Shown: in pieces, positions 1 to 64,000 of the stretch
Layout of the letters: each line of letters starts with the position of its first letter
How positions within the stretch are numbered: the first letter of the stretch is position 1
Assembly (NCBI GenBank): GCA_029027985.1
Contig: CP119076.1
Location: forward strand, 1,426,001-1,490,000
DNA from: Klebsiella aerogenes
Lineage (GTDB): Bacteria; Pseudomonadota; Gammaproteobacteria; Enterobacterales; Enterobacteriaceae
Direction: 5' to 3'
Length of the DNA stretch: 64,000 nt
Position numbers and translations under genes: made by a program
Notes under the pieces: model-generated
The model's database searches: none
What the model was told of the DNA's origin: nothing
Seen by the model: the letters and a program-made list of their open reading frames with translations, nothing else

Positions 1-116
1 ATCTTTTTGCGCTGCGGGCGGTGAACGATGGTGTCCTGTTTGATTTGCCGCGTGCCGGTCATCAGTTGGCGGAACAGTGCCTGATCCTCCACACTTAGCG
101 ATGTTTTCTTTTTCAT
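1..116 (-). CDS. smrB: SmrB ribosome-rescue endonuclease (N-terminal fragment)
   Basis: Only the first 38 codons lie in the window. The minus-strand reading from the ATG at 116 begins [18 protein letters not shown] and runs to the window edge, matching the N-terminus of E. coli SmrB (YfcN). SmrB is a Smr-domain endonuclease that cleaves mRNA at collided ribosomes; the catalytic Smr domain would lie outside the window. It is divergent from prmB, as in E. coli. An ATG at 123 is out of frame. Confidence 0.85.
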
Positions 117-282
117 TGCCCATTCTCATTATTTCTTTTCGTTAGTTTACCCGACTCGCCCGCGCTTCAGGCAAGGAAAACCTATTTTTCCCTGCTCCCA
201 CGATGTAAGAATGCTGATTTATCGCCGCCGTCGTGGCAAACTAGCCGCCGAATTTATAGCAGAGCGTGCCCTGGAGGATTGC

Positions 283-1215
283 GTGGATAAAATTTTTGTT
301 GATGAAGCGGTCAATGAGCTGCAGACCATTCAGGACATGCTGCGTTGGGCGGTAAGTCGTTTTAGCGCCGCCAACATCTGGTACGGTCATGGTACCGATA
401 ACCCGTGGGATGAGGCTGTACAGCTGGTATTACCGTCGCTGTACCTGCCGTTAGATATTCCGGAAGATATGCGCACCGCGCGCCTGACCTCCAGTGAAAA
501 ACATCGTATCGTCGAGCGCGTGATTCGCCGCGTCAACGAGCGTATTCCCGTGGCCTATCTGACCAACAAAGCGTGGTTCTGCGGCCATGAATTTTATGTC
601 GATGAGCGCGTACTGGTACCACGTTCGCCGATTGGCGAACTGATCAATAACCAGTTTGCCGGGCTGATTAACCATAAACCGCAGCATATTCTCGATATGT
701 GTACCGGCAGTGGCTGTATTGCCATCGCTTGCGCCTACGCCTTCCCGGAAGCGGAAGTCGACGCTGTCGATATCTCCCCGGACGCGCTGGCCGTTGCTGA
801 GCAGAACGTAGAAGAACACGGCCTGATTCATCATGTTACGCCGATTCGTTCCGACCTGTTCCGCGACCTGCCGAAGCTGCAGTACGACCTGATTGTCACC
901 AACCCGCCGTACGTTGATGAAGAAGATATGGCTGACCTGCCGGACGAATACGAGCATGAGCCGGTGCTGGGGCTGGCCTCTGGTAGCGATGGTCTGAAGC
1001 TGACTCGCCGCATTCTTGGCTGCGCGCCGGATTATCTCAATGACGACGGTATTCTGATTTGTGAAGTCGGTAACAGCATGGTACATCTGATGGAGCAGTA
1101 CCCGGACGTGCCGTTTACCTGGCTTGAGTTTGATAACGGCGGCGACGGCGTCTTCATGCTGACCAAACAGCAGTTGATCGACGCGCGCGCGCATTTCGGT
1201 ATTTATAAAGACTAA
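283..1215 (+). CDS. prmB: Ribosomal protein uL3 glutamine methyltransferase PrmB
   Basis: S-adenosylmethionine-dependent N5-glutamine methyltransferase that modifies ribosomal protein L3 (uL3). The protein has a class I methyltransferase fold with the SAM loop [12 protein letters not shown] and the signature NPPY (IVTNPPYVD) that binds the target glutamine. I chose the GTG at 283, which gives 310 residues, the same as E. coli PrmB, and follows GGAGG at 273-277. An in-frame ATG at 211 would add 24 residues with no family counterpart. It is the first gene of a co-directional run, with aroC starting 39 bases later. Confidence 0.95.
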
Positions 1216-1254
1216 AAAACAACACGCAAACATAACGAAAAGAATGGAGCCGTG

Positions 1255-2340
1255 ATGGCAGGAAATACAATTGGACAACTCTTTCGCGTCACCACCTTCG
1301 GCGAGTCGCACGGCCTGGCTTTGGGCTGCATCGTCGATGGCGTGCCGCCAGGTATCCCGCTGACCGAAGCTGACCTGCAGCACGATCTGGATCGTCGTCG
1401 TCCGGGAACATCGCGCTACACTACCCAGCGTCGCGAGCCGGACCAGGTGAAAATTCTCTCCGGCGTCTTCGATGGCGTGACCACCGGTACCAGTATCGGT
1501 CTGCTGATTGAGAACACCGATCAGCGCTCGCAGGATTATGGCGCGATCAAAGATCTGTTCCGTCCGGGACACGCGGATTACACCTACGAGCAGAAATATG
1601 GTCTGCGCGACTATCGCGGCGGTGGCCGTTCTTCCGCGCGTGAAACTGCGATGCGCGTGGCTGCCGGGGCAATTGCGAAAAAATTCCTCGCCGCTAAGTT
1701 TGGCATTGTTATTCGCGGCTGTCTGACGCAGATGGGCGATATTCCGCTGGAAATAAAAGATTGGGATCAGGTTGAGCAGAACCCGTTCTTCTGTCCGGAT
1801 CCGGATAAAATCGACGCGCTGGATGAACTGATGCGCGGCCTGAAAAAAGAGGGCGACTCCATCGGCGCGAAAGTGACGGTAGTGGCTGACGGCGTACCGC
1901 CGGGTCTCGGCGAACCGGTCTTCGACCGTCTGGATGCCGATATTGCCCACGCGCTGATGAGCATCAACGCGGTGAAAGGCGTGGAGATTGGCGACGGATT
2001 CGAAGTGGTCAAACTGCGTGGTAGCGAAAACCGCGATGAAATCACCAAAGCGGGCTTTCAGAGCAACCACGCCGGCGGCATTCTTGGCGGCATTAGCAGC
2101 GGGCAGCAGATTATCGCCAACATCGCGCTGAAGCCGACCTCCAGCATTACCGTTCCTGGTCATACGATCAACCGTTTTGGTGAAGAAGTCGAAATGATCA
2201 CTAAAGGGCGCCACGATCCGTGCGTCGGTATTCGTGCGGTGCCGATCGCCGAGGCCATGCTGGCTATCGTGTTAATGGATCATTTTATGCGTCAACGCGC
2301 GCAGAATGGCGACGTGACGACATCAATTCCACGCTGGTAA
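1255..2340 (+). CDS. aroC: Chorismate synthase
   Basis: Last step of the shikimate pathway: 5-enolpyruvylshikimate-3-phosphate to chorismate, needing reduced FMN. The 361-residue protein carries the family signatures GESHG near the N-terminus, [11 protein letters not shown] in the middle and [17 protein letters not shown] near the C-terminus. The ATG at 1255 is preferred over the GTG at 1252, since it gives the E. coli length and N-terminus ([10 protein letters not shown]). The stop is followed after three bases by mepA, so the two are co-transcribed. Confidence 0.98.
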
Positions 2341-2343
2341 GAG

Positions 2344-3168
2344 ATGAAAAAAACCGTTATCGCTCTGCTGGCGCTCCTGGCCAGCACCGCCAGTCTGGCG
2401 GCGACGCCATGGCAGAAAATATCGCAGCCGATTAGCGGCAGCGCGCAGTCTATCGGCGCGTTCGCGAACGGCTGTATCGTCGGCGCCGAGGCGCTGCCGC
2501 TGAACTCAACCGATTATCAGGTGATGCGCACCGACCAGCGTCGCTACTTCGGCCATCCGGATCTCGTGCAGTTTATTCAGCGTCTGAGCATGCAGGCGCA
2601 TAATAAAGGGATGGGGACCGTGCTGATTGGCGACATGGGTATGCCTGCGGGCGGGCGCTTCAATGGCGGCCACGCCAGCCACCAATCGGGATTGGATGTT
2701 GATATTTTCCTGCAACTGCCGCAGACCCGCTGGACTTCAGCACAGCTGCTGAAACCGCAGGCGCTCGATTTAGTCGCGCGCGATGGTAAGCGCGTGGTGC
2801 CGTCGCTGTGGAGCCCGCAAATCAGCAATCTGATTAAAATGGCGGCGGAAGATAACGACGTGACGCGTATTTTCGTCAACCCGGCTATCAAGCAGCAATT
2901 GTGTCTGGATGCCGGCAACGATCGTCAATGGCTGCGCAAAGTTCGCCCGTGGTTCCAGCATCGCGCCCATATGCACGTGCGCCTGCGTTGCCCGGCGGGT
3001 AGTCTTGAGTGCGAAGATCAAGCGCCGCCGCCGGCTGGCGATGGCTGCGGCGCCGAGCTACAGAGCTGGTTCGAGCCGCCTAAACCTGGATCAACCCCAC
3101 CTGTGAAGAAGACGCCGCCTCCGCTGCCGCCTTCCTGCCAGGCGTTACTGGATGAGCATCTTCTTTAA
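2344..3168 (+). CDS. mepA: Penicillin-insensitive murein endopeptidase MepA
   Basis: Periplasmic LAS-type zinc peptidase that cuts D-Ala-meso-DAP cross-links in peptidoglycan. The 274-residue precursor has a clear signal peptide (about residues 1-19, ending SLA). The metal and catalytic motifs are visible: [13 protein letters not shown] (H110, H113, D120) and HRAHMHVRL (H206, H209, H211). A proline-rich C-terminal tail follows. It sits 3 bases after aroC, and its stop overlaps the start of yfcA by one base. Confidence 0.96.
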
Positions 3169-3977
3169 TGGATAGTTTTGTCGATCTGTTTATGGTGTCG
3201 CCGATGGTTCTGGTGGCGCTCTTTTTTGTCGCGATTCTGGCCGGTTTTATTGATTCATTAGCCGGTGGCGGTGGGCTGTTGACCGTTCCGGCGCTGATGG
3301 CGGCCGGTATGCCGCCCGCTCAGGCGCTGGCTACGAACAAGCTGCAGGCCTGCGGCGGTTCTATCTCCGCCACGCTCTATTTTATCCGCCGCAAGGTGGT
3401 TAATCTTGCTGACCAGAAACTCAATATCCTGATGACTTTTATCGGATCAACTGTCGGCGCGCTGCTGGTGCAGCACGTCCAGTCCGATATTCTCAAGCAG
3501 ATTCTGCCGCTGTTGGTGATAGGCATTGGCCTCTACTTCCTGCTGATGCCACGTCTCGGCGAGTCCGATCGCCAGCGTCGGCTGTACGGCTTGCCGTTCG
3601 CGCTGGTCGCTGGCGGCAGCGTCGGTTTTTACGACGGCTTTTTCGGCCCGGGGGCAGGTTCATTCTATGCGCTGGCTTTTGTGACTCTTGCCGGGTTTAA
3701 CCTCGCGAAATCAACCGCCCACGCCAAATTGCTCAATGCCACCTCCAACATTGGCGGTCTGCTGCTGTTTATTATCGGCGGGAAGGTGATTTGGGCGACC
3801 GGCTTCGTGATGATGGCTGGACAGTTCATTGGCGCCCGCGCCGGTTCACGGTTGGTGCTGAGTAAAGGGCAGTCGCTGATCCGGCCAATGATCGTTGTCG
3901 TCTCCGCGGTGATGAGCGCTAAACTTCTTTACGACAGCCATGGAGCTGAGATTTTGCAGTGGTTGGGAATTCATTAA
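3168..3977 (+). CDS. yfcA: TSUP/TauE-SafE family membrane transporter YfcA
   Basis: A 269-residue inner-membrane protein with about eight hydrophobic segments and the TSUP pattern of two repeated halves (ILAGFIDSLAGGGGLLTVPAL and VGFYDGFFGPGAGSF). Family members are thought to export sulfur-containing organic anions, but the substrate of YfcA is not established. The ATG overlaps the mepA stop by one base, and the stop shares its last A with the ATG of epmC, so translation is coupled on both sides. Confidence 0.92.
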   Translation: MDSFVDLFMVSPMVLVALFFVAILAGFIDSLAGGGGLLTVPALMAAGMPPAQALATNKLQACGGSISATLYFIRRKVVNLADQKLNILMTFIGSTVGALLVQHVQSDILKQILPLLVIGIGLYFLLMPRLGESDRQRRLYGLPFALVAGGSVGFYDGFFGPGAGSFYALAFVTLAGFNLAKSTAHAKLLNATSNIGGLLLFIIGGKVIWATGFVMMAGQFIGARAGSRLVLSKGQSLIRPMIVVVSAVMSAKLLYDSHGAEILQWLGIH

Positions 3978-4525
3978 TGCAACAGCAACACCATTATCAG
4001 CAGCTGGTCGATATCTTCGACGGCTGTTTTGCCGATGATTTTAATACCCGTCTGATTAAAGGCGACGACGAACCGATCTATCTTCCAGCAGATAGCGAGG
4101 CGCCGTATAACCGGATCGTGTTTGCTCACGGCTTTTATGCCAGCGCCCTGCACGAGATTTCCCACTGGAGCATCGCCGGTAAAGCGCGCCGCGAGCAGGT
4201 GGATTTTGGCTACTGGTACTGCCCGGACGGCCGCGATGCGATGACGCAAAGCAAGTTCGAAGACGTCGAGGTTAAACCTCAGGCTTTTGAGTGGTTATTC
4301 TGCACGGCGGCGGGATTCCCGTTTAACGTCAGTTGCGACAACCTGGAAGGGGACGTCGAGCCCGACCGCATCGCGTTTCAACGGCGCGTGCATGCCCAGG
4401 TGATGACTTATCTGGAGCAGGGGATCCCGGAGCGTCCGGCGCGTTTTATTCGCGCGCTGCAACAGTATTATCAAACGCCGCCGCTGACGGCAGAACAATT
4501 TCCGTGGCCGGAAGACCTGCGCTAA
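3977..4525 (+). CDS. epmC: Elongation factor P hydroxylase EpmC
   Basis: Hydroxylates the beta-lysyl-lysine of elongation factor P, the last step of EF-P maturation. The 182-residue protein matches E. coli EpmC (YfcM) throughout, including LHEISHW with candidate metal ligands and the stretch [14 protein letters not shown]. The ATG at 3977 overlaps the yfcA stop and gives the E. coli length. An in-frame upstream start at 3959 lies inside yfcA and is unlikely. Confidence 0.94.
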
Positions 4526-4557
4526 GGCCACGTTCTACAAATGAAAGAGGAAAGACG

Positions 4558-4839
4558 ATGATCGCGGAGTTTGAATCACGCATTCTGGCGTTAATTGACG
4601 ATATGGTAGACCACGCCAGTGATGACGAACTGTTTGCTGGCGGTTATCTGCGCGGCCACCTGACGCTGGCGGTGGCTGAGCTGGAAGGGGAAGGGGAGCA
4701 TTCAGCGCAGGCGATTAACGACAAAGTCGCCAGCAGTCTGGAGAAGGCTATCAGCGCGGGTGAGCTGTCGCCGCCGGATCAGATTCTGGTGCAAGGCATG
4801 TGGGATAACCTGTATCAGCAGGCGAAAACCCCGGCCTGA
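4558..4839 (+). CDS. yfcL: Conserved small protein YfcL
   Basis: A 93-residue soluble, acidic protein that matches E. coli YfcL (92 residues) from [15 protein letters not shown] to the C-terminus. Function unknown. The start at 4558 follows GAAAGAGGAAAG. It is the last gene of the prmB-to-yfcL run and is followed by a REP pair. A longer frame from 4333 has no family support and overlaps epmC. Confidence 0.9.
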
Positions 4840-4850
4840 TCAATGATGTC

Positions 4851-4957
4851 GTCCGGATGAGACGTTAACCGGCATCCGGGCGCTCTCTCCGGTCATGCTG
4901 CGCTTACCGGGGCTACCAAACCGTAGCCCGGATGAGGCGTTAGCTGCTATCCGGGGA
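4851..4957. repeat. Pair of REP elements (BIME-like) between yfcL and mnmC
   Basis: Two imperfect palindromes of the enterobacterial REP class: 4851-4881 (CCGGATG...CATCCGG) and 4923-4957 (GTAGCCCGGATGAGGCG...ATCCGGGG). Between them, CCGGGGCTAC and GTAGCCCGG form a further inverted pair. They lie in the convergent gap between yfcL and mnmC, the usual place for REP, where they protect 3' ends of transcripts. Confidence 0.8.
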
Positions 4958-4975
4958 TTATCTCTGTCGCCGCGG

Positions 4976-6964
4976 TTATTTTACCGCTCTTCCTTTCAGC
5001 AATTTTCTTACCCACAGTCGATTCGGATTCAGCGCCGCCAGCGTTTCGCTATCCAGCGGCAGCGGTTCATCGCTCATCTGCGCGGCCAGCAGTTCTGCGC
5101 TTAACGGCGCGGTACACAGCCCGCGAGACCCTAATGCGCCCAGCATAAACAAGTTGTGATAGACCGGCGCGCTGTCGGCGTCGAGCTGCTGCTCGTGGAG
5201 GCTGGCGTACTGACTCAAGGTTGCCTCGTAGTCCGGAACATTGCCGATCATCGGCAGGTGGTCGCGGGTCGCGCAGCGCACGCCGCAGCGGGCGTCATTG
5301 GCGCTGACATCCACTTCTTTTGCCCAGTCCGCGTGCGGGAAGCAATCAATCAGACGTTGGCGATTCTGCTGCTGATCTTCCACGCTAAAGTCGGTATCCG
5401 TCTTGCCGCGATGGTAGCTGGCACCGATGCAGTGCTGCTGGTTAACGGGGTTCTGTGGCGTCAGATAGCCGTCGTAGCACAGTACCTGGCGCAGTGCGGA
5501 AAGCCCCGGCGTCGTGGGGATGTGACTGACCTGACCGCCGACTGGATAGGCCGGTAGCCGCGCTGTCTGGGCAAAATCAGTCATCCGATAGCCATTCGCC
5601 AGCACCACCGCCTGATGGCGGTGCTGCTGGTTGAGTAGCCAGCCATCGTCCTCGGCGTCGATCGTTTCAACGTGATAGCCGTAGTGAACATGCAGACCGC
5701 GGGTCGCCGCCAGCGCCAGCAGTTCTGCGGTTAGCTGCTGCGGGTGCAGCCAGCCGCCGGAGGGATAGGTGATACCGCCGCAGCCGGTCGCGACGCCGGT
5801 AAGCTCCGCCGCCTGCTCTGCGGTCACTGCGCAGGCAATGTCCGGCGGCAAATTCAGTTCCAGCATCCGGGCGATTTTATCCGCGCTGGCATTATTCCAG
5901 CCGAGTTGCGTGACGCCGCACCACTGGTGGTCGAACATCACCGGTAGTGCGTCATAGAGACGGCGGGCGAAGGTAAACGCCGCAGGGAAAAAGCGCGTTA
6001 GCGCCCGATCGTGTTGGCTTAATAACGGATATAGCGCTCCCTGGCGATTCCCGGAAGCGCCGTTGGCGGGCACCGCGTCGGCGCAGTACAGGGTGACCTG
6101 CCAGCCGCGGCGCAGCAGCGCCAGCGAGAGCAGGGCGCTGGCGATCCCGCCGCCGATCACCGCCGCTTCACGGGAGTTGCTGCCGCGGCGGGCAAACCAT
6201 GGCGACCGGGCAGGAACCGGCGCATCGGCGGTCAATTCGCCGATCAGCATTTCGCGCTTACGGCCAAAGCCTTTGCTTTTCCGCATGGTGAAACCGGCGT
6301 CCTGCAGTCCGCGGCGGACAAAGCCGGCGGAAGTGAAGGTCGCTAACGTGCCGCCGGGACGGGCCAGGCGCGCCATGGCGGAAAACAGCCCCGGCGTCCA
6401 CATGTCCGGGTTTTTCGCCGGCGCGAAGCCGTCGAGGAACCAGGCATCGATCTGGCGATTGAGTGAATCGTCGAGCTGGTCGGTGAGTTCATTGATGTCG
6501 CCAAACCATAAATCCAGGGTCACGCGGCCCTCGTCAAGCAGCAGGCGGTGACAACCGGCGATGGCCTGCGGCCACTGCGCCTGCAGCTGTTCTGCCCACG
6601 GCGCCAGTTCCGGCCAGTGCTGGTGCGCCCGGCGCAGATCGTCAGCTTTCAGCGGAAATTTTTCAAAACTGATGAAATGTAATCTTTGCAGCGTAGCCTG
6701 CGGATTATCACGGCGGAAAACATCAAACGCCTGCCACAGCGTCAGGAAATTGAGTCCGGTGCCAAACCCGCTCTCCGCAACGATAAACAGCGGGCGCGGA
6801 TGGGTTGGAAAACGCGTATCGAGGCGGTTGCCGCCGAGAAAAACGTAACGCGTCTCTTCCAGACCGTTGTCATTAGAAAAGTAAACGTCGTCAAAATCTC
6901 GGGAAACAGGTGTACCCTCAGCGTTGAATTCCAGGTTGGCGGGTTGTATGGCATTTTGTTTCAC
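4976..6964 (-). CDS. mnmC: Bifunctional tRNA 5-methylaminomethyl-2-thiouridine biosynthesis protein MnmC
   Basis: Makes mnm5s2U at the wobble position of certain tRNAs. The N-terminal domain is the SAM-dependent methyltransferase ([37 protein letters not shown]) and the C-terminal domain is the FAD-dependent oxidase ([21 protein letters not shown] is the dinucleotide-binding loop). I chose the GTG at 6964 (reading [14 protein letters not shown]), which gives 662 residues against 668 in E. coli, whose N-terminus is [14 protein letters not shown]. The start at 7066 would run through the fabB regulatory region. Confidence 0.95.
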
Positions 6965-7039
6965 GTAAGTTACTCGAATCACAAGGCGTAGCACGATCTT
7001 AACGATGTGTGCCGGAAGGCGCAAATTTATACACAAAAT

Positions 7040-7056
7040 GGCTGATCGGACTTGTT
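7040..7056. promoter_or_regulatory. FadR operator upstream of fabB
   Basis: GGCTGATCGGACTTGTT agrees with the FadR consensus (about AACTGGTCGGACTTGTT) at all but a few positions. FadR activates fabB in E. coli. The site lies 69 bases upstream of the fabB start and 2 bases from the FabR palindrome, as in E. coli. Confidence 0.75.
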
Positions 7057-7058
7057 CG

Positions 7059-7074
7059 GCGTACAAGTGTACGC
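7059..7074. promoter_or_regulatory. FabR operator upstream of fabB
   Basis: GCGTACAAGTGTACGC is a perfect 7-base inverted repeat with a 2-base centre. This is the FabR-type site known at fabA and fabB, through which FabR represses unsaturated fatty acid synthesis. The fabB promoter is expected to overlap this site. Confidence 0.78.
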
Positions 7075-7124
7075 TATCTTGCGACTCGAAACTTTAAAAT
7101 AGTGATGACTTACAGAGGTATTGA

Positions 7125-8342
7125 ATGAAACGTGCAGTGATTACTGGCCTGGGTATCGTTTCCAGCATCGGTAGCAACCAGCAGGAAGTCCTGGCATCCC
7201 TGCGTGAAGGACGCTCGGGGATCACTTTCTCTCAAGAGTTCAAAGATTCTGGTATGCGTAGCCACGTATGGGGTAACGTCAAACTGGACACCACCGGTCT
7301 TATCGACCGCAAAGTGGTCCGTTTCATGAACGATGCCTCTATCTACGCTTATCTCTCCATGCAGCAGGCGGTTGAAGACTCTGGCCTGAAAGCAGAAGAT
7401 TATCAGAACAACCCGCGCGTAGGCCTGATTGCCGGCTCCGGTGGTTCTTCTAAAGCTCAGGTATTCGGTGCTGACGCAATGCGTAGCCCGCGTGGCCTGA
7501 AAGCGGTTGGTCCATACGTTGTGACCAAAGCGATGGGTTCTGCGGTTTCCGCGTGCCTCGCAACGCCGTTCAAAATTCACGGTGTGAACTACTCCATCAG
7601 CTCCGCATGTGCGACCTCCGCACACTGCATCGGTAACGCGGTAGAGCAGATCCAGCTGGGCAAACAGGACATCGTTTTTGCTGGCGGCGGCGAAGAGCTG
7701 GGCTGGGAAATGGCCTGTGAGTTCGATGCGATGGGCGCACTGTCCACCAAATACAACGACACCCCAGAAAAAGCGTCCCGTACCTATGACGCACACCGTG
7801 ATGGTTTCATCATCGCAGGCGGCGGCGGTATGGTTGTGGTTGAAGAGCTGGAACACGCTCTGGCGCGCGGCGCGCATATCTATGCGGAAATCGTCGGTTA
7901 CGGCGCAACTTCTGACGGCGCGGACATGGTTGCTCCGTCCGGTGAAGGCGCAGTGCGCTGCATGCAGATGGCGATGCACGGCGTTGATACCCCAATCGAC
8001 TACCTGAACTCTCACGGAACTTCTACCCCGGTAGGCGACGTGAAAGAACTCGGCGCAATTCAGGAAGTGTTCGGCGACAACAGCCCGGCAATTTCTGCAA
8101 CCAAAGCGATGACCGGTCACTCTCTGGGCGCTGCTGGCGTGCAGGAAGCTATCTACTCACTGCTGATGCTGGAACACGGCTTTATCGCCCCGAGCATCAA
8201 CATCGAAGAAATGGACGAGCAGGCTGCCGGCCTGAATATCGTGACCAAACCGACCGATGCTCAGCTGACGACCGTCATGTCCAACAGCTTCGGGTTTGGC
8301 GGCACCAATGCAACTCTGGTGATGCGTAAATACAACGCGTAA
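7125..8342 (+). CDS. fabB: Beta-ketoacyl-ACP synthase I
   Basis: Condensing enzyme of type II fatty acid synthesis, essential for elongating the cis-3-decenoyl branch to unsaturated fatty acids. The Cys-His-His triad is visible: [10 protein letters not shown] (nucleophile C162), [11 protein letters not shown] and [10 protein letters not shown]. At 405 residues it is one shorter than E. coli FabB, because GSGGGSPRFQVF is [11 protein letters not shown] here; this shifts the catalytic cysteine from 163 to 162. It is a single-gene unit with its own operators and a strong terminator. Confidence 0.98.
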
Positions 8343-8360
8343 TCAGCAGCGATTGAAAAA

Positions 8361-8387
8361 GGGGAGCCTGAGGCTCCCCTTTTTTTT
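8361..8387 (+). terminator. Rho-independent terminator of fabB
   Basis: GGGGAGCC (8361-8368), a TGA loop, GGCTCCCC (8372-8379), then eight T residues. It begins 19 bases after the fabB stop. Confidence 0.93.
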
Positions 8388-8474
8388 GGCTTCTTGACAG
8401 GGTCCGGCGAGAGCAGGCACACTGCCGCGAATCATTATCATCTCCTCGCCTTGCCCTGCGAACTGGAGTAAAAC

Positions 8475-9650
8475 ATGTCCGCAGCGACTGAAACGACAAA
8501 CACTTCGACAGCGAATTTCTCGCTCTTTCGTATTACCTTTGCAGTTTTTCTGACCTACATGACCGTGGGGCTGCCGTTACCGGTTATTCCGTTGTTTGTG
8601 CACCACGATCTTGGCTTTGGCAACACCATGGTCGGCGTGGCCGTCGGTATCCAGTTTCTCGCCACGGTACTAACCCGTGGTTATGCCGGGCGGTTGGCCG
8701 ATCAGTACGGCGCGAAACGTTCTGTGCTACAAGGCATGCTGGCCTGCGCGTTGGCCGGCGGTGCCTGGTTGGCGGCGGCGCTACTGCCGGTGTCGGTGAT
8801 AGCAAAATTTGGCCTGTTGGTTTTGGGGCGCTTAATACTCGGCTTTGGCGAAAGCCAGCTCCTGACCGGCAACTTAAGCTGGGGGTTAGGCCTGGTGGGC
8901 CCGCTGCGCTCCGGCAAAGTGATGTCGTGGAACGGCATGGCGATGTACGGCGCGCTGGCTGTCGGCGCACCGCTGGGGCTGCTAATTTACAGCCGCTTCG
9001 GCGTGGCGGCACTGGCCTGCGTCACAATGGCGTTGCCGCTGCTGGCGTGGGCGATTAACGGCACGGTACGTAAAGTTCCGGCTCATGGCGGCGAGCGACC
9101 TTCGCTCTGGAGCGTCATCGGCATGATCTGGCGTCCGGGAATTGGCCTCGGCTTGCAGGGCGTTGGCTTCGCGGTGATCGGCACTTTCGTATCGCTCTAT
9201 TTCGCCAGCCACGGCTGGGCGATGGCTGGTTTTACGCTGACCGCGTTTGGCGGCGCTTTTGTCCTGATGCGTATTCTGTTCGGCTGGATGCCGGATCGCT
9301 TCGGCGGGATAAAAGTGGCGATGGTGTCGTTGTTGATTGAAGCTATCGGCCTGATGATGCTGTGGCAAGCGCCGGGAGCCTGGGTGGCGCTGGCGGGCGC
9401 CGCGCTGACCGGGTGCGGCTGCTCGTTAATCTTTCCGGCGCTGGGCGTCGAGGTGGTAAAACGGGTTCCGGCTCAGGTACGCGGCACCGCACTTGGCGGC
9501 TATGCCGCATTTCAGGATATCTCCTACGGCGTCACTGGCCCGCTGACCGGCCTGCTGGCTACATCGCTCGGCTACGCTTCCGTTTTCCTTGCCGGCGCGA
9601 TTTGCGCGGTATTGGGCATTGTGGTCACGTTGTTGACGCTGCGTAAATAA
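8475..9650 (+). CDS. yfcJ: Major facilitator superfamily transporter YfcJ
   Basis: A 391-residue inner-membrane protein with about twelve hydrophobic segments and the MFS cytoplasmic loop motif after TM2 ([11 protein letters not shown]). It matches E. coli YfcJ over its whole length. Substrate not established; the family is annotated as arabinose-efflux-like. Start at 8475 after CTGGAGTAAAAC. It lies alone between the fabB terminator and a hairpin at 9657. Confidence 0.9.
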
Positions 9651-9656
9651 ACGCAT

Positions 9657-9684
9657 AACGGCGGCTATCTGGCCGCCGTTATTG
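9657..9684. terminator. Bidirectional hairpin between yfcJ and flk
   Basis: AACGGCGGC (9657-9665) pairs with GCCGCCGTT (9672-9680): a perfect 9-base stem in the convergent gap. The T tract after it is short, so termination may be weak or Rho-assisted. Confidence 0.6.
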
Positions 9685-9692
9685 CATAAGGC

Positions 9693-10676
9693 TTACAGTA
9701 CCAGCCACAGCAGGATAATCGCCACCAGAATCGCGATCGCGATTGCCCACGCTTTTTTGCTATATACCGCCTGAGAAACGGGCGTTGGTTCAACCGGGGA
9801 AATCAGCAGCGTTGCCTGAGCGCGGGCTACGCGCAGCGCAAAGACTTTATTTAACAGCGTTAATACCTGCGGGCTGGTTAAGGTCGTCGTTGGCGTCACG
9901 TGCCAGCTATTTTGTGCAAAATCGGCGATTTTCTGCCACTCCTGCGCCTCCAGCGGTTGCTTAAGCGCCGCCTGCAGTGAATTCATTGTCGGCGCCGTCT
10001 GCGTGCTCAGCGTTTGTCGCGCCTGCAGCCAGTAAGAAAGCGGGGTGAAATGAGTGGCGGGGATGAGTTCACCGGATTTCACACCGCATAGCTCAAGCAT
10101 CGATTGCCAGATAAGCTTGCTGGACTCCCCGGTCGCGGCGGCCAGTTTGGTGACCAACTGATTCAGGGTGTTATGTTCCGCTGGCAGCAGAGGGCGCAAC
10201 GTCGGCGTACGCTGCTGTGGCTGCGGGATCGCCAACTGGCCGTTTTGCAGCAGGTGCAGTACGTTTTCCAACTGCGCCTGCGTGAGAGCGTGCAGCACGG
10301 TTTGGCCATAATTCTGACGGATATAATCGCTGACCGCCTGGCGGTTATTACCCTGGGTCAACAGTTCGCTGAGCTGGGCGAGAATTTGCCGGTGGTGGTG
10401 GTTTTGCTGCGCGACGCTCAAGCGCTGATTCAAATTGCTTTCAGCGGCGGTGAAATGGCTCGCCAGCAGAGGCGTGTCGCCTTTCAGACCCAAGTCGTGC
10501 TTCACGCAGGCCCACACTTCGGCATTTTGCTGCGATGTCAGGGTCACCAGTCGTGTAATCAGCCGCTCCAGAACGGTGCGTTGCTGCATGGTGAGCGCGT
10601 TTGGACCCACGGCGGATGCGCCGGATGGGCCTGTCCCCGGAGGGCGATCGGACATACCTGAAATGGGTGGTGTCAT
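9693..10676 (-). CDS. flk: Flagellar biosynthesis regulator Flk (RflH)
   Basis: A 327-residue protein with a proline/glycine-rich N-terminus, a glutamine-rich helical middle and one C-terminal transmembrane segment (AIAIAILVAIILLWLVL) that anchors it with the bulk in the cytoplasm. It matches E. coli/Salmonella Flk, which couples flagellar export to ring assembly. If the host is a non-motile Klebsiella, retention of this gene suggests another role or recent loss of flagella; no flagellar genes are visible here. It is divergent from pdxB. Confidence 0.88.
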   Translation of the reverse strand: MTPPISGMSDRPPGTGPSGASAVGPNALTMQQRTVLERLITRLVTLTSQQNAEVWACVKHDLGLKGDTPLLASHFTAAESNLNQRLSVAQQNHHHRQILAQLSELLTQGNNRQAVSDYIRQNYGQTVLHALTQAQLENVLHLLQNGQLAIPQPQQRTPTLRPLLPAEHNTLNQLVTKLAAATGESSKLIWQSMLELCGVKSGELIPATHFTPLSYWLQARQTLSTQTAPTMNSLQAALKQPLEAQEWQKIADFAQNSWHVTPTTTLTSPQVLTLLNKVFALRVARAQATLLISPVEPTPVSQAVYSKKAWAIAIAILVAIILLWLVL

Positions 10677-10785
10677 GATTAATCCTTGCCGTAATGCTGT
10701 ACTGAAGCCGGGCGATGATGTTCCTGGCGGCCAGATTATGGCACACTTCCCCGGTTTACTCTCGTTCTCAGACAGGTACTGAACC

Positions 10786-11922
10786 GTGAAAATCCTCGTT
10801 GATGAAAATATGCCCTATGCGCGTGAACTTTTTAGCCGTTTGGGAGATGTGCAGGCCGTCCCTGGTCGTCCCATTCCGCAGGAAGCGTTAACCGATGCCG
10901 ACGCGCTGATGGTGCGTTCCGTCACTAAGGTGAATGAAGCGCTACTCTCCGATAAGACGATTAAATTTGTCGGCACCGCTACCGCGGGCACCGATCATGT
11001 TGACCAGACCTGGCTGCAGCAAGCGGGGATTGGATTTTCCGCCGCGCCAGGCTGTAATGCGATCGCGGTGGTAGAGTATGTTTTCTCGGCGCTGCTGATG
11101 CTTGCCGAACGCGATGGATTCGCGCTGGCTGACCGCACCGTCGGTATTGTCGGCGTCGGTAACGTCGGTGGACGCTTGCAAAAACGGCTGGAGGCGCTGG
11201 GGATTAAGACTCTGCTTTGCGATCCGCCGCGCGCCGATCGTGGCGATGAAGGCGATTTCCGCACGCTGGATGAGGTAGTGCAGCAAGCGGATATTTTGAC
11301 CTTCCATACGCCGCTGTTTAAAGACGGACAGTATAAAACGCTGCATCTGGCCGATGAAGCGCTGATTAGCCGTCTGCAGCCGGGGACAATCCTGATCAAC
11401 GCCTGTCGCGGGCCAGTGGTGGATAACGCGGCGCTGCTCAGGCGTCTGCAGGCCGGGCAGAAACTGAGCGTAGTGCTTGATGTTTGGGAACCTGAACCGG
11501 ATCTGAATACTGATTTGCTGGCGCGTGTCGATATCGGCACGTCGCATATCGCCGGTTATACCTTAGAAGGCAAAGCCCGCGGCACCACTCAGGTTTTCGA
11601 AGCCTACAGCGCGTTCATCGGTCATCCGCAGCAGGTAGCGCTGGATACATTACTGCCCGCGCCGGAATTTGGCCGCATTACCCTGCATGGTCCGCTCGAT
11701 CAGGCTACGCTGAAAAGGCTGGTCCATTTGGTGTATGATGTGCGCCGCGATGATGCACCGCTGCGCAAAGTGGCCAGCATTGCCGGTGAATTCGACAAGC
11801 TGCGCAAAAATTATCAGGAACGCCGCGAATGGTCTTCGCTGTACGTGCAGTGCAGCGACGAAAAAGCGGCGACGCTGCTGCGTCAGCTCGGTTTTAATGC
11901 CGTACATCATTCTGTTCGTTAA
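10786..11922 (+). CDS. pdxB: Erythronate-4-phosphate dehydrogenase
   Basis: NAD-dependent oxidation of 4-phosphoerythronate in the DXP-dependent pyridoxal phosphate pathway. The 378-residue protein has a D-2-hydroxyacid dehydrogenase core: [13 protein letters not shown] (Rossmann loop), [17 protein letters not shown] (catalytic Arg) and a C-terminal PdxB dimerisation domain ([18 protein letters not shown]). It begins with GTG at 10786, as in E. coli. It leads the pdxB-usg-truA-dedA group. Confidence 0.96.
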
Positions 11923-11934
11923 TATCTTCTTAAT

Positions 11935-11969
11935 GACCCTGTTGGATAATCCGGCAGGGTCGCTTTTTT
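11935..11969 (+). terminator. Intercistronic terminator between pdxB and usg
   Basis: GACCCTG (11935-11941) pairs with CAGGGTC (11955-11961), followed by GC and six T residues. Only 15 bases separate it from the usg start, so it likely reduces read-through from pdxB rather than ending the operon. Confidence 0.75.
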
Positions 11970-11984
11970 CTGGAGTACACCACC

Positions 11985-12998
11985 ATGTCTGAAGGCTGGA
12001 ATATTGCCGTACTGGGCGCAACCGGCGCCGTAGGCGAAGCTCTGCTTGAAACCCTTGCTGAACGCCAGTTTCCGGTAGGCGAAATTTATGCGCTGGCGCG
12101 CAATGAAAGCGCGGGCGAGCATCTGCGTTTTGGTGGCAAATCAGTCATCGTGCAGGACGCCGCAGAATTTGACTGGACTCAGGCTCAACTGGCTTTCTTC
12201 GCCGCAGGCGCTGAAGCCAGCGCGACATATGTCGAAGAGGCGGCCAACTCCGGTTGTCTGGTTATCGATCTCAGCGGTCTGTTCGCGCTGGAGCCGGACG
12301 TGCCGCTGGTGGTGCCGGACGTTAACCCGTTTGTGTTGGGCGATTACCGTAACCGCAACGTGATTGCGGTGCCGAATAGCCTGACCAGCCAGCTGCTGAC
12401 GGCGCTGAAACCGCTGATTGATGATGGCGGCCTGTCACGTATTACCGTCACCAGCCTGCTTTCCGCCTCGGCGCACGGTAAAAAAGCGGTAGATGCATTG
12501 GCAGGGCAGAGCGCCAAACTGCTGAACGGTATTCCGATCGATGAAGACGATTTCTTTGGTCGCCAACTGGCCTTTAACATGCTGCCGATCCTGCCGGATC
12601 GCGAAGGTAGCGTGCGTGAAGAACGACGTATTGTCGATGAAGCGCGCAAAATTCTGCAGGATGACGGTCTGATGATTTCGGCAAGCGTCGTACAGTCGCC
12701 GGTATTCTACGGCCATGCGCAGATGGTGAACTTTGAAGCGCTGCGTCCGCTGGCGGCGGAAGAGGCGCGGGATGCCTTTACCCGCGTTGAGGATATCGAG
12801 CTTTCTGAAGAAGGCGAGTTTCCGACCCAGGTCGGCGATGCTTCCGGCAACGCGCGGCTGTCCATCGGCTGCGTACACAACGATTACGGGATGCCGGAAC
12901 AGATTCAGTTCTGGTCGGTCGCCGATAACGTCCGCTTCGGCGGTGCGTTGATGGCGGTGAAGATCGCGGAGAAGCTGGTCCAGGAGTATCTGTACTGA
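11985..12998 (+). CDS. usg: Aspartate-semialdehyde dehydrogenase-like protein Usg
   Basis: A 337-residue homologue of aspartate-semialdehyde dehydrogenase with an N-terminal Rossmann loop ([15 protein letters not shown]). Where active dehydrogenases have the nucleophile motif GCxN..., this protein reads [11 protein letters not shown], so the catalytic cysteine appears to be lost. Function unknown, and it is probably not an active ASD. The stop overlaps the truA ATG by one base. Confidence 0.93.
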
Positions 12999-13810
12999 TG
13001 TCTGAGGTAGAGCAACAGCCGGTTTATAAAATCGCGTTGGGCATCGAGTACGACGGCAGCAAGTATTACGGCTGGCAGCGGCAGAACGAAGTACGCAGCG
13101 TGCAGGAAAAGCTGGAAAAGGCGTTGTCGCAGGTGGCTGCCGAACCGGTGCACGTGTTCTGCGCCGGGCGTACCGATGCCGGCGTTCACGGTACCGGCCA
13201 GGTGGTGCACTTTGAAACTCGCGCTCAGCGCAAAGACGCTGCCTGGACGCTGGGCGTAAATGCGAATTTGCCTGGTGACATCGCCGTGCGTTGGGTGAAG
13301 CATGTAGCGGACGATTTTCACGCCCGCTTCAGCGCGACAGCTCGCCGCTATCGCTACGTTATCTATAATCACCGCCTGCGACCGGCGGTGTTAAGCCAGG
13401 GGGTGACGCACTATTACCATCCTCTGGATGCTGAGCGGATGGATCGCGCCGCTCAGTGTTTGATTGGCGAGAATGACTTCACCTCGTTTCGCGCGGTGCA
13501 ATGTCAGTCGCGCACGCCGTGGCGCAACGTGATGCACATTCACGTGACTCGCCATGGGGCTTATGTGGTGGTGGATATCAAAGCGAATGCTTTTGTTCAT
13601 CATATGGTAAGGAACATCGTTGGCAGCCTGATGGAAGTAGGCGCCGGAAACCAGCCAGAGAGCTGGATTGCAGAACTGCTGGCGGCTAAGGATCGGACTC
13701 TGGCTGCCGCGACGGCAAAAGCGGAAGGATTGTACCTGGTGTCGGTGGATTATCCGGCCCATTTCGACCTGCCGGTGATGCCGATGGGCCCGCTGTTTTT
13801 GGCGGACTAA
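12998..13810 (+). CDS. truA: tRNA pseudouridine(38-40) synthase TruA
   Basis: Converts uridines 38, 39 and 40 in the anticodon stem-loop of many tRNAs to pseudouridine. The 270-residue protein has the catalytic aspartate D60 in [15 protein letters not shown] and the family motifs RRYRY and AFVHHMVRN. It is translationally coupled to usg through an overlapping TGATG. Confidence 0.97.
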
Positions 13811-13861
13811 TATCAGCGCTCTCGCGTCTGGGGGCGGTTGTCACTAAAGGCTAAGATAAAT

Positions 13862-14521
13862 ATGGACCTGATTCATTTTTTGATTGATTTCATCCTGCAT
13901 ATTGATGTGCACCTTGCGGAGCTGGTCGCGCAGTACGGCGTCTGGGTTTATGCCATTCTGTTCCTGATTCTGTTCTGTGAAACCGGCCTGGTGGTGACGC
14001 CGTTCCTGCCCGGAGATTCTCTGCTGTTCGTTGCCGGTGCGCTCTCCGCGCTGCCGACTAACGATCTCAACGTACACCTGATGGTCACGTTGATGGCCAT
14101 TGCTGCAATTGTCGGCGATGCTCTGAACTACACCATCGGTAGAGTGTTTGGCGAGAAGCTGTTCAGTAATCCGAACTCGAAGATTTTCCGTCGCAGCTAT
14201 CTCGACAAAACCCACACCTTCTATGAACGTCACGGCGGCAAGACCATTATCCTGGCCCGTTTTGTACCGATCGTCAGAACCTTCGCGCCGTTTGTGGCGG
14301 GAATGGGCCATATGTCCTATCGTCATTTTGCAGCGTACAACGTGGTTGGCGCGCTGCTGTGGGTGCTGCTGTTCACCTACGCCGGGTATCTGTTCGGTGA
14401 TTTACCGATTGTTCAGGAAAACCTGAAGCTGCTGATCGTGGCGATTATCGTCCTGTCTGTGCTGCCAGGCGTCATCGAAGTGATCCGCCACCGTCGTGCG
14501 GCGGCAAAACAGGCTAAATAA
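13862..14521 (+). CDS. dedA: DedA family inner-membrane protein
   Basis: A 219-residue integral membrane protein of the DedA/VTT superfamily. Members act in undecaprenyl-phosphate or phospholipid flipping and affect proton motive force. Visible signatures: [18 protein letters not shown], and [17 protein letters not shown] with conserved arginines. I chose the ATG at 13862 ([10 protein letters not shown]), identical in position to E. coli; an in-frame start at 13838 is less likely. Confidence 0.93.
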
Positions 14522-14539
14522 GCCCTCGGCGGCATGTTT

Positions 14540-14564
14540 GCCGGGCGTCAATGTGGCGTCCGGC
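14540..14564. repeat. REP-like palindrome after dedA
   Basis: GCCGG (14540-14544) and CCGGC (14560-14564) flank a GC-rich centre, resembling a degenerate REP. It sits 18 bases after the dedA stop. Confidence 0.45.
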
Positions 14565-14612
14565 GCGCAAAGTGTGAGCGGTTCGACCACTTTTTTATCC
14601 CATGTTACGGGA

Positions 14613-14676
14613 TGTTATGATTTAATGTGTCACATTCATGGTCTGTAAGGGGCAAAAGTGGCATTATGCGCCCCTT
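14613..14676 (+). promoter_or_regulatory. Candidate accD promoter and leader hairpin
   Basis: TGTTATGAT at 14613-14621 is an extended -10 (TG-N-TATGAT). No good -35 is seen at 17 bases (TTTTAT). Downstream, AAGGGGC (14647-14653) pairs with GCCCCTT (14670-14676), so the accD leader would carry a 7-base stem 44 bases before the start codon. AccD is known to bind its own mRNA; whether this stem takes part is inference. Confidence 0.4.
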
Positions 14677-14720
14677 GCGACAAAACTGGCATCGACCAGG
14701 TTCAGGTAGAAAGGTTATCA

Positions 14721-15635
14721 ATGAGCTGGATTGAACGAATTAAAAGCAATATAACCCCCACCCGTAAGGCAAGTATTCCTGAGGGTGTATGGACCAAGTG
14801 CGACAGCTGCGGTCAGGTACTGTACCGCGCAGAGCTGGAGCGCAACCTGGAGGTTTGCCCTAAGTGCGATCACCACATGCGTATGTCGGCGCGCAACCGC
14901 CTGCATAGCCTGCTGGACGAAGGTTCTCTTGTGGAACTGGGAAGCGAGCTCGAGCCAAAGGATGTGCTGAAGTTCCGCGATTCGAAAAAGTATAAAGACC
15001 GTCTGGCCTCCGCACAGAAAGAGACCGGCGAGAAAGACGCGCTGGTGGTGATGAAAGGCACCCTGCACGACATGCCTGTCGTTGCGGCGGCGTTTGAATT
15101 CTCCTTTATGGGCGGGTCGATGGGTTCCGTCGTCGGCGCGCGTTTCGTTCGTGCGGTTGAGCAGGCGCTGGAAGACAACTGTCCGTTTATCTGCTTCTCC
15201 GCCTCCGGCGGCGCGCGTATGCAGGAAGCGCTGATGTCGCTGATGCAGATGGCGAAGACCTCTGCGGCGCTGGCGAAAATGCAGGAACGTGGCTTACCGT
15301 ATATCTCCGTGCTGACCGACCCAACCATGGGCGGCGTCTCCGCGAGCTTCGCCATGCTGGGCGACCTCAATATCGCTGAGCCGAAAGCGCTGATTGGCTT
15401 CGCCGGTCCTCGCGTTATCGAGCAGACCGTGCGCGAGAAGCTGCCGCCGGGATTCCAGCGTAGTGAGTTCCTTATTGAGAAAGGGGCGATCGATATGATT
15501 ATTCGCCGCCCTGAAATGCGTCTGAAATTAGCCAGCATCCTGGCGAAACTGATGAATCTCCCTTCTCCGGAGGCTGAAGCGCCTCACGAAGGTGAGGTGG
15601 TACCGCCGGTACCGGATCAGGAACCAGAGGCCTGA
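14721..15635 (+). CDS. accD: Acetyl-CoA carboxylase carboxyltransferase subunit beta
   Basis: Beta subunit of the carboxyltransferase that makes malonyl-CoA. The N-terminal zinc finger is complete (C27, C30, C46, C49), followed by a crotonase-type carboxyltransferase domain ([38 protein letters not shown]). Start at 14721 gives 304 residues, as in E. coli. A longer reading from 14658 runs through the leader hairpin and is rejected. Confidence 0.97.
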
Positions 15636-15643
15636 TAATGCAG

Positions 15644-15675
15644 AGGGCAGGGCCAACCAGGCGCTGCCCTTTTTC
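15644..15675 (+). terminator. Terminator of accD
   Basis: AGGGCAG (15644-15650) pairs with CTGCCCT (15664-15670), followed by TTTTTC. It lies between accD and folC, so folC probably also has its own start of transcription. Confidence 0.85.
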
Positions 15676-15720
15676 ATTTAGGGTATATATGTATTTTTAC
15701 CGTTAACTCTCGCGGACATC

Positions 15721-16989
15721 ATGGAAAAAGATTCTATTCCTCAGGCCACGTCGCCCCTGGCTACGTGGCTTTCTTATCTGGAGCATCTGCACAGTAAAGC
15801 GATCGATCTCGGATTGGCGCGCGTGAGCGAAGTCGCCGGGCGGATGGCGGTGTTAAAGCCAGCGCCGTTTGTCTTTACGGTCGCGGGCACCAACGGCAAG
15901 GGCACTACCTGCCGGACGCTGGAATCGGTGCTGATGGCGGCGGGTTATAAGGTCGGTGTCTATAGTTCGCCGCACCTGGTGCGTTATACCGAACGCGTGC
16001 GCGTACAGGGCGCCGAGCTGCCGGAAGCGGCGCATACGGCCTCATTCGCTGAGATAGAAACGGCGCGCGGCGATATTTCGCTGAGCTATTTTGAGTTTGG
16101 CACCTTGTCCGCGCTGTGGCTGTTTAAACAGGCGCAACTGGATGTGGTCATTCTGGAAGTCGGGCTGGGGGGTCGCCTCGACGCCACCAATATCGTCGAT
16201 GCCGACGTGGCGGCGGTAACCAGCATCGCGCTGGATCATACCGATTGGCTGGGAGCGGACCGTGAAAGCATTGGCCGTGAAAAAGCGGGTATTTTCCGTA
16301 CCGGCAAACCGGCGGTTGTCGGGGAGCCTGATATGCCGCAGACCATCGCCGCCGTCGCAAGCGAGAAAGGCGCGATGTTGCTGCGCCGCGACGTTGACTG
16401 GCGCTATAGCGTGGCAGAACAGTCGTGGAGTTTTAGCGACGGGCAGGGGGCATTAAACGAACTGCCGCTGCCGCAAGTTCCGCTGCCGAATGCGGCGACG
16501 GCGCTGGCGGCGCTGCGCGCCAGTGGGCTCGATATCGCCGAACAGGCGATCCGCGATGGTATTCGTCACGCCATGTTGCCGGGGCGTTTTCAGATTATCA
16601 GCGAGACGCCGCGAGTGATCCTCGATGTCGCGCATAACCCGCACGCAGCGGCTTATCTCGCCGGGCGTCTCAAAACCTTAGCGAAAACGGGGCGCGTACT
16701 GGCGGTTATTGGTATGCTGCATGATAAGGATATCGCTGGAACGCTGGCGAATCTGGCGGAAGAAGTCGACGCGTGGTACTGTGCGCCGCTGGAAGGGCCG
16801 CGCGGCGCGACGGCTGAGCAGTTGATTGCGCATCTGCGCGCCGGGACAAGCTATGACAGCGTTGCCCGGGCGTGGCACGCCGCCATGGCGGATGCCAAAG
16901 CCGAAGATACGGTGCTGGTGTGTGGTTCCTTCCACACGGTAGCGCATGTAATGGAAGAGATAGACGCGGGGAGAATCGGTGGCGAGTAA
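15721..16989 (+). CDS. folC: Bifunctional dihydrofolate/folylpolyglutamate synthase
   Basis: Adds glutamate to dihydropteroate and to tetrahydrofolates. The 422-residue protein has the Mur-ligase ATP loop VAGTNGKGTTCRTLE, the Mg-binding region DHTDWLG and the C-terminal domain motif LDVAHNPHAA. Length equals E. coli FolC; the first ten residues (MEKDSIPQAT) differ. The 3' end overlaps dedD by 11 bases. Confidence 0.97.
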   Translation: MEKDSIPQATSPLATWLSYLEHLHSKAIDLGLARVSEVAGRMAVLKPAPFVFTVAGTNGKGTTCRTLESVLMAAGYKVGVYSSPHLVRYTERVRVQGAELPEAAHTASFAEIETARGDISLSYFEFGTLSALWLFKQAQLDVVILEVGLGGRLDATNIVDADVAAVTSIALDHTDWLGADRESIGREKAGIFRTGKPAVVGEPDMPQTIAAVASEKGAMLLRRDVDWRYSVAEQSWSFSDGQGALNELPLPQVPLPNAATALAALRASGLDIAEQAIRDGIRHAMLPGRFQIISETPRVILDVAHNPHAAAYLAGRLKTLAKTGRVLAVIGMLHDKDIAGTLANLAEEVDAWYCAPLEGPRGATAEQLIAHLRAGTSYDSVARAWHAAMADAKAEDTVLVCGSFHTVAHVMEEIDAGRIGGE

Positions 16990-17677
16990 GTTTCAGAACC
17001 GTTTAGTCGGGACAATCGTACTGGTGGCGCTGGGGGTGATTATTCTCCCCGGGCTGCTCGATGGTCAGAAAAAACATTATCAGGATGAGTTTGCGGCGAT
17101 CCCATTGGTGCCGAAGCCAGGCGATCGTGATGAGCCGGATATGCTGCCAGCGGCGACTCAGGCGCTGCCTTCGCAGCCGCCGGAAGGAGCCGCGGAAGAA
17201 GTGAGAGCGGGGGATGCGGCGGCGCCGTCGCTGGATCCATCACGTATTCCGGTGAACAACAACAGTTTCGATGAGGTTCAGGAGCCGACGGTCACGGCGA
17301 AGCCGCAACCGAAACCGCAACCTAAGCCGATAGAAAAACCGCAGCCGCAGCAGGTAGCGCAGACTCCGCCTCCGGCGAAACCGCAACCACAGCCGCCGCA
17401 ACAACAGCAGCAGGCCGCTATTCCGGCGCCGACCGGCAAAGCCTATGTGGTGCAGTTAGGCGCATTGAAAAACGCCGATAAAGTCAACGAGATCGTCGGT
17501 AAGCTACGTTCATCCGGTTTTAAAGCCTGGACATCGCCATCCACGCCGGTTCAGGGTAAAATTACCCGTATTCTGGTGGGGCCGGATGCGTCGAAAGATA
17601 AGCTGAAAGGACAACTCGGCGAACTGCAGCAGATCTCAGGTTTGAGCGGTGTGGTGATGGGGTACAGTCCGAATTGA
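16979..17677 (+). CDS. dedD: Cell-division SPOR-domain protein DedD
   Basis: Single-pass inner-membrane protein of the divisome. It has a short cytoplasmic N-terminus, a transmembrane segment (about residues 9-26, VGTIVLVALGVIILPGLL), a long periplasmic linker and a C-terminal SPOR domain (about residues 155-232, AYVVQLGALKNADKV...) that binds denuded peptidoglycan. The GTG start at 16979 matches the E. coli N-terminus. At 232 residues it is 12 longer than E. coli, the extra being in a Lys-Pro-Gln-rich linker that ends in a run of glutamines. Confidence 0.95.
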   Translation: MASKFQNRLVGTIVLVALGVIILPGLLDGQKKHYQDEFAAIPLVPKPGDRDEPDMLPAATQALPSQPPEGAAEEVRAGDAAAPSLDPSRIPVNNNSFDEVQEPTVTAKPQPKPQPKPIEKPQPQQVAQTPPPAKPQPQPPQQQQQAAIPAPTGKAYVVQLGALKNADKVNEIVGKLRSSGFKAWTSPSTPVQGKITRILVGPDASKDKLKGQLGELQQISGLSGVVMGYSPN

Positions 17678-17736
17678 TCCTCGCCCCTTATACTTCAGGT
17701 TGTAGGTATGTCGGTTTTCCGGCGACGCGAATTATT

Positions 17737-17808
17737 GGGGCGTATCAGCAGTGATGGGGTGAGATAAATGGCGGATTAGCCTGCGAAACCCCTTGTCGGA
17801 TACGCCCT
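17737..17808 (+). other. Nested stem-loop in the dedD-cvpA gap (possible RNA element)
   Basis: Three nested inverted repeats share one axis: GGGCGTATC (17738-17746) with GATACGCCC (17799-17807); GGGGT (17756-17760) with ACCCC (17788-17792); and GGC (17770-17772) with GCC (17779-17781). A G-U pair can extend the outer stem. A terminator follows 19 bases later. This could be the 3' UTR of dedD, a processed small RNA, or a leader. I recognise no known RNA family. Confidence 0.45.
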
Positions 17809-17826
17809 GCAGAGGCGTGAGGCAGT

Positions 17827-17866
17827 ATGGCGTTGAATGTTTTTTCAGCGCCATTTTTATTTTTGT
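17827..17866 (+). terminator. Terminator upstream of cvpA
   Basis: ATGGCG (17827-17832) pairs with CGCCAT (17849-17854), with TGAA...TTCA pairing inside the loop, followed by TTTTATTTTT. It would end transcription from folC-dedD and separate it from the PurR-controlled cvpA-purF unit. Confidence 0.8.
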
Positions 17867-17883
17867 AGGGCACGGAAATCCCT

Positions 17884-17899
17884 ACGCAAACGTTTTCTT
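17884..17899. promoter_or_regulatory. PurR operator of cvpA-purF
   Basis: ACGCAAACGTTTTCTT matches the PurR consensus ACGCAAACGTTTNCNT at all specified positions. A -10-like TTAGAA lies at 17906-17911, so PurR bound here would overlap the promoter. In E. coli PurR represses cvpA-purF in the same way. Confidence 0.88.
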
Positions 17900-17955
17900 T
17901 TTCTGTTAGAATGCGCCCCGAACCGGACGACAGGGCGTAAAATCGTGGGATGTAT

Positions 17956-18444
17956 ATGGTCTGGATTGATTACGCCATTATTGCGGTAATTGGTTTTTCC
18001 TGTTTGGTTAGCCTTATCCGCGGCTTTGTTCGTGAAGCGTTATCGCTGGTGACATGGGGATGCGCCTTCTTTGTCGCCAGTCATTACTACACTTACCTGG
18101 CTGTCTGGTTCACGGGCTTTGAAGACGAACTGGTTCGAAATGGGATTGCTATCGCGATATTGTTTATCGCAACGCTTATCGTCGGCGCTATCGTTAACTA
18201 TGTGATCGGCGCGTTGGTGGAGAAAACCGGTCTGTCAGGAACAGACAGAGTGTTGGGGATCTGTTTTGGCGCCCTGCGCGGCGTACTGATCGTCTCGGCT
18301 ATTCTGTTCTTTCTTGATAGCTTTACCGGTATGGCAAAAAGTGAAGACTGGCAAAAGTCAGAGCTTATCCCGCAGTTCAGTTTCGTTATCAGGTGGTTTT
18401 TTGACTATCTGCAGAGCTCGTCAAGTTTCTTGCCCAAAGCATAA
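17956..18444 (+). CDS. cvpA: CvpA family membrane protein
   Basis: A 162-residue protein with four predicted transmembrane segments, required for colicin V production or export in E. coli and linked to envelope homeostasis. I chose the ATG at 17956 ([13 protein letters not shown]), which matches E. coli; an ATG two codons upstream at 17950 is also possible. It is first in the PurR-regulated unit, 33 bases before purF. Confidence 0.94.
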
Positions 18445-18477
18445 GCGTTGGGATGTAGCTTAACGAGGAAAAGACGT

Positions 18478-19995
18478 ATGTGCGGTATTGTCGGTATCGC
18501 CGGTGTTATGCCGGTAAACCAGTCGATTTATGACGCGTTAACGGTGCTTCAGCATCGTGGGCAGGATGCCGCGGGCATCATCACCATTGATGCGAATAAC
18601 TGCTTCCGTTTGCGTAAAGCTAACGGACTGGTGAGCGATGTGTTCGAAGCGCGCCACATGCAGCGTATGCAGGGAAATATGGGGATTGGCCACGTTCGTT
18701 ACCCAACGGCGGGCAGTTCCAGCGCTTCTGAAGCGCAGCCTTTTTACGTTAACTCGCCGTACGGCATTACGTTGGCCCACAATGGCAACCTGACGAATGC
18801 CCATGAGCTGCGTCAAAAGCTGTTTGAAGAAAAACGCCGCCACATCAACACCACCTCCGATTCCGAAATCCTGCTTAACATCTTTGCCAGCGAGCTGGAT
18901 AATTTCCGTCATTACCCGCTGGAAGCCGATAACATCTTCGCCGCGATCGCCGCGACGAACCGCCAGATCCGCGGCGCATATGCCTGCGTGGCGATGATTA
19001 TCGGTCACGGTATGGTTGCCTTCCGCGATCCGAACGGTATTCGCCCGCTGGTGCTCGGCAAACGCGATATCGGCGATGGCCGCACCGAGTATATGGTGGC
19101 CTCCGAAAGCGTGGCGCTGGATACGCTGGGCTTTGAATTCCTGCGTGATGTCGCGCCGGGCGAAGCGGTGTATATCACCGAGAAAGGCCAGCTGTTTACC
19201 CGCCAGTGTGCGGAAAACCCGGTCAGCAACCCGTGTCTGTTCGAATACGTCTATTTCGCGCGTCCGGATTCCTTCATCGACAAGATTTCCGTCTACAGCG
19301 CCCGCGTGAATATGGGCACTAAGCTTGGCGAGAAAATTGCCCGCGAGTGGGAAGATCTGGATATCGACGTGGTCATTCCGATCCCGGAAACCTCTTGTGA
19401 TATCGCGTTGGAAATCGCCCGTATCCTCGATAAGCCGTACCGTCAGGGGTTCGTTAAAAACCGCTACGTTGGCCGCACCTTCATCATGCCGGGCCAGCAT
19501 CTGCGCCGTAAATCGGTGCGCCGCAAGCTGAACGCCAACCGCGCTGAATTCCGTGGTAAGAATGTGCTGCTGGTGGACGATTCCATCGTTCGTGGCACGA
19601 CCTCTGAACAGATTATCGAAATGGCGCGCGAAGCCGGGGCGAAGAAGGTGTATCTGGCCTCTGCGGCGCCGGAAATTCGCTTCCCTAACGTTTACGGCAT
19701 CGATATGCCGACGGCGAATGAGCTGATTGCCCATGGCCGTGAAGTTGACGAGATCCGCCAGATCATTGGCGCTGACGGTCTGATTTTCCAGGATCTGGAC
19801 GATTTGATTGACGCGGTACGCGCAGAGAACCCGGATATTCAGCAGTTCGAGTGCTCGGTCTTTAACGGCGTATACGTCACGAAAGACGTTGACCAGCAGT
19901 ATCTTGATTATCTCGATTCCCTGCGTAACGACGACGCGAAAGCGGTTCAGCTGCAAACCGAAGTCGAAAACTTAGAGATGCACAACGAAGGTTAA
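18478..19995 (+). CDS. purF: Amidophosphoribosyltransferase
   Basis: First committed step of purine synthesis: PRPP plus glutamine to 5-phosphoribosylamine. A 505-residue class II glutamine amidotransferase. The nucleophile is Cys2, exposed after removal of Met1 ([10 protein letters not shown]), and the PRPP loop is [14 protein letters not shown]. The ATG at 18478 is required to place Cys2 at the N-terminus; an upstream start at 18448 is excluded on that ground. RBS is ACGAGGAAAAG. Confidence 0.98.
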
Positions 19996-20004
19996 GTCCC
20001 GTCA

Positions 20005-20030
20005 CTGAGCTCACCGCAGGGTGGGCTCAG
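20005..20030. terminator. Convergent hairpin between purF and the sigma-54 activator gene
   Basis: CTGAGC (20005-20010) pairs with GCTCAG (20025-20030), with inner CAC/GTG pairs. It overlaps the stop codon (20027-20029) of the minus-strand regulator and has no T tract. It marks the left edge of the accessory cluster. Confidence 0.5.
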
Positions 20031-21451
20031 TAGCTGACCACGCCAAAGCGAATCGCGTATTTCTGTACTTTGTACTGCAAGGTAGTCCGCGAAACGTTCA
20101 GACTGCGTGCCGCTGCGGCAATGTTGCCTCCGGCATGATTCAGCGCTGTCTCGATCACTCCTTTTTCAAACTGTTGCACTCGCTGTTCCAGTGAGCCCAC
20201 CATTTCCGGCGTATCCTCAAGGGGAGAAGCGGCAAGCGGTGCTGCAATGGTGCGCAATTCCTGTCCCTCTTCCTCGAAAATAATCTTCCGCAGCGGGCCA
20301 TCTTCCTCCTGCATCACCATACTGCGGACGATGGCGTTCTCCAGCATCCTGACGTTACCCGGCCAGCTGTGGGTCATGATTTCAATTCTGGCGTTTTCGC
20401 TCAGCCCCTGAATGTCCTGCAGTGCGTCATCGCGGTGTTTGTCGATGAAGTAGTTCGCCAGCAGCGGGATGTCTTCCGTGCGTTTGCTTAGCGGCGGCAG
20501 CAACAGCATGCCCACGCACAGGCGATAGAACAGGTCGGTTCTCAGCTTTCCCTGAGCAATCAACGCCGTCGGCGCTTCGTTCATGGCCGCGATGATACGC
20601 ACGTCAGAGCGCTGCTGCTGTTGCCCGCCGAGCTTCCAGTAGGTTTTATCCTGTAAAAATCTCAGCAGCTTGCTCTGCATTTCTGCCGGCATCGCATTCA
20701 TTTCATCAAGAAACAGGGTTCCGCCGTTGGCGAGCTCCAGATACCCCTGGCTGTTTTCCGCCCCGGTATAGGCACCGCGCACGGTACCAAAAAGCGTGCT
20801 CTCGATAAGGGTGGCGGGAAGCGCGCCACAGTTCAGGGCGATAAAGGGCTTTTCGGCCCGGCGGCTGTACTGATGGATAAGTTTGGCAAACAGCTCCTTG
20901 CCGGTGCCCGTTTCGCCGACAATCATCACCGGCACCTGGCTTGCTGCCAGCCGTTTCCCTTTTTCAATACAGTCGAGCATCAGCGGGCTTTCGGTGACAA
21001 TTGCAGGCCGGGTTTCACGATCGGCGGTATAGAGCAGGCGGTTAAGCTCCACCACCTGTTCCTGCAAACGTCGGACGCCAGACATATTGCGGCCAATCTC
21101 AATGGCGCCCATCACTTCACCGTTAGCCGAGTAGAGCGGGGCGGTGGTGTGTTGATAATCGACGGCCTGGCCGCGAGCATTGTAGTAAATCTGGTAGTGC
21201 CCGATGTACTCCACGCCAGTTTTTAGCGAGGACAACATCGTACTTTGCGTCTCTTTCATCGCCGGGTAGACGTCCAGCATATGTCTGCCCAGCGCCTGCT
21301 CAATGCTGTAGCCATCCAGCTCGGCGCTTTCCTGGTTGTAATAAACGTATTCTCCGCGCGTGTTAATCACCGCCAGCGGCTGGTGGATCAAATCGAAAAA
21401 GCGGGAAAAAATATTCAGCGCCTGGCTGAGCTCAGACTCCGGTGACTTCAT
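20027..21451 (-). CDS. Sigma-54-dependent activator, PAS-AAA+-Fis (RocR-like)
   Basis: A 474-residue enhancer-binding protein. Domains: PAS-type sensor (about 12-130), AAA+ ATPase (about 150-380) with Walker A GETGTGKE (179-186), Walker B GGTLFLDE (243-250) and arginine-finger region GKLRTDLFYRL, then a Fis-type helix-turn-helix (about 443-463, NIAAAARSLNVSRTTLQYKV). There is no receiver domain, so control is probably by a ligand. The sigma-54 contact loop reads GAYTGA (226-231) instead of GAFTGA. The local pattern ESTLFGTVRGAYTGAE resembles RocR, the activator of arginine/ornithine catabolism. It is divergent from the decarboxylase gene, with a -24/-12 promoter between them. I believe the Salmonella counterpart is STM2361. 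Confidence 0.9.
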   Translation of the reverse strand: MKSPESELSQALNIFSRFFDLIHQPLAVINTRGEYVYYNQESAELDGYSIEQALGRHMLDVYPAMKETQSTMLSSLKTGVEYIGHYQIYYNARGQAVDYQHTTAPLYSANGEVMGAIEIGRNMSGVRRLQEQVVELNRLLYTADRETRPAIVTESPLMLDCIEKGKRLAASQVPVMIVGETGTGKELFAKLIHQYSRRAEKPFIALNCGALPATLIESTLFGTVRGAYTGAENSQGYLELANGGTLFLDEMNAMPAEMQSKLLRFLQDKTYWKLGGQQQQRSDVRIIAAMNEAPTALIAQGKLRTDLFYRLCVGMLLLPPLSKRTEDIPLLANYFIDKHRDDALQDIQGLSENARIEIMTHSWPGNVRMLENAIVRSMVMQEEDGPLRKIIFEEEGQELRTIAAPLAASPLEDTPEMVGSLEQRVQQFEKGVIETALNHAGGNIAAAARSLNVSRTTLQYKVQKYAIRFGVVSY

Positions 21452-21492
21452 GATGATTCCCTTTTATGTCTCGTCTAATCCGAGTGTAAGGA

Positions 21493-21508
21493 CGACGAAT
21501 TTTCGTCG
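21493..21508. promoter_or_regulatory. Candidate activator-binding palindrome 1
   Basis: CGACGAATTTTCGTCG has perfect 6-base arms with a 4-base centre. It lies about 97 bases upstream of the -24 GG of the decarboxylase promoter, a usual distance for an enhancer-binding protein site. Assignment is inference. Confidence 0.45.
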
Positions 21509-21540
21509 CAGTGATGAAAATCTCACTTAATGATGAAAAT

Positions 21541-21560
21541 AATAAAATCATGATTTTATT
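21541..21560. promoter_or_regulatory. Candidate activator-binding palindrome 2
   Basis: AATAAAATCATGATTTTATT is a perfect 20-base palindrome, about 50 bases upstream of the -24 element. GATGAAAAT occurs twice just upstream (21513-21521 and 21532-21540). It could be a second activator site, an IHF-like bending region, or part of the regulator's own promoter. Confidence 0.4.
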
Positions 21561-21588
21561 AACTTATTGATAATTAATGATTTTAACA

Positions 21589-21605
21589 TTGGCATGTCCA
21601 TTGCT
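21589..21605 (+). promoter_or_regulatory. Sigma-54 (-24/-12) promoter of the decarboxylase operon
   Basis: TTGGCATGTCCATTGCT matches the sigma-54 consensus YTGGCACGRNNNTTGCW at all but two positions. The invariant GG (21591-21592) and GC (21603-21604) are 12 apart. The predicted start of transcription is near 21616, 35 bases before the decarboxylase ATG. It lies beside a divergent sigma-54 activator gene. Confidence 0.88.
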
Positions 21606-21650
21606 TTATCAGGGTTACTCCATCCTGATAACCAAAAAGCAGAGGGATTT

Positions 21651-23045
21651 ATGTCAGACATCGAAAGCAAAAATTATAATCAGCAGCGCCAGCAGCTGGC
21701 CCACGACCGCCGTTTCCAGTTCAGGGACAATCAGCTCTGTTTTGAGCAAATAAGCCTGGATGCCTTAGCCCGCAAATATCCGACGCCGTTTTATGTGTTT
21801 TCTGAGCCGGAAATCATCCGCAACATCGGCGAAATTCAGCAGGCCTTTGCCGCGCACAAGAAAACAAAGACCTTCTTTGCCTCCAAAACCTGCTCGGTTA
21901 TGGGCGTGCTGAAAGCTATCCGCGATGCCGGAATTTGTGCTGAAGCGAATTCGCAGTTTGAAGTGCGCAAGTGCCTGGAAATAGGTTTTCGCGGCGATCA
22001 GATTGTGTTTAACGGCGTGGTGAAAAAACCGGAAGATCTGGAATTCGCCATCGCGAACGATCTGTATCTGATTAACGTCGACAGCCTTTACGAGCTGGAC
22101 CACATCGACAGCATTTCCCGCAAATTACAGAAAGTGGCGAATGTCTGTGTTCGCGTGGAGCCCAATGTGCCTTCCGCCACCCACGCTGAGCTGGTTACCG
22201 CATTCCATGCAAAATCTGGTCTCGATCTCGAGCAGGCGGAAGAAACCTGTCGGCGGATCCTCGATATGCCATATGTACATTTACGCGGTCTGCATATGCA
22301 CGTTGGGGATCAGGTTCCGGAGGCTGAACCTTTCGCCAAAGCCACCAAAGTGCTGGTCGACGAGTCACGCCGTCTGGAAGAGGTGCTGGGGATTAAATTC
22401 GATCTCATTAACGTCGGCGGCGGGATCCCGGTTGCCTATAAGTACGATGAGCAAAACGGCGATCCGCTGAAAGACAACATGTATGCCGGGATCACCGCGC
22501 AGGATTTCGCCGATGCGGTCATCAATGAAGTGCATAAATGGCGGACCGATGTGGAGATCTGCATTGAGCCAGGCCGTAAGGTGACAGGCTCTGCGGCCGT
22601 GCTGCTGACCGAAGTGTCCTGCGAAAAGCGTAAAACGAATTACGACGTTGATGGCAATGTCGAATGCCACGTCGAGTGGAAGTTCGTCGATGCCGGTTAC
22701 AGCGTGCTCTCGGACAGCCAGCATTTTGACTGGTTCTTCTACGTCTATAACGCTTCCAGAATTAATGAATCCCACGACAGCTATATCAAACTGGCAGGCC
22801 CGCTTTGCGACGGCGGCGATTATTTCCATATGGGCGTCAAAGGCGAAGAATTTTTAATGCCCGCAGATACGGCAATTGGTGATGTCGTCGCCTTCCTCGA
22901 TGCCGGGGCTTATACCATCGAAAGCCAGACCGTCTATAACAACCGGCCGCGTACGGCGGTTGTGATGATTGATAAAGATGGCAATGACCGACTGATTCGC
23001 CGGGAAGATACCTACGAAGATATGGTCAAGTACGACATCTATTGA
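21651..23045 (+). CDS. dokD: Fold-III PLP decarboxylase, probably D-ornithine/D-lysine decarboxylase
   Basis: A 464-residue group IV (LysA-like) PLP decarboxylase. Visible: PLP lysine in FFASKTCSV (K79), HMHVGDQ (215-221), glycine loop GGGIPV (256-261), EPGRK (306-310), CDGGDYF (C386, D387) and GAY (419-421). It differs from housekeeping LysA in several motifs (FFASK for YAxKA, HVGDQ for HIGSQ). I recall that the Salmonella gene in this position, STM2360, encodes a D-ornithine/D-lysine decarboxylase (DokD) giving putrescine and cadaverine. Position, sigma-54 control and the neighbouring racemase support the same call here. Start ATG 21651 follows AGAGGG; an upstream frame from 21567 would run through the promoter. 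Confidence 0.78.
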
Positions 23046-23056
23046 TCCTGCATTTT

Positions 23057-23087
23057 CCCTTCAGGCTGCCCGCTGCGGCCTGAAGGG
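23057..23087 (+). other. Hairpin between the decarboxylase and antiporter genes
   Basis: CCCTTCAGGC (23057-23066) pairs perfectly with GCCTGAAGGG (23078-23087). No T tract follows, so it is more likely an mRNA-stabilising or processing hairpin than a terminator. GGGCAATGATGCCC forms a second small stem at 23102-23115. Confidence 0.5.
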
Positions 23088-23140
23088 CAGTGCGTTTGCG
23101 TGGGCAATGATGCCCGTGAATGAAGGAACAGGAGAGAGCC

Positions 23141-24562
23141 ATGAGTAACAATCAGTCTGGCTTGTTGGGTATAAAAGATATTGTCTTTATGAACGTCATC
23201 GCGATCCTGAGCCTGCGGCAAATCCCGAACGTCGCCCCTTATGGTGCGTCGGCAATGCTGCTGTGGGTGATTGCCGCATTCTGTTTATTCTTTCCTCTGG
23301 CGATGGTGTGCGGGGAATTATCGACAGGCTGGCCGAAGGACGGCGGGATTTTTGTCTGGATCAAAGAGGCATTTGGTAAGCGCATCGCGTGGATTGTGGT
23401 GGTGTGCTTCCTGTTTTCCTGCGTGCTGTTCTTCCCGCTGATGCTGCAGTTCGGTTTTACCGCTCTGGGCTACATGATTGGCGGTGGGCTTGCGGAAAAT
23501 AAGGCGTTTATCGGTATTGGTTCGGCGGTGATCTTCTGGCTGCTCACGCTGATGAATATTCGTGGTCTGGAATGGACCAAAATCATCAACAGCGTCAGCG
23601 CCTGGTGTGGTGTTTTTATTCCGTCCACCATTTTAATTCTGCTGGCCGTGGTCTGGCTGCTGACCGGTCATAAAATGGCGACCGACTACAGTACCGCCAG
23701 CAACTGGATCCCGGATTTAGGGCATTGGGATACGGTGGTATTTCTTTCCAGCATGATGTTTGCCTTTGCCGGTCTTGAAGTGGCACCGATGATTGCCGGG
23801 CGTACACGCAATCCGCAGCGCGATTTTCCTCGTGCGATGGCGGTGTCGGCGGCAGTGATTGTGGGTATCTATATGGTAGGCACCTGGGCGCTCAACACGC
23901 TGTTGCCTGCGGGAAAAACGGATATCGTGGCTGGCGTGATGCAGGCTATGCACTCAGCGGCTGAGACTCTGCATATGCCATGGCTGATCCCGGTAATGGC
24001 AATCTGTATGTTCTTCGGCGCGCTCGGGCAGATTAACTCCTGGCTGGTGGGACCGATTTACATGCTGCAGGAGGCATCGCGCGAGGATAATTTGCTGGGG
24101 GATAAAATTGCGCAGCTGCATCCGGTATGGAAAACCCCCGTTTTCGCTCTGGTGGTTCAGGCTATTATCGTTACCGTACTTTGTTTCTCAACCTTTATTT
24201 CACCAAGCGTAGCTGCGGCCTACTGGATGCTGACGGCATTGACCACCATCACCTATTTCATTCCCTATCTGGTGATGTTCCCGGCGTTCTGGCGTTTACG
24301 CATCGTTCAGCCAGATACCCCAAGAAGCTTTAAAATCCCCGGAAAAATTCTGCCTGCGCTGTTACCGGTGCTTGGATTTATCTCTATCGCCTTTGCGGTG
24401 TTCCTGCTGTTTATCCCACCTTCACAAATTGATATGGGCGGCTATTTCCAGTACGCAGGGAAAATTATTGGCGGTGCGCTGTTAGCGGTGCTGGTGGCAG
24501 AGGTTATTTATCTGCGTGCGCAAAAGCGTAACGCACGTCTGAACGTGGCGGGAGAGAAATAA
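23141..24562 (+). CDS. APC-superfamily amino acid antiporter (GadC-like)
   Basis: A 473-residue inner-membrane protein with about twelve hydrophobic segments. The N-terminal region (LRQIPNVAPYGASAMLLW and CGELSTGWPKDGGIFVWIKEAFGKR) resembles the amino acid/amine antiporters of the APC superfamily, such as GadC. Antiporters of this kind often pair with a decarboxylase, taking in the amino acid and sending out the amine. That makes ornithine-or-lysine/diamine exchange the likely role, but the substrate is inferred. Start ATG 23141 after AGGAGAGAGCC. It ends one base before the racemase start. Confidence 0.82.
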   Translation: MSNNQSGLLGIKDIVFMNVIAILSLRQIPNVAPYGASAMLLWVIAAFCLFFPLAMVCGELSTGWPKDGGIFVWIKEAFGKRIAWIVVVCFLFSCVLFFPLMLQFGFTALGYMIGGGLAENKAFIGIGSAVIFWLLTLMNIRGLEWTKIINSVSAWCGVFIPSTILILLAVVWLLTGHKMATDYSTASNWIPDLGHWDTVVFLSSMMFAFAGLEVAPMIAGRTRNPQRDFPRAMAVSAAVIVGIYMVGTWALNTLLPAGKTDIVAGVMQAMHSAAETLHMPWLIPVMAICMFFGALGQINSWLVGPIYMLQEASREDNLLGDKIAQLHPVWKTPVFALVVQAIIVTVLCFSTFISPSVAAAYWMLTALTTITYFIPYLVMFPAFWRLRIVQPDTPRSFKIPGKILPALLPVLGFISIAFAVFLLFIPPSQIDMGGYFQYAGKIIGGALLAVLVAEVIYLRAQKRNARLNVAGEK

Positions 24563-24563
24563 A

Positions 24564-25667
24564 ATGTACATGCCGGTTCTGGAAATTAATTTAAAAAAAC
24601 TCAGAGAAAATGCCAGCGTTGAAAAAGAACTGCTGGAGAAATTTGGCGTTGAAGTGATGGCGGTGAATAAAGTCTTCGATGGCAATCAGGAAACCGCCCG
24701 CGCGGTGTTTGACGGTGGAATTCAGGTGATTGCCGAATCGCGAACCTACAACCTGAAGAAAATTAAAGAGATTGGCTGTACGACCTGCTTATTACGCAGC
24801 CCCTGTCTGAGCGAGATTGAGGAGGTGGTGCGATACGCCGATATCAGCCTCAACAGCGAGCCTGCCGTGATTTGTGCTTTGGCCGAAGAGGCCCAGCGGC
24901 AGGGGAAAATTCACCAGGTGCTGCTGATGGTGGACATGGGAGATCTACGTGAAGGGGTCTGGTTTATCGACTACCAGAAAATACTGTCACTGGTCTGTCT
25001 GATTGATGAACTGCCGGGGCTGGAGCTGTATGGCCTTGGAACCAACTTCAACTGTTACGGCACCGTGCTGCCAACCGTGAAAAACGGTGGGGACTTTCTC
25101 ACGCTTGCCAGACGGCTGGAACAGGACAGTGGACGGGTTATTCCCCGCCTGTCGGCCGGAAACTGCACCAGCTTCCACCTGATGGACAAAGGCATCTGGC
25201 CAAAAGGATTGGATCACCTGCGTATCGGCGGCCTGCACGAATTCGGCATCGAATATGTGGAGATGAAGTATCTCGATGAGTTTCATCATTCGCACAAACC
25301 GGTCGGCAAAGCCTGTTCGGATTTGTACGTGCTGGAAGCCGAAATTATTGAGCTCAACAGTAAACCGACGCTGCCGGTTGGTGAGCTGGGCGTCGATGCT
25401 TTTTTACAGAGTAAAACCTTTGTCGATCGTGGCGTCAGAAAACGGGCGCTGCTGGCGTTCGGCAGGCAGGACGTTCCCTGTGAAAACTGCGTGCCGGTTG
25501 ACGATGCCATTACTGTGCTGGGGCAAACCAGCGATCACACGCTGGTGGATATTGAAGCCTGCCAGCAGCCACTGAAGGTCGGGGATGTGGTGCGCTTCGA
25601 GCTCGACTATACCGGGCTGCTGATGGCCTGCCAGACGAAAGGTATTGAGCTGCGCTATATCCGCTAA
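24564..25667 (+). CDS. PLP-dependent amino acid racemase, ornithine-racemase-like
   Basis: A 367-residue alanine-racemase-fold protein (N-terminal TIM barrel, about 5-230, then a beta domain). The PLP lysine is in EVMAVNKVFDGN (K36). Motifs MVDMGDLREGVWF (122-134), GTNFNCYGTVLPTVKN (159-174), LSAGNCTSFHLMDKG (196-210) and HLRIGGLHEFG (218-228) resemble the clostridial ornithine racemase (Orr) branch rather than Alr/DadX. Next to a D-ornithine/D-lysine decarboxylase, it probably interconverts L- and D-ornithine or lysine. ATG 24564 follows GGAGAG; the ATG at 24570 is an alternative. Confidence 0.8.
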   Translation: MYMPVLEINLKKLRENASVEKELLEKFGVEVMAVNKVFDGNQETARAVFDGGIQVIAESRTYNLKKIKEIGCTTCLLRSPCLSEIEEVVRYADISLNSEPAVICALAEEAQRQGKIHQVLLMVDMGDLREGVWFIDYQKILSLVCLIDELPGLELYGLGTNFNCYGTVLPTVKNGGDFLTLARRLEQDSGRVIPRLSAGNCTSFHLMDKGIWPKGLDHLRIGGLHEFGIEYVEMKYLDEFHHSHKPVGKACSDLYVLEAEIIELNSKPTLPVGELGVDAFLQSKTFVDRGVRKRALLAFGRQDVPCENCVPVDDAITVLGQTSDHTLVDIEACQQPLKVGDVVRFELDYTGLLMACQTKGIELRYIR

Positions 25668-25673
25668 ATGTTG

Positions 25674-25698
25674 ACCCGTCCTGAGGACGGGTTTTTTT
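25674..25698 (+). terminator. Rho-independent terminator after the racemase gene
   Basis: CCCGTCC (25675-25681), TGA loop, GGACGGG (25685-25691), then seven T residues. It is strong and sits only 22 bases before the permease start, inside what otherwise looks like one operon. Confidence 0.92.
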
Positions 25699-25719
25699 AT
25701 GCACTGCCGGAGAACCACC

Positions 25720-27096
25720 ATGAGTGCGGAACAGGAAGGGATTCGTGCGCCAGCGGAAAGCGGGCTGCGACGAAGCCTAAAGAAGCGTCATCTATTGATG
25801 ATCTCTTTAGGCGGCACCATAGGAACCGGGTTGTTTGTGGGAATAGCGGAACCTCTGCACAGCGTTGGGCCTGTTGGTACGCTGCTGGCCTATTTAATTG
25901 CTGGTAGCATTATGCTGGCAACGATGATGTGTCTGGGTGAACTTGCCTGCGCTTTCCCGCACTCCGGTTCCTTTCAGCACTACGCGCTGATGTTTCTTCC
26001 TCATCCGCTCTGGAGTTACACCATCGGCTGGCTGTACTGGTTGAGCTGGGTTTTCTCGCTGGCCGCCGATCTGACGGCGGCCGGATTTCTGGCTCATGAT
26101 TACTTCCCCGCTGTTCCTGTGCACTATTTTTGCCTGATCATTCTGGTGGCCTTGACGCTGATTAACCTCTGTTCGGCCCGCAGTTTTGGCGAATGCGAAT
26201 ACTGGCTTTCGGCCATCAAAGTGTTTGCGATAGTGCTTTTTATTGCCGTTGGCTGCGTGATGCTCTTTTCCATGTCAAAAGACGCAGCCTTCCAGCCGAC
26301 GCTGAAAACTCCCTCAGGCTGGTTTCCCAACGGTCCCTGGCAGATCCTCATCTGTATGACGATTGTCATCTATTCGTTCCAGGGCGCAGAACTGGTGGGG
26401 AATGCAGCCGGAGAGTCCGAAGCGCCGCAGGCGATCCTACCAAAGGTGATCCGAGGCATTGGTGTGCGGATCATCCTTTTTTACGGCCTTGGCGTGGGGA
26501 TCCTGGCGCTGATTTATCCCTGGGGCAGGCCGCCGGATGCCGATAGTCCCTTTGTCTGGGTCTTTGCTCATGCCGGTATTCCCTGGGCGAAAACGCTGAT
26601 GACGCTGGTGATTTTCTCTGCGGCAATATCAGCGGCTAATTCGGCGATTTTCGCCAGCTCTCGCATGCTGTGGTCGATGGCGGGAGATGGTTTTGCGCCA
26701 GTCAGATTCGCGAAACTAAGCGGGACGGGAGTGCCTGTTGCAGCTATTCTGATTACGTGTGGCCTTGCTCTGGTTTCTCTGCTGACGCGCTACATTCCGG
26801 CGCAGCAGTTTTATCTGTATCTGATTGCCAGCACCGGGCAGGTGGGATGCCTTGCCTGGGCGACGATTGGCTGGTGCCAGCTGCGTTTTCGCTCTGCGGT
26901 GAAGGCCGGGCGATATCCCGGCCTGAACAGACTCTACTGTGCGCCTCTTTACCCGTGGCTACCGATAATCGTTATTACAGCTAATATTGCCATTATTATC
27001 GGCACGTGGTTCAGCGAGCATGGAGGGATTATTATGTGTATAGAGTTGTTATTAATGGCGATAGTGGCTGGCTCGTGGCGGCTGCGAACGCCCTGA
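25720..27096 (+). CDS. Amino acid permease of the APC/AAT family
   Basis: A 458-residue inner-membrane protein with about twelve hydrophobic segments. It has the AAT-family N-terminal signature KKRHLLMISLGGTIGTGLFVG, shared with LysP, GabP and AroP, then GELACAFPHSGSFQHYA. A cationic amino acid is a reasonable substrate from context but cannot be read from sequence. Start ATG 25720 after CCGGAGAACCACC. It is separated from the racemase by a strong terminator, so it needs read-through or a promoter I cannot see. Its stop lies in a palindrome. Confidence 0.82.
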   Translation: MSAEQEGIRAPAESGLRRSLKKRHLLMISLGGTIGTGLFVGIAEPLHSVGPVGTLLAYLIAGSIMLATMMCLGELACAFPHSGSFQHYALMFLPHPLWSYTIGWLYWLSWVFSLAADLTAAGFLAHDYFPAVPVHYFCLIILVALTLINLCSARSFGECEYWLSAIKVFAIVLFIAVGCVMLFSMSKDAAFQPTLKTPSGWFPNGPWQILICMTIVIYSFQGAELVGNAAGESEAPQAILPKVIRGIGVRIILFYGLGVGILALIYPWGRPPDADSPFVWVFAHAGIPWAKTLMTLVIFSAAISAANSAIFASSRMLWSMAGDGFAPVRFAKLSGTGVPVAAILITCGLALVSLLTRYIPAQQFYLYLIASTGQVGCLAWATIGWCQLRFRSAVKAGRYPGLNRLYCAPLYPWLPIIVITANIAIIIGTWFSEHGGIIMCIELLLMAIVAGSWRLRTP

Positions 27097-27114
27097 AAGT
27101 TGCAACTTTCAGGG
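27091..27114. repeat. Perfect 24-base palindrome at the end of the permease gene
   Basis: The half-site CCCTGAAAGTTG (27091-27102) is followed at once by its exact reverse complement (27103-27114). It includes the permease stop codon (27094-27096). There is no T tract. It may be a transcript 3'-end hairpin or a protein-binding site, and it marks the right edge of the accessory cluster. Confidence 0.7.
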
Positions 27115-27157
27115 CATTACGGCAAAGTCTGCGCATTGCGGTCAAAAGGGTGGGGCG

Positions 27158-27730
27158 ATGAAACGACTGATAGTGGGGATTTCCGGAGCAAGCGGTGCGA
27201 TTTACGGCGTGCGGCTGTTGCAGGTACTGCGCGATGTTGCGGATGTCGAAACCCACCTGATAATGAGCCAGGCGGCGCGTCAGACCCTATCGCTTGAAAC
27301 CGACTACTCGCTGCGTGAAGTACAGGCGTTGGCTGATGTGGTGCATGATGCGCGCGATATCGCCGCCAGTATCTCGTCCGGCTCGTTCAAAACGACCGGG
27401 ATGGTTATCCTGCCGTGCTCGATGAAAACGCTCTCCGGCATCGTCAACAGCTATACTGACGGCCTGTTGACCCGTGCGGCGGATGTGGTGCTGAAAGAGC
27501 GTCGCCCGCTGGTGCTTTGCGTTCGCGAGACGCCATTTCACCTTGGGCACTTGCGCTTGATGGTGCAGGCGGCGGAAATGGGCGCGGTGATCATGCCGCC
27601 GGTACCGGCGTTTTATCATCGTCCGCAGAGCCTGGATGAAGTGATTAATCAGACTGTTAACCGGGTTATCGATCAGTTTGCTATTGATCTGCCGCAAGAC
27701 CTGTTTACTCGTTGGCAGGGCGCCTCGTAA
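27158..27730 (+). CDS. ubiX: Flavin prenyltransferase UbiX
   Basis: Joins dimethylallyl phosphate to FMN to make the prenylated cofactor used by UbiD in ubiquinone synthesis. A 190-residue flavoprotein with GISGASGAIYGVRLL at the N-terminus and CSMKTLSGIVNSY and RETPFHLGHLRLM in the body. In E. coli purF lies next to ubiX; here the five-gene cluster lies between them. It ends in a terminator hairpin. Confidence 0.96.
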   Translation: MKRLIVGISGASGAIYGVRLLQVLRDVADVETHLIMSQAARQTLSLETDYSLREVQALADVVHDARDIAASISSGSFKTTGMVILPCSMKTLSGIVNSYTDGLLTRAADVVLKERRPLVLCVRETPFHLGHLRLMVQAAEMGAVIMPPVPAFYHRPQSLDEVINQTVNRVIDQFAIDLPQDLFTRWQGAS

Positions 27731-27755
27731 TGCACCTGTTTGGTGCATTTTTTTT
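27729..27755 (+). terminator. Terminator of ubiX, overlapping an NtrC-like site
   Basis: AATGCACC (27729-27736) pairs with GGTGCATT (27742-27749), with T residues at 27748-27755. The stem itself, TGCACCTGTTTGGTGCA (27731-27747), also fits the NtrC-binding consensus (TGCACC-N5-GGTGCA). It lies about 200 bases upstream of the -24/-12 promoter of argT. Confidence 0.75.
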
Positions 27756-27931
27756 ACCTTTGCCTCCCGCTGGTGCAATTTTGTTGTCCTGATCAAATCC
27801 TCGACATTTAATTTGTTTTTTTGCGTTTTGCCGCTGCGGTTTATCCGCCAATGCTGGTATCTTCCCTCCTAAGACAGTCTTGCAACTTTATATTAACAAA
27901 TTTAACGCCGTGCCCGGCACGCACCGGGGAA

Positions 27932-27948
27932 ATGGCATAAAACCTGCA
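27932..27948 (+). promoter_or_regulatory. Sigma-54-type promoter of argT
   Basis: ATGGCATAAAACCTGCA has GG (27934-27935) and GC (27946-27947) 12 apart and deviates only mildly from YTGGCACGRNNNTTGCW. It lies 71 bases upstream of the argT start. argT of Salmonella is a classic nitrogen-regulated gene, which supports the call. Confidence 0.72.
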
Positions 27949-28018
27949 AGAATCGTCGGCAACACACATAACCAGACAGCGCACAACATAACAACATCAC
28001 GACACTTAAGGGCTTTCT

Positions 28019-28801
28019 ATGAAGAAGACGATCCTGGCTCTCTCGTTAATCATGGGAATCAGCAGCGCCGCCAGCGTATATGCGGCGCTGCCGCAAAGTA
28101 TCCGCATCGGCACCGATACCACCTATGCGCCTTTCTCGTCGAAGGACTCGAAGGGGAATTTTATTGGTTTTGACATCGATCTGGGCAACGAACTCTGCTC
28201 GCGCATCAAGGTGAAGTGTACCTGGGTGGGCAGTGATTTTGACGCGCTGATCCCCTCACTGAAAGCGAAGAAAATCGACGCGATCATCTCGTCGCTGTCG
28301 ATTACCGAGAAACGTCAGCAGGAGATTGCCTTTTCTGACAAGCTGTATGCGGCAGACTCCCGGTTGATCGCGGTAAAAGGCTCACCGATTCAGCCGACGC
28401 TGGAGTTGCTAAAAGGCAAACACGTCGGTGTATTGCAGGGCTCCACTCAGGAAGCTTACGCGAATGAACGCTGGCGCAGCCAGGGCGTGGACGTGATTGC
28501 CTACGCCAACCAGGATCTGATTTACTCTGACCTCGCCGCTGGCCGTCTTGATGCGGCGTTGCAGGATGAGGTCGCGGCCAGCGAAGGCTTCCTCAAACAA
28601 CCTGCCGGTAAAGATTACGCCTTTGCCGGTCCATCCGTTAAAGACAAAAAATACTTCGGCGACGGTACCGGCATTGGCCTGCGCAAAGAAGATGGCGAGC
28701 TGAAGGCCGCTTTCGACAAAGCGCTTGGCGAGATGCGTAAAGACGGCACCTACGACAAGATGGCGAAGAAGTACTTCGACTTTAACGTCTACGGCGATTA
28801 A
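28019..28801 (+). CDS. argT: Lysine/arginine/ornithine-binding periplasmic protein
   Basis: Substrate-binding protein that delivers basic amino acids to the HisQMP2 transporter. The 260-residue precursor has a signal peptide (about residues 1-22, ending SVYA) and a family 3 binding-protein fold, with [10 protein letters not shown] and the ligand region [24 protein letters not shown]. It is closely similar to hisJ downstream, a tandem duplication. Promoter of the sigma-54 type upstream. Confidence 0.95.
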
Positions 28802-28856
28802 GACTGTGGCGGCCCCGGCGCTTGTCGGGCCGCTTCGACGCAACACCGTTATTGTT

Positions 28857-28917
28857 GCCCCATTGTGATGCATGCCGTTGGCGGCTTGCGCCAGAATGGG
28901 GCGGCAGAGTTTTTTTG
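28857..28917 (+). terminator. Terminator/attenuator between argT and hisJ
   Basis: GCCCCATT (28857-28864) pairs with AATGGGGC (28895-28902), with a further GC-rich inner hairpin, and seven or more T residues follow at 28910-28917. A second stem, GCGGCCC/GGGCCGC, lies just upstream (28809-28833). It separates argT from hisJQMP and can allow unequal expression. Confidence 0.75.
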
Positions 28918-29071
28918 TTGCTCAATAAATGCATAGTTAAGCGTTTCTGATGCAAAAAAATCTGCTTTCTGACGCATTATGCTTTGCCTTGGCAGGGCGA
29001 ATAATGGCACGATAACTGGCGTAAGCGCTTCTAATAAACCCCGTTAGAATGACAGTCTGTTGAGGATAATT

Positions 29072-29854
29072 ATGAAAAAACTAGCGTTGTCTCTTTCTTT
29101 GGCGCTGGCCCTTTCCAGCGTTTCCACGGTATTCGCAGCAATCCCACAAAAAATCCGTATCGGTACGGATCCCACTTATGCGCCGTTCGAATCGAAAAAT
29201 GCGCAGGGTGAATTGGTTGGTTTTGATATCGATCTGGCGAAAGAGCTGTGTAAGCGTATCAATACGCAATGTACCTTCGTTGAGAACCCGCTGGATGCAC
29301 TGATCCCATCGTTAAAAGCGAAGAAGATCGATGCGATTATGTCATCGCTGTCGATTACCGAAAAACGCCAGCAGGAAATTGCCTTCACCGACAAACTGTA
29401 TGCCGCTGATTCTCGTCTGGTGGTGAAAAAGGGCAGCGACATTACGCCTGATCTCAGCAAGCTGAAAGGCAAGCGCATTGGCGTGCTGCAGGGCACGACT
29501 CAGGAAACCTACGGTAATGAGCACTGGGCGCCGAAAGGGATTGAAATTGTCTCCTATCAGGGGCAGGACAATATCTATTCCGACCTGACCGCAGGCCGTA
29601 TTGATGCTGCGTTCCAGGATGAAGTCGCCGCCAGCGAAGGCTTCCTCAAACAGCCGATCGGCAAGGATTACCAGTTCGGCGGCCCATCCATTAAGGATGA
29701 GAAGTTGTTCGGCGTCGGCACCGGTATGGGTCTGCGTAAAGATGACAACGAGCTGCGCGAGGCGCTGAATAAAGCTTTCGCGGAAATGCGTAAAGATGGC
29801 ACCTACGACAAGCTGGCGAAGAAATATTTCGACTTTAACGTGTACGGCGATTAA
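29072..29854 (+). CDS. hisJ: Histidine-binding periplasmic protein HisJ
   Basis: Periplasmic L-histidine receptor for HisQMP2. A 260-residue precursor with a signal peptide ([22 protein letters not shown]). The mature part starts [21 protein letters not shown], nearly identical to E. coli HisJ. The ATG at 29072, after TTGAGGATAATT, matches E. coli; an in-frame start at 29060 is not needed. It is followed by an intercistronic REP-like hairpin before hisQ. Confidence 0.96.
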
Positions 29855-29868
29855 TCATCGTTAGTACC

Positions 29869-29896
29869 TCGCCGCGCGCGGTTTCGCGGGCGGCGA
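29869..29896. repeat. REP-like hairpin between hisJ and hisQ
   Basis: TCGCCGC (29869-29875) pairs with GCGGCGA (29890-29896). REP sequences were first noticed in this gap of the Salmonella histidine-transport operon. Here the hairpin probably stabilises hisJ mRNA relative to hisQMP. Confidence 0.6.
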
Positions 29897-29920
29897 TCGA
29901 AGACAGACAGGGCAGGCAGC

Positions 29921-30607
29921 ATGCTGTACGGGTTCTCACAGGTAATTTTTCAGGGCGCGCTGGTCACGCTTGAGCTGGCGATCAGTTCGGTGGTGCTGGC
30001 GGTCCTTATCGGGCTGGTGGGCGCGGGGGCGAAGCTATCCGCCAACCGTCCAATGGCGCTGGTGTTTGAAGGCTATACCACGCTGATCCGCGGAGTGCCG
30101 GATCTGGTGCTGATGCTGCTGATTTTCTACGGGCTGCAGATTGCCCTGAACAGCGTGACTGATGCGTTGGGAATGGCGCAGTTCGATATCGATCCGATGA
30201 TCGCCGGTATTATCACGCTTGGTTTTATTTACGGCGCGTACTTTACTGAAACTTTCCGCGGCGCGTTTCTGGCGGTGCCAAAAGGCCACATTGAAGCGGC
30301 GACGGCGTTTGGTTTTAGCGGCTGGCAGACTTTCCGCCGCATTCTGTTCCCGGCGATGATGCGTTACGCGCTGCCCGGTATCGGCAACAACTGGCAGGTG
30401 ATTCTTAAAGCCACCGCGCTGGTGTCGCTGCTCGGTCTGGAGGACGTGGTTAAGGCCACGCAGTTGGCGGGGAAAAGTACCTGGCAGCCGTTCTATTTCG
30501 CTATCGTCTGCGGGCTGATCTATCTGGTATTTACAACGATTTCCAATGGTGTACTGCTGCTGCTTGAACGCCGCTACTCCGTGGGTGTGAAGAGGGCAGA
30601 CCTGTGA
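29921..30607 (+). CDS. hisQ: Histidine/LAO ABC transporter permease HisQ
   Basis: One of two inner-membrane subunits of HisQMP2. 228 residues with five predicted transmembrane segments and the ABC contact (EAA) loop EAATAFGFSGWQTFRRILFPAMM. It overlaps hisM by 4 bases (GTGA). Confidence 0.95.
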   Translation: MLYGFSQVIFQGALVTLELAISSVVLAVLIGLVGAGAKLSANRPMALVFEGYTTLIRGVPDLVLMLLIFYGLQIALNSVTDALGMAQFDIDPMIAGIITLGFIYGAYFTETFRGAFLAVPKGHIEAATAFGFSGWQTFRRILFPAMMRYALPGIGNNWQVILKATALVSLLGLEDVVKATQLAGKSTWQPFYFAIVCGLIYLVFTTISNGVLLLLERRYSVGVKRADL

Positions 30608-31320
30608 TTGAGATTATTCAGGAGTACTGGAAATCCCTACTGTGGACTGACGGCTACCGCTTTACCGGGGTGGCGATTACCCTGTGGCTGCTGATTGCCT
30701 CAGTCGTCATGGGTGGCATTCTGGCCGTGTTTCTCTCCATCGGACGTGTATCAAGCAATAAATACATTCAGTTTCCGATTTGGCTGTTTACCTATATTTT
30801 CCGCGGTACACCGCTGTACGTGCAGCTGCTGGTGTTCTACTCCGGGATGTATACGCTGGAAATCGTCAAGGGGAGCGATCTACTGAATGCGTTTTTCCGC
30901 AGCGGTCTCAATTGCACGGTGCTGGCGTTGACCTTAAATACCTGCGCCTACACCACAGAAATTTTCGCCGGGGCCATTCGCTCGGTTCCGGCCGGCGAGA
31001 TTGAAGCGGCGCGGGCTTACGGTTTTTCCTCGGTCAAACTGTATCGCTGTATCATTCTGCCGTCTGCCTTACGTATTGCGCTGCCAGCGTACAGTAACGA
31101 AGTGATTCTGATGCTGCACTCTACGGCGCTGGCGTTTACCGCTACGGTCCCGGATTTACTGAAAATCGCTCGCGATATTAACTCGGCGACCTATCAACCG
31201 TTTACTGCCTTCGGCATTGCCGCGGTGCTGTACTTAATTATCTCGTATGTGCTGATTAGCTTGTTCCGCAAGGCGGAAAAGCGCTGGCTGCAGCATATCA
31301 AACCTTCTTCGACGCACTGA
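30604..31320 (+). CDS. hisM: Histidine/LAO ABC transporter permease HisM
   Basis: Second membrane subunit of HisQMP2, 238 residues, with the EAA loop [23 protein letters not shown]. It starts with GTG at 30604 inside the hisQ stop and is therefore coupled to it. Confidence 0.95.
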
Positions 31321-31327
31321 GAAAGCC

Positions 31328-32101
31328 ATGTCCGACAATAAATTGAACGTTATCGATCTGCATAAACGTTACGGCGAGCACGAGGTGCTGAAAGGCGTCT
31401 CGCTGAAAGCGAAGGCCGGAGACGTAATTAGTATTATCGGTTCATCGGGTTCCGGTAAAAGTACTTTCCTGCGCTGCATTAACTTCCTTGAGAAGCCAAG
31501 TGAAGGGACGATTGTCGTCAACGGGCAGAATATCGGCCTGGTGCGTGACAAAGACGGCCAGCTGAAGGTGGCGGATAAAAATCAGCTGCGCCTGCTGCGC
31601 ACGCGCCTGACCATGGTGTTCCAGCACTTCAACCTGTGGAGCCACATGACGGTGCTGGAAAACGTCATGGAGGCGCCGATTCAGGTGCTGGGTTTGAATA
31701 AACAGGAAGCGCAAGAGCGGGCGGTGAAGTATCTGGCGAAAGTCGGCATCGACGAGCGCCAGCAGATCAAATATCCGGTGCATCTATCCGGCGGCCAGCA
31801 GCAGCGCGTTTCCATCGCGCGCGCGTTGGCGATGGAACCGGATGTGCTGTTGTTTGATGAACCCACCTCGGCGCTGGATCCTGAGCTGGTGGGCGAAGTC
31901 CTGCGCATCATGCAGAAGCTGGCGGAAGAGGGTAAAACCATGGTTGTGGTGACCCACGAAATGGGCTTTGCTCGCCACGTCTCTTCGCATGTGATTTTCC
32001 TCCATCAGGGGAGAATCGAAGAAGAGGGGCATCCGGACGAGCTGTTCGGCAATCCAAAAAGCCCGCGTCTGCAGCAGTTCCTCAAAGGCTCGCTGAAATA
32101 A
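31328..32101 (+). CDS. hisP: Histidine/LAO ABC transporter ATP-binding protein HisP
   Basis: ATPase of the HisQMP2 importer. 257 residues with Walker [11 protein letters not shown]-loop FQHFNLW, signature LSGGQQQR, Walker [14 protein letters not shown] and H-loop VVTHEM. Start ATG 31328, 8 bases after hisM. Last gene of the operon. Confidence 0.97.
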
Positions 32102-32111
32102 TGGCTAATTC

Positions 32112-32131
32112 CCGGCGGGCGCGCTCGCCGG
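32112..32131. terminator. Hairpin after hisP
   Basis: CCGGCG (32112-32117) pairs with CGCCGG (32126-32131) in the convergent gap before the acetyltransferase gene. No T tract; it may be a REP-like 3' stabiliser. Confidence 0.45.
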
Positions 32132-32138
32132 AAACCGC

Positions 32139-32636
32139 TTAACGTTCCAGCCGGTAGATCCAATCATCGTAATCCACGCCGTTCAGATGGTAGGCGTTTT
32201 CCAGTACCTGAATACGTACGAAACCGTGCTTTTCCAGTAGGCGCGATGACCCCAGATTATCTCCGAGCACCCAGGCATTAATGGCGTGAACGCCAAGCGT
32301 GGTAAAGCCATAATCACACACCGCGCGCAGCGCTTCGCTGGCGTAACCCTTACCTTGCGCTTCCGGCAGTAGCGCGTAACCGACGTCGGCTTCGTGAGGA
32401 TTTTTTGTACTGATTCGTAGACCAATATCACCCAGCGGTGTGCCGTCAGGATCGCGCAGGACAAAGACGCTGGGATCTTTGCAGCGGCCGTCAAACACGT
32501 TGCGCAGTGCCGTTTCGCTTAGTAACTCTCCCATATAACGCATCACCTCAGGATCCTGGCGTAGGCGCAGGAAAAAAGGCCAATCGGCCGGGATGAAGCG
32601 AGAAAGTGACAGGCGAGATGTCATTATCGTAGTCAT
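32139..32636 (-). CDS. GNAT family N-acetyltransferase
   Basis: A 165-residue protein of the RimJ/RimL-like GNAT group. The acetyl-CoA loop is LLPEAQGKGYASEALRAV (Q-x-x-G-x-G/A pattern), followed by GVHAINAWVLGDNLGSSRLLEKHGFVR, the usual C-terminal strand and helix. Substrate unknown; protein N-termini or small amines are common in the group. ATG at 32636 or, four codons in, at 32624. I do not recognise an E. coli K-12 orthologue at this position, where K-12 has rpnB. Confidence 0.82.
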   Translation of the reverse strand: MTTIMTSRLSLSRFIPADWPFFLRLRQDPEVMRYMGELLSETALRNVFDGRCKDPSVFVLRDPDGTPLGDIGLRISTKNPHEADVGYALLPEAQGKGYASEALRAVCDYGFTTLGVHAINAWVLGDNLGSSRLLEKHGFVRIQVLENAYHLNGVDYDDWIYRLER

Positions 32637-32689
32637 AAAGCGGTTATTCTGATGAAACGAAAACCTACCTTAACACCTCAATGCGCCTA

Positions 32690-33268
32690 TTAACATGCTT
32701 CTCCTCGCCGATCGGTGCCTGTCGTTTGCGCGGCGTTCAGATGTTGCAGGTAATGCTGCACGCGGTGGTTATCCGGGGTACCGCGAAGCTGTAGCGCCAG
32801 ATTGAGGTTATCCAGCAACTGGGCGTTAGCCACCATCGGCGAATCAGCGGCGATGCGCTTTTCCGCGACCAGCCAATCAACGACGGATTTCCAGCGCCAG
32901 AGGGGAGAGTTGCCTTTTACACGCTGCACGGGCCCGGGAAAACGCCCGGTTCCACGGGCGCCCTCTTTTAGCAGGGCGATTGCCTGACGGGAGACGCCGA
33001 TGAGTTCGGCGATATCGCTCAGCCCGACCAGCGTTGAATCGACGGACTCCACGCGGATGTTAAGCAGCGTGGCGGATTCAACATCGCTGACGGCGGAAAG
33101 CAGGGCCTGTTCCAGCGTCGGGCTATCGCGATCGAAGTCAAGGTAGACCGCCGTACCGTAAAAGCAGACCAGCGCGTCGCTGCAGCCTGCGGCAAAGAGC
33201 GCGTCTTCAAGCTCTGGTGTTTGGCTGGTGACGCCAGAAAGCGTCAAGGTAAAGTTAAAAAGCGGCAT
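32690..33268 (-). CDS. Helix-turn-helix DNA-binding protein, candidate antitoxin
   Basis: A 192-residue protein in two parts. Residues 1-70 form an alpha/beta domain (FNFTLTLSGV; LEDALFAAGCSDALV; VYLDFDRDSPTLEQALLSAVSDVESA). About residues 81-97 are a helix-turn-helix (VGLSDIAELIGVSRQAI), followed by GRFPGPVQRVKGNSPLWRW, reminiscent of excisionase/MerR-like wings. It starts 3 bases after the upstream small gene and is probably coupled to it. A palindrome overlaps the shared promoter, which suggests autoregulation. I cannot name the family; an antitoxin or autoregulator role is inference. Confidence 0.68.
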   Translation of the reverse strand: MPLFNFTLTLSGVTSQTPELEDALFAAGCSDALVCFYGTAVYLDFDRDSPTLEQALLSAVSDVESATLLNIRVESVDSTLVGLSDIAELIGVSRQAIALLKEGARGTGRFPGPVQRVKGNSPLWRWKSVVDWLVAEKRIAADSPMVANAQLLDNLNLALQLRGTPDNHRVQHYLQHLNAAQTTGTDRRGEAC

Positions 33269-33271
33269 CGT

Positions 33272-33526
33272 TTAACGTTCCTTATGCGTGATGCGGGCAG
33301 TGGCCGAAAGCGAACACCGTTCGACCATTCTGGTTATCTGCCGGGCGTGATGTTCAGGGCTGGCGGGCGTCGACCAAATGCTCATCATATGCTGACGGTG
33401 TTCCGCCACGCCGCAGACAAGCCGTCCAAAGCAGTGAGCGCTTTTACCTGCGGGTATGAATATCCAACCCTGTGCCAACGCCCGGGTAATCGCAGCCCTG
33501 ATATGTTTGTCCGGATGTTCCTTCAT
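33272..33526 (-). CDS. Small HicA-like protein, candidate toxin
   Basis: An 84-residue basic protein. The layout (helix HIRAAITRALAQGW, then strand IFIPAGKSAHCFGRLVC with a central histidine, then HRQHMMSIWSTPASPEHHARQI) recalls the small double-stranded-RNA-binding fold of HicA mRNA interferases, in which GSHH holds the catalytic histidine. The likeness is remote. I chose the ATG at 33526, after AGGACATAACG; a longer frame from 33643 would run through the promoter. Order (small gene first, DNA-binding gene second) is as in hicAB. Confidence 0.55.
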   Translation of the reverse strand: MKEHPDKHIRAAITRALAQGWIFIPAGKSAHCFGRLVCGVAEHRQHMMSIWSTPASPEHHARQITRMVERCSLSATARITHKER

Positions 33527-33541
33527 CGTTATGTCCTGCTC

Positions 33542-33571
33542 AGGGTAAAAAGAATGTTGACGAGTGTCAAC
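33542..33571 (-). promoter_or_regulatory. Promoter with overlapping operator for the HicA-like/HTH pair
   Basis: Read on the minus strand: -35 TTGACA (33570-33565), 17-base spacer, -10 TACCCT (33547-33542). The -35 lies inside the palindrome GTTGAC-N4-GTCAAC (33556-33571). The start of transcription would be about 10 bases before the ATG, so the leader is very short. The arrangement fits repression by the downstream HTH protein. Confidence 0.68.
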
Positions 33572-33741
33572 GCTTTTTGGCGATAAAATCATCGCCTGGA
33601 CGTTATGGCAGGAAAATAATTGTGTGGTTGGAATGCGTTTCACAAGAAGAGCCGCGAAGGGATCGGGGAATGAGCGATTTGCGAGGCGCGTTCCGCTCAG
33701 TGGGAAGGAAAAGGGGAGCGAGTCCTCCCCTGTCGCGTTAT

Positions 33742-34635
33742 TTAGCCCAGCACATCCTTCAGCGCGTCTTCCAGATCGTACCAGCGGAAGGTGAAGCCAG
33801 CAGCTTCCAGGCGCTTAGGCAATGCGCGCTGGCCGCCGAGCACCAGTACTGAGGATTCCCCCATCAGCAGGCGGATAGCGGCGGCCGGGACGCGGAAAAT
33901 CGCCGGGCGATTGAGTACGTGGCCGAGGGCATGGGCAAACTGTTCGTTGTGCACCGGGTAGGGTGAGACCATATTGAACGGGCCGCGCAGATCGTTATCC
34001 AGTAACCACAGGATGCCATTGAGCATATCATCGATATGAATCCAGGCCAGATATTGGCGGCCATCGCCAATGGGGCCGCCGAGGCCAAGTTTAAACGCCG
34101 GCGTCATTTTGGCAAGGATACCGCCCCGCGGCGCTAATACAACGCCGGTGCGCAGCAGGCACACTCGCGTGCGTTCGCTTTGGGCTTCACTGGCGATTTG
34201 CTCCCAGCGGGCGCAGAGTTTATGGGTAAATTCATTGTGCGGCGGCTCTTCTTCGGTAACGACGACTTCGCCGAGGTTGCCATAATAGCCAGCGGCAGAA
34301 CCGCTAATGAGTACTGAAGGGGGTGTTTCACTGGCCTTAAATAACGAGACCAACTGCTGGGTGATGTCCCAACGGCTATGACACAAGCGTTCTTTTTGCT
34401 CCGCCGTCCAGCGTTTATCGGCGATCGGTTCGCCGGCGAGGTTGATAACGGCGTCGATGCCGTTGAGGTTTTGTTGCCCTTCAAAACCGCGCCACAGGGT
34501 GACGCGGGGGTCGAGACGGGCTTTCGCGCGTTCAGGGTTGCGGGTGGAAACCGTGACCTGATGCCCAAGCTCCAGCAGCCTGGGAATAAGATGCCGGCCA
34601 ATTAGCCCGGTACCGCCAGTAAGCAGGATTTTCAT
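33742..34635 (-). CDS. yfcH: SDR-family epimerase-like protein YfcH
   Basis: A 297-residue NAD(P)-binding protein with the extended-SDR loop TGGTGLIG at the N-terminus and a C-terminal domain typical of the YfcH group (DUF1731; [22 protein letters not shown]). Full-length match to E. coli YfcH. Reaction unknown. It lies 21 bases after folX and is transcribed with it. Confidence 0.93.
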
Positions 34636-34656
34636 ACCGCCTCCCTAACAGACGAT

Positions 34657-35019
34657 TTAGCGTCGCCAGCTCATGGTCATCGATACCGAGTCGGCATAAC
34701 GCAGCGCGTGAAGTTTATCGATCTCTACTTCAGCATAAGTGACCCAGTGATGTTCGCATGCGATATTGAGCACATCCTGGGTTAATTTTTCCAGCAGTGA
34801 GAAACGGTTATTTTCAATATGGCTGATGATGCGTTTGGTGATAGTGCGATAGTTCAGGGCGTCGTTAATGTCTTCACTGTCACGAGCCTTATCGGCGGGG
34901 TAGTGAATGGCGACGTTCACCAGGACATCCTGACGGTTAGCGATCTCTTCCTCTTTGATTCCAATAAAAGTACGCAGGCGCAGGTTCTTAATACGAATAA
35001 TGGCGTCTGGCTGAGACAT
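34657..35019 (-). CDS. folX: Dihydroneopterin triphosphate 2'-epimerase
   Basis: Epimerises 7,8-dihydroneopterin triphosphate at C2'. A 120-residue FolB-like tunnel-fold protein with [20 protein letters not shown] and the conserved [10 protein letters not shown] helix. Start at 35019 gives the E. coli length; a longer frame to 35067 is rejected. It lies between yfcG and yfcH on the same strand. Confidence 0.94.
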
Positions 35020-35084
35020 TGCAGGCTTCCTCCGTGTAGTAATTTCCGCAATCATACATGAAAGCACGCCCTGCGAGCAGGGGA

Positions 35085-35714
35085 TTAATAATGTTGCGTT
35101 TTTTGTAGTGCGAGTTGCGTTGCCGGGCGCTGGCGGATGCGTTCAAACCAGTTTTGTACTGCCGGAAACTGTCCCAGGTCGATGCGTTGGCGCTGATGGG
35201 CGTTGATCCATGGCCAACAGGCGATATCAGCAATACTGTAATGCTCGCCGCCCAACCACGGGCTGGCTTCCAGGCGCCGGTTCATCACGCCATACAGACG
35301 CTGAGCTTCTACCTGGTAACGCTCAATAGCGTAGGGAACGGCCTGCGGCGCGAAATGGTTGAAGTGATGGTTTTGCCCGAGCATCGGCCCCAGGCCGCCA
35401 ACCTGCCAGAATAGCCATTGCAACGTGTGATGACGCTCGCGCAGCTCGCCGCTCAGGAACTTTCCCGATTTCTCCGCCAGATAAAACAGGATTTCTCCAG
35501 ATTCAAACAAACTTAACGGCGCACCGCCGTCAACCGGTACGTGGTCGACGATCGCCGGGATCTTATTGTTGGGCGAGATAGCCAGAAATTGCGGACGGAA
35601 TTGTTCGCCTCTGCCGATATCGACGCGAATCAGACGATAGGCCAACTGTGCCTCTTCCAGAAAAAGAATGATTTTGTGGCCGTTGGGGGTGGGTGCGTAA
35701 TAAAGATCGATCAT
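35085..35714 (-). CDS. yfcG: Glutathione transferase-like disulfide-bond oxidoreductase YfcG
   Basis: Nu-class glutathione transferase with disulfide reductase activity in E. coli. The 209-residue protein has an N-terminal thioredoxin-fold ([41 protein letters not shown]) and an all-helical C-terminal domain. Start at 35714 matches E. coli (MIDLY). It ends six residues earlier than E. coli, lacking its acidic/Ser-rich tail. First gene of yfcG-folX-yfcH. Confidence 0.93.
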
Positions 35715-35845
35715 AATGTCTCCCGCCATCGAAGGTCGCAAACGTTTCGAGTATAGGCGACCAGCGGGAAGGCGAACGGAGATTGTGAATGCAAAATCCT
35801 CATGGCGGCGGTAAGTGACATCTTTTGCAAGACAGGATATGTTGA

Positions 35846-36520
<675 letters not shown>

Positions 36521-36577
36521 TAAGCCGCGGCGGTTCCGTTATCATAGACAGACCGTATTGTCTGGTAAGGGGTTGGT

Positions 36578-37129
36578 ATGAAACTGATGTTCGCATCGGA
36601 TATTCATGGCTCGCTGCCTGCGACTGAACGCGCTCTTGAGCGTTTCGCGCAGAGTGGGGCGCAGTGGTTGGTTATCCTTGGCGATGTGCTCAATCATGGG
36701 CCGCGCAACGCGCTGCCTGAAGGGTATGCGCCGGCGAAGGTTGCCGAATGCCTGAACGGTGTCGCGCAGCGGATCATCGCCGTGCGCGGTAACTGCGATA
36801 GCGAAGTCGATCAGATGCTGCTGCATTTCCCCATGACTGCTCCCTGGCAGCAGGTGCTTAGCGAGCGCCATCGCTTGTTTCTGACCCACGGTCATCTGTA
36901 TAGCCCGGATAATTTACCGCCGCTCGCCGCTGGTGATGTACTGGCTTATGGTCATACTCATATTCCGGTTGCCGAAAAACGCGGCGATATTTTCCTTTTC
37001 AACCCAGGCTCTGTGAGTATCCCGAAAGGCGGCTTCGCTGCCAGCTACGGCATGCTGGAAGATGATCGACTGCAGGTTTTCGCACTCAATGATAATCAGG
37101 TTATTGCAGAGGCCGCGATTTACCCGTAA
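36578..37129 (+). CDS. yfcE: Metal-dependent phosphodiesterase YfcE
   Basis: A 183-residue calcineurin-like phosphoesterase, manganese-dependent in E. coli. Metal-ligand motifs in order: DIHGS, GDVLNHG, GNCDSE, THGH, GHTH. It matches E. coli YfcE throughout. Confidence 0.95.
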   Translation: MKLMFASDIHGSLPATERALERFAQSGAQWLVILGDVLNHGPRNALPEGYAPAKVAECLNGVAQRIIAVRGNCDSEVDQMLLHFPMTAPWQQVLSERHRLFLTHGHLYSPDNLPPLAAGDVLAYGHTHIPVAEKRGDIFLFNPGSVSIPKGGFAASYGMLEDDRLQVFALNDNQVIAEAAIYP

Positions 37130-37185
37130 TTTACCCCTCAATCGTAAAGACGCGCCGCGAGAGCGCTTAAAAGTAAGGTTTCCTG

Positions 37186-37743
37186 ATGGCGGAACAGAAG
37201 CATTTGGCAAGCACAGAATGGGTCGATATTGTTAATGAAAACAATGAGGTGATAGCACAGTCCAGCCGCGAACAAATGCGCGCGCAGTGCCTGCGCCACC
37301 GTGCGACCTACATTGTGGTTCATGATGGGATGGGGAAAATTCTGGTACAGCGCCGTACTGAGACCAAAGATTTCATGCCAGGCATGCTGGATGCGACCGC
37401 TGGCGGCGTGGTGCAGGCGGATGAGCAACTGCTGGACTCCGCGCGCCGCGAAGCGGAAGAAGAGCTGGGTATCGCAGGCGTGCCGTTTGCCGATCATGGG
37501 CAGTTCTACTACGAAGATAAGCACTGCCGCGTGTGGGGAAGTCTGTTCAGCTGCGTTTCTCACGGCCCATTCGCCCTGCAGGAAGAGGAAGTAAGCGAAG
37601 TATGCTGGCTGACGCCGGAAGAAATCACCGCGCGCTGCGATGAGTTCACCTCGGATTCGCTGAAAGCGCTGGCGCTGTGGATGACCCGAAACGCGGGCAA
37701 TACCGGTCACGATCGCGATGACGCGGAAGAAGACGAAGCGTAA
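37186..37743 (+). CDS. yfcD: Nudix hydrolase YfcD
   Basis: A 185-residue Nudix protein similar to isopentenyl-diphosphate isomerases in fold. The Nudix box is complete ([23 protein letters not shown]), so the metal-binding REAEEE is intact. The C-terminus is acidic (DDAEEDEA). Substrate not established. It faces pta across a bidirectional terminator; in E. coli K-12 yfcC lies between them and is missing here. Confidence 0.93.
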
Positions 37744-37766
37744 TTTGATTTACGCGTCAGAGTCAT

Positions 37767-37796
37767 AAAAAAGGCAGCCAGATGGCTGCCTTTTTT
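37767..37796. terminator. Bidirectional terminator between yfcD and pta
   Basis: A run of six A residues, GGCAGCC (37773-37779), GGCTGCC (37784-37790), then six T residues. It works for both converging genes. Confidence 0.93.
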
Positions 37797-37810
37797 GCCT
37801 CAACGGCAGA

Positions 37811-39958
37811 TTAGCTCTGTTGCTGAGAAGACTGGATCGCAGTCAGAGCGATGGTGTAGACGATATCATCTACCAGCGCGCCGCGAGACAGGTCGTTTAC
37901 CGGCTTACGCATACCCTGCAGCATCGGCCCGATGGAGATCAGGTCAGCAGAACGCTGTACGGCTTTGTAAGTGGTGTTACCGGTGTTCAGATCCGGGAAG
38001 ATGAACACGGTCGCGCGGCCAGCAACCGGGGAGTTCGGCGCTTTGGACTTCGCAACATCAGCCATCACCGCGGCATCATACTGCAGCGGGCCGTCGATCA
38101 TCAGGTCAGGACGTTTTTCCTGCGCCAGACGAGTCGCTTCGCGTACTTTTTCTACGTCGCTGCCCGCGCCGGAGGTGCCGGTGGAGTAGGAGAGCATCGC
38201 GACGCGAGGCTCGATACCGAAGGCGATTGCGGAATCGGCAGACTGAATCGCGATTTCAGCCAGCTGTTCTGCTGTCGGATCCGGGTTGATCGCGCAGTCG
38301 CCGTAAACGTAAACCTGTTCCGGCAGCAGCATGAAGAACACGGAAGAAACCAGTGAGCTGCCTGGAGCCGTTTTGATCAGCTGCAGCGGCGGACGGATGG
38401 TGTTGGCGGTGGTGTGAACCGCACCGGATACCAGGCCGTCGACTTCGTCTTGTTCCAACATCAGAGTGCCGAGAACCACGTTGTCTTCCAACTGCTCGCG
38501 CGCAACCGCTTCGGTCATGCCTTTGCTCTTACGCAGTTCGACCAGGCGAGCCACGTAGCTTTCGCGAACCACTTCCGGATCGACGATTTCAATACCCGTG
38601 CCCAGTTCTACGCCCTGAGAGGCGGCTACACGGTTGATTTCTTCCGGGTTGCCTAACAGTACGCAGGTCGCGATACCGCGTTCAGCGCAGATAGCCGCGG
38701 CTTTAACAGTACGCGGCTCGTCGCCTTCCGGCAGAACAACGCGTTTGCCTGCTTTACGCGCCAGCTCGGTCAGCTGGTAACGGAAGGCTGGCGGAGACAG
38801 ACGACGGCTGCGTTCGGAGGTCGCGGTCAGCGATTCGATCCAGTCGGCGTTGATGTAGTTGGCAACGTATTCCTGAACTTTCTCGATGCGCTCGTGATCG
38901 TCAACCGGGACTTCCAGGTTGAAGCTCTGCAGGCTCAGGGAGGTCTGCCAGGTGTTGGTGTTGACCATGAATACCGGCAGGCCGGTTGCGAAGGCGCGTT
39001 CACACAGCTTGTTGATGCGTGCATCCATTTCATAGCCGCCGGTCAGCAGAATAGCGCCGATTTCTACGCCGTTCATGGCTGCCAGGCAGGCAGCGACTAG
39101 CACGTCAGGGCGGTCTGCGGAGGTGACCAGCAGAGAACCCGGACGGAAGTGCTCCAGCATGTGCGGGATGCTGCGCGCGCAGAAAGTGACGGACTTCACG
39201 CGGCGCGTATTGATATCGCCTTCGTTGATCACGGTCGCATTCAGGTGATGCGCCATATCGATCGCGCGAGTGGCGATCAGGTCGAAGCTCCATGGCACTG
39301 CGCCCAGCACCGGCAGCGGGCTGCCGTTCTGCAACTGAGCAGGATCGATTTTCACGACTTTCGCTTTAGAAGAGTCGTCGAAGATTTCGGACAGGTCAGG
39401 GCGGGTACGGCCTTGCTCATCAACCGGAGCGTTCAGCTTGTTGACGATAACGCCGGTGATGCTGGTGTTTTTCGCGCCGCCGAAGCTGTTGCGAGTCAGT
39501 TCGATACGCTCTTTTAGCTGTTCCGGGGTATCGGTACCCTGAGACATCACGAAGACGATTTCCGCATTCAGCGTTTTAGCGATTTCGTAGTTCAGAGACT
39601 GGGCGAACTGATGTTTACGCGTCGGAACCAGGCCTTCAACCAGCACCACTTCAGCATCCTGAGTGTTGGCGTGGTAGTTAGCGATGATCTCTTCCATCAG
39701 CACGTCTTTCTGGTTGCTGGACAGCAGAGATTCAACGTGGCTCATGTTCATCGGTTCAGCGGCAGTCGTCGTTGAGGAGCTGGCGCGAACGATAGTGGTA
39801 GTCTGGTCTGGCGCATCGCCGCCGGAGCGTGGCTGAGAGATAGGTTTAAAGACGCTCAGACGAACGCCTTTACGTTCCATAGCGCGGATAACACCGAGGC
39901 TGACGCTGGTCAGGCCTACGCTGGTTCCGGTAGGGATCAGCATAATAGTACGGGACAC
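37811..39958 (-). CDS. pta: Phosphate acetyltransferase
   Basis: Acetyl-CoA plus phosphate to acetyl phosphate; with AckA it runs acetate overflow. The 715-residue class II enzyme has an N-terminal CobB/BioD-like P-loop domain ([19 protein letters not shown]), a DRTGG domain and a C-terminal catalytic domain ([45 protein letters not shown]). Start is GTG at 39958 (E. coli starts MSRIIMLIPTG). It lies 118 bases after ackA. Confidence 0.96.
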
Positions 39959-40006
39959 GATATATCCTCTTTCGTTACCGCCAGTTTCAGGCGGGATACA
40001 AAACAG

Positions 40007-40071
40007 CACCGCCAGCTACCCGTCATACTTCAAGTTGTAACTCAAATTATTCCGGGTTATGGCTGGCGGTG
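40007..40071. repeat. Inverted repeat with ERIC-like end in the ackA-pta gap
   Basis: CACCGCCAGC (40007-40016) pairs with GCTGGCGGTG (40062-40071). Inside the left arm begins CTACCCGTCATACTTCAAGT (40016-40035), which matches the terminal part of the ERIC repeat. The rest of ERIC is absent, so this is a remnant or short derivative. It would form a hairpin in ackA-pta mRNA. Confidence 0.6.
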
Positions 40072-40076
40072 TGGAA

Positions 40077-41279
40077 TTAAGCGGTCAGACGGCTCGCGTC
40101 TTGCGCGATGACCAGTTCTTCGTTGGTCGGGATAACCACGGCAGGACGGGTGCCTTCTTTGTTGATGAAACCAGACTTGCCGAAACGGGCAGCCAGGTTA
40201 CGCTCGTGATCCACTTCGAAGCCCAACACGCCCAGTTTACCCAGGGACAGTTCACGAACCATCGCGGCGTTTTCGCCGATACCACCGGTGAAGATAACGG
40301 CGTCCAGACGACCGTCCATCAGCGCGGTGTAGGAACCGATATATTTCGCCAGACGGTGGCAGTAAACGTCCATTGCGCGTTTCGCGTCAGCTTTGTCCGA
40401 GTAGTTGTCTTCAACGTAGCGGCAGTCGCTGGTGACTTCGGTCAGGCCCAGCAGGCCAGACTCTTTGGTCAGCATTTTGTTGATAGCATCAACGCTCATG
40501 CCCAGGGAGTCGTGCAGATGGAAGATGATAGCCGGATCGATATCGCCAGAGCGGGTACCCATCACCAGGCCTTCCAGCGGGGTCAGGCCCATGGAGGTAT
40601 CAACGCATTTGCCGTTACGGATAGCAGAAACGGAACCACCGTTGCCCAGGTGGCAGGTGATGATGTTCAGTTCTTCAACCGGTTTGTTCAGTACTTTGGC
40701 CGCTTCCTGAGTGACGTAGTAGTGGCTGGTGCCGTGCGCGCCGTAGCGACGTACGCCGTGCTCTTTGTACAGGCTGTACGGCAGGGCATACAGGTAGGAT
40801 TCTTCCGGCATGGTCTGATGGAACGCGGTGTCGAACACGGCAACGTTTTTGTCTTTCAGATGCGGGAAGGATTTCAGCGCTTCAGCGATACCGATCAGGT
40901 GTGCCGGGTTGTGCAGCGGTGCGAAGGACGCGGAATCTTTGATGCCCTGAATCACGGAATCGTCGATGACAACGGAACTGGTGTATTTTTCACCGCCGTG
41001 AACGATACGGTGGCCAATTGCGGTCAGCTGTGCTGACAGTTCTGGTTTTTGTGCCAGAATAGTGTTAACGATAAAGTTCAGCGCTTCACTGTGAGCGGCA
41101 CCTGCGCCTAACTCAGCTTCGTGTTTGCCGCCGTCCATTTTCCATTTGATACGTGCTTCAGGAAGATGGAAACATTCGGCTAAACCGGACAGATATTCGT
41201 CACCGTTAATGGCATCCAGGATAGCAAATTTCAGAGAAGAGCTACCGCAGTTCAGAACCAGTACTAACTTACTCGACAT
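40077..41279 (-). CDS. ackA: Acetate kinase
   Basis: Acetyl phosphate plus ADP to acetate plus ATP. The 400-residue ASKHA-fold enzyme has [12 protein letters not shown] at the N-terminus, [20 protein letters not shown], and [13 protein letters not shown] near the C-terminus. It is the same length as E. coli AckA. First gene of ackA-pta and divergent from yfbV. Confidence 0.98.
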
Positions 41280-41617
41280 GGAAGTACCTTTTATGATACG
41301 TGGCTAAAAAAACATCAGTGTGTCACAAAGCGTAGCGCAGGATGACATCGATATTTATGATTAACATCATGCCTTGTTCTGTTTTCTGGCACGATGAGGG
41401 AAGTACATATGATTTTATGTCATTTTGCATAATTTTCCGCCAGCAGCAGAATATGCGATAATTTGACTAACCTGGTAAAAGGGTCTAACCGCCCTTTCAG
41501 GTGGGCACAGGATACCTGATTGCCGCATTCATTGCCAAAATCTTTTGAACGTTGTCATGCGCAGTTGGTGTTTTGCACGAAAATTTTAAGTTTTATATGT
41601 AAAGTTGAGGTATAGCC
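41280..41617. other. Divergent ackA-yfbV regulatory region
   Basis: 338 bases without a gene. On the plus strand, TGCGATAAT (41454-41462) is an extended -10 with a poor -35 and could serve yfbV; the leader would be about 150 bases. Small inverted pairs (CAGGTGGGCACAGGATACCTG near 41499-41519) lie in that leader. I could not fix an ackA promoter. Confidence 0.35.
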
Positions 41618-42073
41618 ATGTCGACCCCTGAGAATCGCCCCGTTAGCTTCTTTAGCTTGTTTCGCCGCGGGCAGCACTATGCGAAGACCTGGCCTCTGGA
41701 TAAACGTCTGGCGCCGGTGTTTATCGAAAACCGCATTATTCGCGCTACCCGCTACGCGATTCGTATCATGCCGCCAGTGGCTATCTTCACCTTGTGCTGG
41801 CAGATTGCCCTTGGCGGTCAACTGGGTCCAGCCGTTGCGACCGCGCTGTTTGCCCTGAGTCTGCCTATGCAGGGGCTATGGTGGTTGGGCAAACGTTCTG
41901 TTACTCCGCTGCCGCCCTCGGTACTGAACTGGTTTTATGAAGTGCGCGGTAAATTACAAGAGGCGGGGCAAGCGTTAGCGCCGGTCGACGGCAAGCCGGA
42001 TTACCAGGCTTTAGCTGACACGCTTAAGCGCGCCTTCAAACAACTGGATAAAACTTTCCTTGATGATTTGTAA
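41618..42073 (+). CDS. yfbV: UPF0208 membrane protein YfbV
   Basis: A 151-residue protein with two transmembrane segments (about 45-65 and 70-90). It matches E. coli YfbV, which keeps the MatP-organised Ter macrodomain from spreading. ATG at 41618. It is followed by a strong terminator. Confidence 0.93.
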
Positions 42074-42095
42074 TTTCATACGGAAAACGCATATA

Positions 42096-42129
42096 AAAGA
42101 AGGCGCATGATTTATGCGCCTTCTTTATT
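42096..42129 (+). terminator. Terminator between yfbV and yfbU
   Basis: A perfect 13-base stem: AAAGAAGGCGCAT (42096-42108), loop GATTT, ATGCGCCTTCTTT (42114-42126), then ATTT. Confidence 0.85.
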
Positions 42130-42140
42130 TCACGCCGTAA

Positions 42141-42653
<513 letters not shown>

Positions 42654-42664
42654 TGGAGGTGCCC

Positions 42665-43324
42665 GTGCAGTGTAAAGGTTTCCTGTTCGATCTAGACGGG
42701 ACGCTGGTGGATTCTTTGCCGGTGGTGGAACGCTCATGGTGCAAGTGGGGCGATCGTTTCGCCATTCCACACGATGAAATTCTCGGTTTTATTCACGGCA
42801 AGCAGGCCATTACCTCTATTCGCCATTTTATGCCGGGGCGCAGCGAGGAGGATATTCAGGCCGAGTTCCGCTTTCTTGAGCAGATTGAAGCCACTGATAT
42901 CGAAGGTATTGTCGCACTGCCGGGCGCGTTAGTCTTGCTGAATACACTTAATGAAGCCGGGATCCCTTGGGCTATCGTGACTTCCGGTTCGGTTCCCGTC
43001 GCTCACGCGCGCCACCGCGCGGCGGGCTTGCCGATGCCGGAAGTGTTCGTGACCGCCGAGCAGGTTAAGCATGGCAAACCGGCGCCGGATGCGTACCTGC
43101 TGGGCGCTGAACTTCTGGGATTACCGGCGAACCAATGCGCGGTAGTCGAAGATGCACCTGCGGGGCTGCTTTCCGGGCTGGCCGCCGGCTGCCGAACGAT
43201 TGCCGTTAACGTTCCTGCTGATGCGCCGCGCCTCGATGAAGCGGACTTGATCCTGGCGACTCTGGAAAACCTGGTCGTTGAGCGACGGGCAGAGGGGCTG
43301 GTTAAGGTAAGCCTTAAAGCATGA
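42665..43324 (+). CDS. yfbT: HAD-family sugar phosphatase YfbT
   Basis: A 219-residue haloacid-dehalogenase phosphatase. HAD motif I FLFDLDGTLVDS, motif II IVTSGS, motif III/IV around KHGKPAPDAYLLG and VVEDAPAGLLSGLAAG. E. coli YfbT (HxpA) acts on sugar phosphates. I chose the GTG at 42665 (MQCKGFLFD), 5 bases after GGAGG and aligned with E. coli MRCKGFLFD; an ATG at 42653, overlapping the yfbU stop, is the alternative. Confidence 0.9.
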   Translation: MQCKGFLFDLDGTLVDSLPVVERSWCKWGDRFAIPHDEILGFIHGKQAITSIRHFMPGRSEEDIQAEFRFLEQIEATDIEGIVALPGALVLLNTLNEAGIPWAIVTSGSVPVAHARHRAAGLPMPEVFVTAEQVKHGKPAPDAYLLGAELLGLPANQCAVVEDAPAGLLSGLAAGCRTIAVNVPADAPRLDEADLILATLENLVVERRAEGLVKVSLKA

Positions 43325-43335
43325 TCTCATGACTT

Positions 43336-43360
43336 AGCCCCGCGTTGTCGGGGCTTTTTT
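43336..43360 (+). terminator. Terminator of yfbT
   Basis: AGCCCC (43336-43341) pairs with GGGGCT (43350-43355), followed by T residues. Confidence 0.88.
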
Positions 43361-43400
43361 GTGCCACAATTTCGTCTCCCTCGTCAGACAAGGATAAGTT

Positions 43401-45233
43401 GTGAACGGTGAATTGATTTGGGTGTTATCGCTACTGGCGATTGCCGTGGTGTTGTTTGCTACCGGTAAAGTGCGCATGGATGCCATCGCGCTGATGGTGA
43501 TTGTCGCGTTTGTGCTCAGCGATACGCTCACCCTCAGTGAGGCCTTCTCCGGTTTTAGCGATCCTAACGTGATCCTGATCGCTGCGTTGTTTATTATCGG
43601 CGACGGTCTGGTGCGTACAGGCGTCGCGACCAAAATGGGCTCCTGGCTGGTCAAGGCGGCGGGTAATAGCGAAACTAAAATGCTGGTGTACCTGATGCTC
43701 ACCGTCGCCGGGTTGGGGGCGTTTATGAGTTCAACCGGCGTAGTGGCGATTTTTATCCCGGTGGTCCTGAGCGTCTCGCTACGCATGAATACCTCGCCGT
43801 CGCGTCTGATGATGCCGTTGAGTTTCGCCGGGCTGATTAGCGGCATGATGACGCTGGTGGCGACGCCGCCAAACCTGGTGGTCAACAGTGAACTGCTGCG
43901 CGAAGGGCTGCACGGATTTAGCTTTTTCAGCGTGACCCCAATTGGTCTGGTGGTGTTGGTATTAGGTATCGTCTATATGCTGGCGATGCGTTTTATGCTC
44001 AAGGGCGAAGATGACAATGCCGCTCGCGATGGGCGTAAGAAAAGCACTTTTCGCGATTTAATCAAAGAATATCAACTTACCGGTAGGGCACGCCGCCTGG
44101 CGATCCGTCCGGGCTCGCCGATGATCGGCCAGCGCCTTGATGACTTAAAACTGCGTGAGCGGTACTGCGCCAACGTGATCGGTGTTGAGCGCTGGCGGCG
44201 TTTTCGCCGAGTGATCGTTAACGTCAATGGGGTTTCTGAGTTCCGCGCCCGAGACGTGCTGCTGATTGATATGTCGGCCTCCGACGTCGATTTACGCCAG
44301 TTTTGCGGTGAACAGATGCTCGAGCCGATGGTGCTGCGCGGCGAATACTTTTCCGATCAGGCGCTGGACGTCGGCATGGCCGAGGTATCGTTAATCCCCG
44401 ATTCCGAGCTGATTGGCAAGACGGTGCGCGAGATGGCCTTTCGTACCCGCTTTGGCCTGAATATCGTCGGCCTGAAGCGCGATGGCAAAGCGCTTGATGG
44501 CGCAGTGGTCGATGAACAGCTGCAGTTAGGCGATATCATGCTGGTGGTTGGCAACTGGCGGCAGATCGCCATGCTGGCGAAGCGCGGTCGCGATTTTGTG
44601 GTGCTGAATATGCCGGTTGAGGTTAACGACGCTTCGCCCGCCCACAGCCAGGCGCCACACGCGATATTCTGTCTGGTATTGATGGTGGCGCTGATGCTTA
44701 CCGATGAAATCCCTAACCCGATCGCCGCGATTATCGCCTGTCTGTTGATGGGCAAATTCCGCTGTATTAACGCCGAAAGCGCCTACAAGGCAATACACTG
44801 GCCGAGCATTATTTTGATTGTCGGTATGATGCCGTTCGCTCTGGCGCTGCAGAAAACCGGCGGCGTAGACCTGGTGGTACAAGGGTTGATGGACGTGGCG
44901 GGGAGCAGAGGGCCGTACCTGATGCTGGGCTGTCTGTTCGTGATGTGTGCGGCAATTGGTTTGTTTATCTCAAATACCGCGACGGCGGTGTTGATGGCGC
45001 CGATCGCCCTGGCGGCGGCCAAATCGATGGGCGTGTCGCCTTATCCGTTTGCGATGGTGGTGGCGATGGCAGCCTCGGCGGCATTCATGACCCCGGTCTC
45101 TTCGCCAGTCAATACGCTGGTGCTTGGGCCGGGCAAGTACTCATTCAGCGACTTTGTCAAAATCGGCGTCCCCTTTACCGTATTGGTCATGGTGGTCTGT
45201 GTACTGCTGATCCCAGTGCTATTCCCGTTTTAA
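43401..45233 (+). CDS. yfbS: SLC13-type transporter with RCK-C domains YfbS
   Basis: A 610-residue inner-membrane protein of the divalent-anion/Na+ symporter group. Two membrane halves flank two cytoplasmic TrkA-C (RCK-C) domains (about 225-300 and 325-395). Family signatures: [16 protein letters not shown] with [13 protein letters not shown], and [19 protein letters not shown]. Substrate not established. GTG start at 43401, as suggested by the E. coli N-terminus. Confidence 0.92.
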
Positions 45234-45241
45234 CGTAATGC

Positions 45242-45273
45242 AGGCCGGGTAAGGTAGAGTCACCGCCCGGCCT
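45242..45273. repeat. REP-like palindrome between yfbS and yfbR
   Basis: AGGCCGGG (45242-45249) pairs with CCCGGCCT (45266-45273), in a convergent gap; the sequence GCCGGGTAAGG is of the REP type. Confidence 0.7.
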
Positions 45274-45278
45274 GACGC

Positions 45279-45878
45279 TTATAGCGGCGAATCCTGGCTA
45301 ATTTCATCCAGCGACAGTTGGAAGCTCGGGACGAATACCTGCATGAAATAGTCCATCTCGGCGCTGCGGCGTGACTCCAGCGTCTTTTCCAGCCGTCCTT
45401 TCGCCAGCCGGAATTCATTGTTACCGGCGGAGAGTTCTTCCAGACATTTCAAATAGGCGCAAAGGGCATCGGCTTGCTTCACAATCGATCGTTCTTCTTC
45501 GCTGTAATGATGCTCATCGATCAGCGGCGCGAAGATATCGCGCAGCTCAGCGGGAACCATATCTACCAGCTTTTGCTGGGCGATTTTCTCAATCGCCTTA
45601 TATTCCTGGGCAATCTGCGAATTGAAGTATTTCACCGGAGTCGGCAGATCGCCGGTTAATACCTCGGAGGCATCGTGATACATCGCCAGTAGGGCGATGC
45701 GTTCGGCGTTGACCTTGCCGCCAAACTTGCGGTTCTTAATCGCCGCCAGCGCGTGGGCGACCATTGCCACCTGTAAGCTGTGCTCGGAGACGTTTTCGGT
45801 GCGCACGTTGCGCATCAATGGCCAGCGGTTAATCAGTTTCAGGCGGGAGAGGTGGGCAAAGAAATGACTCTGACTCAT
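45279..45878 (-). CDS. yfbR: 5'-deoxynucleotidase YfbR
   Basis: Dephosphorylates deoxyribonucleoside 5'-monophosphates. A 199-residue HD-domain protein with [12 protein letters not shown] (first metal His) and [16 protein letters not shown] (HD pair). Start at 45878 ([19 protein letters not shown]) matches E. coli; a frame extending to 45941 is rejected. Confidence 0.95.
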
Positions 45879-45926
45879 AGGAACCCTTAAGCAGTGACAA
45901 CATCGGGTTCCATTGTGCGCAGGGAT

Positions 45927-45953
45927 CGCCGCCGGATGCAAATACCGGCGGCG
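45927..45953. repeat. GC-rich hairpin between alaA and yfbR
   Basis: CGCCGCCGG (45927-45935) and CCGGCGGCG (45945-45953) form a perfect 9-base stem. It lies just after the alaA stop on the minus strand and may stabilise alaA mRNA or lower read-through into yfbR. Confidence 0.6.
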
Positions 45954-45959
45954 GCGCGA

Positions 45960-47177
45960 TTAAAGCTGACGATAGCCGGAGAGGAAGCGGCCGAAGCGGG
46001 AAATTGCCATCTCCAGATCATCTTCACGCGGCAGGGTGACGATACGTACGTGATCCGGCCATGGCCAGTTGAACGCAGTACCCTGAACCAGCAGCACTTT
46101 CTCCTGCAGTAGGAAATCGAGCACCATTTTCTGGTCGTCGTGAATATTAAAGCGTTTAGCGTCGATTTTCGGGAACATATACAGCGCGCCTTTCGGCTTC
46201 ATGCAGGAAACGCCCGGGATTTCGTTGATTAACTCCCAGGCGCGGTTGCGTTGCTCGTACAAACGCCCGCCGGGAACGATAAATTCGCTAATGCTCTGGT
46301 AGCCGCCAAGGGCCGTCTGGATAGCATGCTGCGCTGGAACGTTGGCGCACAGGCGCATCGAAGCTAGCATTTCCAGTCCTTCGATATAGCCCTTAGCGTG
46401 CTTTTTCGGCCCGTTCAACACCATCCAGCCCTGGCGGAAACCGGCGACGCGGTAGGTCTTCGACAGGCCGTTAAAGGTCACCGTCAACATATCCGGCGCC
46501 AGTGCGGCAATGGAGTGGTGCTCGGCGTCGTCGTAGAGGATCTTGTCGTAGATCTCGTCGGCGAAAATAATCAGGTTGTGCTGGCGGGCGATCTCAACGA
46601 TCTCCTGCAGCAGTTCTTTGGAATAGACCGCACCCGTCGGGTTGTTCGGGTTAATGATGACGATCCCACGGGTTCGTGGGGTAATTTTAGCGCGAATATC
46701 GTCGAGATCCGGGAACCAGTCGGAGGATTCATCGCACAGATAGTGTACCGCTTTCCCGCTGGAAAGAGAGACCGCAGCGGTCCACAGCGGATAATCCGGC
46801 GCCGGTACCAGCATTTCGTCGCCGCTGTTGAGCAGTGCCTGCATGGCCTGGACGATCAGTTCGGATACGCCGTTACCGATATAAATGTCTTCCACGGTAA
46901 CATCGCGCATCCCGCGTGCCTGGTAGTGCTGCATAATCGCTTTACGCGCGGAATAGAGACCTTTTGAGTCGCAGTAGCCCTGAGCGGTTGGCAGATTGCG
47001 GATAACGTCGACGAGGATTTCGTCAGGCGCATCAAAGCCGAACGGCGCCGGGTTGCCGATATTCAGCTTCAGGACTTTATTACCTTCTTCTTCAAGGCGT
47101 TTCGCCTCTTTCAGAACCGGACCGCGGATGTCGTAACAGACGTTTTCTAACTTGCTGGATTTTTCGATGGGGGACAT
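45960..47177 (-). CDS. alaA: Glutamate-pyruvate aminotransferase AlaA
   Basis: Main alanine-synthesising transaminase in E. coli (formerly YfbQ). A 405-residue class I/II PLP aminotransferase: NPNNPTGAVYS, DEIYDKILYD, and the PLP lysine in NGLSKTYRVAGFRQGW. It matches E. coli throughout. It is divergent from lrhA across a long AT-rich gap. Confidence 0.96.
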   Translation of the reverse strand: MSPIEKSSKLENVCYDIRGPVLKEAKRLEEEGNKVLKLNIGNPAPFGFDAPDEILVDVIRNLPTAQGYCDSKGLYSARKAIMQHYQARGMRDVTVEDIYIGNGVSELIVQAMQALLNSGDEMLVPAPDYPLWTAAVSLSSGKAVHYLCDESSDWFPDLDDIRAKITPRTRGIVIINPNNPTGAVYSKELLQEIVEIARQHNLIIFADEIYDKILYDDAEHHSIAALAPDMLTVTFNGLSKTYRVAGFRQGWMVLNGPKKHAKGYIEGLEMLASMRLCANVPAQHAIQTALGGYQSISEFIVPGGRLYEQRNRAWELINEIPGVSCMKPKGALYMFPKIDAKRFNIHDDQKMVLDFLLQEKVLLVQGTAFNWPWPDHVRIVTLPREDDLEMAISRFGRFLSGYRQL

Positions 47178-48065
47178 GAACCTTTGACCTTTTAGCTGTT
47201 ATCGCCACTCCCTGCCGTGGAAGTCAGCATGGAACAATGTACTCCGCATCCCCGCTGTTTTGAAGGGTTAACAGAAGAAGATTTTGCCAATACCATTTTT
47301 TTAGAGTAATCAATTTGGCTGTGGAATGACGTTATTATTTATATAATATGCCTGATATTGGTTTTCATTTGGTCTTATGTTGCGTGTACTGCGTCATTGT
47401 ATGGACGTTTATCTGGTTTGTTGCTGAAGGAAAAAGCGTTGTGCTTGTTTTTTAACCTGCAAAAGACACTATGCTAGTGGAAAGAAGCAGGCAGGACTAA
47501 CTGTAGCAACTATGTTAATTATTTTTAATAAAATCTGCCAATTAATGAATTAGGTATATTCTATTGCAAGGAATATTCCTGGTTTTGTTAATTTAATTAA
47601 AGTGCTGCAAAATTGTTTAAAATTACCTTAGATAATACTGATTAGCGCTTATAAATATTGTGGTTTTCGGTTAGGATAAGTAGGTTAATATCGACGTGTA
47701 AACCTCTGTTTAACGGCGTGATTTTTATTAATATATTGTTATTGCAGGCTTTTTTGTTTGTCTTTCAGCAAGCAATGGTACGCGTGTCGGGCTTCCGGGC
47801 GTAAGTATTATTGTTATTGCAGACTTTGTTTGAGATTCATCACATAACGTAAGTCGCAGTAATTAAAAATGCGTAGAACTACGAACAAAATATTACTCAA
47901 ATTTTTCGCTCATTTGACGCGAACGAGTGCTTTCACATGCAATGACGTTCCTCCAGTTGCCATCTGTGGCATTTGCCCGGACGGCACTAGGCTCATGGAA
48001 TAGCCGGAAACCTGGATACAGCATCAACAAGGCAGGTCAGCATCAGCGCCTGTAAGTGAAGAAAT
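47178..48065. other. Long AT-rich intergenic region alaA-lrhA
   Basis: 888 bases without a convincing gene, much richer in A+T than the flanks. A perfect -10 hexamer TATAAT lies at 47342-47347 on the plus strand, with no good -35 at 17 bases. An imperfect direct repeat occurs at 47734-47760 and 47809-47832 (both contain TATTGTTATTGCAG). The layout suits a long lrhA leader and silencing by H-NS, but neither is proven by sequence. Confidence 0.5.
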
Positions 48066-48992
48066 ATGATAAATGCAAATCGTCCGATACTAAATCTCGA
48101 TCTCGATCTGCTGCGAACCTTCGTCGCCGTCGCTGATCTGAGTACCTTTGCCGCCGCTGCTGCCGCGGTGTGTCGCACACAGTCGGCCGTCAGCCAGCAG
48201 ATGCAGCGTCTGGAACAACTGGTTGGCAAAGAGCTTTTTGCCCGTCATGGGCGCAATAAATTACTGACCGAGCAGGGGATCCAACTGCTCAGCTATGCGC
48301 GGAAAATTCTGCGCTTTAATGATGAAGCCTGTATGTCGCTGATGTTTGGCAGCCTGCAGGGGACGCTGACGATTGGCGCTGCGGATGAAACGGCTGATAC
48401 CATTCTGCCGTATCTGCTCAACCGCATCGGCAGCTTTTATCCTAAGCTGACGTTGGAAATTAAGGTCCTGAATTACATCGATATCGTTGAGAAGTTGAGC
48501 AACGGCGAGATCGATCTGGCGTTAACCACGCATCAGACAGGTGAATTTGACGTGCTGACGCTGCGTACCTCTCCGACGCTGTGGTACTGCGCGGCAGATT
48601 ACGTGCTGGCGCAGGGGGAATCCATCCCGCTGGTGTTGCTGGAAGCGTCCGGGCCGTTCCGCGAAGATATTATTTCAGCGCTGAATACCGCTCAAGTTCC
48701 GTGGCATTTAGCCCATGCAGCGAGCTCGCTAGCCGGGGTGAAGGCTGCGGTGAAAGCCGGGCTTGGCGTCACCGCGCGTCCGGTGGAAATGATGAGTCCG
48801 GAACTACGCGTGCCGGGCAAGAGCGATGGTCTGCCGGGGTTACCAGACACCCATTATGTATTGAGCTGCAACCCGCGGCGTGAAAATGAACTGGCGCAGG
48901 CGATTTTCCAGTCGCTGAGTCAGGACCATAACCCGTGGAACACGGAATCGCTATTTACCCCTGAAGGGGGAGACAATTCCCTCATCTCATAA
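48066..48992 (+). CDS. lrhA: LysR-type transcriptional regulator LrhA
   Basis: LysR-family regulator; in E. coli it represses flhDC, fimbriae and RpoS translation. The 308-residue protein has the N-terminal winged HTH ([35 protein letters not shown]). The HTH is nearly identical to E. coli, while the effector domain and C-terminus differ clearly (E. coli 312 residues). ATG at 48066. Confidence 0.92.
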
Positions 48993-49044
48993 GGGCAAAT
49001 TATCCTATCCCGGTCACAAAAAACCGGTAACAAAATGTAAGTGT

Positions 49045-49090
49045 AAAAAAGAGCCGCCGATCGCCAAAATGAGGTCAGTGGCTCTTTTTC
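49045..49090 (+). terminator. Terminator of lrhA
   Basis: An A run and GAGCC (49051-49055) pair with GGCTC (49080-49084) and the T run after it (TTTTTC). The loop is long (24 bases) but the A/T extensions strengthen it. Confidence 0.7.
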
Positions 49091-49645
49091 TTTATATTTT
49101 ACAAAGATTTTAAGCAGTTTTATAATTTATCTTTTATTTAATCAATGGGTTAGTTCGAAACCCCGCATTGACTCTCTGTTTTTGCCTGCAGTTTCAATAG
49201 TTCCTGCTAATGTTAAAAAACCGGATAGATTGTTGCCGTTTTCTGGATGTAATTAACAAAAGCGTGTCACAGATCAAGAAAATACCCCTACTTGGGGGGA
49301 GGAATCGCGGCCAAATCCTGTCAAAATAGAATGGCGAAACTGATTTACTGCTAAAACGGACACGATTCAACAACACTAAATCCAAATGATATGCAAGGTT
49401 ATTACGCGATAAAGGGCATTTAATGTTAATGAAAAGATTCTAGTGTAAATTAATGTAGTTAAAACTTTTGTTAAAGTTGACAAAAGGTTAAAGAAAGGGG
49501 TAAAAAGCCACGGCATTTGGGCTTCCTCATCAACCAGGGACGCTTTTTTTGCAAGGTTATTTTTTTATTCCTCCCGTGAAACGCTGTGGCGTTCATCTGC
49601 CATCAAGAGCAGAGAGTTTTGGCGCTACACTTTTTTGGTTAAGCA
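49091..49645 (+). promoter_or_regulatory. nuo operon upstream region
   Basis: 555 bases without a gene before nuoA. A candidate sigma-70 promoter is TTGACA (49477-49482) with TAAAAA (49501-49506), spacing 18, giving a leader of about 130 bases. TACCCCT at 49283-49289 fits the NarL heptamer TACYYMT. In E. coli nuo is controlled by ArcA, NarL, FNR and IHF from a long upstream region; I cannot assign the other sites. Confidence 0.4.
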
Positions 49646-50092
49646 ATGCGTATGTCAACATCCACTGAAGTCATCGCTCATCATTGGGCATTCGCTATAT
49701 TTCTCATTATCGCTATCGGTCTGTGCTGCCTGATGCTCGTCGGCGGCTGGTACCTCGGCGGTCGCGCGCGCGCGCGTAGCAAAAACACGCCGTTTGAATC
49801 GGGGATCGACTCCGTTGGTTCGGCCCGCTTACGTCTTTCTGCGAAGTTTTATCTGGTCGCCATGTTTTTCGTTATCTTTGACGTGGAAGCCCTGTATCTC
49901 TACGCATGGTCAACATCAATCCGCGAAAGCGGGTGGGTTGGCTTTGTGGAAGCCGCAATTTTCATTTTAGTGCTACTGGCTGGTCTGGTTTACCTCGTTC
50001 GTATCGGCGCACTGGACTGGACGCCTGCGCGCTCCCGTCGCACGCTGGTTAACTCGGAAACAGACAGTCCCACTAACCGTCATATGCAGTAA
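49646..50092 (+). CDS. nuoA: NADH-quinone oxidoreductase subunit A
   Basis: Small membrane subunit of complex I. 148 residues with three transmembrane segments and the loop [39 protein letters not shown], in which the conserved FDVE acids lie. First gene of nuoA-N. ATG at 49646; ATG at 49652 is an alternative. Confidence 0.96.
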
Positions 50093-50107
50093 AAGCGAGG
50101 CAATAAG

Positions 50108-50782
50108 ATGGATTATACGCTCACCCGCATAGATCCTAACGGTGAGAACGACCGTTACCCCCTGCAAAAACAGGAGATCGTAACTGACCCCCTGGAGCAA
50201 GAAGTCAATAAAAGCGTGTATATGGGGAAACTCGAACACGCGCTGCATGACATGGTGAACTGGGGCCGTAAGAACTCGATTTGGCCTTACAACTTCGGCC
50301 TGTCTTGCTGCTATGTAGAAATGGTGACGTCATTCACTGCGGTGCATGACGTTGCGCGTTTTGGCGCAGAAGTACTGCGTGCCTCCCCGCGTCAGGCGGA
50401 CCTGATGGTGGTTGCCGGTACCTGCTTTACCAAAATGGCCCCGGTCATTCAGCGTCTGTACGATCAGATGCTGGAGCCGAAGTGGGTTATCTCTATGGGC
50501 GCATGCGCCAACTCCGGTGGGATGTACGATATCTATTCCGTCGTCCAGGGCGTGGACAAGTTTATTCCGGTTGATGTTTACATCCCGGGCTGTCCGCCGC
50601 GTCCGGAAGCTTATATGCAGGCGCTGATGCTGCTGCAGGAATCCATTGGTAAAGAGCGCCGCCCTCTCTCGTGGGTGGTTGGCGATCAGGGCGTCTATCG
50701 CGCCAACATGCAGTCCGAGCGCGAGCGTAAACGCGGCGAACGAATTGCGGTGACCAATCTGCGGACTCCGGACGAGATTTAA
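50108..50782 (+). CDS. nuoB: NADH-quinone oxidoreductase subunit B
   Basis: Peripheral-arm subunit that holds the N2 iron-sulfur cluster, next to the quinone site. 224 residues with the ligand cysteines in [12 protein letters not shown] and GCPPRPEAY. Start follows GAGGCAATAAG. C-terminus [15 protein letters not shown] as in E. coli. Confidence 0.97.
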
Positions 50783-50870
50783 CTTGCGCCTGCGGGCGGG
50801 AACCAGACTTCGCACATCAATCTACAAAAGCAGCGAAGCCCCGCCCGGCAGTCACCACGGACCTTTTGCA

Positions 50871-52679
50871 ATGGTGAACAATATGACTGATTTAACCGCG
50901 CATGACGCCGCACCAGCTTGGCAAACCCGCGATCACCTTGATGACCCGGTGATCGGCGAACTGCGCAACCGTTTTGGGCCGGATGCCTTTACCATTCAGC
51001 CAACCCGCACCGGTGTTCCGGTGGTTTGGGTCAAGCGCGAACAGCTGCTTGAGGTCGGTGATTTCCTGAAGAGATTGCCGAAACCTTACGTCATGCTGTT
51101 TGACCTGCACGGCATGGACGAACGTTTACGTACACACCGCGATGGCTTGCCAGCCGCGGATTTTTCCGTTTTCTACCATCTGATCTCAGTAGACCGCAAC
51201 CGCGACATCATGCTCAAGGTGGCGTTGTCTGAAAACGATTTGCATCTGCCGACCTTCACCAAACTGTTCCCGAACGCCAACTGGTATGAGCGTGAAACCT
51301 GGGAAATGTTTGGCGTAACCTTCGATGGTCACCCGAATCTGCGTCGTATCATGATGCCGCCGACCTGGGAAGGTCACCCGCTGCGTAAAGACTATCCGGC
51401 GCGCGCCACCGAATTCGATCCGTTTGAGTTAACTAAAGCCAAACAGGATCTGGAAATGGAAGCGCTGACCTTCAAACCGGAAGAGTGGGGCATGAAGCGC
51501 GGTACCGAAAACGAGGATTTCATGTTCCTCAACCTCGGCCCGAACCACCCGTCGGCACACGGCGCATTCCGCATTATTCTGCAGCTGGACGGCGAAGAGA
51601 TCGTCGACTGTGTGCCGGATATCGGCTATCACCACCGCGGCGCCGAGAAAATGGGCGAACGCCAGTCCTGGCACAGCTATATCCCGTATACCGACCGTAT
51701 TGAATATCTCGGCGGCTGCGTCAACGAGATGCCGTACGTGCTGGCCGTGGAAAAACTGGCCGGGATCACCGTGCCGGATCGCGTGAACGTGATCCGCGTG
51801 ATGCTGTCCGAACTGTTCCGCATCAACAGCCACCTGTTGTATATCTCGACCTTTATTCAGGACGTCGGCGCGATGACCCCGGTCTTCTTCGCCTTTACCG
51901 ACCGTCAGAAAATCTACGATCTGGTTGAAGCGATCACCGGTTTCCGTATGCACCCGGCGTGGTTCCGCATCGGTGGCGTCGCCCACGACCTGCCGCGCGG
52001 CTGGGATCGCCTGTTGCGTGAATTCCTTGAGTGGATGCCGAAGCGTCTGGATTCCTACGAGAAAGCCGCGCTGCGCAACACCATTCTGATTGGCCGTTCA
52101 AAAGGCGTTGCCGCCTATACCGCAAAAGAAGCGCTGGAGTGGGGTACCACCGGTGCTGGCCTGCGCGCAACCGGTATCGGCTTCGACGTACGTAAATGGC
52201 GTCCATACTCTGGCTACGAAAACTTCGACTTCGAAATCCCGACCGGCGGCGGCGTTTCTGACTGCTACACCCGCGTGATGCTGAAAGTGGAAGAGCTGCG
52301 CCAGAGCCTGCGCATTCTCCAGCAGTGCCTCGACAACATGCCGGAAGGCCCGTTCAAAGCGGATCACCCACTGACGACGCCACCGCCGAAAGAGCGCACG
52401 CTGCAGCACATCGAGACCCTGATTACGCACTTCCTGCAGGTTTCCTGGGGCCCGGTCATGCCGGCCAACGAATCCTTCCAGATGGTTGAAGCGACGAAGG
52501 GGATTAACAGTTACTACCTGACCAGCGACGGCAGCACCATGAGCTATCGTACCCGTATCCGCACCCCGAGCTATGCGCACTTGCAGCAGATCCCGGCGGC
52601 GATTCGCGGCAGCCTGGTATCCGATCTTATCGTTTATCTGGGTAGTATCGATTTTGTTATGTCAGACGTGGACCGCTAA
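50871..52679 (+). CDS. nuoC: NADH-quinone oxidoreductase fused subunit C/D
   Basis: Fusion of subunits C (about 1-190) and D (about 210-602), typical of enteric bacteria. Forms the quinone-binding pocket with NuoB ([19 protein letters not shown]). ATG at 50871 ([18 protein letters not shown]) gives 602 residues, two more than E. coli. The frame is open upstream to 50784, just after nuoB, but those residues have no family match. Confidence 0.96.
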
Positions 52680-52681
52680 TT

Positions 52682-53182
52682 ATGCACGAGAATCAACAAC
52701 CACAAACCGAGGCTTTTGAGCTGAGTGCGGCAGAGCGTGAAGCCATCGAGCACGAGAAGCATCACTACGAAGACCCGCGAGCGGCGTCGATCGAAGCGCT
52801 GAAAATTGTTCAGAAGCAGCGCGGCTGGGTGCCGGATGGCGCGATCTACGCGATCGCCGATGTGCTGGGTATCCCGGCAAGCGACGTAGAAGGCGTGGCG
52901 ACATTCTACAGCCAGATCTTCCGCCAGCCGGTTGGACGTCACGTGATCCGCTACTGCGACAGCGTGGTGTGCCACATCACCGGCTTCCAGGGGATCCAGT
53001 CGGCGATTGAGAAAAAGCTGGACATCAAACCGGGTCAAACCACCTTTGATGGCCGCTTCACGCTGCTGCCGACCTGTTGCCTCGGCAACTGCGACAAGGG
53101 GCCGACCATGATGATTGATGACGATACTCACAGTTATCTGACGCCGGAAGCGATTCCTGACCTCCTGGAGCGGTATAAATGA
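52682..53182 (+). CDS. nuoE: NADH-quinone oxidoreductase subunit E
   Basis: Thioredoxin-like [2Fe-2S] (N1a) subunit of the NADH dehydrogenase module. 166 residues with ligand cysteines C92 and C97 (YCDSVVCH) and C133 and C137 ([13 protein letters not shown]). It overlaps nuoF by 4 bases. Confidence 0.97.
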
Positions 53183-54516
53183 AAACCATTATTCGTACTG
53201 CCGAAACGCATCCCTTAACCTGGCGTCTGCGCGACGACAAGCAGCCGGTGTGGCTGGACGAGTATCGCAGCAAAAACGGTTATGAAGGGGCGCGCAAGGC
53301 CCTGGGCGGCATGGCGCCGGATGAAATCGTCAATGCGGTAAAAGACGCTGGCCTGAAAGGGCGCGGCGGCGCGGGCTTCTCCACCGGTCTGAAGTGGAGT
53401 CTGATGCCGAAAGACGAATCCATGAACATCCGTTACCTGCTGTGTAATGCCGATGAAATGGAGCCGGGCACTTATAAAGACCGTCTGCTGATGGAGCAAC
53501 TGCCGCACCTGCTGGTGGAAGGCATGCTGATTTCCGCGTTTGCGCTGAAAGCCTACCGCGGTTACATCTTCCTGCGCGGCGAATATATCGAAGCGGCACA
53601 ACATCTGCGCCGTGCGATTGCCGAAGCCACCGAAGCGGGTCTGTTGGGGAAAAATATCCTCGGCACTGGCTTTGACTTCGAGTTGTTCGTGCACACCGGG
53701 GCAGGGCGCTATATCTGCGGTGAAGAAACGGCGCTGATCAACTCGCTGGAAGGCCGCCGCGCTAACCCGCGCTCCAAGCCGCCGTTCCCGGCGAGTTCCG
53801 GCGTGTGGGGCAAACCGACTTGCGTCAACAACGTTGAAACCCTGTGCAACGTGCCCGCCATTCTCGCCAACGGCGTGGAGTGGTACCAGAACATTTCGAC
53901 CAGCAAAGATGCTGGCACCAAGCTGATGGGCTTCTCCGGCCGCGTGAAGAACCCGGGTGTTTGGGAGCTGCCGTTCGGCACCACCGCGCGCGAGATCCTT
54001 GAAGACTACGCTGGCGGTATGCGTGATGGCCTGAAGTTCAAAGCCTGGCAGCCGGGCGGCGCCGGTACCGACTTCCTGACCGAGTCGCACCTCGATCTAC
54101 CGATGGAGTTTGAAAGTATCGGTAAAGCGGGCAGCCGTTTGGGCACCGCGTTGGCGATGGCCGTCGACCACGAGATCGGCATGGTTCCGCTGGTGCGTAA
54201 CCTCGAAGAGTTTTTTGCCCGCGAATCCTGCGGCTGGTGTACGCCTTGCCGCGACGGCCTGCCGTGGAGCGTGAAGATTCTGCGAGCCCTGGAGCGTGGC
54301 GAAGGCCAACCTGGCGATATCGAAACACTTGAGCAACTGTGTCGATTCCTTGGGCCGGGTAAAACCTTCTGCGCGCACGCGCCGGGCGCGGTCGAACCGC
54401 TGCAGAGCGCGATTAAGTATTTCCGCGAAGAATTCGAGGCTGGCATTAAGCAGCAGTTCAGCAATACCCATGCAATCAACGGGATTCAGCCGAACCTGCT
54501 TAAGACGCGCTGGTAA
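53179..54516 (+). CDS. nuoF: NADH-quinone oxidoreductase subunit F
   Basis: NADH- and FMN-binding subunit with the N3 [4Fe-4S] cluster. 445 residues: glycine-rich nucleotide loop [28 protein letters not shown], and cluster motif [12 protein letters not shown] with a distal cysteine ([11 protein letters not shown]). Confidence 0.97.
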
Positions 54517-54549
54517 TCTAAAGGTTTTTTTATTTTTGGAAGCACGCTA

Positions 54550-57276
54550 ATGGCTACGATTCATGTAGACGGCAAAGAATATGAGGTCAACGGGGCGGAC
54601 AACCTGCTAGAGGCATGTCTCTCTCTTGGTCTTGATATTCCGTACTTTTGCTGGCATCCGGCGCTAGGGAGCGTCGGTGCTTGCCGCCAGTGTGCGGTGA
54701 AGCAATATCAGAACGCGGAAGACACGCGTGGTCGCCTGGTGATGTCCTGTATGACTCCGGCATCCGACGGCACCTTTATTTCTATCGACGACGGCGAAGC
54801 GAAACAGTTCCGCGAAAGCGTGGTGGAGTGGTTGATGACCAACCACCCGCACGACTGCCCGGTCTGCGAAGAGGGCGGTAACTGCCACCTGCAGGATATG
54901 ACGGTGATGACCGGCCATAGCTTCCGTCGCTATCGCTTTACCAAGCGTACCCACCGTAACCAGGACCTGGGGCCGTTCATCTCTCACGAAATGAACCGCT
55001 GCATCGCCTGCTACCGCTGTGTTCGCTACTACAAAGATTACGCTGACGGTACCGATCTGGGCGTCTATGGCGCGCATGACAACGTCTACTTTGGCCGCCC
55101 GGAAGATGGCACGCTGGAAAGCGAGTTCTCCGGCAACCTGGTAGAAGTTTGCCCAACCGGCGTTTTTACCGATAAAACGCACTCCGAGCGTTATAACCGT
55201 AAATGGGACATGCAGTTTGCGCCGAGCATCTGCCAGCAGTGTTCCATCGGTTGTAACATCAGCCCGGGCGAACGTTATGGCGAGCTGCGTCGTATCGAAA
55301 ACCGTTACAACGGTACCGTTAACCGCTACTTCCTGTGCGACCGCGGTCGTTTCGGCTATGGCTACGTGAACCTGAAAGACCGTCCGCGTCAGCCGGTTCA
55401 GCGCCGTGGCGACGATCTGATCACCCTCAACGCCGAGCAGGCGATGCAGGGCGCGGCGGATATTCTGCGTCAGTCGAAGAAAGCGATCGGCATTGGTTCT
55501 CCGCGCGCCAGCATTGAAAGCAACTTTGCGCTGCGTGAACTGGTCGGTGCCGATAACTTCTATACCGGTATCGCTAAAGGTGAACAAGCGCGTCTGCAGA
55601 TGGTGCTGAAAGTGCTGCGTGAAGGCGGAATTACTACCCCGACGTTGCGCGATATTGAATCCTACGATGCGGTACTGGTGCTGGGTGAAGATATTACTCA
55701 GACCGGCGCACGCGTTGCGCTGGCGGTACGCCAGGCGGTGAAAGGTAAAGCGCGTGAAATGGCGGCGGCGCAGAAAGTGGCCGACTGGCAGATCGCGGCG
55801 ATCCTTAACATTGGACAGCGCGCGAAGCACCCGTTATTTGTGACCAACATTGATGATACTCGCCTTGATGATATCGCCGCGTGGACTTATCGCGCGCCGG
55901 TAGAAGATCAGGCGCGTCTGGGCTTTGCCATCGCGCATGCGCTGGATGAGCGCGCGCCGGCGGTTGATGGCCTGAGCCGCGACTTGCAGGGGAAAGTGGA
56001 AGTGATCGTCCAGGCGCTGGCCGGGGCGAAGAAACCGCTGATTATCTCCGGCACCAACGCCGGCAGCATGGAAATTATCCAGGCTGCCGCGAACGTCGCG
56101 AAAGCACTGAAAGACCGCGGCGCCGATGTTGGCGTGACGATGGTCGCCCGCGCGGTGAACAGCGTCGGTCTTGGCATGATTGGCGGCGGCTCTCTTGAAG
56201 AGGCGCTGGACGAGCTGGAAAGCGGCGCCGCAGATGCGGTGATCGTGCTGGAAAATGACCTGCATCGCCATGCTTCCGCCGCGCGCGTCGATGCTGCGCT
56301 GGCGAAAGCGCCGCTGGTGATGGTCGTTGACCATCAGCGTACGGCGATTATGGAAAAAGCGCACCTGGTGCTCTCTGCGGCAAGCTTTGCTGAAAGCGAC
56401 GGCACCGTGGTTAACAACGAGGGCCGCGCCCAGCGTTTCTTCCAGGTCTACGACCCGGTTTACTACGATGCGCAAACCGTCATGCTGGAAAGCTGGCGCT
56501 GGCTGCATTCACTGCACAGCACCGTCAATAACCGTCAGGTTGACTGGACGCAGCTGGACCACGTGATTGATGCCGCAGTTGCCGTACTGCCGCAGCTGGC
56601 AGGCATTAAAGATGCAGCGCCGGATGCGACGTTCCGCATTCGCGGCCAGAAGCTGGCGCGTGAACCGCACCGCTACAGCGGCCGCACGGCGATGCGCGCT
56701 AATATCAGCGTGCACGAACCGCGTCAGCCGCAGGATAAAGACACCATGTTCGCCTTCTCGATGGAAGGGAACAACCAGCCGTCCGCACCGCGTTCGCAAA
56801 TCCCGTTCGCATGGGCGCCGGGCTGGAACTCCCCGCAGGCATGGAACAAATTCCAGGATGAAGTGGGCGGTAACCTGCGCCACGGCGATCCGGGCGTGCG
56901 TCTGATTGAAGCATCCGCCAGCGGGCTGGAGTACTTCACGACGGTTCCGGCCGGCTTCCAGGCGGAAGAGGGTAAATGGCGTATTGCGCCGTACTACCAT
57001 CTGTTCGGCAGCGATGAACTGTCTCAACGCTCTCCGGTGTTCCAGAGCCGGATGCCAGAGCCATACATCAAGCTGAACCCGGCGGATGCCGCAAAGCTTG
57101 GTGTCAACGCTGGCGTGATGGTGTCCTTCAGCGTGGAAGGCCAGACGTTGCGTCTGCCGCTGATTATCTCTGAAGGTCTGACCGCAGGACAGGTTGGCTT
57201 ACCGATGGGCATGCCGGGCATTGCGCCGGTATTGACCGGAGCGCGTATTGATTCACTGCAGGAGGCGAAAGTATGA
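54550..57276 (+). CDS. nuoG: NADH-quinone oxidoreductase subunit G
   Basis: Largest subunit, 908 residues, in the NADH module. N-terminal ferredoxin domain with [2Fe-2S] ligands ([20 protein letters not shown]), a His/Cys cluster ([14 protein letters not shown]), then further cluster motifs ([17 protein letters not shown]) and a molybdopterin-oxidoreductase-like part with CQQCSIGCN, the extra N7 cluster of enteric enzymes. It overlaps nuoH by 4 bases. Confidence 0.97.
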
Positions 57277-58250
57277 GCTGGTTAACGCCGGATCTTATCG
57301 ACATTCTGTTAAGCATCCTGAAAGCCGTGGTCATTCTGCTGGTGGTTGTCACCTGCGGCGCGTTCATGAGCTTCGGCGAGCGTCGTTTGCTCGGCTTGTT
57401 CCAGAACCGCTACGGACCTAACCGTGTGGGCTGGGGCGGCTCACTGCAGCTCGTCGCCGACATGATCAAAATGTTCTTTAAAGAGGACTGGATCCCGCGC
57501 TTCTCCGATCGCGTGATCTTTACTCTGGCGCCGGTTATCGCCTTTACTTCGCTGCTGCTGGCTTTTGCTATTGTGCCGGTCAGCCCGTCGTGGGTGGTCG
57601 CCGACCTGAACATCGGCATTCTGTTCTTCCTGATGATGGCGGGTCTGGCGGTTTACGCGGTCCTGTTCGCCGGTTGGTCGAGCAACAACAAATACTCGCT
57701 GCTGGGGGCGATGCGTGCTTCCGCGCAGACCCTGAGCTACGAAGTCTTCCTTGGTCTGTCCCTGATGGGCGTGGTCGCGCAGGCGGGGTCATTCAACATG
57801 ACCGATATCGTCAACAACCAGGCGCATCTGTGGAACGTCATCCCGCAGTTCTTCGGCTTCGTGACTTTCGCCATCGCCGGCGTGGCGGTGTGTCACCGTC
57901 ACCCGTTCGACCAGCCGGAAGCGGAGCAGGAACTGGCCGATGGTTACCACATTGAATATTCCGGTATGAAGTTCGGTCTGTTCTTCGTTGGTGAATACAT
58001 CGGTATCGTCACCGTCTCAGCGCTGATCGTCACGCTGTTTTTCGGCGGCTGGAATGGCCCGTGGTTACCTCCGTTCATCTGGTTCGCGCTGAAAACCGCG
58101 TTCTTCATGATGATGTTCATTTTGATCCGCGCATCATTGCCGCGTCCGCGTTATGACCAGGTAATGTCCTTTGGCTGGAAGGTATGCCTGCCGTTAACGC
58201 TGGTCAACTTGTTGGTAACGGCGGCTGTCATTCTCTGGCAGGCGCAATAA
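57273..58250 (+). CDS. nuoH: NADH-quinone oxidoreductase subunit H
   Basis: Membrane subunit at the junction with the peripheral arm, lining the quinone tunnel. 325 residues, about eight transmembrane segments, with [22 protein letters not shown] and the acidic loop [22 protein letters not shown]. Confidence 0.97.
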
Positions 58251-58264
58251 GGGGTGAATTGAAC

Positions 58265-58807
58265 ATGACCTTAAAAGAATTATTGGTAGGGTTCGGCACC
58301 CAGGTCCGCAGTATTTGCATGATCGGGATGCACGCCTTCGCCAAACGTGAAACTCAGATGTATCCGGAAGAGCCGGTATATCTGCCGCCGCGCTATCGCG
58401 GCCGCATCGTGCTGACGCGCGATCCGGACGGCGAAGAGCGCTGCGTAGCCTGTAACCTGTGTGCGGTAGCCTGCCCGGTTGGCTGTATTTCTCTGCAGAA
58501 AGCAGAGACTAAAGACGGCCGCTGGTATCCGGAGTTCTTCCGCATCAACTTCTCACGCTGCATTTTCTGCGGCCTGTGCGAAGAAGCGTGCCCGACCACG
58601 GCGATTCAGTTGACCCCGGACTTTGAGCTGGGCGAATACAAACGTCAGGATCTGGTGTACGAAAAAGAGGATCTGCTGATTTCCGGTCCGGGCAAATACC
58701 CGGAATATAACTTCTACCGGATGGCGGGTATGGCAATCGACGGCAAAGATAAAGGCGAAGCGGAAAACGAAGCTAAGCCAATCGACGTCAAGAGCCTGTT
58801 ACCGTAA
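58265..58807 (+). CDS. nuoI: NADH-quinone oxidoreductase subunit I
   Basis: Two-cluster ferredoxin subunit (N6a, N6b). 180 residues with [15 protein letters not shown] and [12 protein letters not shown]. The ATG at 58265 gives the E. coli length ([13 protein letters not shown]); the frame is open upstream inside nuoH. Confidence 0.97.
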
Positions 58808-58817
58808 GGAGAGGGCA

Positions 58818-59372
58818 ATGGAATTCGCTTTTTATATCTGTGGCCTGATAGCCATCCTCGCAACCTTGCGGGTCGTTACCCATACCAATCCGATACATGC
58901 GCTGCTGTATTTGATTATTTCGCTGTTAGCGATTGCCGGGGTGTTCTTCTCGCTGGGTGCTTACTTCGCCGGTGCGCTGGAAATTATTGTCTACGCCGGG
59001 GCCATCATGGTGCTGTTCGTCTTCGTGGTGATGATGCTCAATCTGGGCGGCACCGAAATCGAACAGGAGCGCAAATGGCTGCAACCGGGGATCTGGATTG
59101 GCCCGGCCATCCTTTCCGCGGTGCTGCTGGTGGTGATTGTTTACGCCATCCTGGGGATTAATGACCAGGGTATCGACGGCGCGGCGATTAGCGCTAAAGA
59201 CGTGGGTATTGCGCTGTTTGGACCGTATGTACTGGCGGTGGAGCTGGCCTCCATGCTGTTGCTGGCGGGCCTGGTTGTCGCCTTCCACATTGGCCGCGAA
59301 GAACGCGCCGGTGAAGTGCTGAGCAACCGCGTGAACGACAGCGACAAAAGAAAAACGGAGGAACACGCATGA
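58818..59372 (+). CDS. nuoJ: NADH-quinone oxidoreductase subunit J
   Basis: Membrane subunit, 184 residues with five transmembrane segments and the conserved [19 protein letters not shown] segment, which contains the pi-bulge helix. It overlaps nuoK by 4 bases. Confidence 0.97.
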
Positions 59373-59671
59373 TCCCCTTAACACATGGACTGATCCTCGC
59401 CGCGATCCTGTTTGTGCTCGGCCTGACTGGTCTTGTGATCCGCCGCAATCTGCTGTTTATGCTGATTAGCCTGGAAATCATGATTAACGCCGCTGCGCTG
59501 GCATTCGTGGTAGCGGGAAGCTACTGGGGCCAGACTGATGGTCAGATTATGTATATCCTCGCCATCAGCCTTGCGGCTGCGGAAGCGAGTATCGGCCTGG
59601 CGCTGCTGCTGCAGCTCCATCGTCGCCGCCAGAACCTGAACATCGATTCAGTAAGTGAGTTGCGTGGATGA
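59369..59671 (+). CDS. nuoK: NADH-quinone oxidoreductase subunit K
   Basis: Membrane subunit of 100 residues with three transmembrane segments and two buried glutamates of the proton path ([25 protein letters not shown]). It overlaps nuoL by 4 bases. Confidence 0.97.
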
Positions 59672-61509
59672 ACATGCTTGCCTTAACCATTCTTTTGCCA
59701 TTGATTGGCTTTGTGCTGCTGGCCTTCTCCCGCGGGCGCTGGTCGGAAAATCTATCCGCCGCGGTTGGGATGGGCTCGGTGGGTCTGGCGGCGCTGGTCA
59801 CGGCGTACGTTGGCGTCGACTTTTTTGCTAACGGCAAACAGGCGGTCAGCGTGCCGCTGTGGAACTGGATGTCGGTCGGTGATTTCAACATCGGCTTCAA
59901 CCTGGTGTTGGACGGCCTGTCGTTAACGATGCTGTCTGTCGTGACCGGCGTGGGCTTCCTGATCCACATGTTTGCCACCTGGTACATGCGCGGTGAAGAG
60001 GGGTACTCCCGCTTCTTCGCTTATACCAACCTGTTTATCGCCAGCATGGTCGTTCTGGTGCTGGCCGATAACCTGCTGTTGATGTACCTCGGCTGGGAAG
60101 GCGTCGGTCTCTGTTCTTACCTGTTGATCGGTTTCTACTACACCGATCCGAAGAACAACGCCGCAGCGATGAAAGCTTTCGTGGTGACTCGCGTCGGTGA
60201 CGTGTTCCTCGCCTTCGCGCTGTTCATTCTCTATAACGAACTGGGTACCCTTAACTTCCGCGAAATGGTTGAGCTGGCGCCGCAACACTTCGCTAACGGC
60301 AGCACCACGCTGCAGTGGGCGACGCTGATGCTGCTTGGCGGCGCGGTAGGTAAATCCGCACAGCTGCCGTTGCAAACGTGGCTGGCCGATGCGATGGCGG
60401 GCCCAACGCCGGTCTCCGCGTTGATCCACGCCGCAACCATGGTAACCGCGGGCGTCTACCTGATCGCTCGTACCCACGGCCTGTTCCTGATGACGCCGGA
60501 AGTGTTGCATCTGGTCGGTATCGTTGGCGCGGTGACCCTGGTGCTGGCGGGCTTCGCCGCGCTGGTGCAAACCGACATCAAACGCGTCCTGGCTTACTCC
60601 ACCATGAGCCAGATTGGCTATATGTTCCTGGCGCTGGGCGTGCAGGCATGGGATGCGGCGATCTTCCACCTGATGACCCACGCGTTCTTTAAAGCGCTGC
60701 TGTTCCTGTCGTCCGGCTCGGTGATCCTTGCCTGCCATCACGAACAGAACATCTTCAAGATGGGCGGCCTGCGCAAATCTATTCCGCTGGTCTATGTCTG
60801 CTTCCTGGTGGGGGGCGCGGCGCTGTCCGCTCTGCCGATCATTACCGCAGGCTTCTTCAGTAAGGATGAGATTCTGGCGGGTGCGATGGCCAACGGTCAT
60901 ATCAATCTGATGGTGGCGGGCCTGGTCGGTGCCTTTATGACCTCGCTGTACACCTTCCGTATGATTTTCATCGTATTCCACGGTAAAGAGCAAATTCACG
61001 CTCATGCAGGGAAGGGGATTACCCATCATCTGCCGCTGATTGTGCTGCTGGTTCTGTCCACCTTCGTTGGCGCGCTGATTGTGCCGCCGCTGGAAGGTGT
61101 ACTGCCGCAGACCACTGAGCTTGCGCACGGTAGCGTCATGACGCTGGAGATTGCTTCCGGAGTTATCGCTATCGCTGGCATCCTGATCGCCGCATGGCTG
61201 TGGCTGGGCAAACGCACGCTGGTGACGTCCATCGCCAACAGCGCGCCTGGCCGCTTCTTCGGTACCTGGTGGTTCCATGCCTGGGGCTTCGACTGGTTAT
61301 ACGACAATGTGTTCGTGAAACCTTTCCTTGGTATCGCCTGGCTGCTGAAGCGCGATCCGCTGAACTCGTTGATGAACATTCCGGCGATCCTTTCCCGCTT
61401 CTCAGGCAAAGGCCTGCTGGTGAGCGAGAACGGTTATCTGCGCTGGTATGTGGCTTCAATGAGCATCGGCGCGGTGGTGGTGCTGGCTCTGCTGATGGTA
61501 TTGCGTTGA
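59668..61509 (+). CDS. nuoL: NADH-quinone oxidoreductase subunit L
   Basis: Antiporter-like proton-pumping subunit, 613 residues, with about 16 transmembrane segments and the long lateral helix near the C-terminus. Visible proton-path residues lie in [18 protein letters not shown] and [35 protein letters not shown]. It is separated from nuoM by 175 bases that hold a REP pair, the largest gap in the operon. Confidence 0.97.
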
Positions 61510-61528
61510 GTTTGAGAACCATTGTGTT

Positions 61529-61595
61529 GCCCGGCGGCGCGGTGCTTGCCGGGCCTACGGGACCGTAGGTCGGGTAAGCGTTAGCGCCACCCGAC
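61529..61595. repeat. REP pair (BIME) between nuoL and nuoM
   Basis: GCCCGGCGGCG...GCCGGGC (61529-61554) and GTAGGTCGGGTAAGCG...CGCCACCCGAC (61565-61595), separated by 10 bases in inverted orientation. This is an intra-operon position, where REP hairpins block 3' decay and can make gene expression unequal. Confidence 0.78.
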
Positions 61596-61684
61596 AAAAC
61601 AAGTCTCAAACTGAAGTGAATTTTCTGTGAGAATTCGTTGAAAATCAGGTCCCTTAGGGACTTTAACAAGGAATAAAGATCGCC

Positions 61685-63214
61685 ATGTTACTACCCTGGC
61701 TAATATTAATTCCCTTTATTGGCGGCTTCCTGTGCTGGCAGACTGAACGCTTTGGCGTAAAAATGCCGCGTTGGATCGCGCTGATTACCATGGGACTGAC
61801 GCTGGTGCTTGGCCTGCAGCTGTGGATGCAGGGCGGCTATTCTCTGACGCAATCCGCGGGTATTCCGCAGTGGCAGTCGGAATTCGTGATGCCGTGGATC
61901 CCGCGCTTCGGCATTAGCATCCATCTGGCTATTGACGGTCTGTCGCTGCTGATGGTGGTGCTCACCGGCCTGCTCGGCGTGTTGGCGGTGCTCTGTTCCT
62001 GGCGTGAAATCGAAAAATACCAGGGCTTCTTCCACCTCAACCTGATGTGGATCCTGGGCGGCGTGATCGGCGTGTTCCTCGCCATCGACATGTTCCTGTT
62101 CTTCTTCTTCTGGGAAATGATGTTGGTGCCGATGTACTTCCTGATCGCGCTGTGGGGCCACAAAGCCTCTGACGGTAAAACGCGTATCACGGCGGCCACC
62201 AAATTCTTCATCTATACCCAGGCGAGCGGTCTGGTGATGCTGATTGCCATTCTGGCGCTGGCGTTCGTTCACTTTAACGCCACCGGCGTGTGGACCTTCA
62301 ACTATGAAGAACTGCTGAAAACTCCGATGTCCCACGGCGTGGAATACATGCTGATGCTGGGCTTCTTTATCGCCTTCGCGGTGAAAATGCCGGTGGTGCC
62401 GCTGCATGGCTGGCTGCCGGACGCTCACTCGCAGGCGCCGACCGCAGGTTCCGTTGACCTGGCGGGCATCTTGCTGAAAACCGCGGCTTACGGCCTGCTG
62501 CGCTTTGCGCTGCCGTTATTCCCGAACGCGTCCGCCGAGTTTGCGCCAATCGCCATGTGGCTGGGCGTCATCGGTATCTTCTACGGCGCGTGGATGGCCT
62601 TTGCCCAGACCGATATCAAACGTCTGATTGCTTACACTTCCGTTTCCCACATGGGCTTCGTGCTAATTGCTATCTACACCGGCAGCCAGCTGGCTTATCA
62701 GGGAGCGGTGATTCAGATGATTGCCCACGGTCTTTCTGCGGCGGGTCTGTTCATCCTGTGCGGCCAGTTGTATGAGCGTCTGCACACGCGCGACATGCGT
62801 CAGATGGGCGGTCTGTGGAGCAAAATTAAATGGCTGCCGGCGATGTCGATGTTCTTCGCGGTCGCCACCCTGGGTATGCCGGGTACCGGTAACTTTGTCG
62901 GCGAATTTATGATTCTGTTCGGCAGCTACAAAGTGGTGCCGGTGATTACCGTTATCTCGACCTTTGGTCTGGTATTCGCTTCCGTTTACTCGCTGTCGAT
63001 GCTGCATCGCGCTTACTTCGGTAAAGCGAAAAGCGAAATCGCGGCGAAAGAACTGCCGGGGATGTCCCTGCGTGAACTGTCTATCATCCTGCTGCTGGTG
63101 GTGCTGCTGGTGCTGTTGGGCTTCTTCCCGCAGCCGATTCTCGACACCTCGCATGCTGCGATGAGCAACATTCAGCAGTGGTTTGTTAATTCTGTTTCTA
63201 CTACAAGGCCGTAA
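61685..63214 (+). CDS. nuoM: NADH-quinone oxidoreductase subunit M
   Basis: Antiporter-like proton-pumping subunit, 509 residues, with about 14 transmembrane segments. Signatures: FFFWEMMLVPMYFLIALWG (functional Glu) and AVKMPVVPLHGWLPDAHSQAPTAGSVDLAGILLKTAAYG (functional Lys). ATG at 61685 after AAGGAATAAAGATCGCC. Confidence 0.97.
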   Translation: MLLPWLILIPFIGGFLCWQTERFGVKMPRWIALITMGLTLVLGLQLWMQGGYSLTQSAGIPQWQSEFVMPWIPRFGISIHLAIDGLSLLMVVLTGLLGVLAVLCSWREIEKYQGFFHLNLMWILGGVIGVFLAIDMFLFFFFWEMMLVPMYFLIALWGHKASDGKTRITAATKFFIYTQASGLVMLIAILALAFVHFNATGVWTFNYEELLKTPMSHGVEYMLMLGFFIAFAVKMPVVPLHGWLPDAHSQAPTAGSVDLAGILLKTAAYGLLRFALPLFPNASAEFAPIAMWLGVIGIFYGAWMAFAQTDIKRLIAYTSVSHMGFVLIAIYTGSQLAYQGAVIQMIAHGLSAAGLFILCGQLYERLHTRDMRQMGGLWSKIKWLPAMSMFFAVATLGMPGTGNFVGEFMILFGSYKVVPVITVISTFGLVFASVYSLSMLHRAYFGKAKSEIAAKELPGMSLRELSIILLLVVLLVLLGFFPQPILDTSHAAMSNIQQWFVNSVSTTRP

Positions 63215-63220
63215 TTCGCC

Positions 63221-64000
63221 ATGACAATAACTCCACAACAACTGATCGCACTGCTACCGCTGCTGATCGTCGGCTTGACGGTGGTGGTTGTGATGCTCTC
63301 CATTGCGTGGCGACGCAATCATTTTCTCAATGCCACGCTGTCGGTTCTCGGGCTTAACGCCGCGCTGGTCTCGCTCTGGTTTGTTGGTCAGAACGGCGCG
63401 ATGGACGTCACGCCGATGATCCGCGTTGACGGCTACTCGATGCTCTACACCGGGCTGGTGCTGTTGGCGAGCCTCGCGACCTGTACTTTCGCCTACCCAT
63501 GGCTTGAGGGTTACAAGGACAACAAAGAAGAGTTCTACCTGCTGGTGCTGATTGCCGCGCTGGGTGGCATTCTGCTGGCTGGCGCTAATCACCTGGCGTC
63601 GCTGTTCCTCGGTATCGAATTGATTTCGTTGCCGCTGTTCGGCCTGGTCGGCTATGCCTTCCGTCAGAAACGTTCGCTGGAAGCCAGCATCAAATACACC
63701 ATCCTCTCCGCGGCAGCGTCGTCTTTTCTGCTGTTCGGTATGGCGCTGGTGTATGCGAATTCCGGTAACCTGTCCTTCCTCGCGCTGGGCAAAAGCCTTG
63801 CTGACAACACGCTGCACGAACCGCTGCTGCTGGCGGGTCTCGGCCTGATGATTGTCGGCCTCGGTTTTAAACTGTCGCTGGTGCCGTTCCATCTGTGGAC
63901 GCCGGACGTTTATCAGGGTGCGCCTGCGCCGGTATCAACCTTCCTGGCGACCGCCAGTAAGATTGCTATCTTTGGCGTGGTGATGCGTCTGTTCCTGTAC
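63221..64000 (+). CDS. nuoN: NADH-quinone oxidoreductase subunit N (C-terminal part missing)
   Basis: Third antiporter-like subunit. The first 260 codons lie in the window, from [18 protein letters not shown] to VVMRLFLY at the edge; E. coli NuoN has 485 residues. The conserved [31 protein letters not shown] segment is present. The frame stays open to the window end. ATG 63221 lies 6 bases after nuoM. Confidence 0.96.

Follow-up and report, generated by a model that had tools for sequence, protein, structure and literature searches.

The window, the whole 64,000-nucleotide stretch of Klebsiella aerogenes DNA analysed here, carries between purF and ubiX a cluster of five genes that sequence comparison identifies as orthologous to the Salmonella STM2361-2357 operon, alike in its genes, their order and their place. 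In the intergenic region between its divergent activator gene, named dokR in this analysis, and its decarboxylase gene dokD, a palindrome lies at a fixed distance from a sigma-54 promoter and is likely to be the enhancer of DokR. Most of the dok system is already known, and what is added here is the operator prediction together with some support for ornithine. Orthology, the conserved gene set and the geometry of promoter and operator are what can be read from the sequence itself; what is said below of the substrates of transport, the inducer, the purpose and the way the racemase runs in the cell is put forward in conditional terms.

The dok cluster and its distribution

All five reading frames between purF and ubiX are intact in the window (Table 1), as the initial annotation had it. 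Their products contain a PAS, a sigma-54 AAA+ and a Fis HTH domain, a fold-III decarboxylase, two APC-superfamily permeases and an Ala_racemase_N domain. The activator stays below every curated cut-off among the 25 NCBIfam families listed. The longest decarboxylase frame begins at a TTG at 21567; the true start of dokD is almost surely the ATG, because the sigma-54 promoter sits within the longer frame and the alignment with the Salmonella protein begins at this ATG.

Table 1. Features of the dok locus (positions in the window)
Feature	Position	Strand	Basis or remark
purF, flank	18448-19995		
dokR, PAS-AAA+-Fis enhancer-binding protein, ortholog of STM2361	20027..21451	-	Pfam PAS, Sigma54_activat, HTH_8; orientation divergent from dokD
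Predicted DokR operator CGACGAATTTTCGTCG	21493..21508	.	Palindrome comparison, genome uniqueness, spacing
Looser half-sites GATGAA	21513-21518 and 21532-21537		Spotted by eye
Predicted sigma-54 promoter TGGCATGTCCATTGCT	21590..21605	+	11/12 consensus positions; similar to published Salmonella promoter
dokD, D-ornithine/D-lysine decarboxylase, fold III	21651..23045	+	NF052544 and PDB matches
GadC-like APC-superfamily antiporter	23120..24562	+	TIGR03813 305.4 bits, PDB GadC 4dji
Ornithine-racemase-like fold-III PLP enzyme, STM2358 ortholog	24564..25667	+	NF040742 349.6 bits, model matches
AAT-family amino acid permease	25699..27096	+	PF00324 325.2 bits
ubiX, flank	27158..27730	+	In published Salmonella operon STM2360-2356

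In Salmonella Infantis the order is purF, activator, decarboxylase, APC permease, ornithine-racemase-like enzyme, permease, ubiX, argT, hisJ. The Salmonella Typhimurium genes STM2361/STM2360-2356 (the DOKDC operon) share with the window their content and order, the place from purF to ubiX-argT-hisJ, as observed in S. Infantis, and the sigma-54 promoter; the two decarboxylases are about 89% identical, and the window differs only in sequence (76.6% DNA identity) and genus. A comparison with STM2357-STM2361, proposed in the initial annotation, thus returns orthologs in the same order and place. The same annotation knew of no description of the full system; the view that it is largely undescribed finds no support. 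Passages of PMC3844500 describe a sigma-54 operon, STM2360-2356, that takes in ubiX and is tied to the activator STM2361, with the promoter TGGCATGCCTTTTGCTTT (value 100 in the table) and a sigma-54 dependence shown using a promiscuous activator, and the Salmonella decarboxylase has had its structures solved (PDB) and its activity on D-ornithine and D-lysine published (in a passage of PMC13294871).

The absence of a counterpart in E. coli, also claimed at the outset, is borne out. Neither megablast with the 7,070-base cluster nor sensitive blastn with 3,950 bases of it gave a DNA match to any of 20,395 E. coli records, and the search worked, since the adjacent stretch with ubiX was detected in 5,375 of 5,426 E. 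coli genomes. In samples of the surrounding taxa, with a threshold of E 1e-100 and with the genome studied here counted each time, dokD is found in 27 of 394 genomes from the order (3/115 genera), 10 of 392 from the family (7/154 genera) and 2 of 20 from the genus. Within these 20 genomes, purF and ubiX are adjacent in 12, separated by the dok cluster in two and by other DNA in six.

A scan of species genomes returned 51 dokD loci, 25 of them from Gilliamella. All five genes are present at 37 of the 51 loci, and at 14 of the 26 outside Gilliamella, in agreement with the co-occurrence on which the initial annotation relied. Among the other loci, two lack dokR only, one has only the antiporter and the racemase besides dokD, and 11 have dokD without the other four, the stretches of L075 and L078 beginning inside dokD so that their upstream genes lie outside the view. 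Both purF and ubiX flank five of the 51 loci and purF alone one more; neither occurs in the stretches around the full sets of Gilliamella, Edwardsiella, Mixta, Sutterella, Syntrophomonas-type bacteria and Photobacterium. Full sets in other surroundings indicate that the cluster moves or persists as a unit. That it might be local to one species was ruled out by its occurrence in further families and in other phyla. An operon studied in part in Salmonella is thereby placed in a wide, patchy and mostly host-associated set of bacteria.

The sigma-54 promoter and the predicted operator

The sigma-54 control put forward in the initial annotation agrees with the predicted promoter of the window and with the divergent activator beside it. 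Regulatory regions were compared in 46 distinct divergent dokR-dokD regions, which remained from 90 loci (DokD at least 50%) after exclusion of 16 without dokR in the stretch, three with it elsewhere and 25 identical copies; a single genus (Gilliamella or its equivalent) accounts for 29 of the 46. The best sigma-54 element reaches at least 10 of 12 consensus positions in all 46, as against 15, 44, 76 and 53 of 2,000 random sequences, each 300 bases long, in four compositions.

The palindrome GACGAAWWTTCGTC emerged from the comparison of the intergenic regions. With at most two mismatches it is present in 43 of the 46 regions, a frequency that is partly high by construction, the pattern having been derived from the same regions, and in 16 of the 17 outside the main genus. 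Only four such sites occur in 393,660 other positions of the same loci. The distance from the centre of the palindrome to the GG of the -24 element is 89-92 bp in 44 of the 46 regions, and the fixed spacing is kept in 15 of the 17 outside the main genus. Of 920 shuffled regions, none had a site with at most two mismatches and nine had a spacing of 88-93. Stronger evidence for an operator than the frequency of the palindrome comes from its background count and from the constancy of its spacing. S. Infantis also has the palindrome, with identical spacing, and in the 5.0-Mb genome studied here the exact palindrome occurs once, at dokR-dokD. One-mismatch matches in the genome were dropped as evidence: they fall in two places, the cluster and one other, against three for a control with the reversed pattern.

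Lying in a divergent intergenic region, the palindrome could serve either gene, and its assignment to DokR is a prediction from sequence. It might thus act in dokR's own expression or bind another regulator, and in line with this no clear copy of it is seen at L061, L062, L067 and L097, the four loci with a non-divergent dokR, and its spacing deviates (168 and 256) in two Syntrophomonas-type loci, whose DokR is 42-44% identical. We consider such a role unlikely, as it is the distance to the sigma-54 promoter that is fixed, whereas across the 19 Enterobacterales regions listed the palindrome lies anywhere between 28 and 98 nt from dokR, and as the Edwardsiella site CGCCGAATTTTCGGCG is changed on both arms and yet keeps its symmetry. 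The enhancer reading would also fill a gap in a 2016 review, in a passage of which STM2361 is uncharacterised and its enhancer site and signal are both given as NK (PMC4987338). The titles, abstracts and passages searched, which covered few subscription papers, contained no description of the operator or of the full system.

Enzymes and transporters

The decarboxylase passes the NCBI DokD equivalog NF052544 (881.5 bits, cut-off 700) and its closest PDB chains are D-ornithine/D-lysine decarboxylase (DOKDC) entries, including 6n2h. By these comparisons it is DokD, a D-ornithine/D-lysine decarboxylase, the type to which the initial annotation had assigned it. The DokD-type sequences compared all carry CDGGD (15/15), whereas the genome's own LysA has CESGD, and all carry an Asp (15/15) at the Arg of the LysA RPxxY motif, which is Asp355 in the window numbering. 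We take the CDG and Asp residues to contact the substrate at its distal end. As DokD markers, the counterparts of Salmonella Cys387 and Tyr430 were dropped, because LysA carries both.

One could alternatively see in the enzyme a variant diaminopimelate decarboxylase, the cluster then serving lysine or cell-wall metabolism: its LysA score (TIGR01048, 291.3 bits) is barely under the cut-off of 297.9, and a Brenneria relative clears both models (LysA 313.2 bits, DokD 862.3 bits). This is highly improbable, given that the DokD model is exceeded by far, that CES is changed to CDG and Arg to Asp, and that the genome has a separate LysA of 28% identity to the decarboxylase. A preference for meso-DAP, the objection that the initial annotation had anticipated, appears to be ruled out by the same scores and residue changes. 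In the published assays, as given in a passage of PMC13294871, DOKDC was tested with D-ornithine, and D-arginine gave about 1% of the D-ornithine value.

The racemase-like protein matches the Orr model NF040742 over nearly its whole length and, with 349.6 bits, misses its cut-off of 480, as do three of its orthologs (353.5, 360.5 and 376.7 bits). This whole-length match is its likeness to the clostridial-type Orr, which is usually placed in ornithine fermentation, whereas the gene in the window is linked to a decarboxylase. By sequence, no PDB relative was found at E up to 0.001. The predicted structure (mean pLDDT 82.1, with residues 164-170, 224-240 and 269-287 below 50) matches alanine, broad-specificity and lysine racemases; the best matches are amino acid racemases, and D-threonine and beta-hydroxyaspartate aldolases are also among the 50 matches listed. 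As modelled, the enzyme has the fold-III (alanine racemase) fold. Ornithine racemase activity was reportedly found for STM2358 in a 2017 paper. More distantly, two Desulfobacterium genomes have racemase relatives at 36-38%; in the one Oxalobacteraceae genome searched there is no racemase of the dok type.

The first transporter, GadC-like, matches PDB GadC 4dji (E 3.7e-39) and lies under both GadC cut-offs (TIGR03813, 305.4 against 650; NF053662, 278.1 against 640), and the AAT-like permease reaches no equivalog cut-off among the NCBIfam profiles. The cluster has in common with GadC systems a decarboxylase adjoining an APC antiporter with a 4dji match; it differs from them in that the antiporter is under the cut-offs, the decarboxylase is fold-III and D-specific, and the control is by sigma-54. 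Ornithine, lysine and diamines may be the substrates of antiporter and permease. A Veillonellaceae locus (L060) has the order antiporter, racemase, dokD, PotE-type antiporter. Of two NCBI models for putrescine-ornithine antiporters, its PotE-type protein clears one (589.6 bits, cut-off 409) and falls short of the other (533.3 against 560). This neighbour of dokD, at one locus, points to ornithine and putrescine as substrate and product. The proposed net reaction, from ornithine to putrescine with exchange, is that of SpeF-PotE. SpeF is a fold-I, L-specific enzyme, whereas the dok operon uses a racemase and a D-specific one.

Proposed exchange cycle and alternatives

All these elements could be joined, with good but not full confidence, in a dok operon with a DokR-palindrome-sigma-54 switch and a cycle of transport, racemisation, D-decarboxylation and antiport. 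DokR would sense a signal, most likely through its PAS domain, bind the predicted palindrome about 90 bp upstream of the -24 element, and activate sigma-54 RNA polymerase for the transcription of dokD, antiporter, racemase and permease. Permease and antiporter would import ornithine (or lysine), the racemase would convert the L-form to the D-form, DokD would decarboxylate the latter to putrescine (cadaverine), and the antiporter would export the diamine against fresh substrate, each turn removing one internal proton and yielding one diamine. The pathway of the initial annotation is plausible; the joining of uptake, racemisation and antiport into one cycle is an inference, and any purpose, acid tolerance for example, would be one too.

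Several observations count against this explanation. The racemase and the antiporter miss the Orr and GadC cut-offs, and dokD stands alone at some loci. A passage of PMC7857480, citing papers of 2017 and 2019, considers a role of D-ODC in polyamine metabolism unlikely, an argument against a polyamine-supply reading. The genome encodes four fold-I decarboxylases above the PF01276 cut-off, so the dok operon is not the sole possible source of diamines and has no obvious necessity as one. Finally, a premature stop in STM2361 is mentioned for some Salmonella isolates (passage of PMC11256474).

The main rival to the exchange cycle is the scavenging of D-amino acids: D-ornithine and D-lysine would be imported and degraded by DokD for nitrogen and carbon supply, and the racemase would mainly refill the L-pool. 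Sigma-54 control often accompanies nitrogen or carbon use, and other decarboxylases, of fold I, are at hand for diamine supply. Racemases of the dok type were moreover found in none of four Aquitalea genomes, even though the Aquitalea DokD-like protein (L070) clears the DokD model with 755.3 bits; together with the 11 of 51 loci that have dokD alone, the missing Aquitalea racemases indicate that DokD can work without racemase. Scavenging is nevertheless the less likely of the two readings, since a decarboxylase linked to a GadC-like antiporter resembles amino acid/amine exchange, in which carbon is not retained, and since a PotE-type putrescine-ornithine antiporter adjoins dokD in L060.

A further, speculative extension of the exchange cycle, which we think improbable as a whole, is a stereochemically insulated proton/polyamine module: the D-route would escape the feedback and competition to which the pools of L-ornithine and L-lysine are subject, and a single enhancer of fixed spacing would have travelled with the cluster through Enterobacteriaceae, bee-gut Gilliamella, Edwardsiella and others. 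The dok operon has gained a precise predicted operator, and if DokR binds the palindrome, the signal of its PAS domain could be traced to L-ornithine, D-ornithine, lysine or acid.

Surroundings of ubiX in the window and in its relatives

Two adjacent frames of the window look like argT and hisJ (see table); in this the locus resembles that of S. Infantis, where both genes lie downstream of ubiX. Salmonella argT itself is presented as a sigma-54 gene in a previous publication (PMC4987338). In the genus of the window, the purF-ubiX interval is filled by other DNA in 6 of 20 genomes. In both such intervals that were opened (L112 and L121), ubiX is adjoined by a gene whose product, as read from the protein, is a putative LacI-type regulator.

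The dok cluster is also present on three Salmonella database entries, each roughly 500 kb long and filed as a plasmid. As the one opened among the three (L133) also carries purF, argT and hisJ, it may be a piece of chromosome.

Partial and rearranged dok-type loci

Table. Features located in the window and in a Veillonellaceae MAG
Feature	Position	Remark
Two adjacent frames, apparently argT-like and hisJ-like	window 28019-29854	downstream of ubiX
dok-type locus L060, Veillonellaceae MAG	5438-10803	antiporter, racemase and dokD, in changed order

In L060, this set is followed by a PotE-type putrescine-ornithine antiporter gene, and neither dokR nor the AAT permease gene was found within the stretch. 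In Aquitalea (L070-L074 and L079), the genes of the DokD-like proteins (55-57% identity) are accompanied by none of the other four dok genes. One of these proteins, that of L070, reaches 755.3 bits with the DokD model (NF052544; cut-off 700 bits), and its gene is adjoined by a LysR-type regulator.

A second arrangement is observed in L097 and L067 (Photobacterium and one other genome of the order), where dokR is located at the opposite end, convergent with the operon. Loci of this type have a more distant antiporter (54% identity) and a more distant permease (45% identity).
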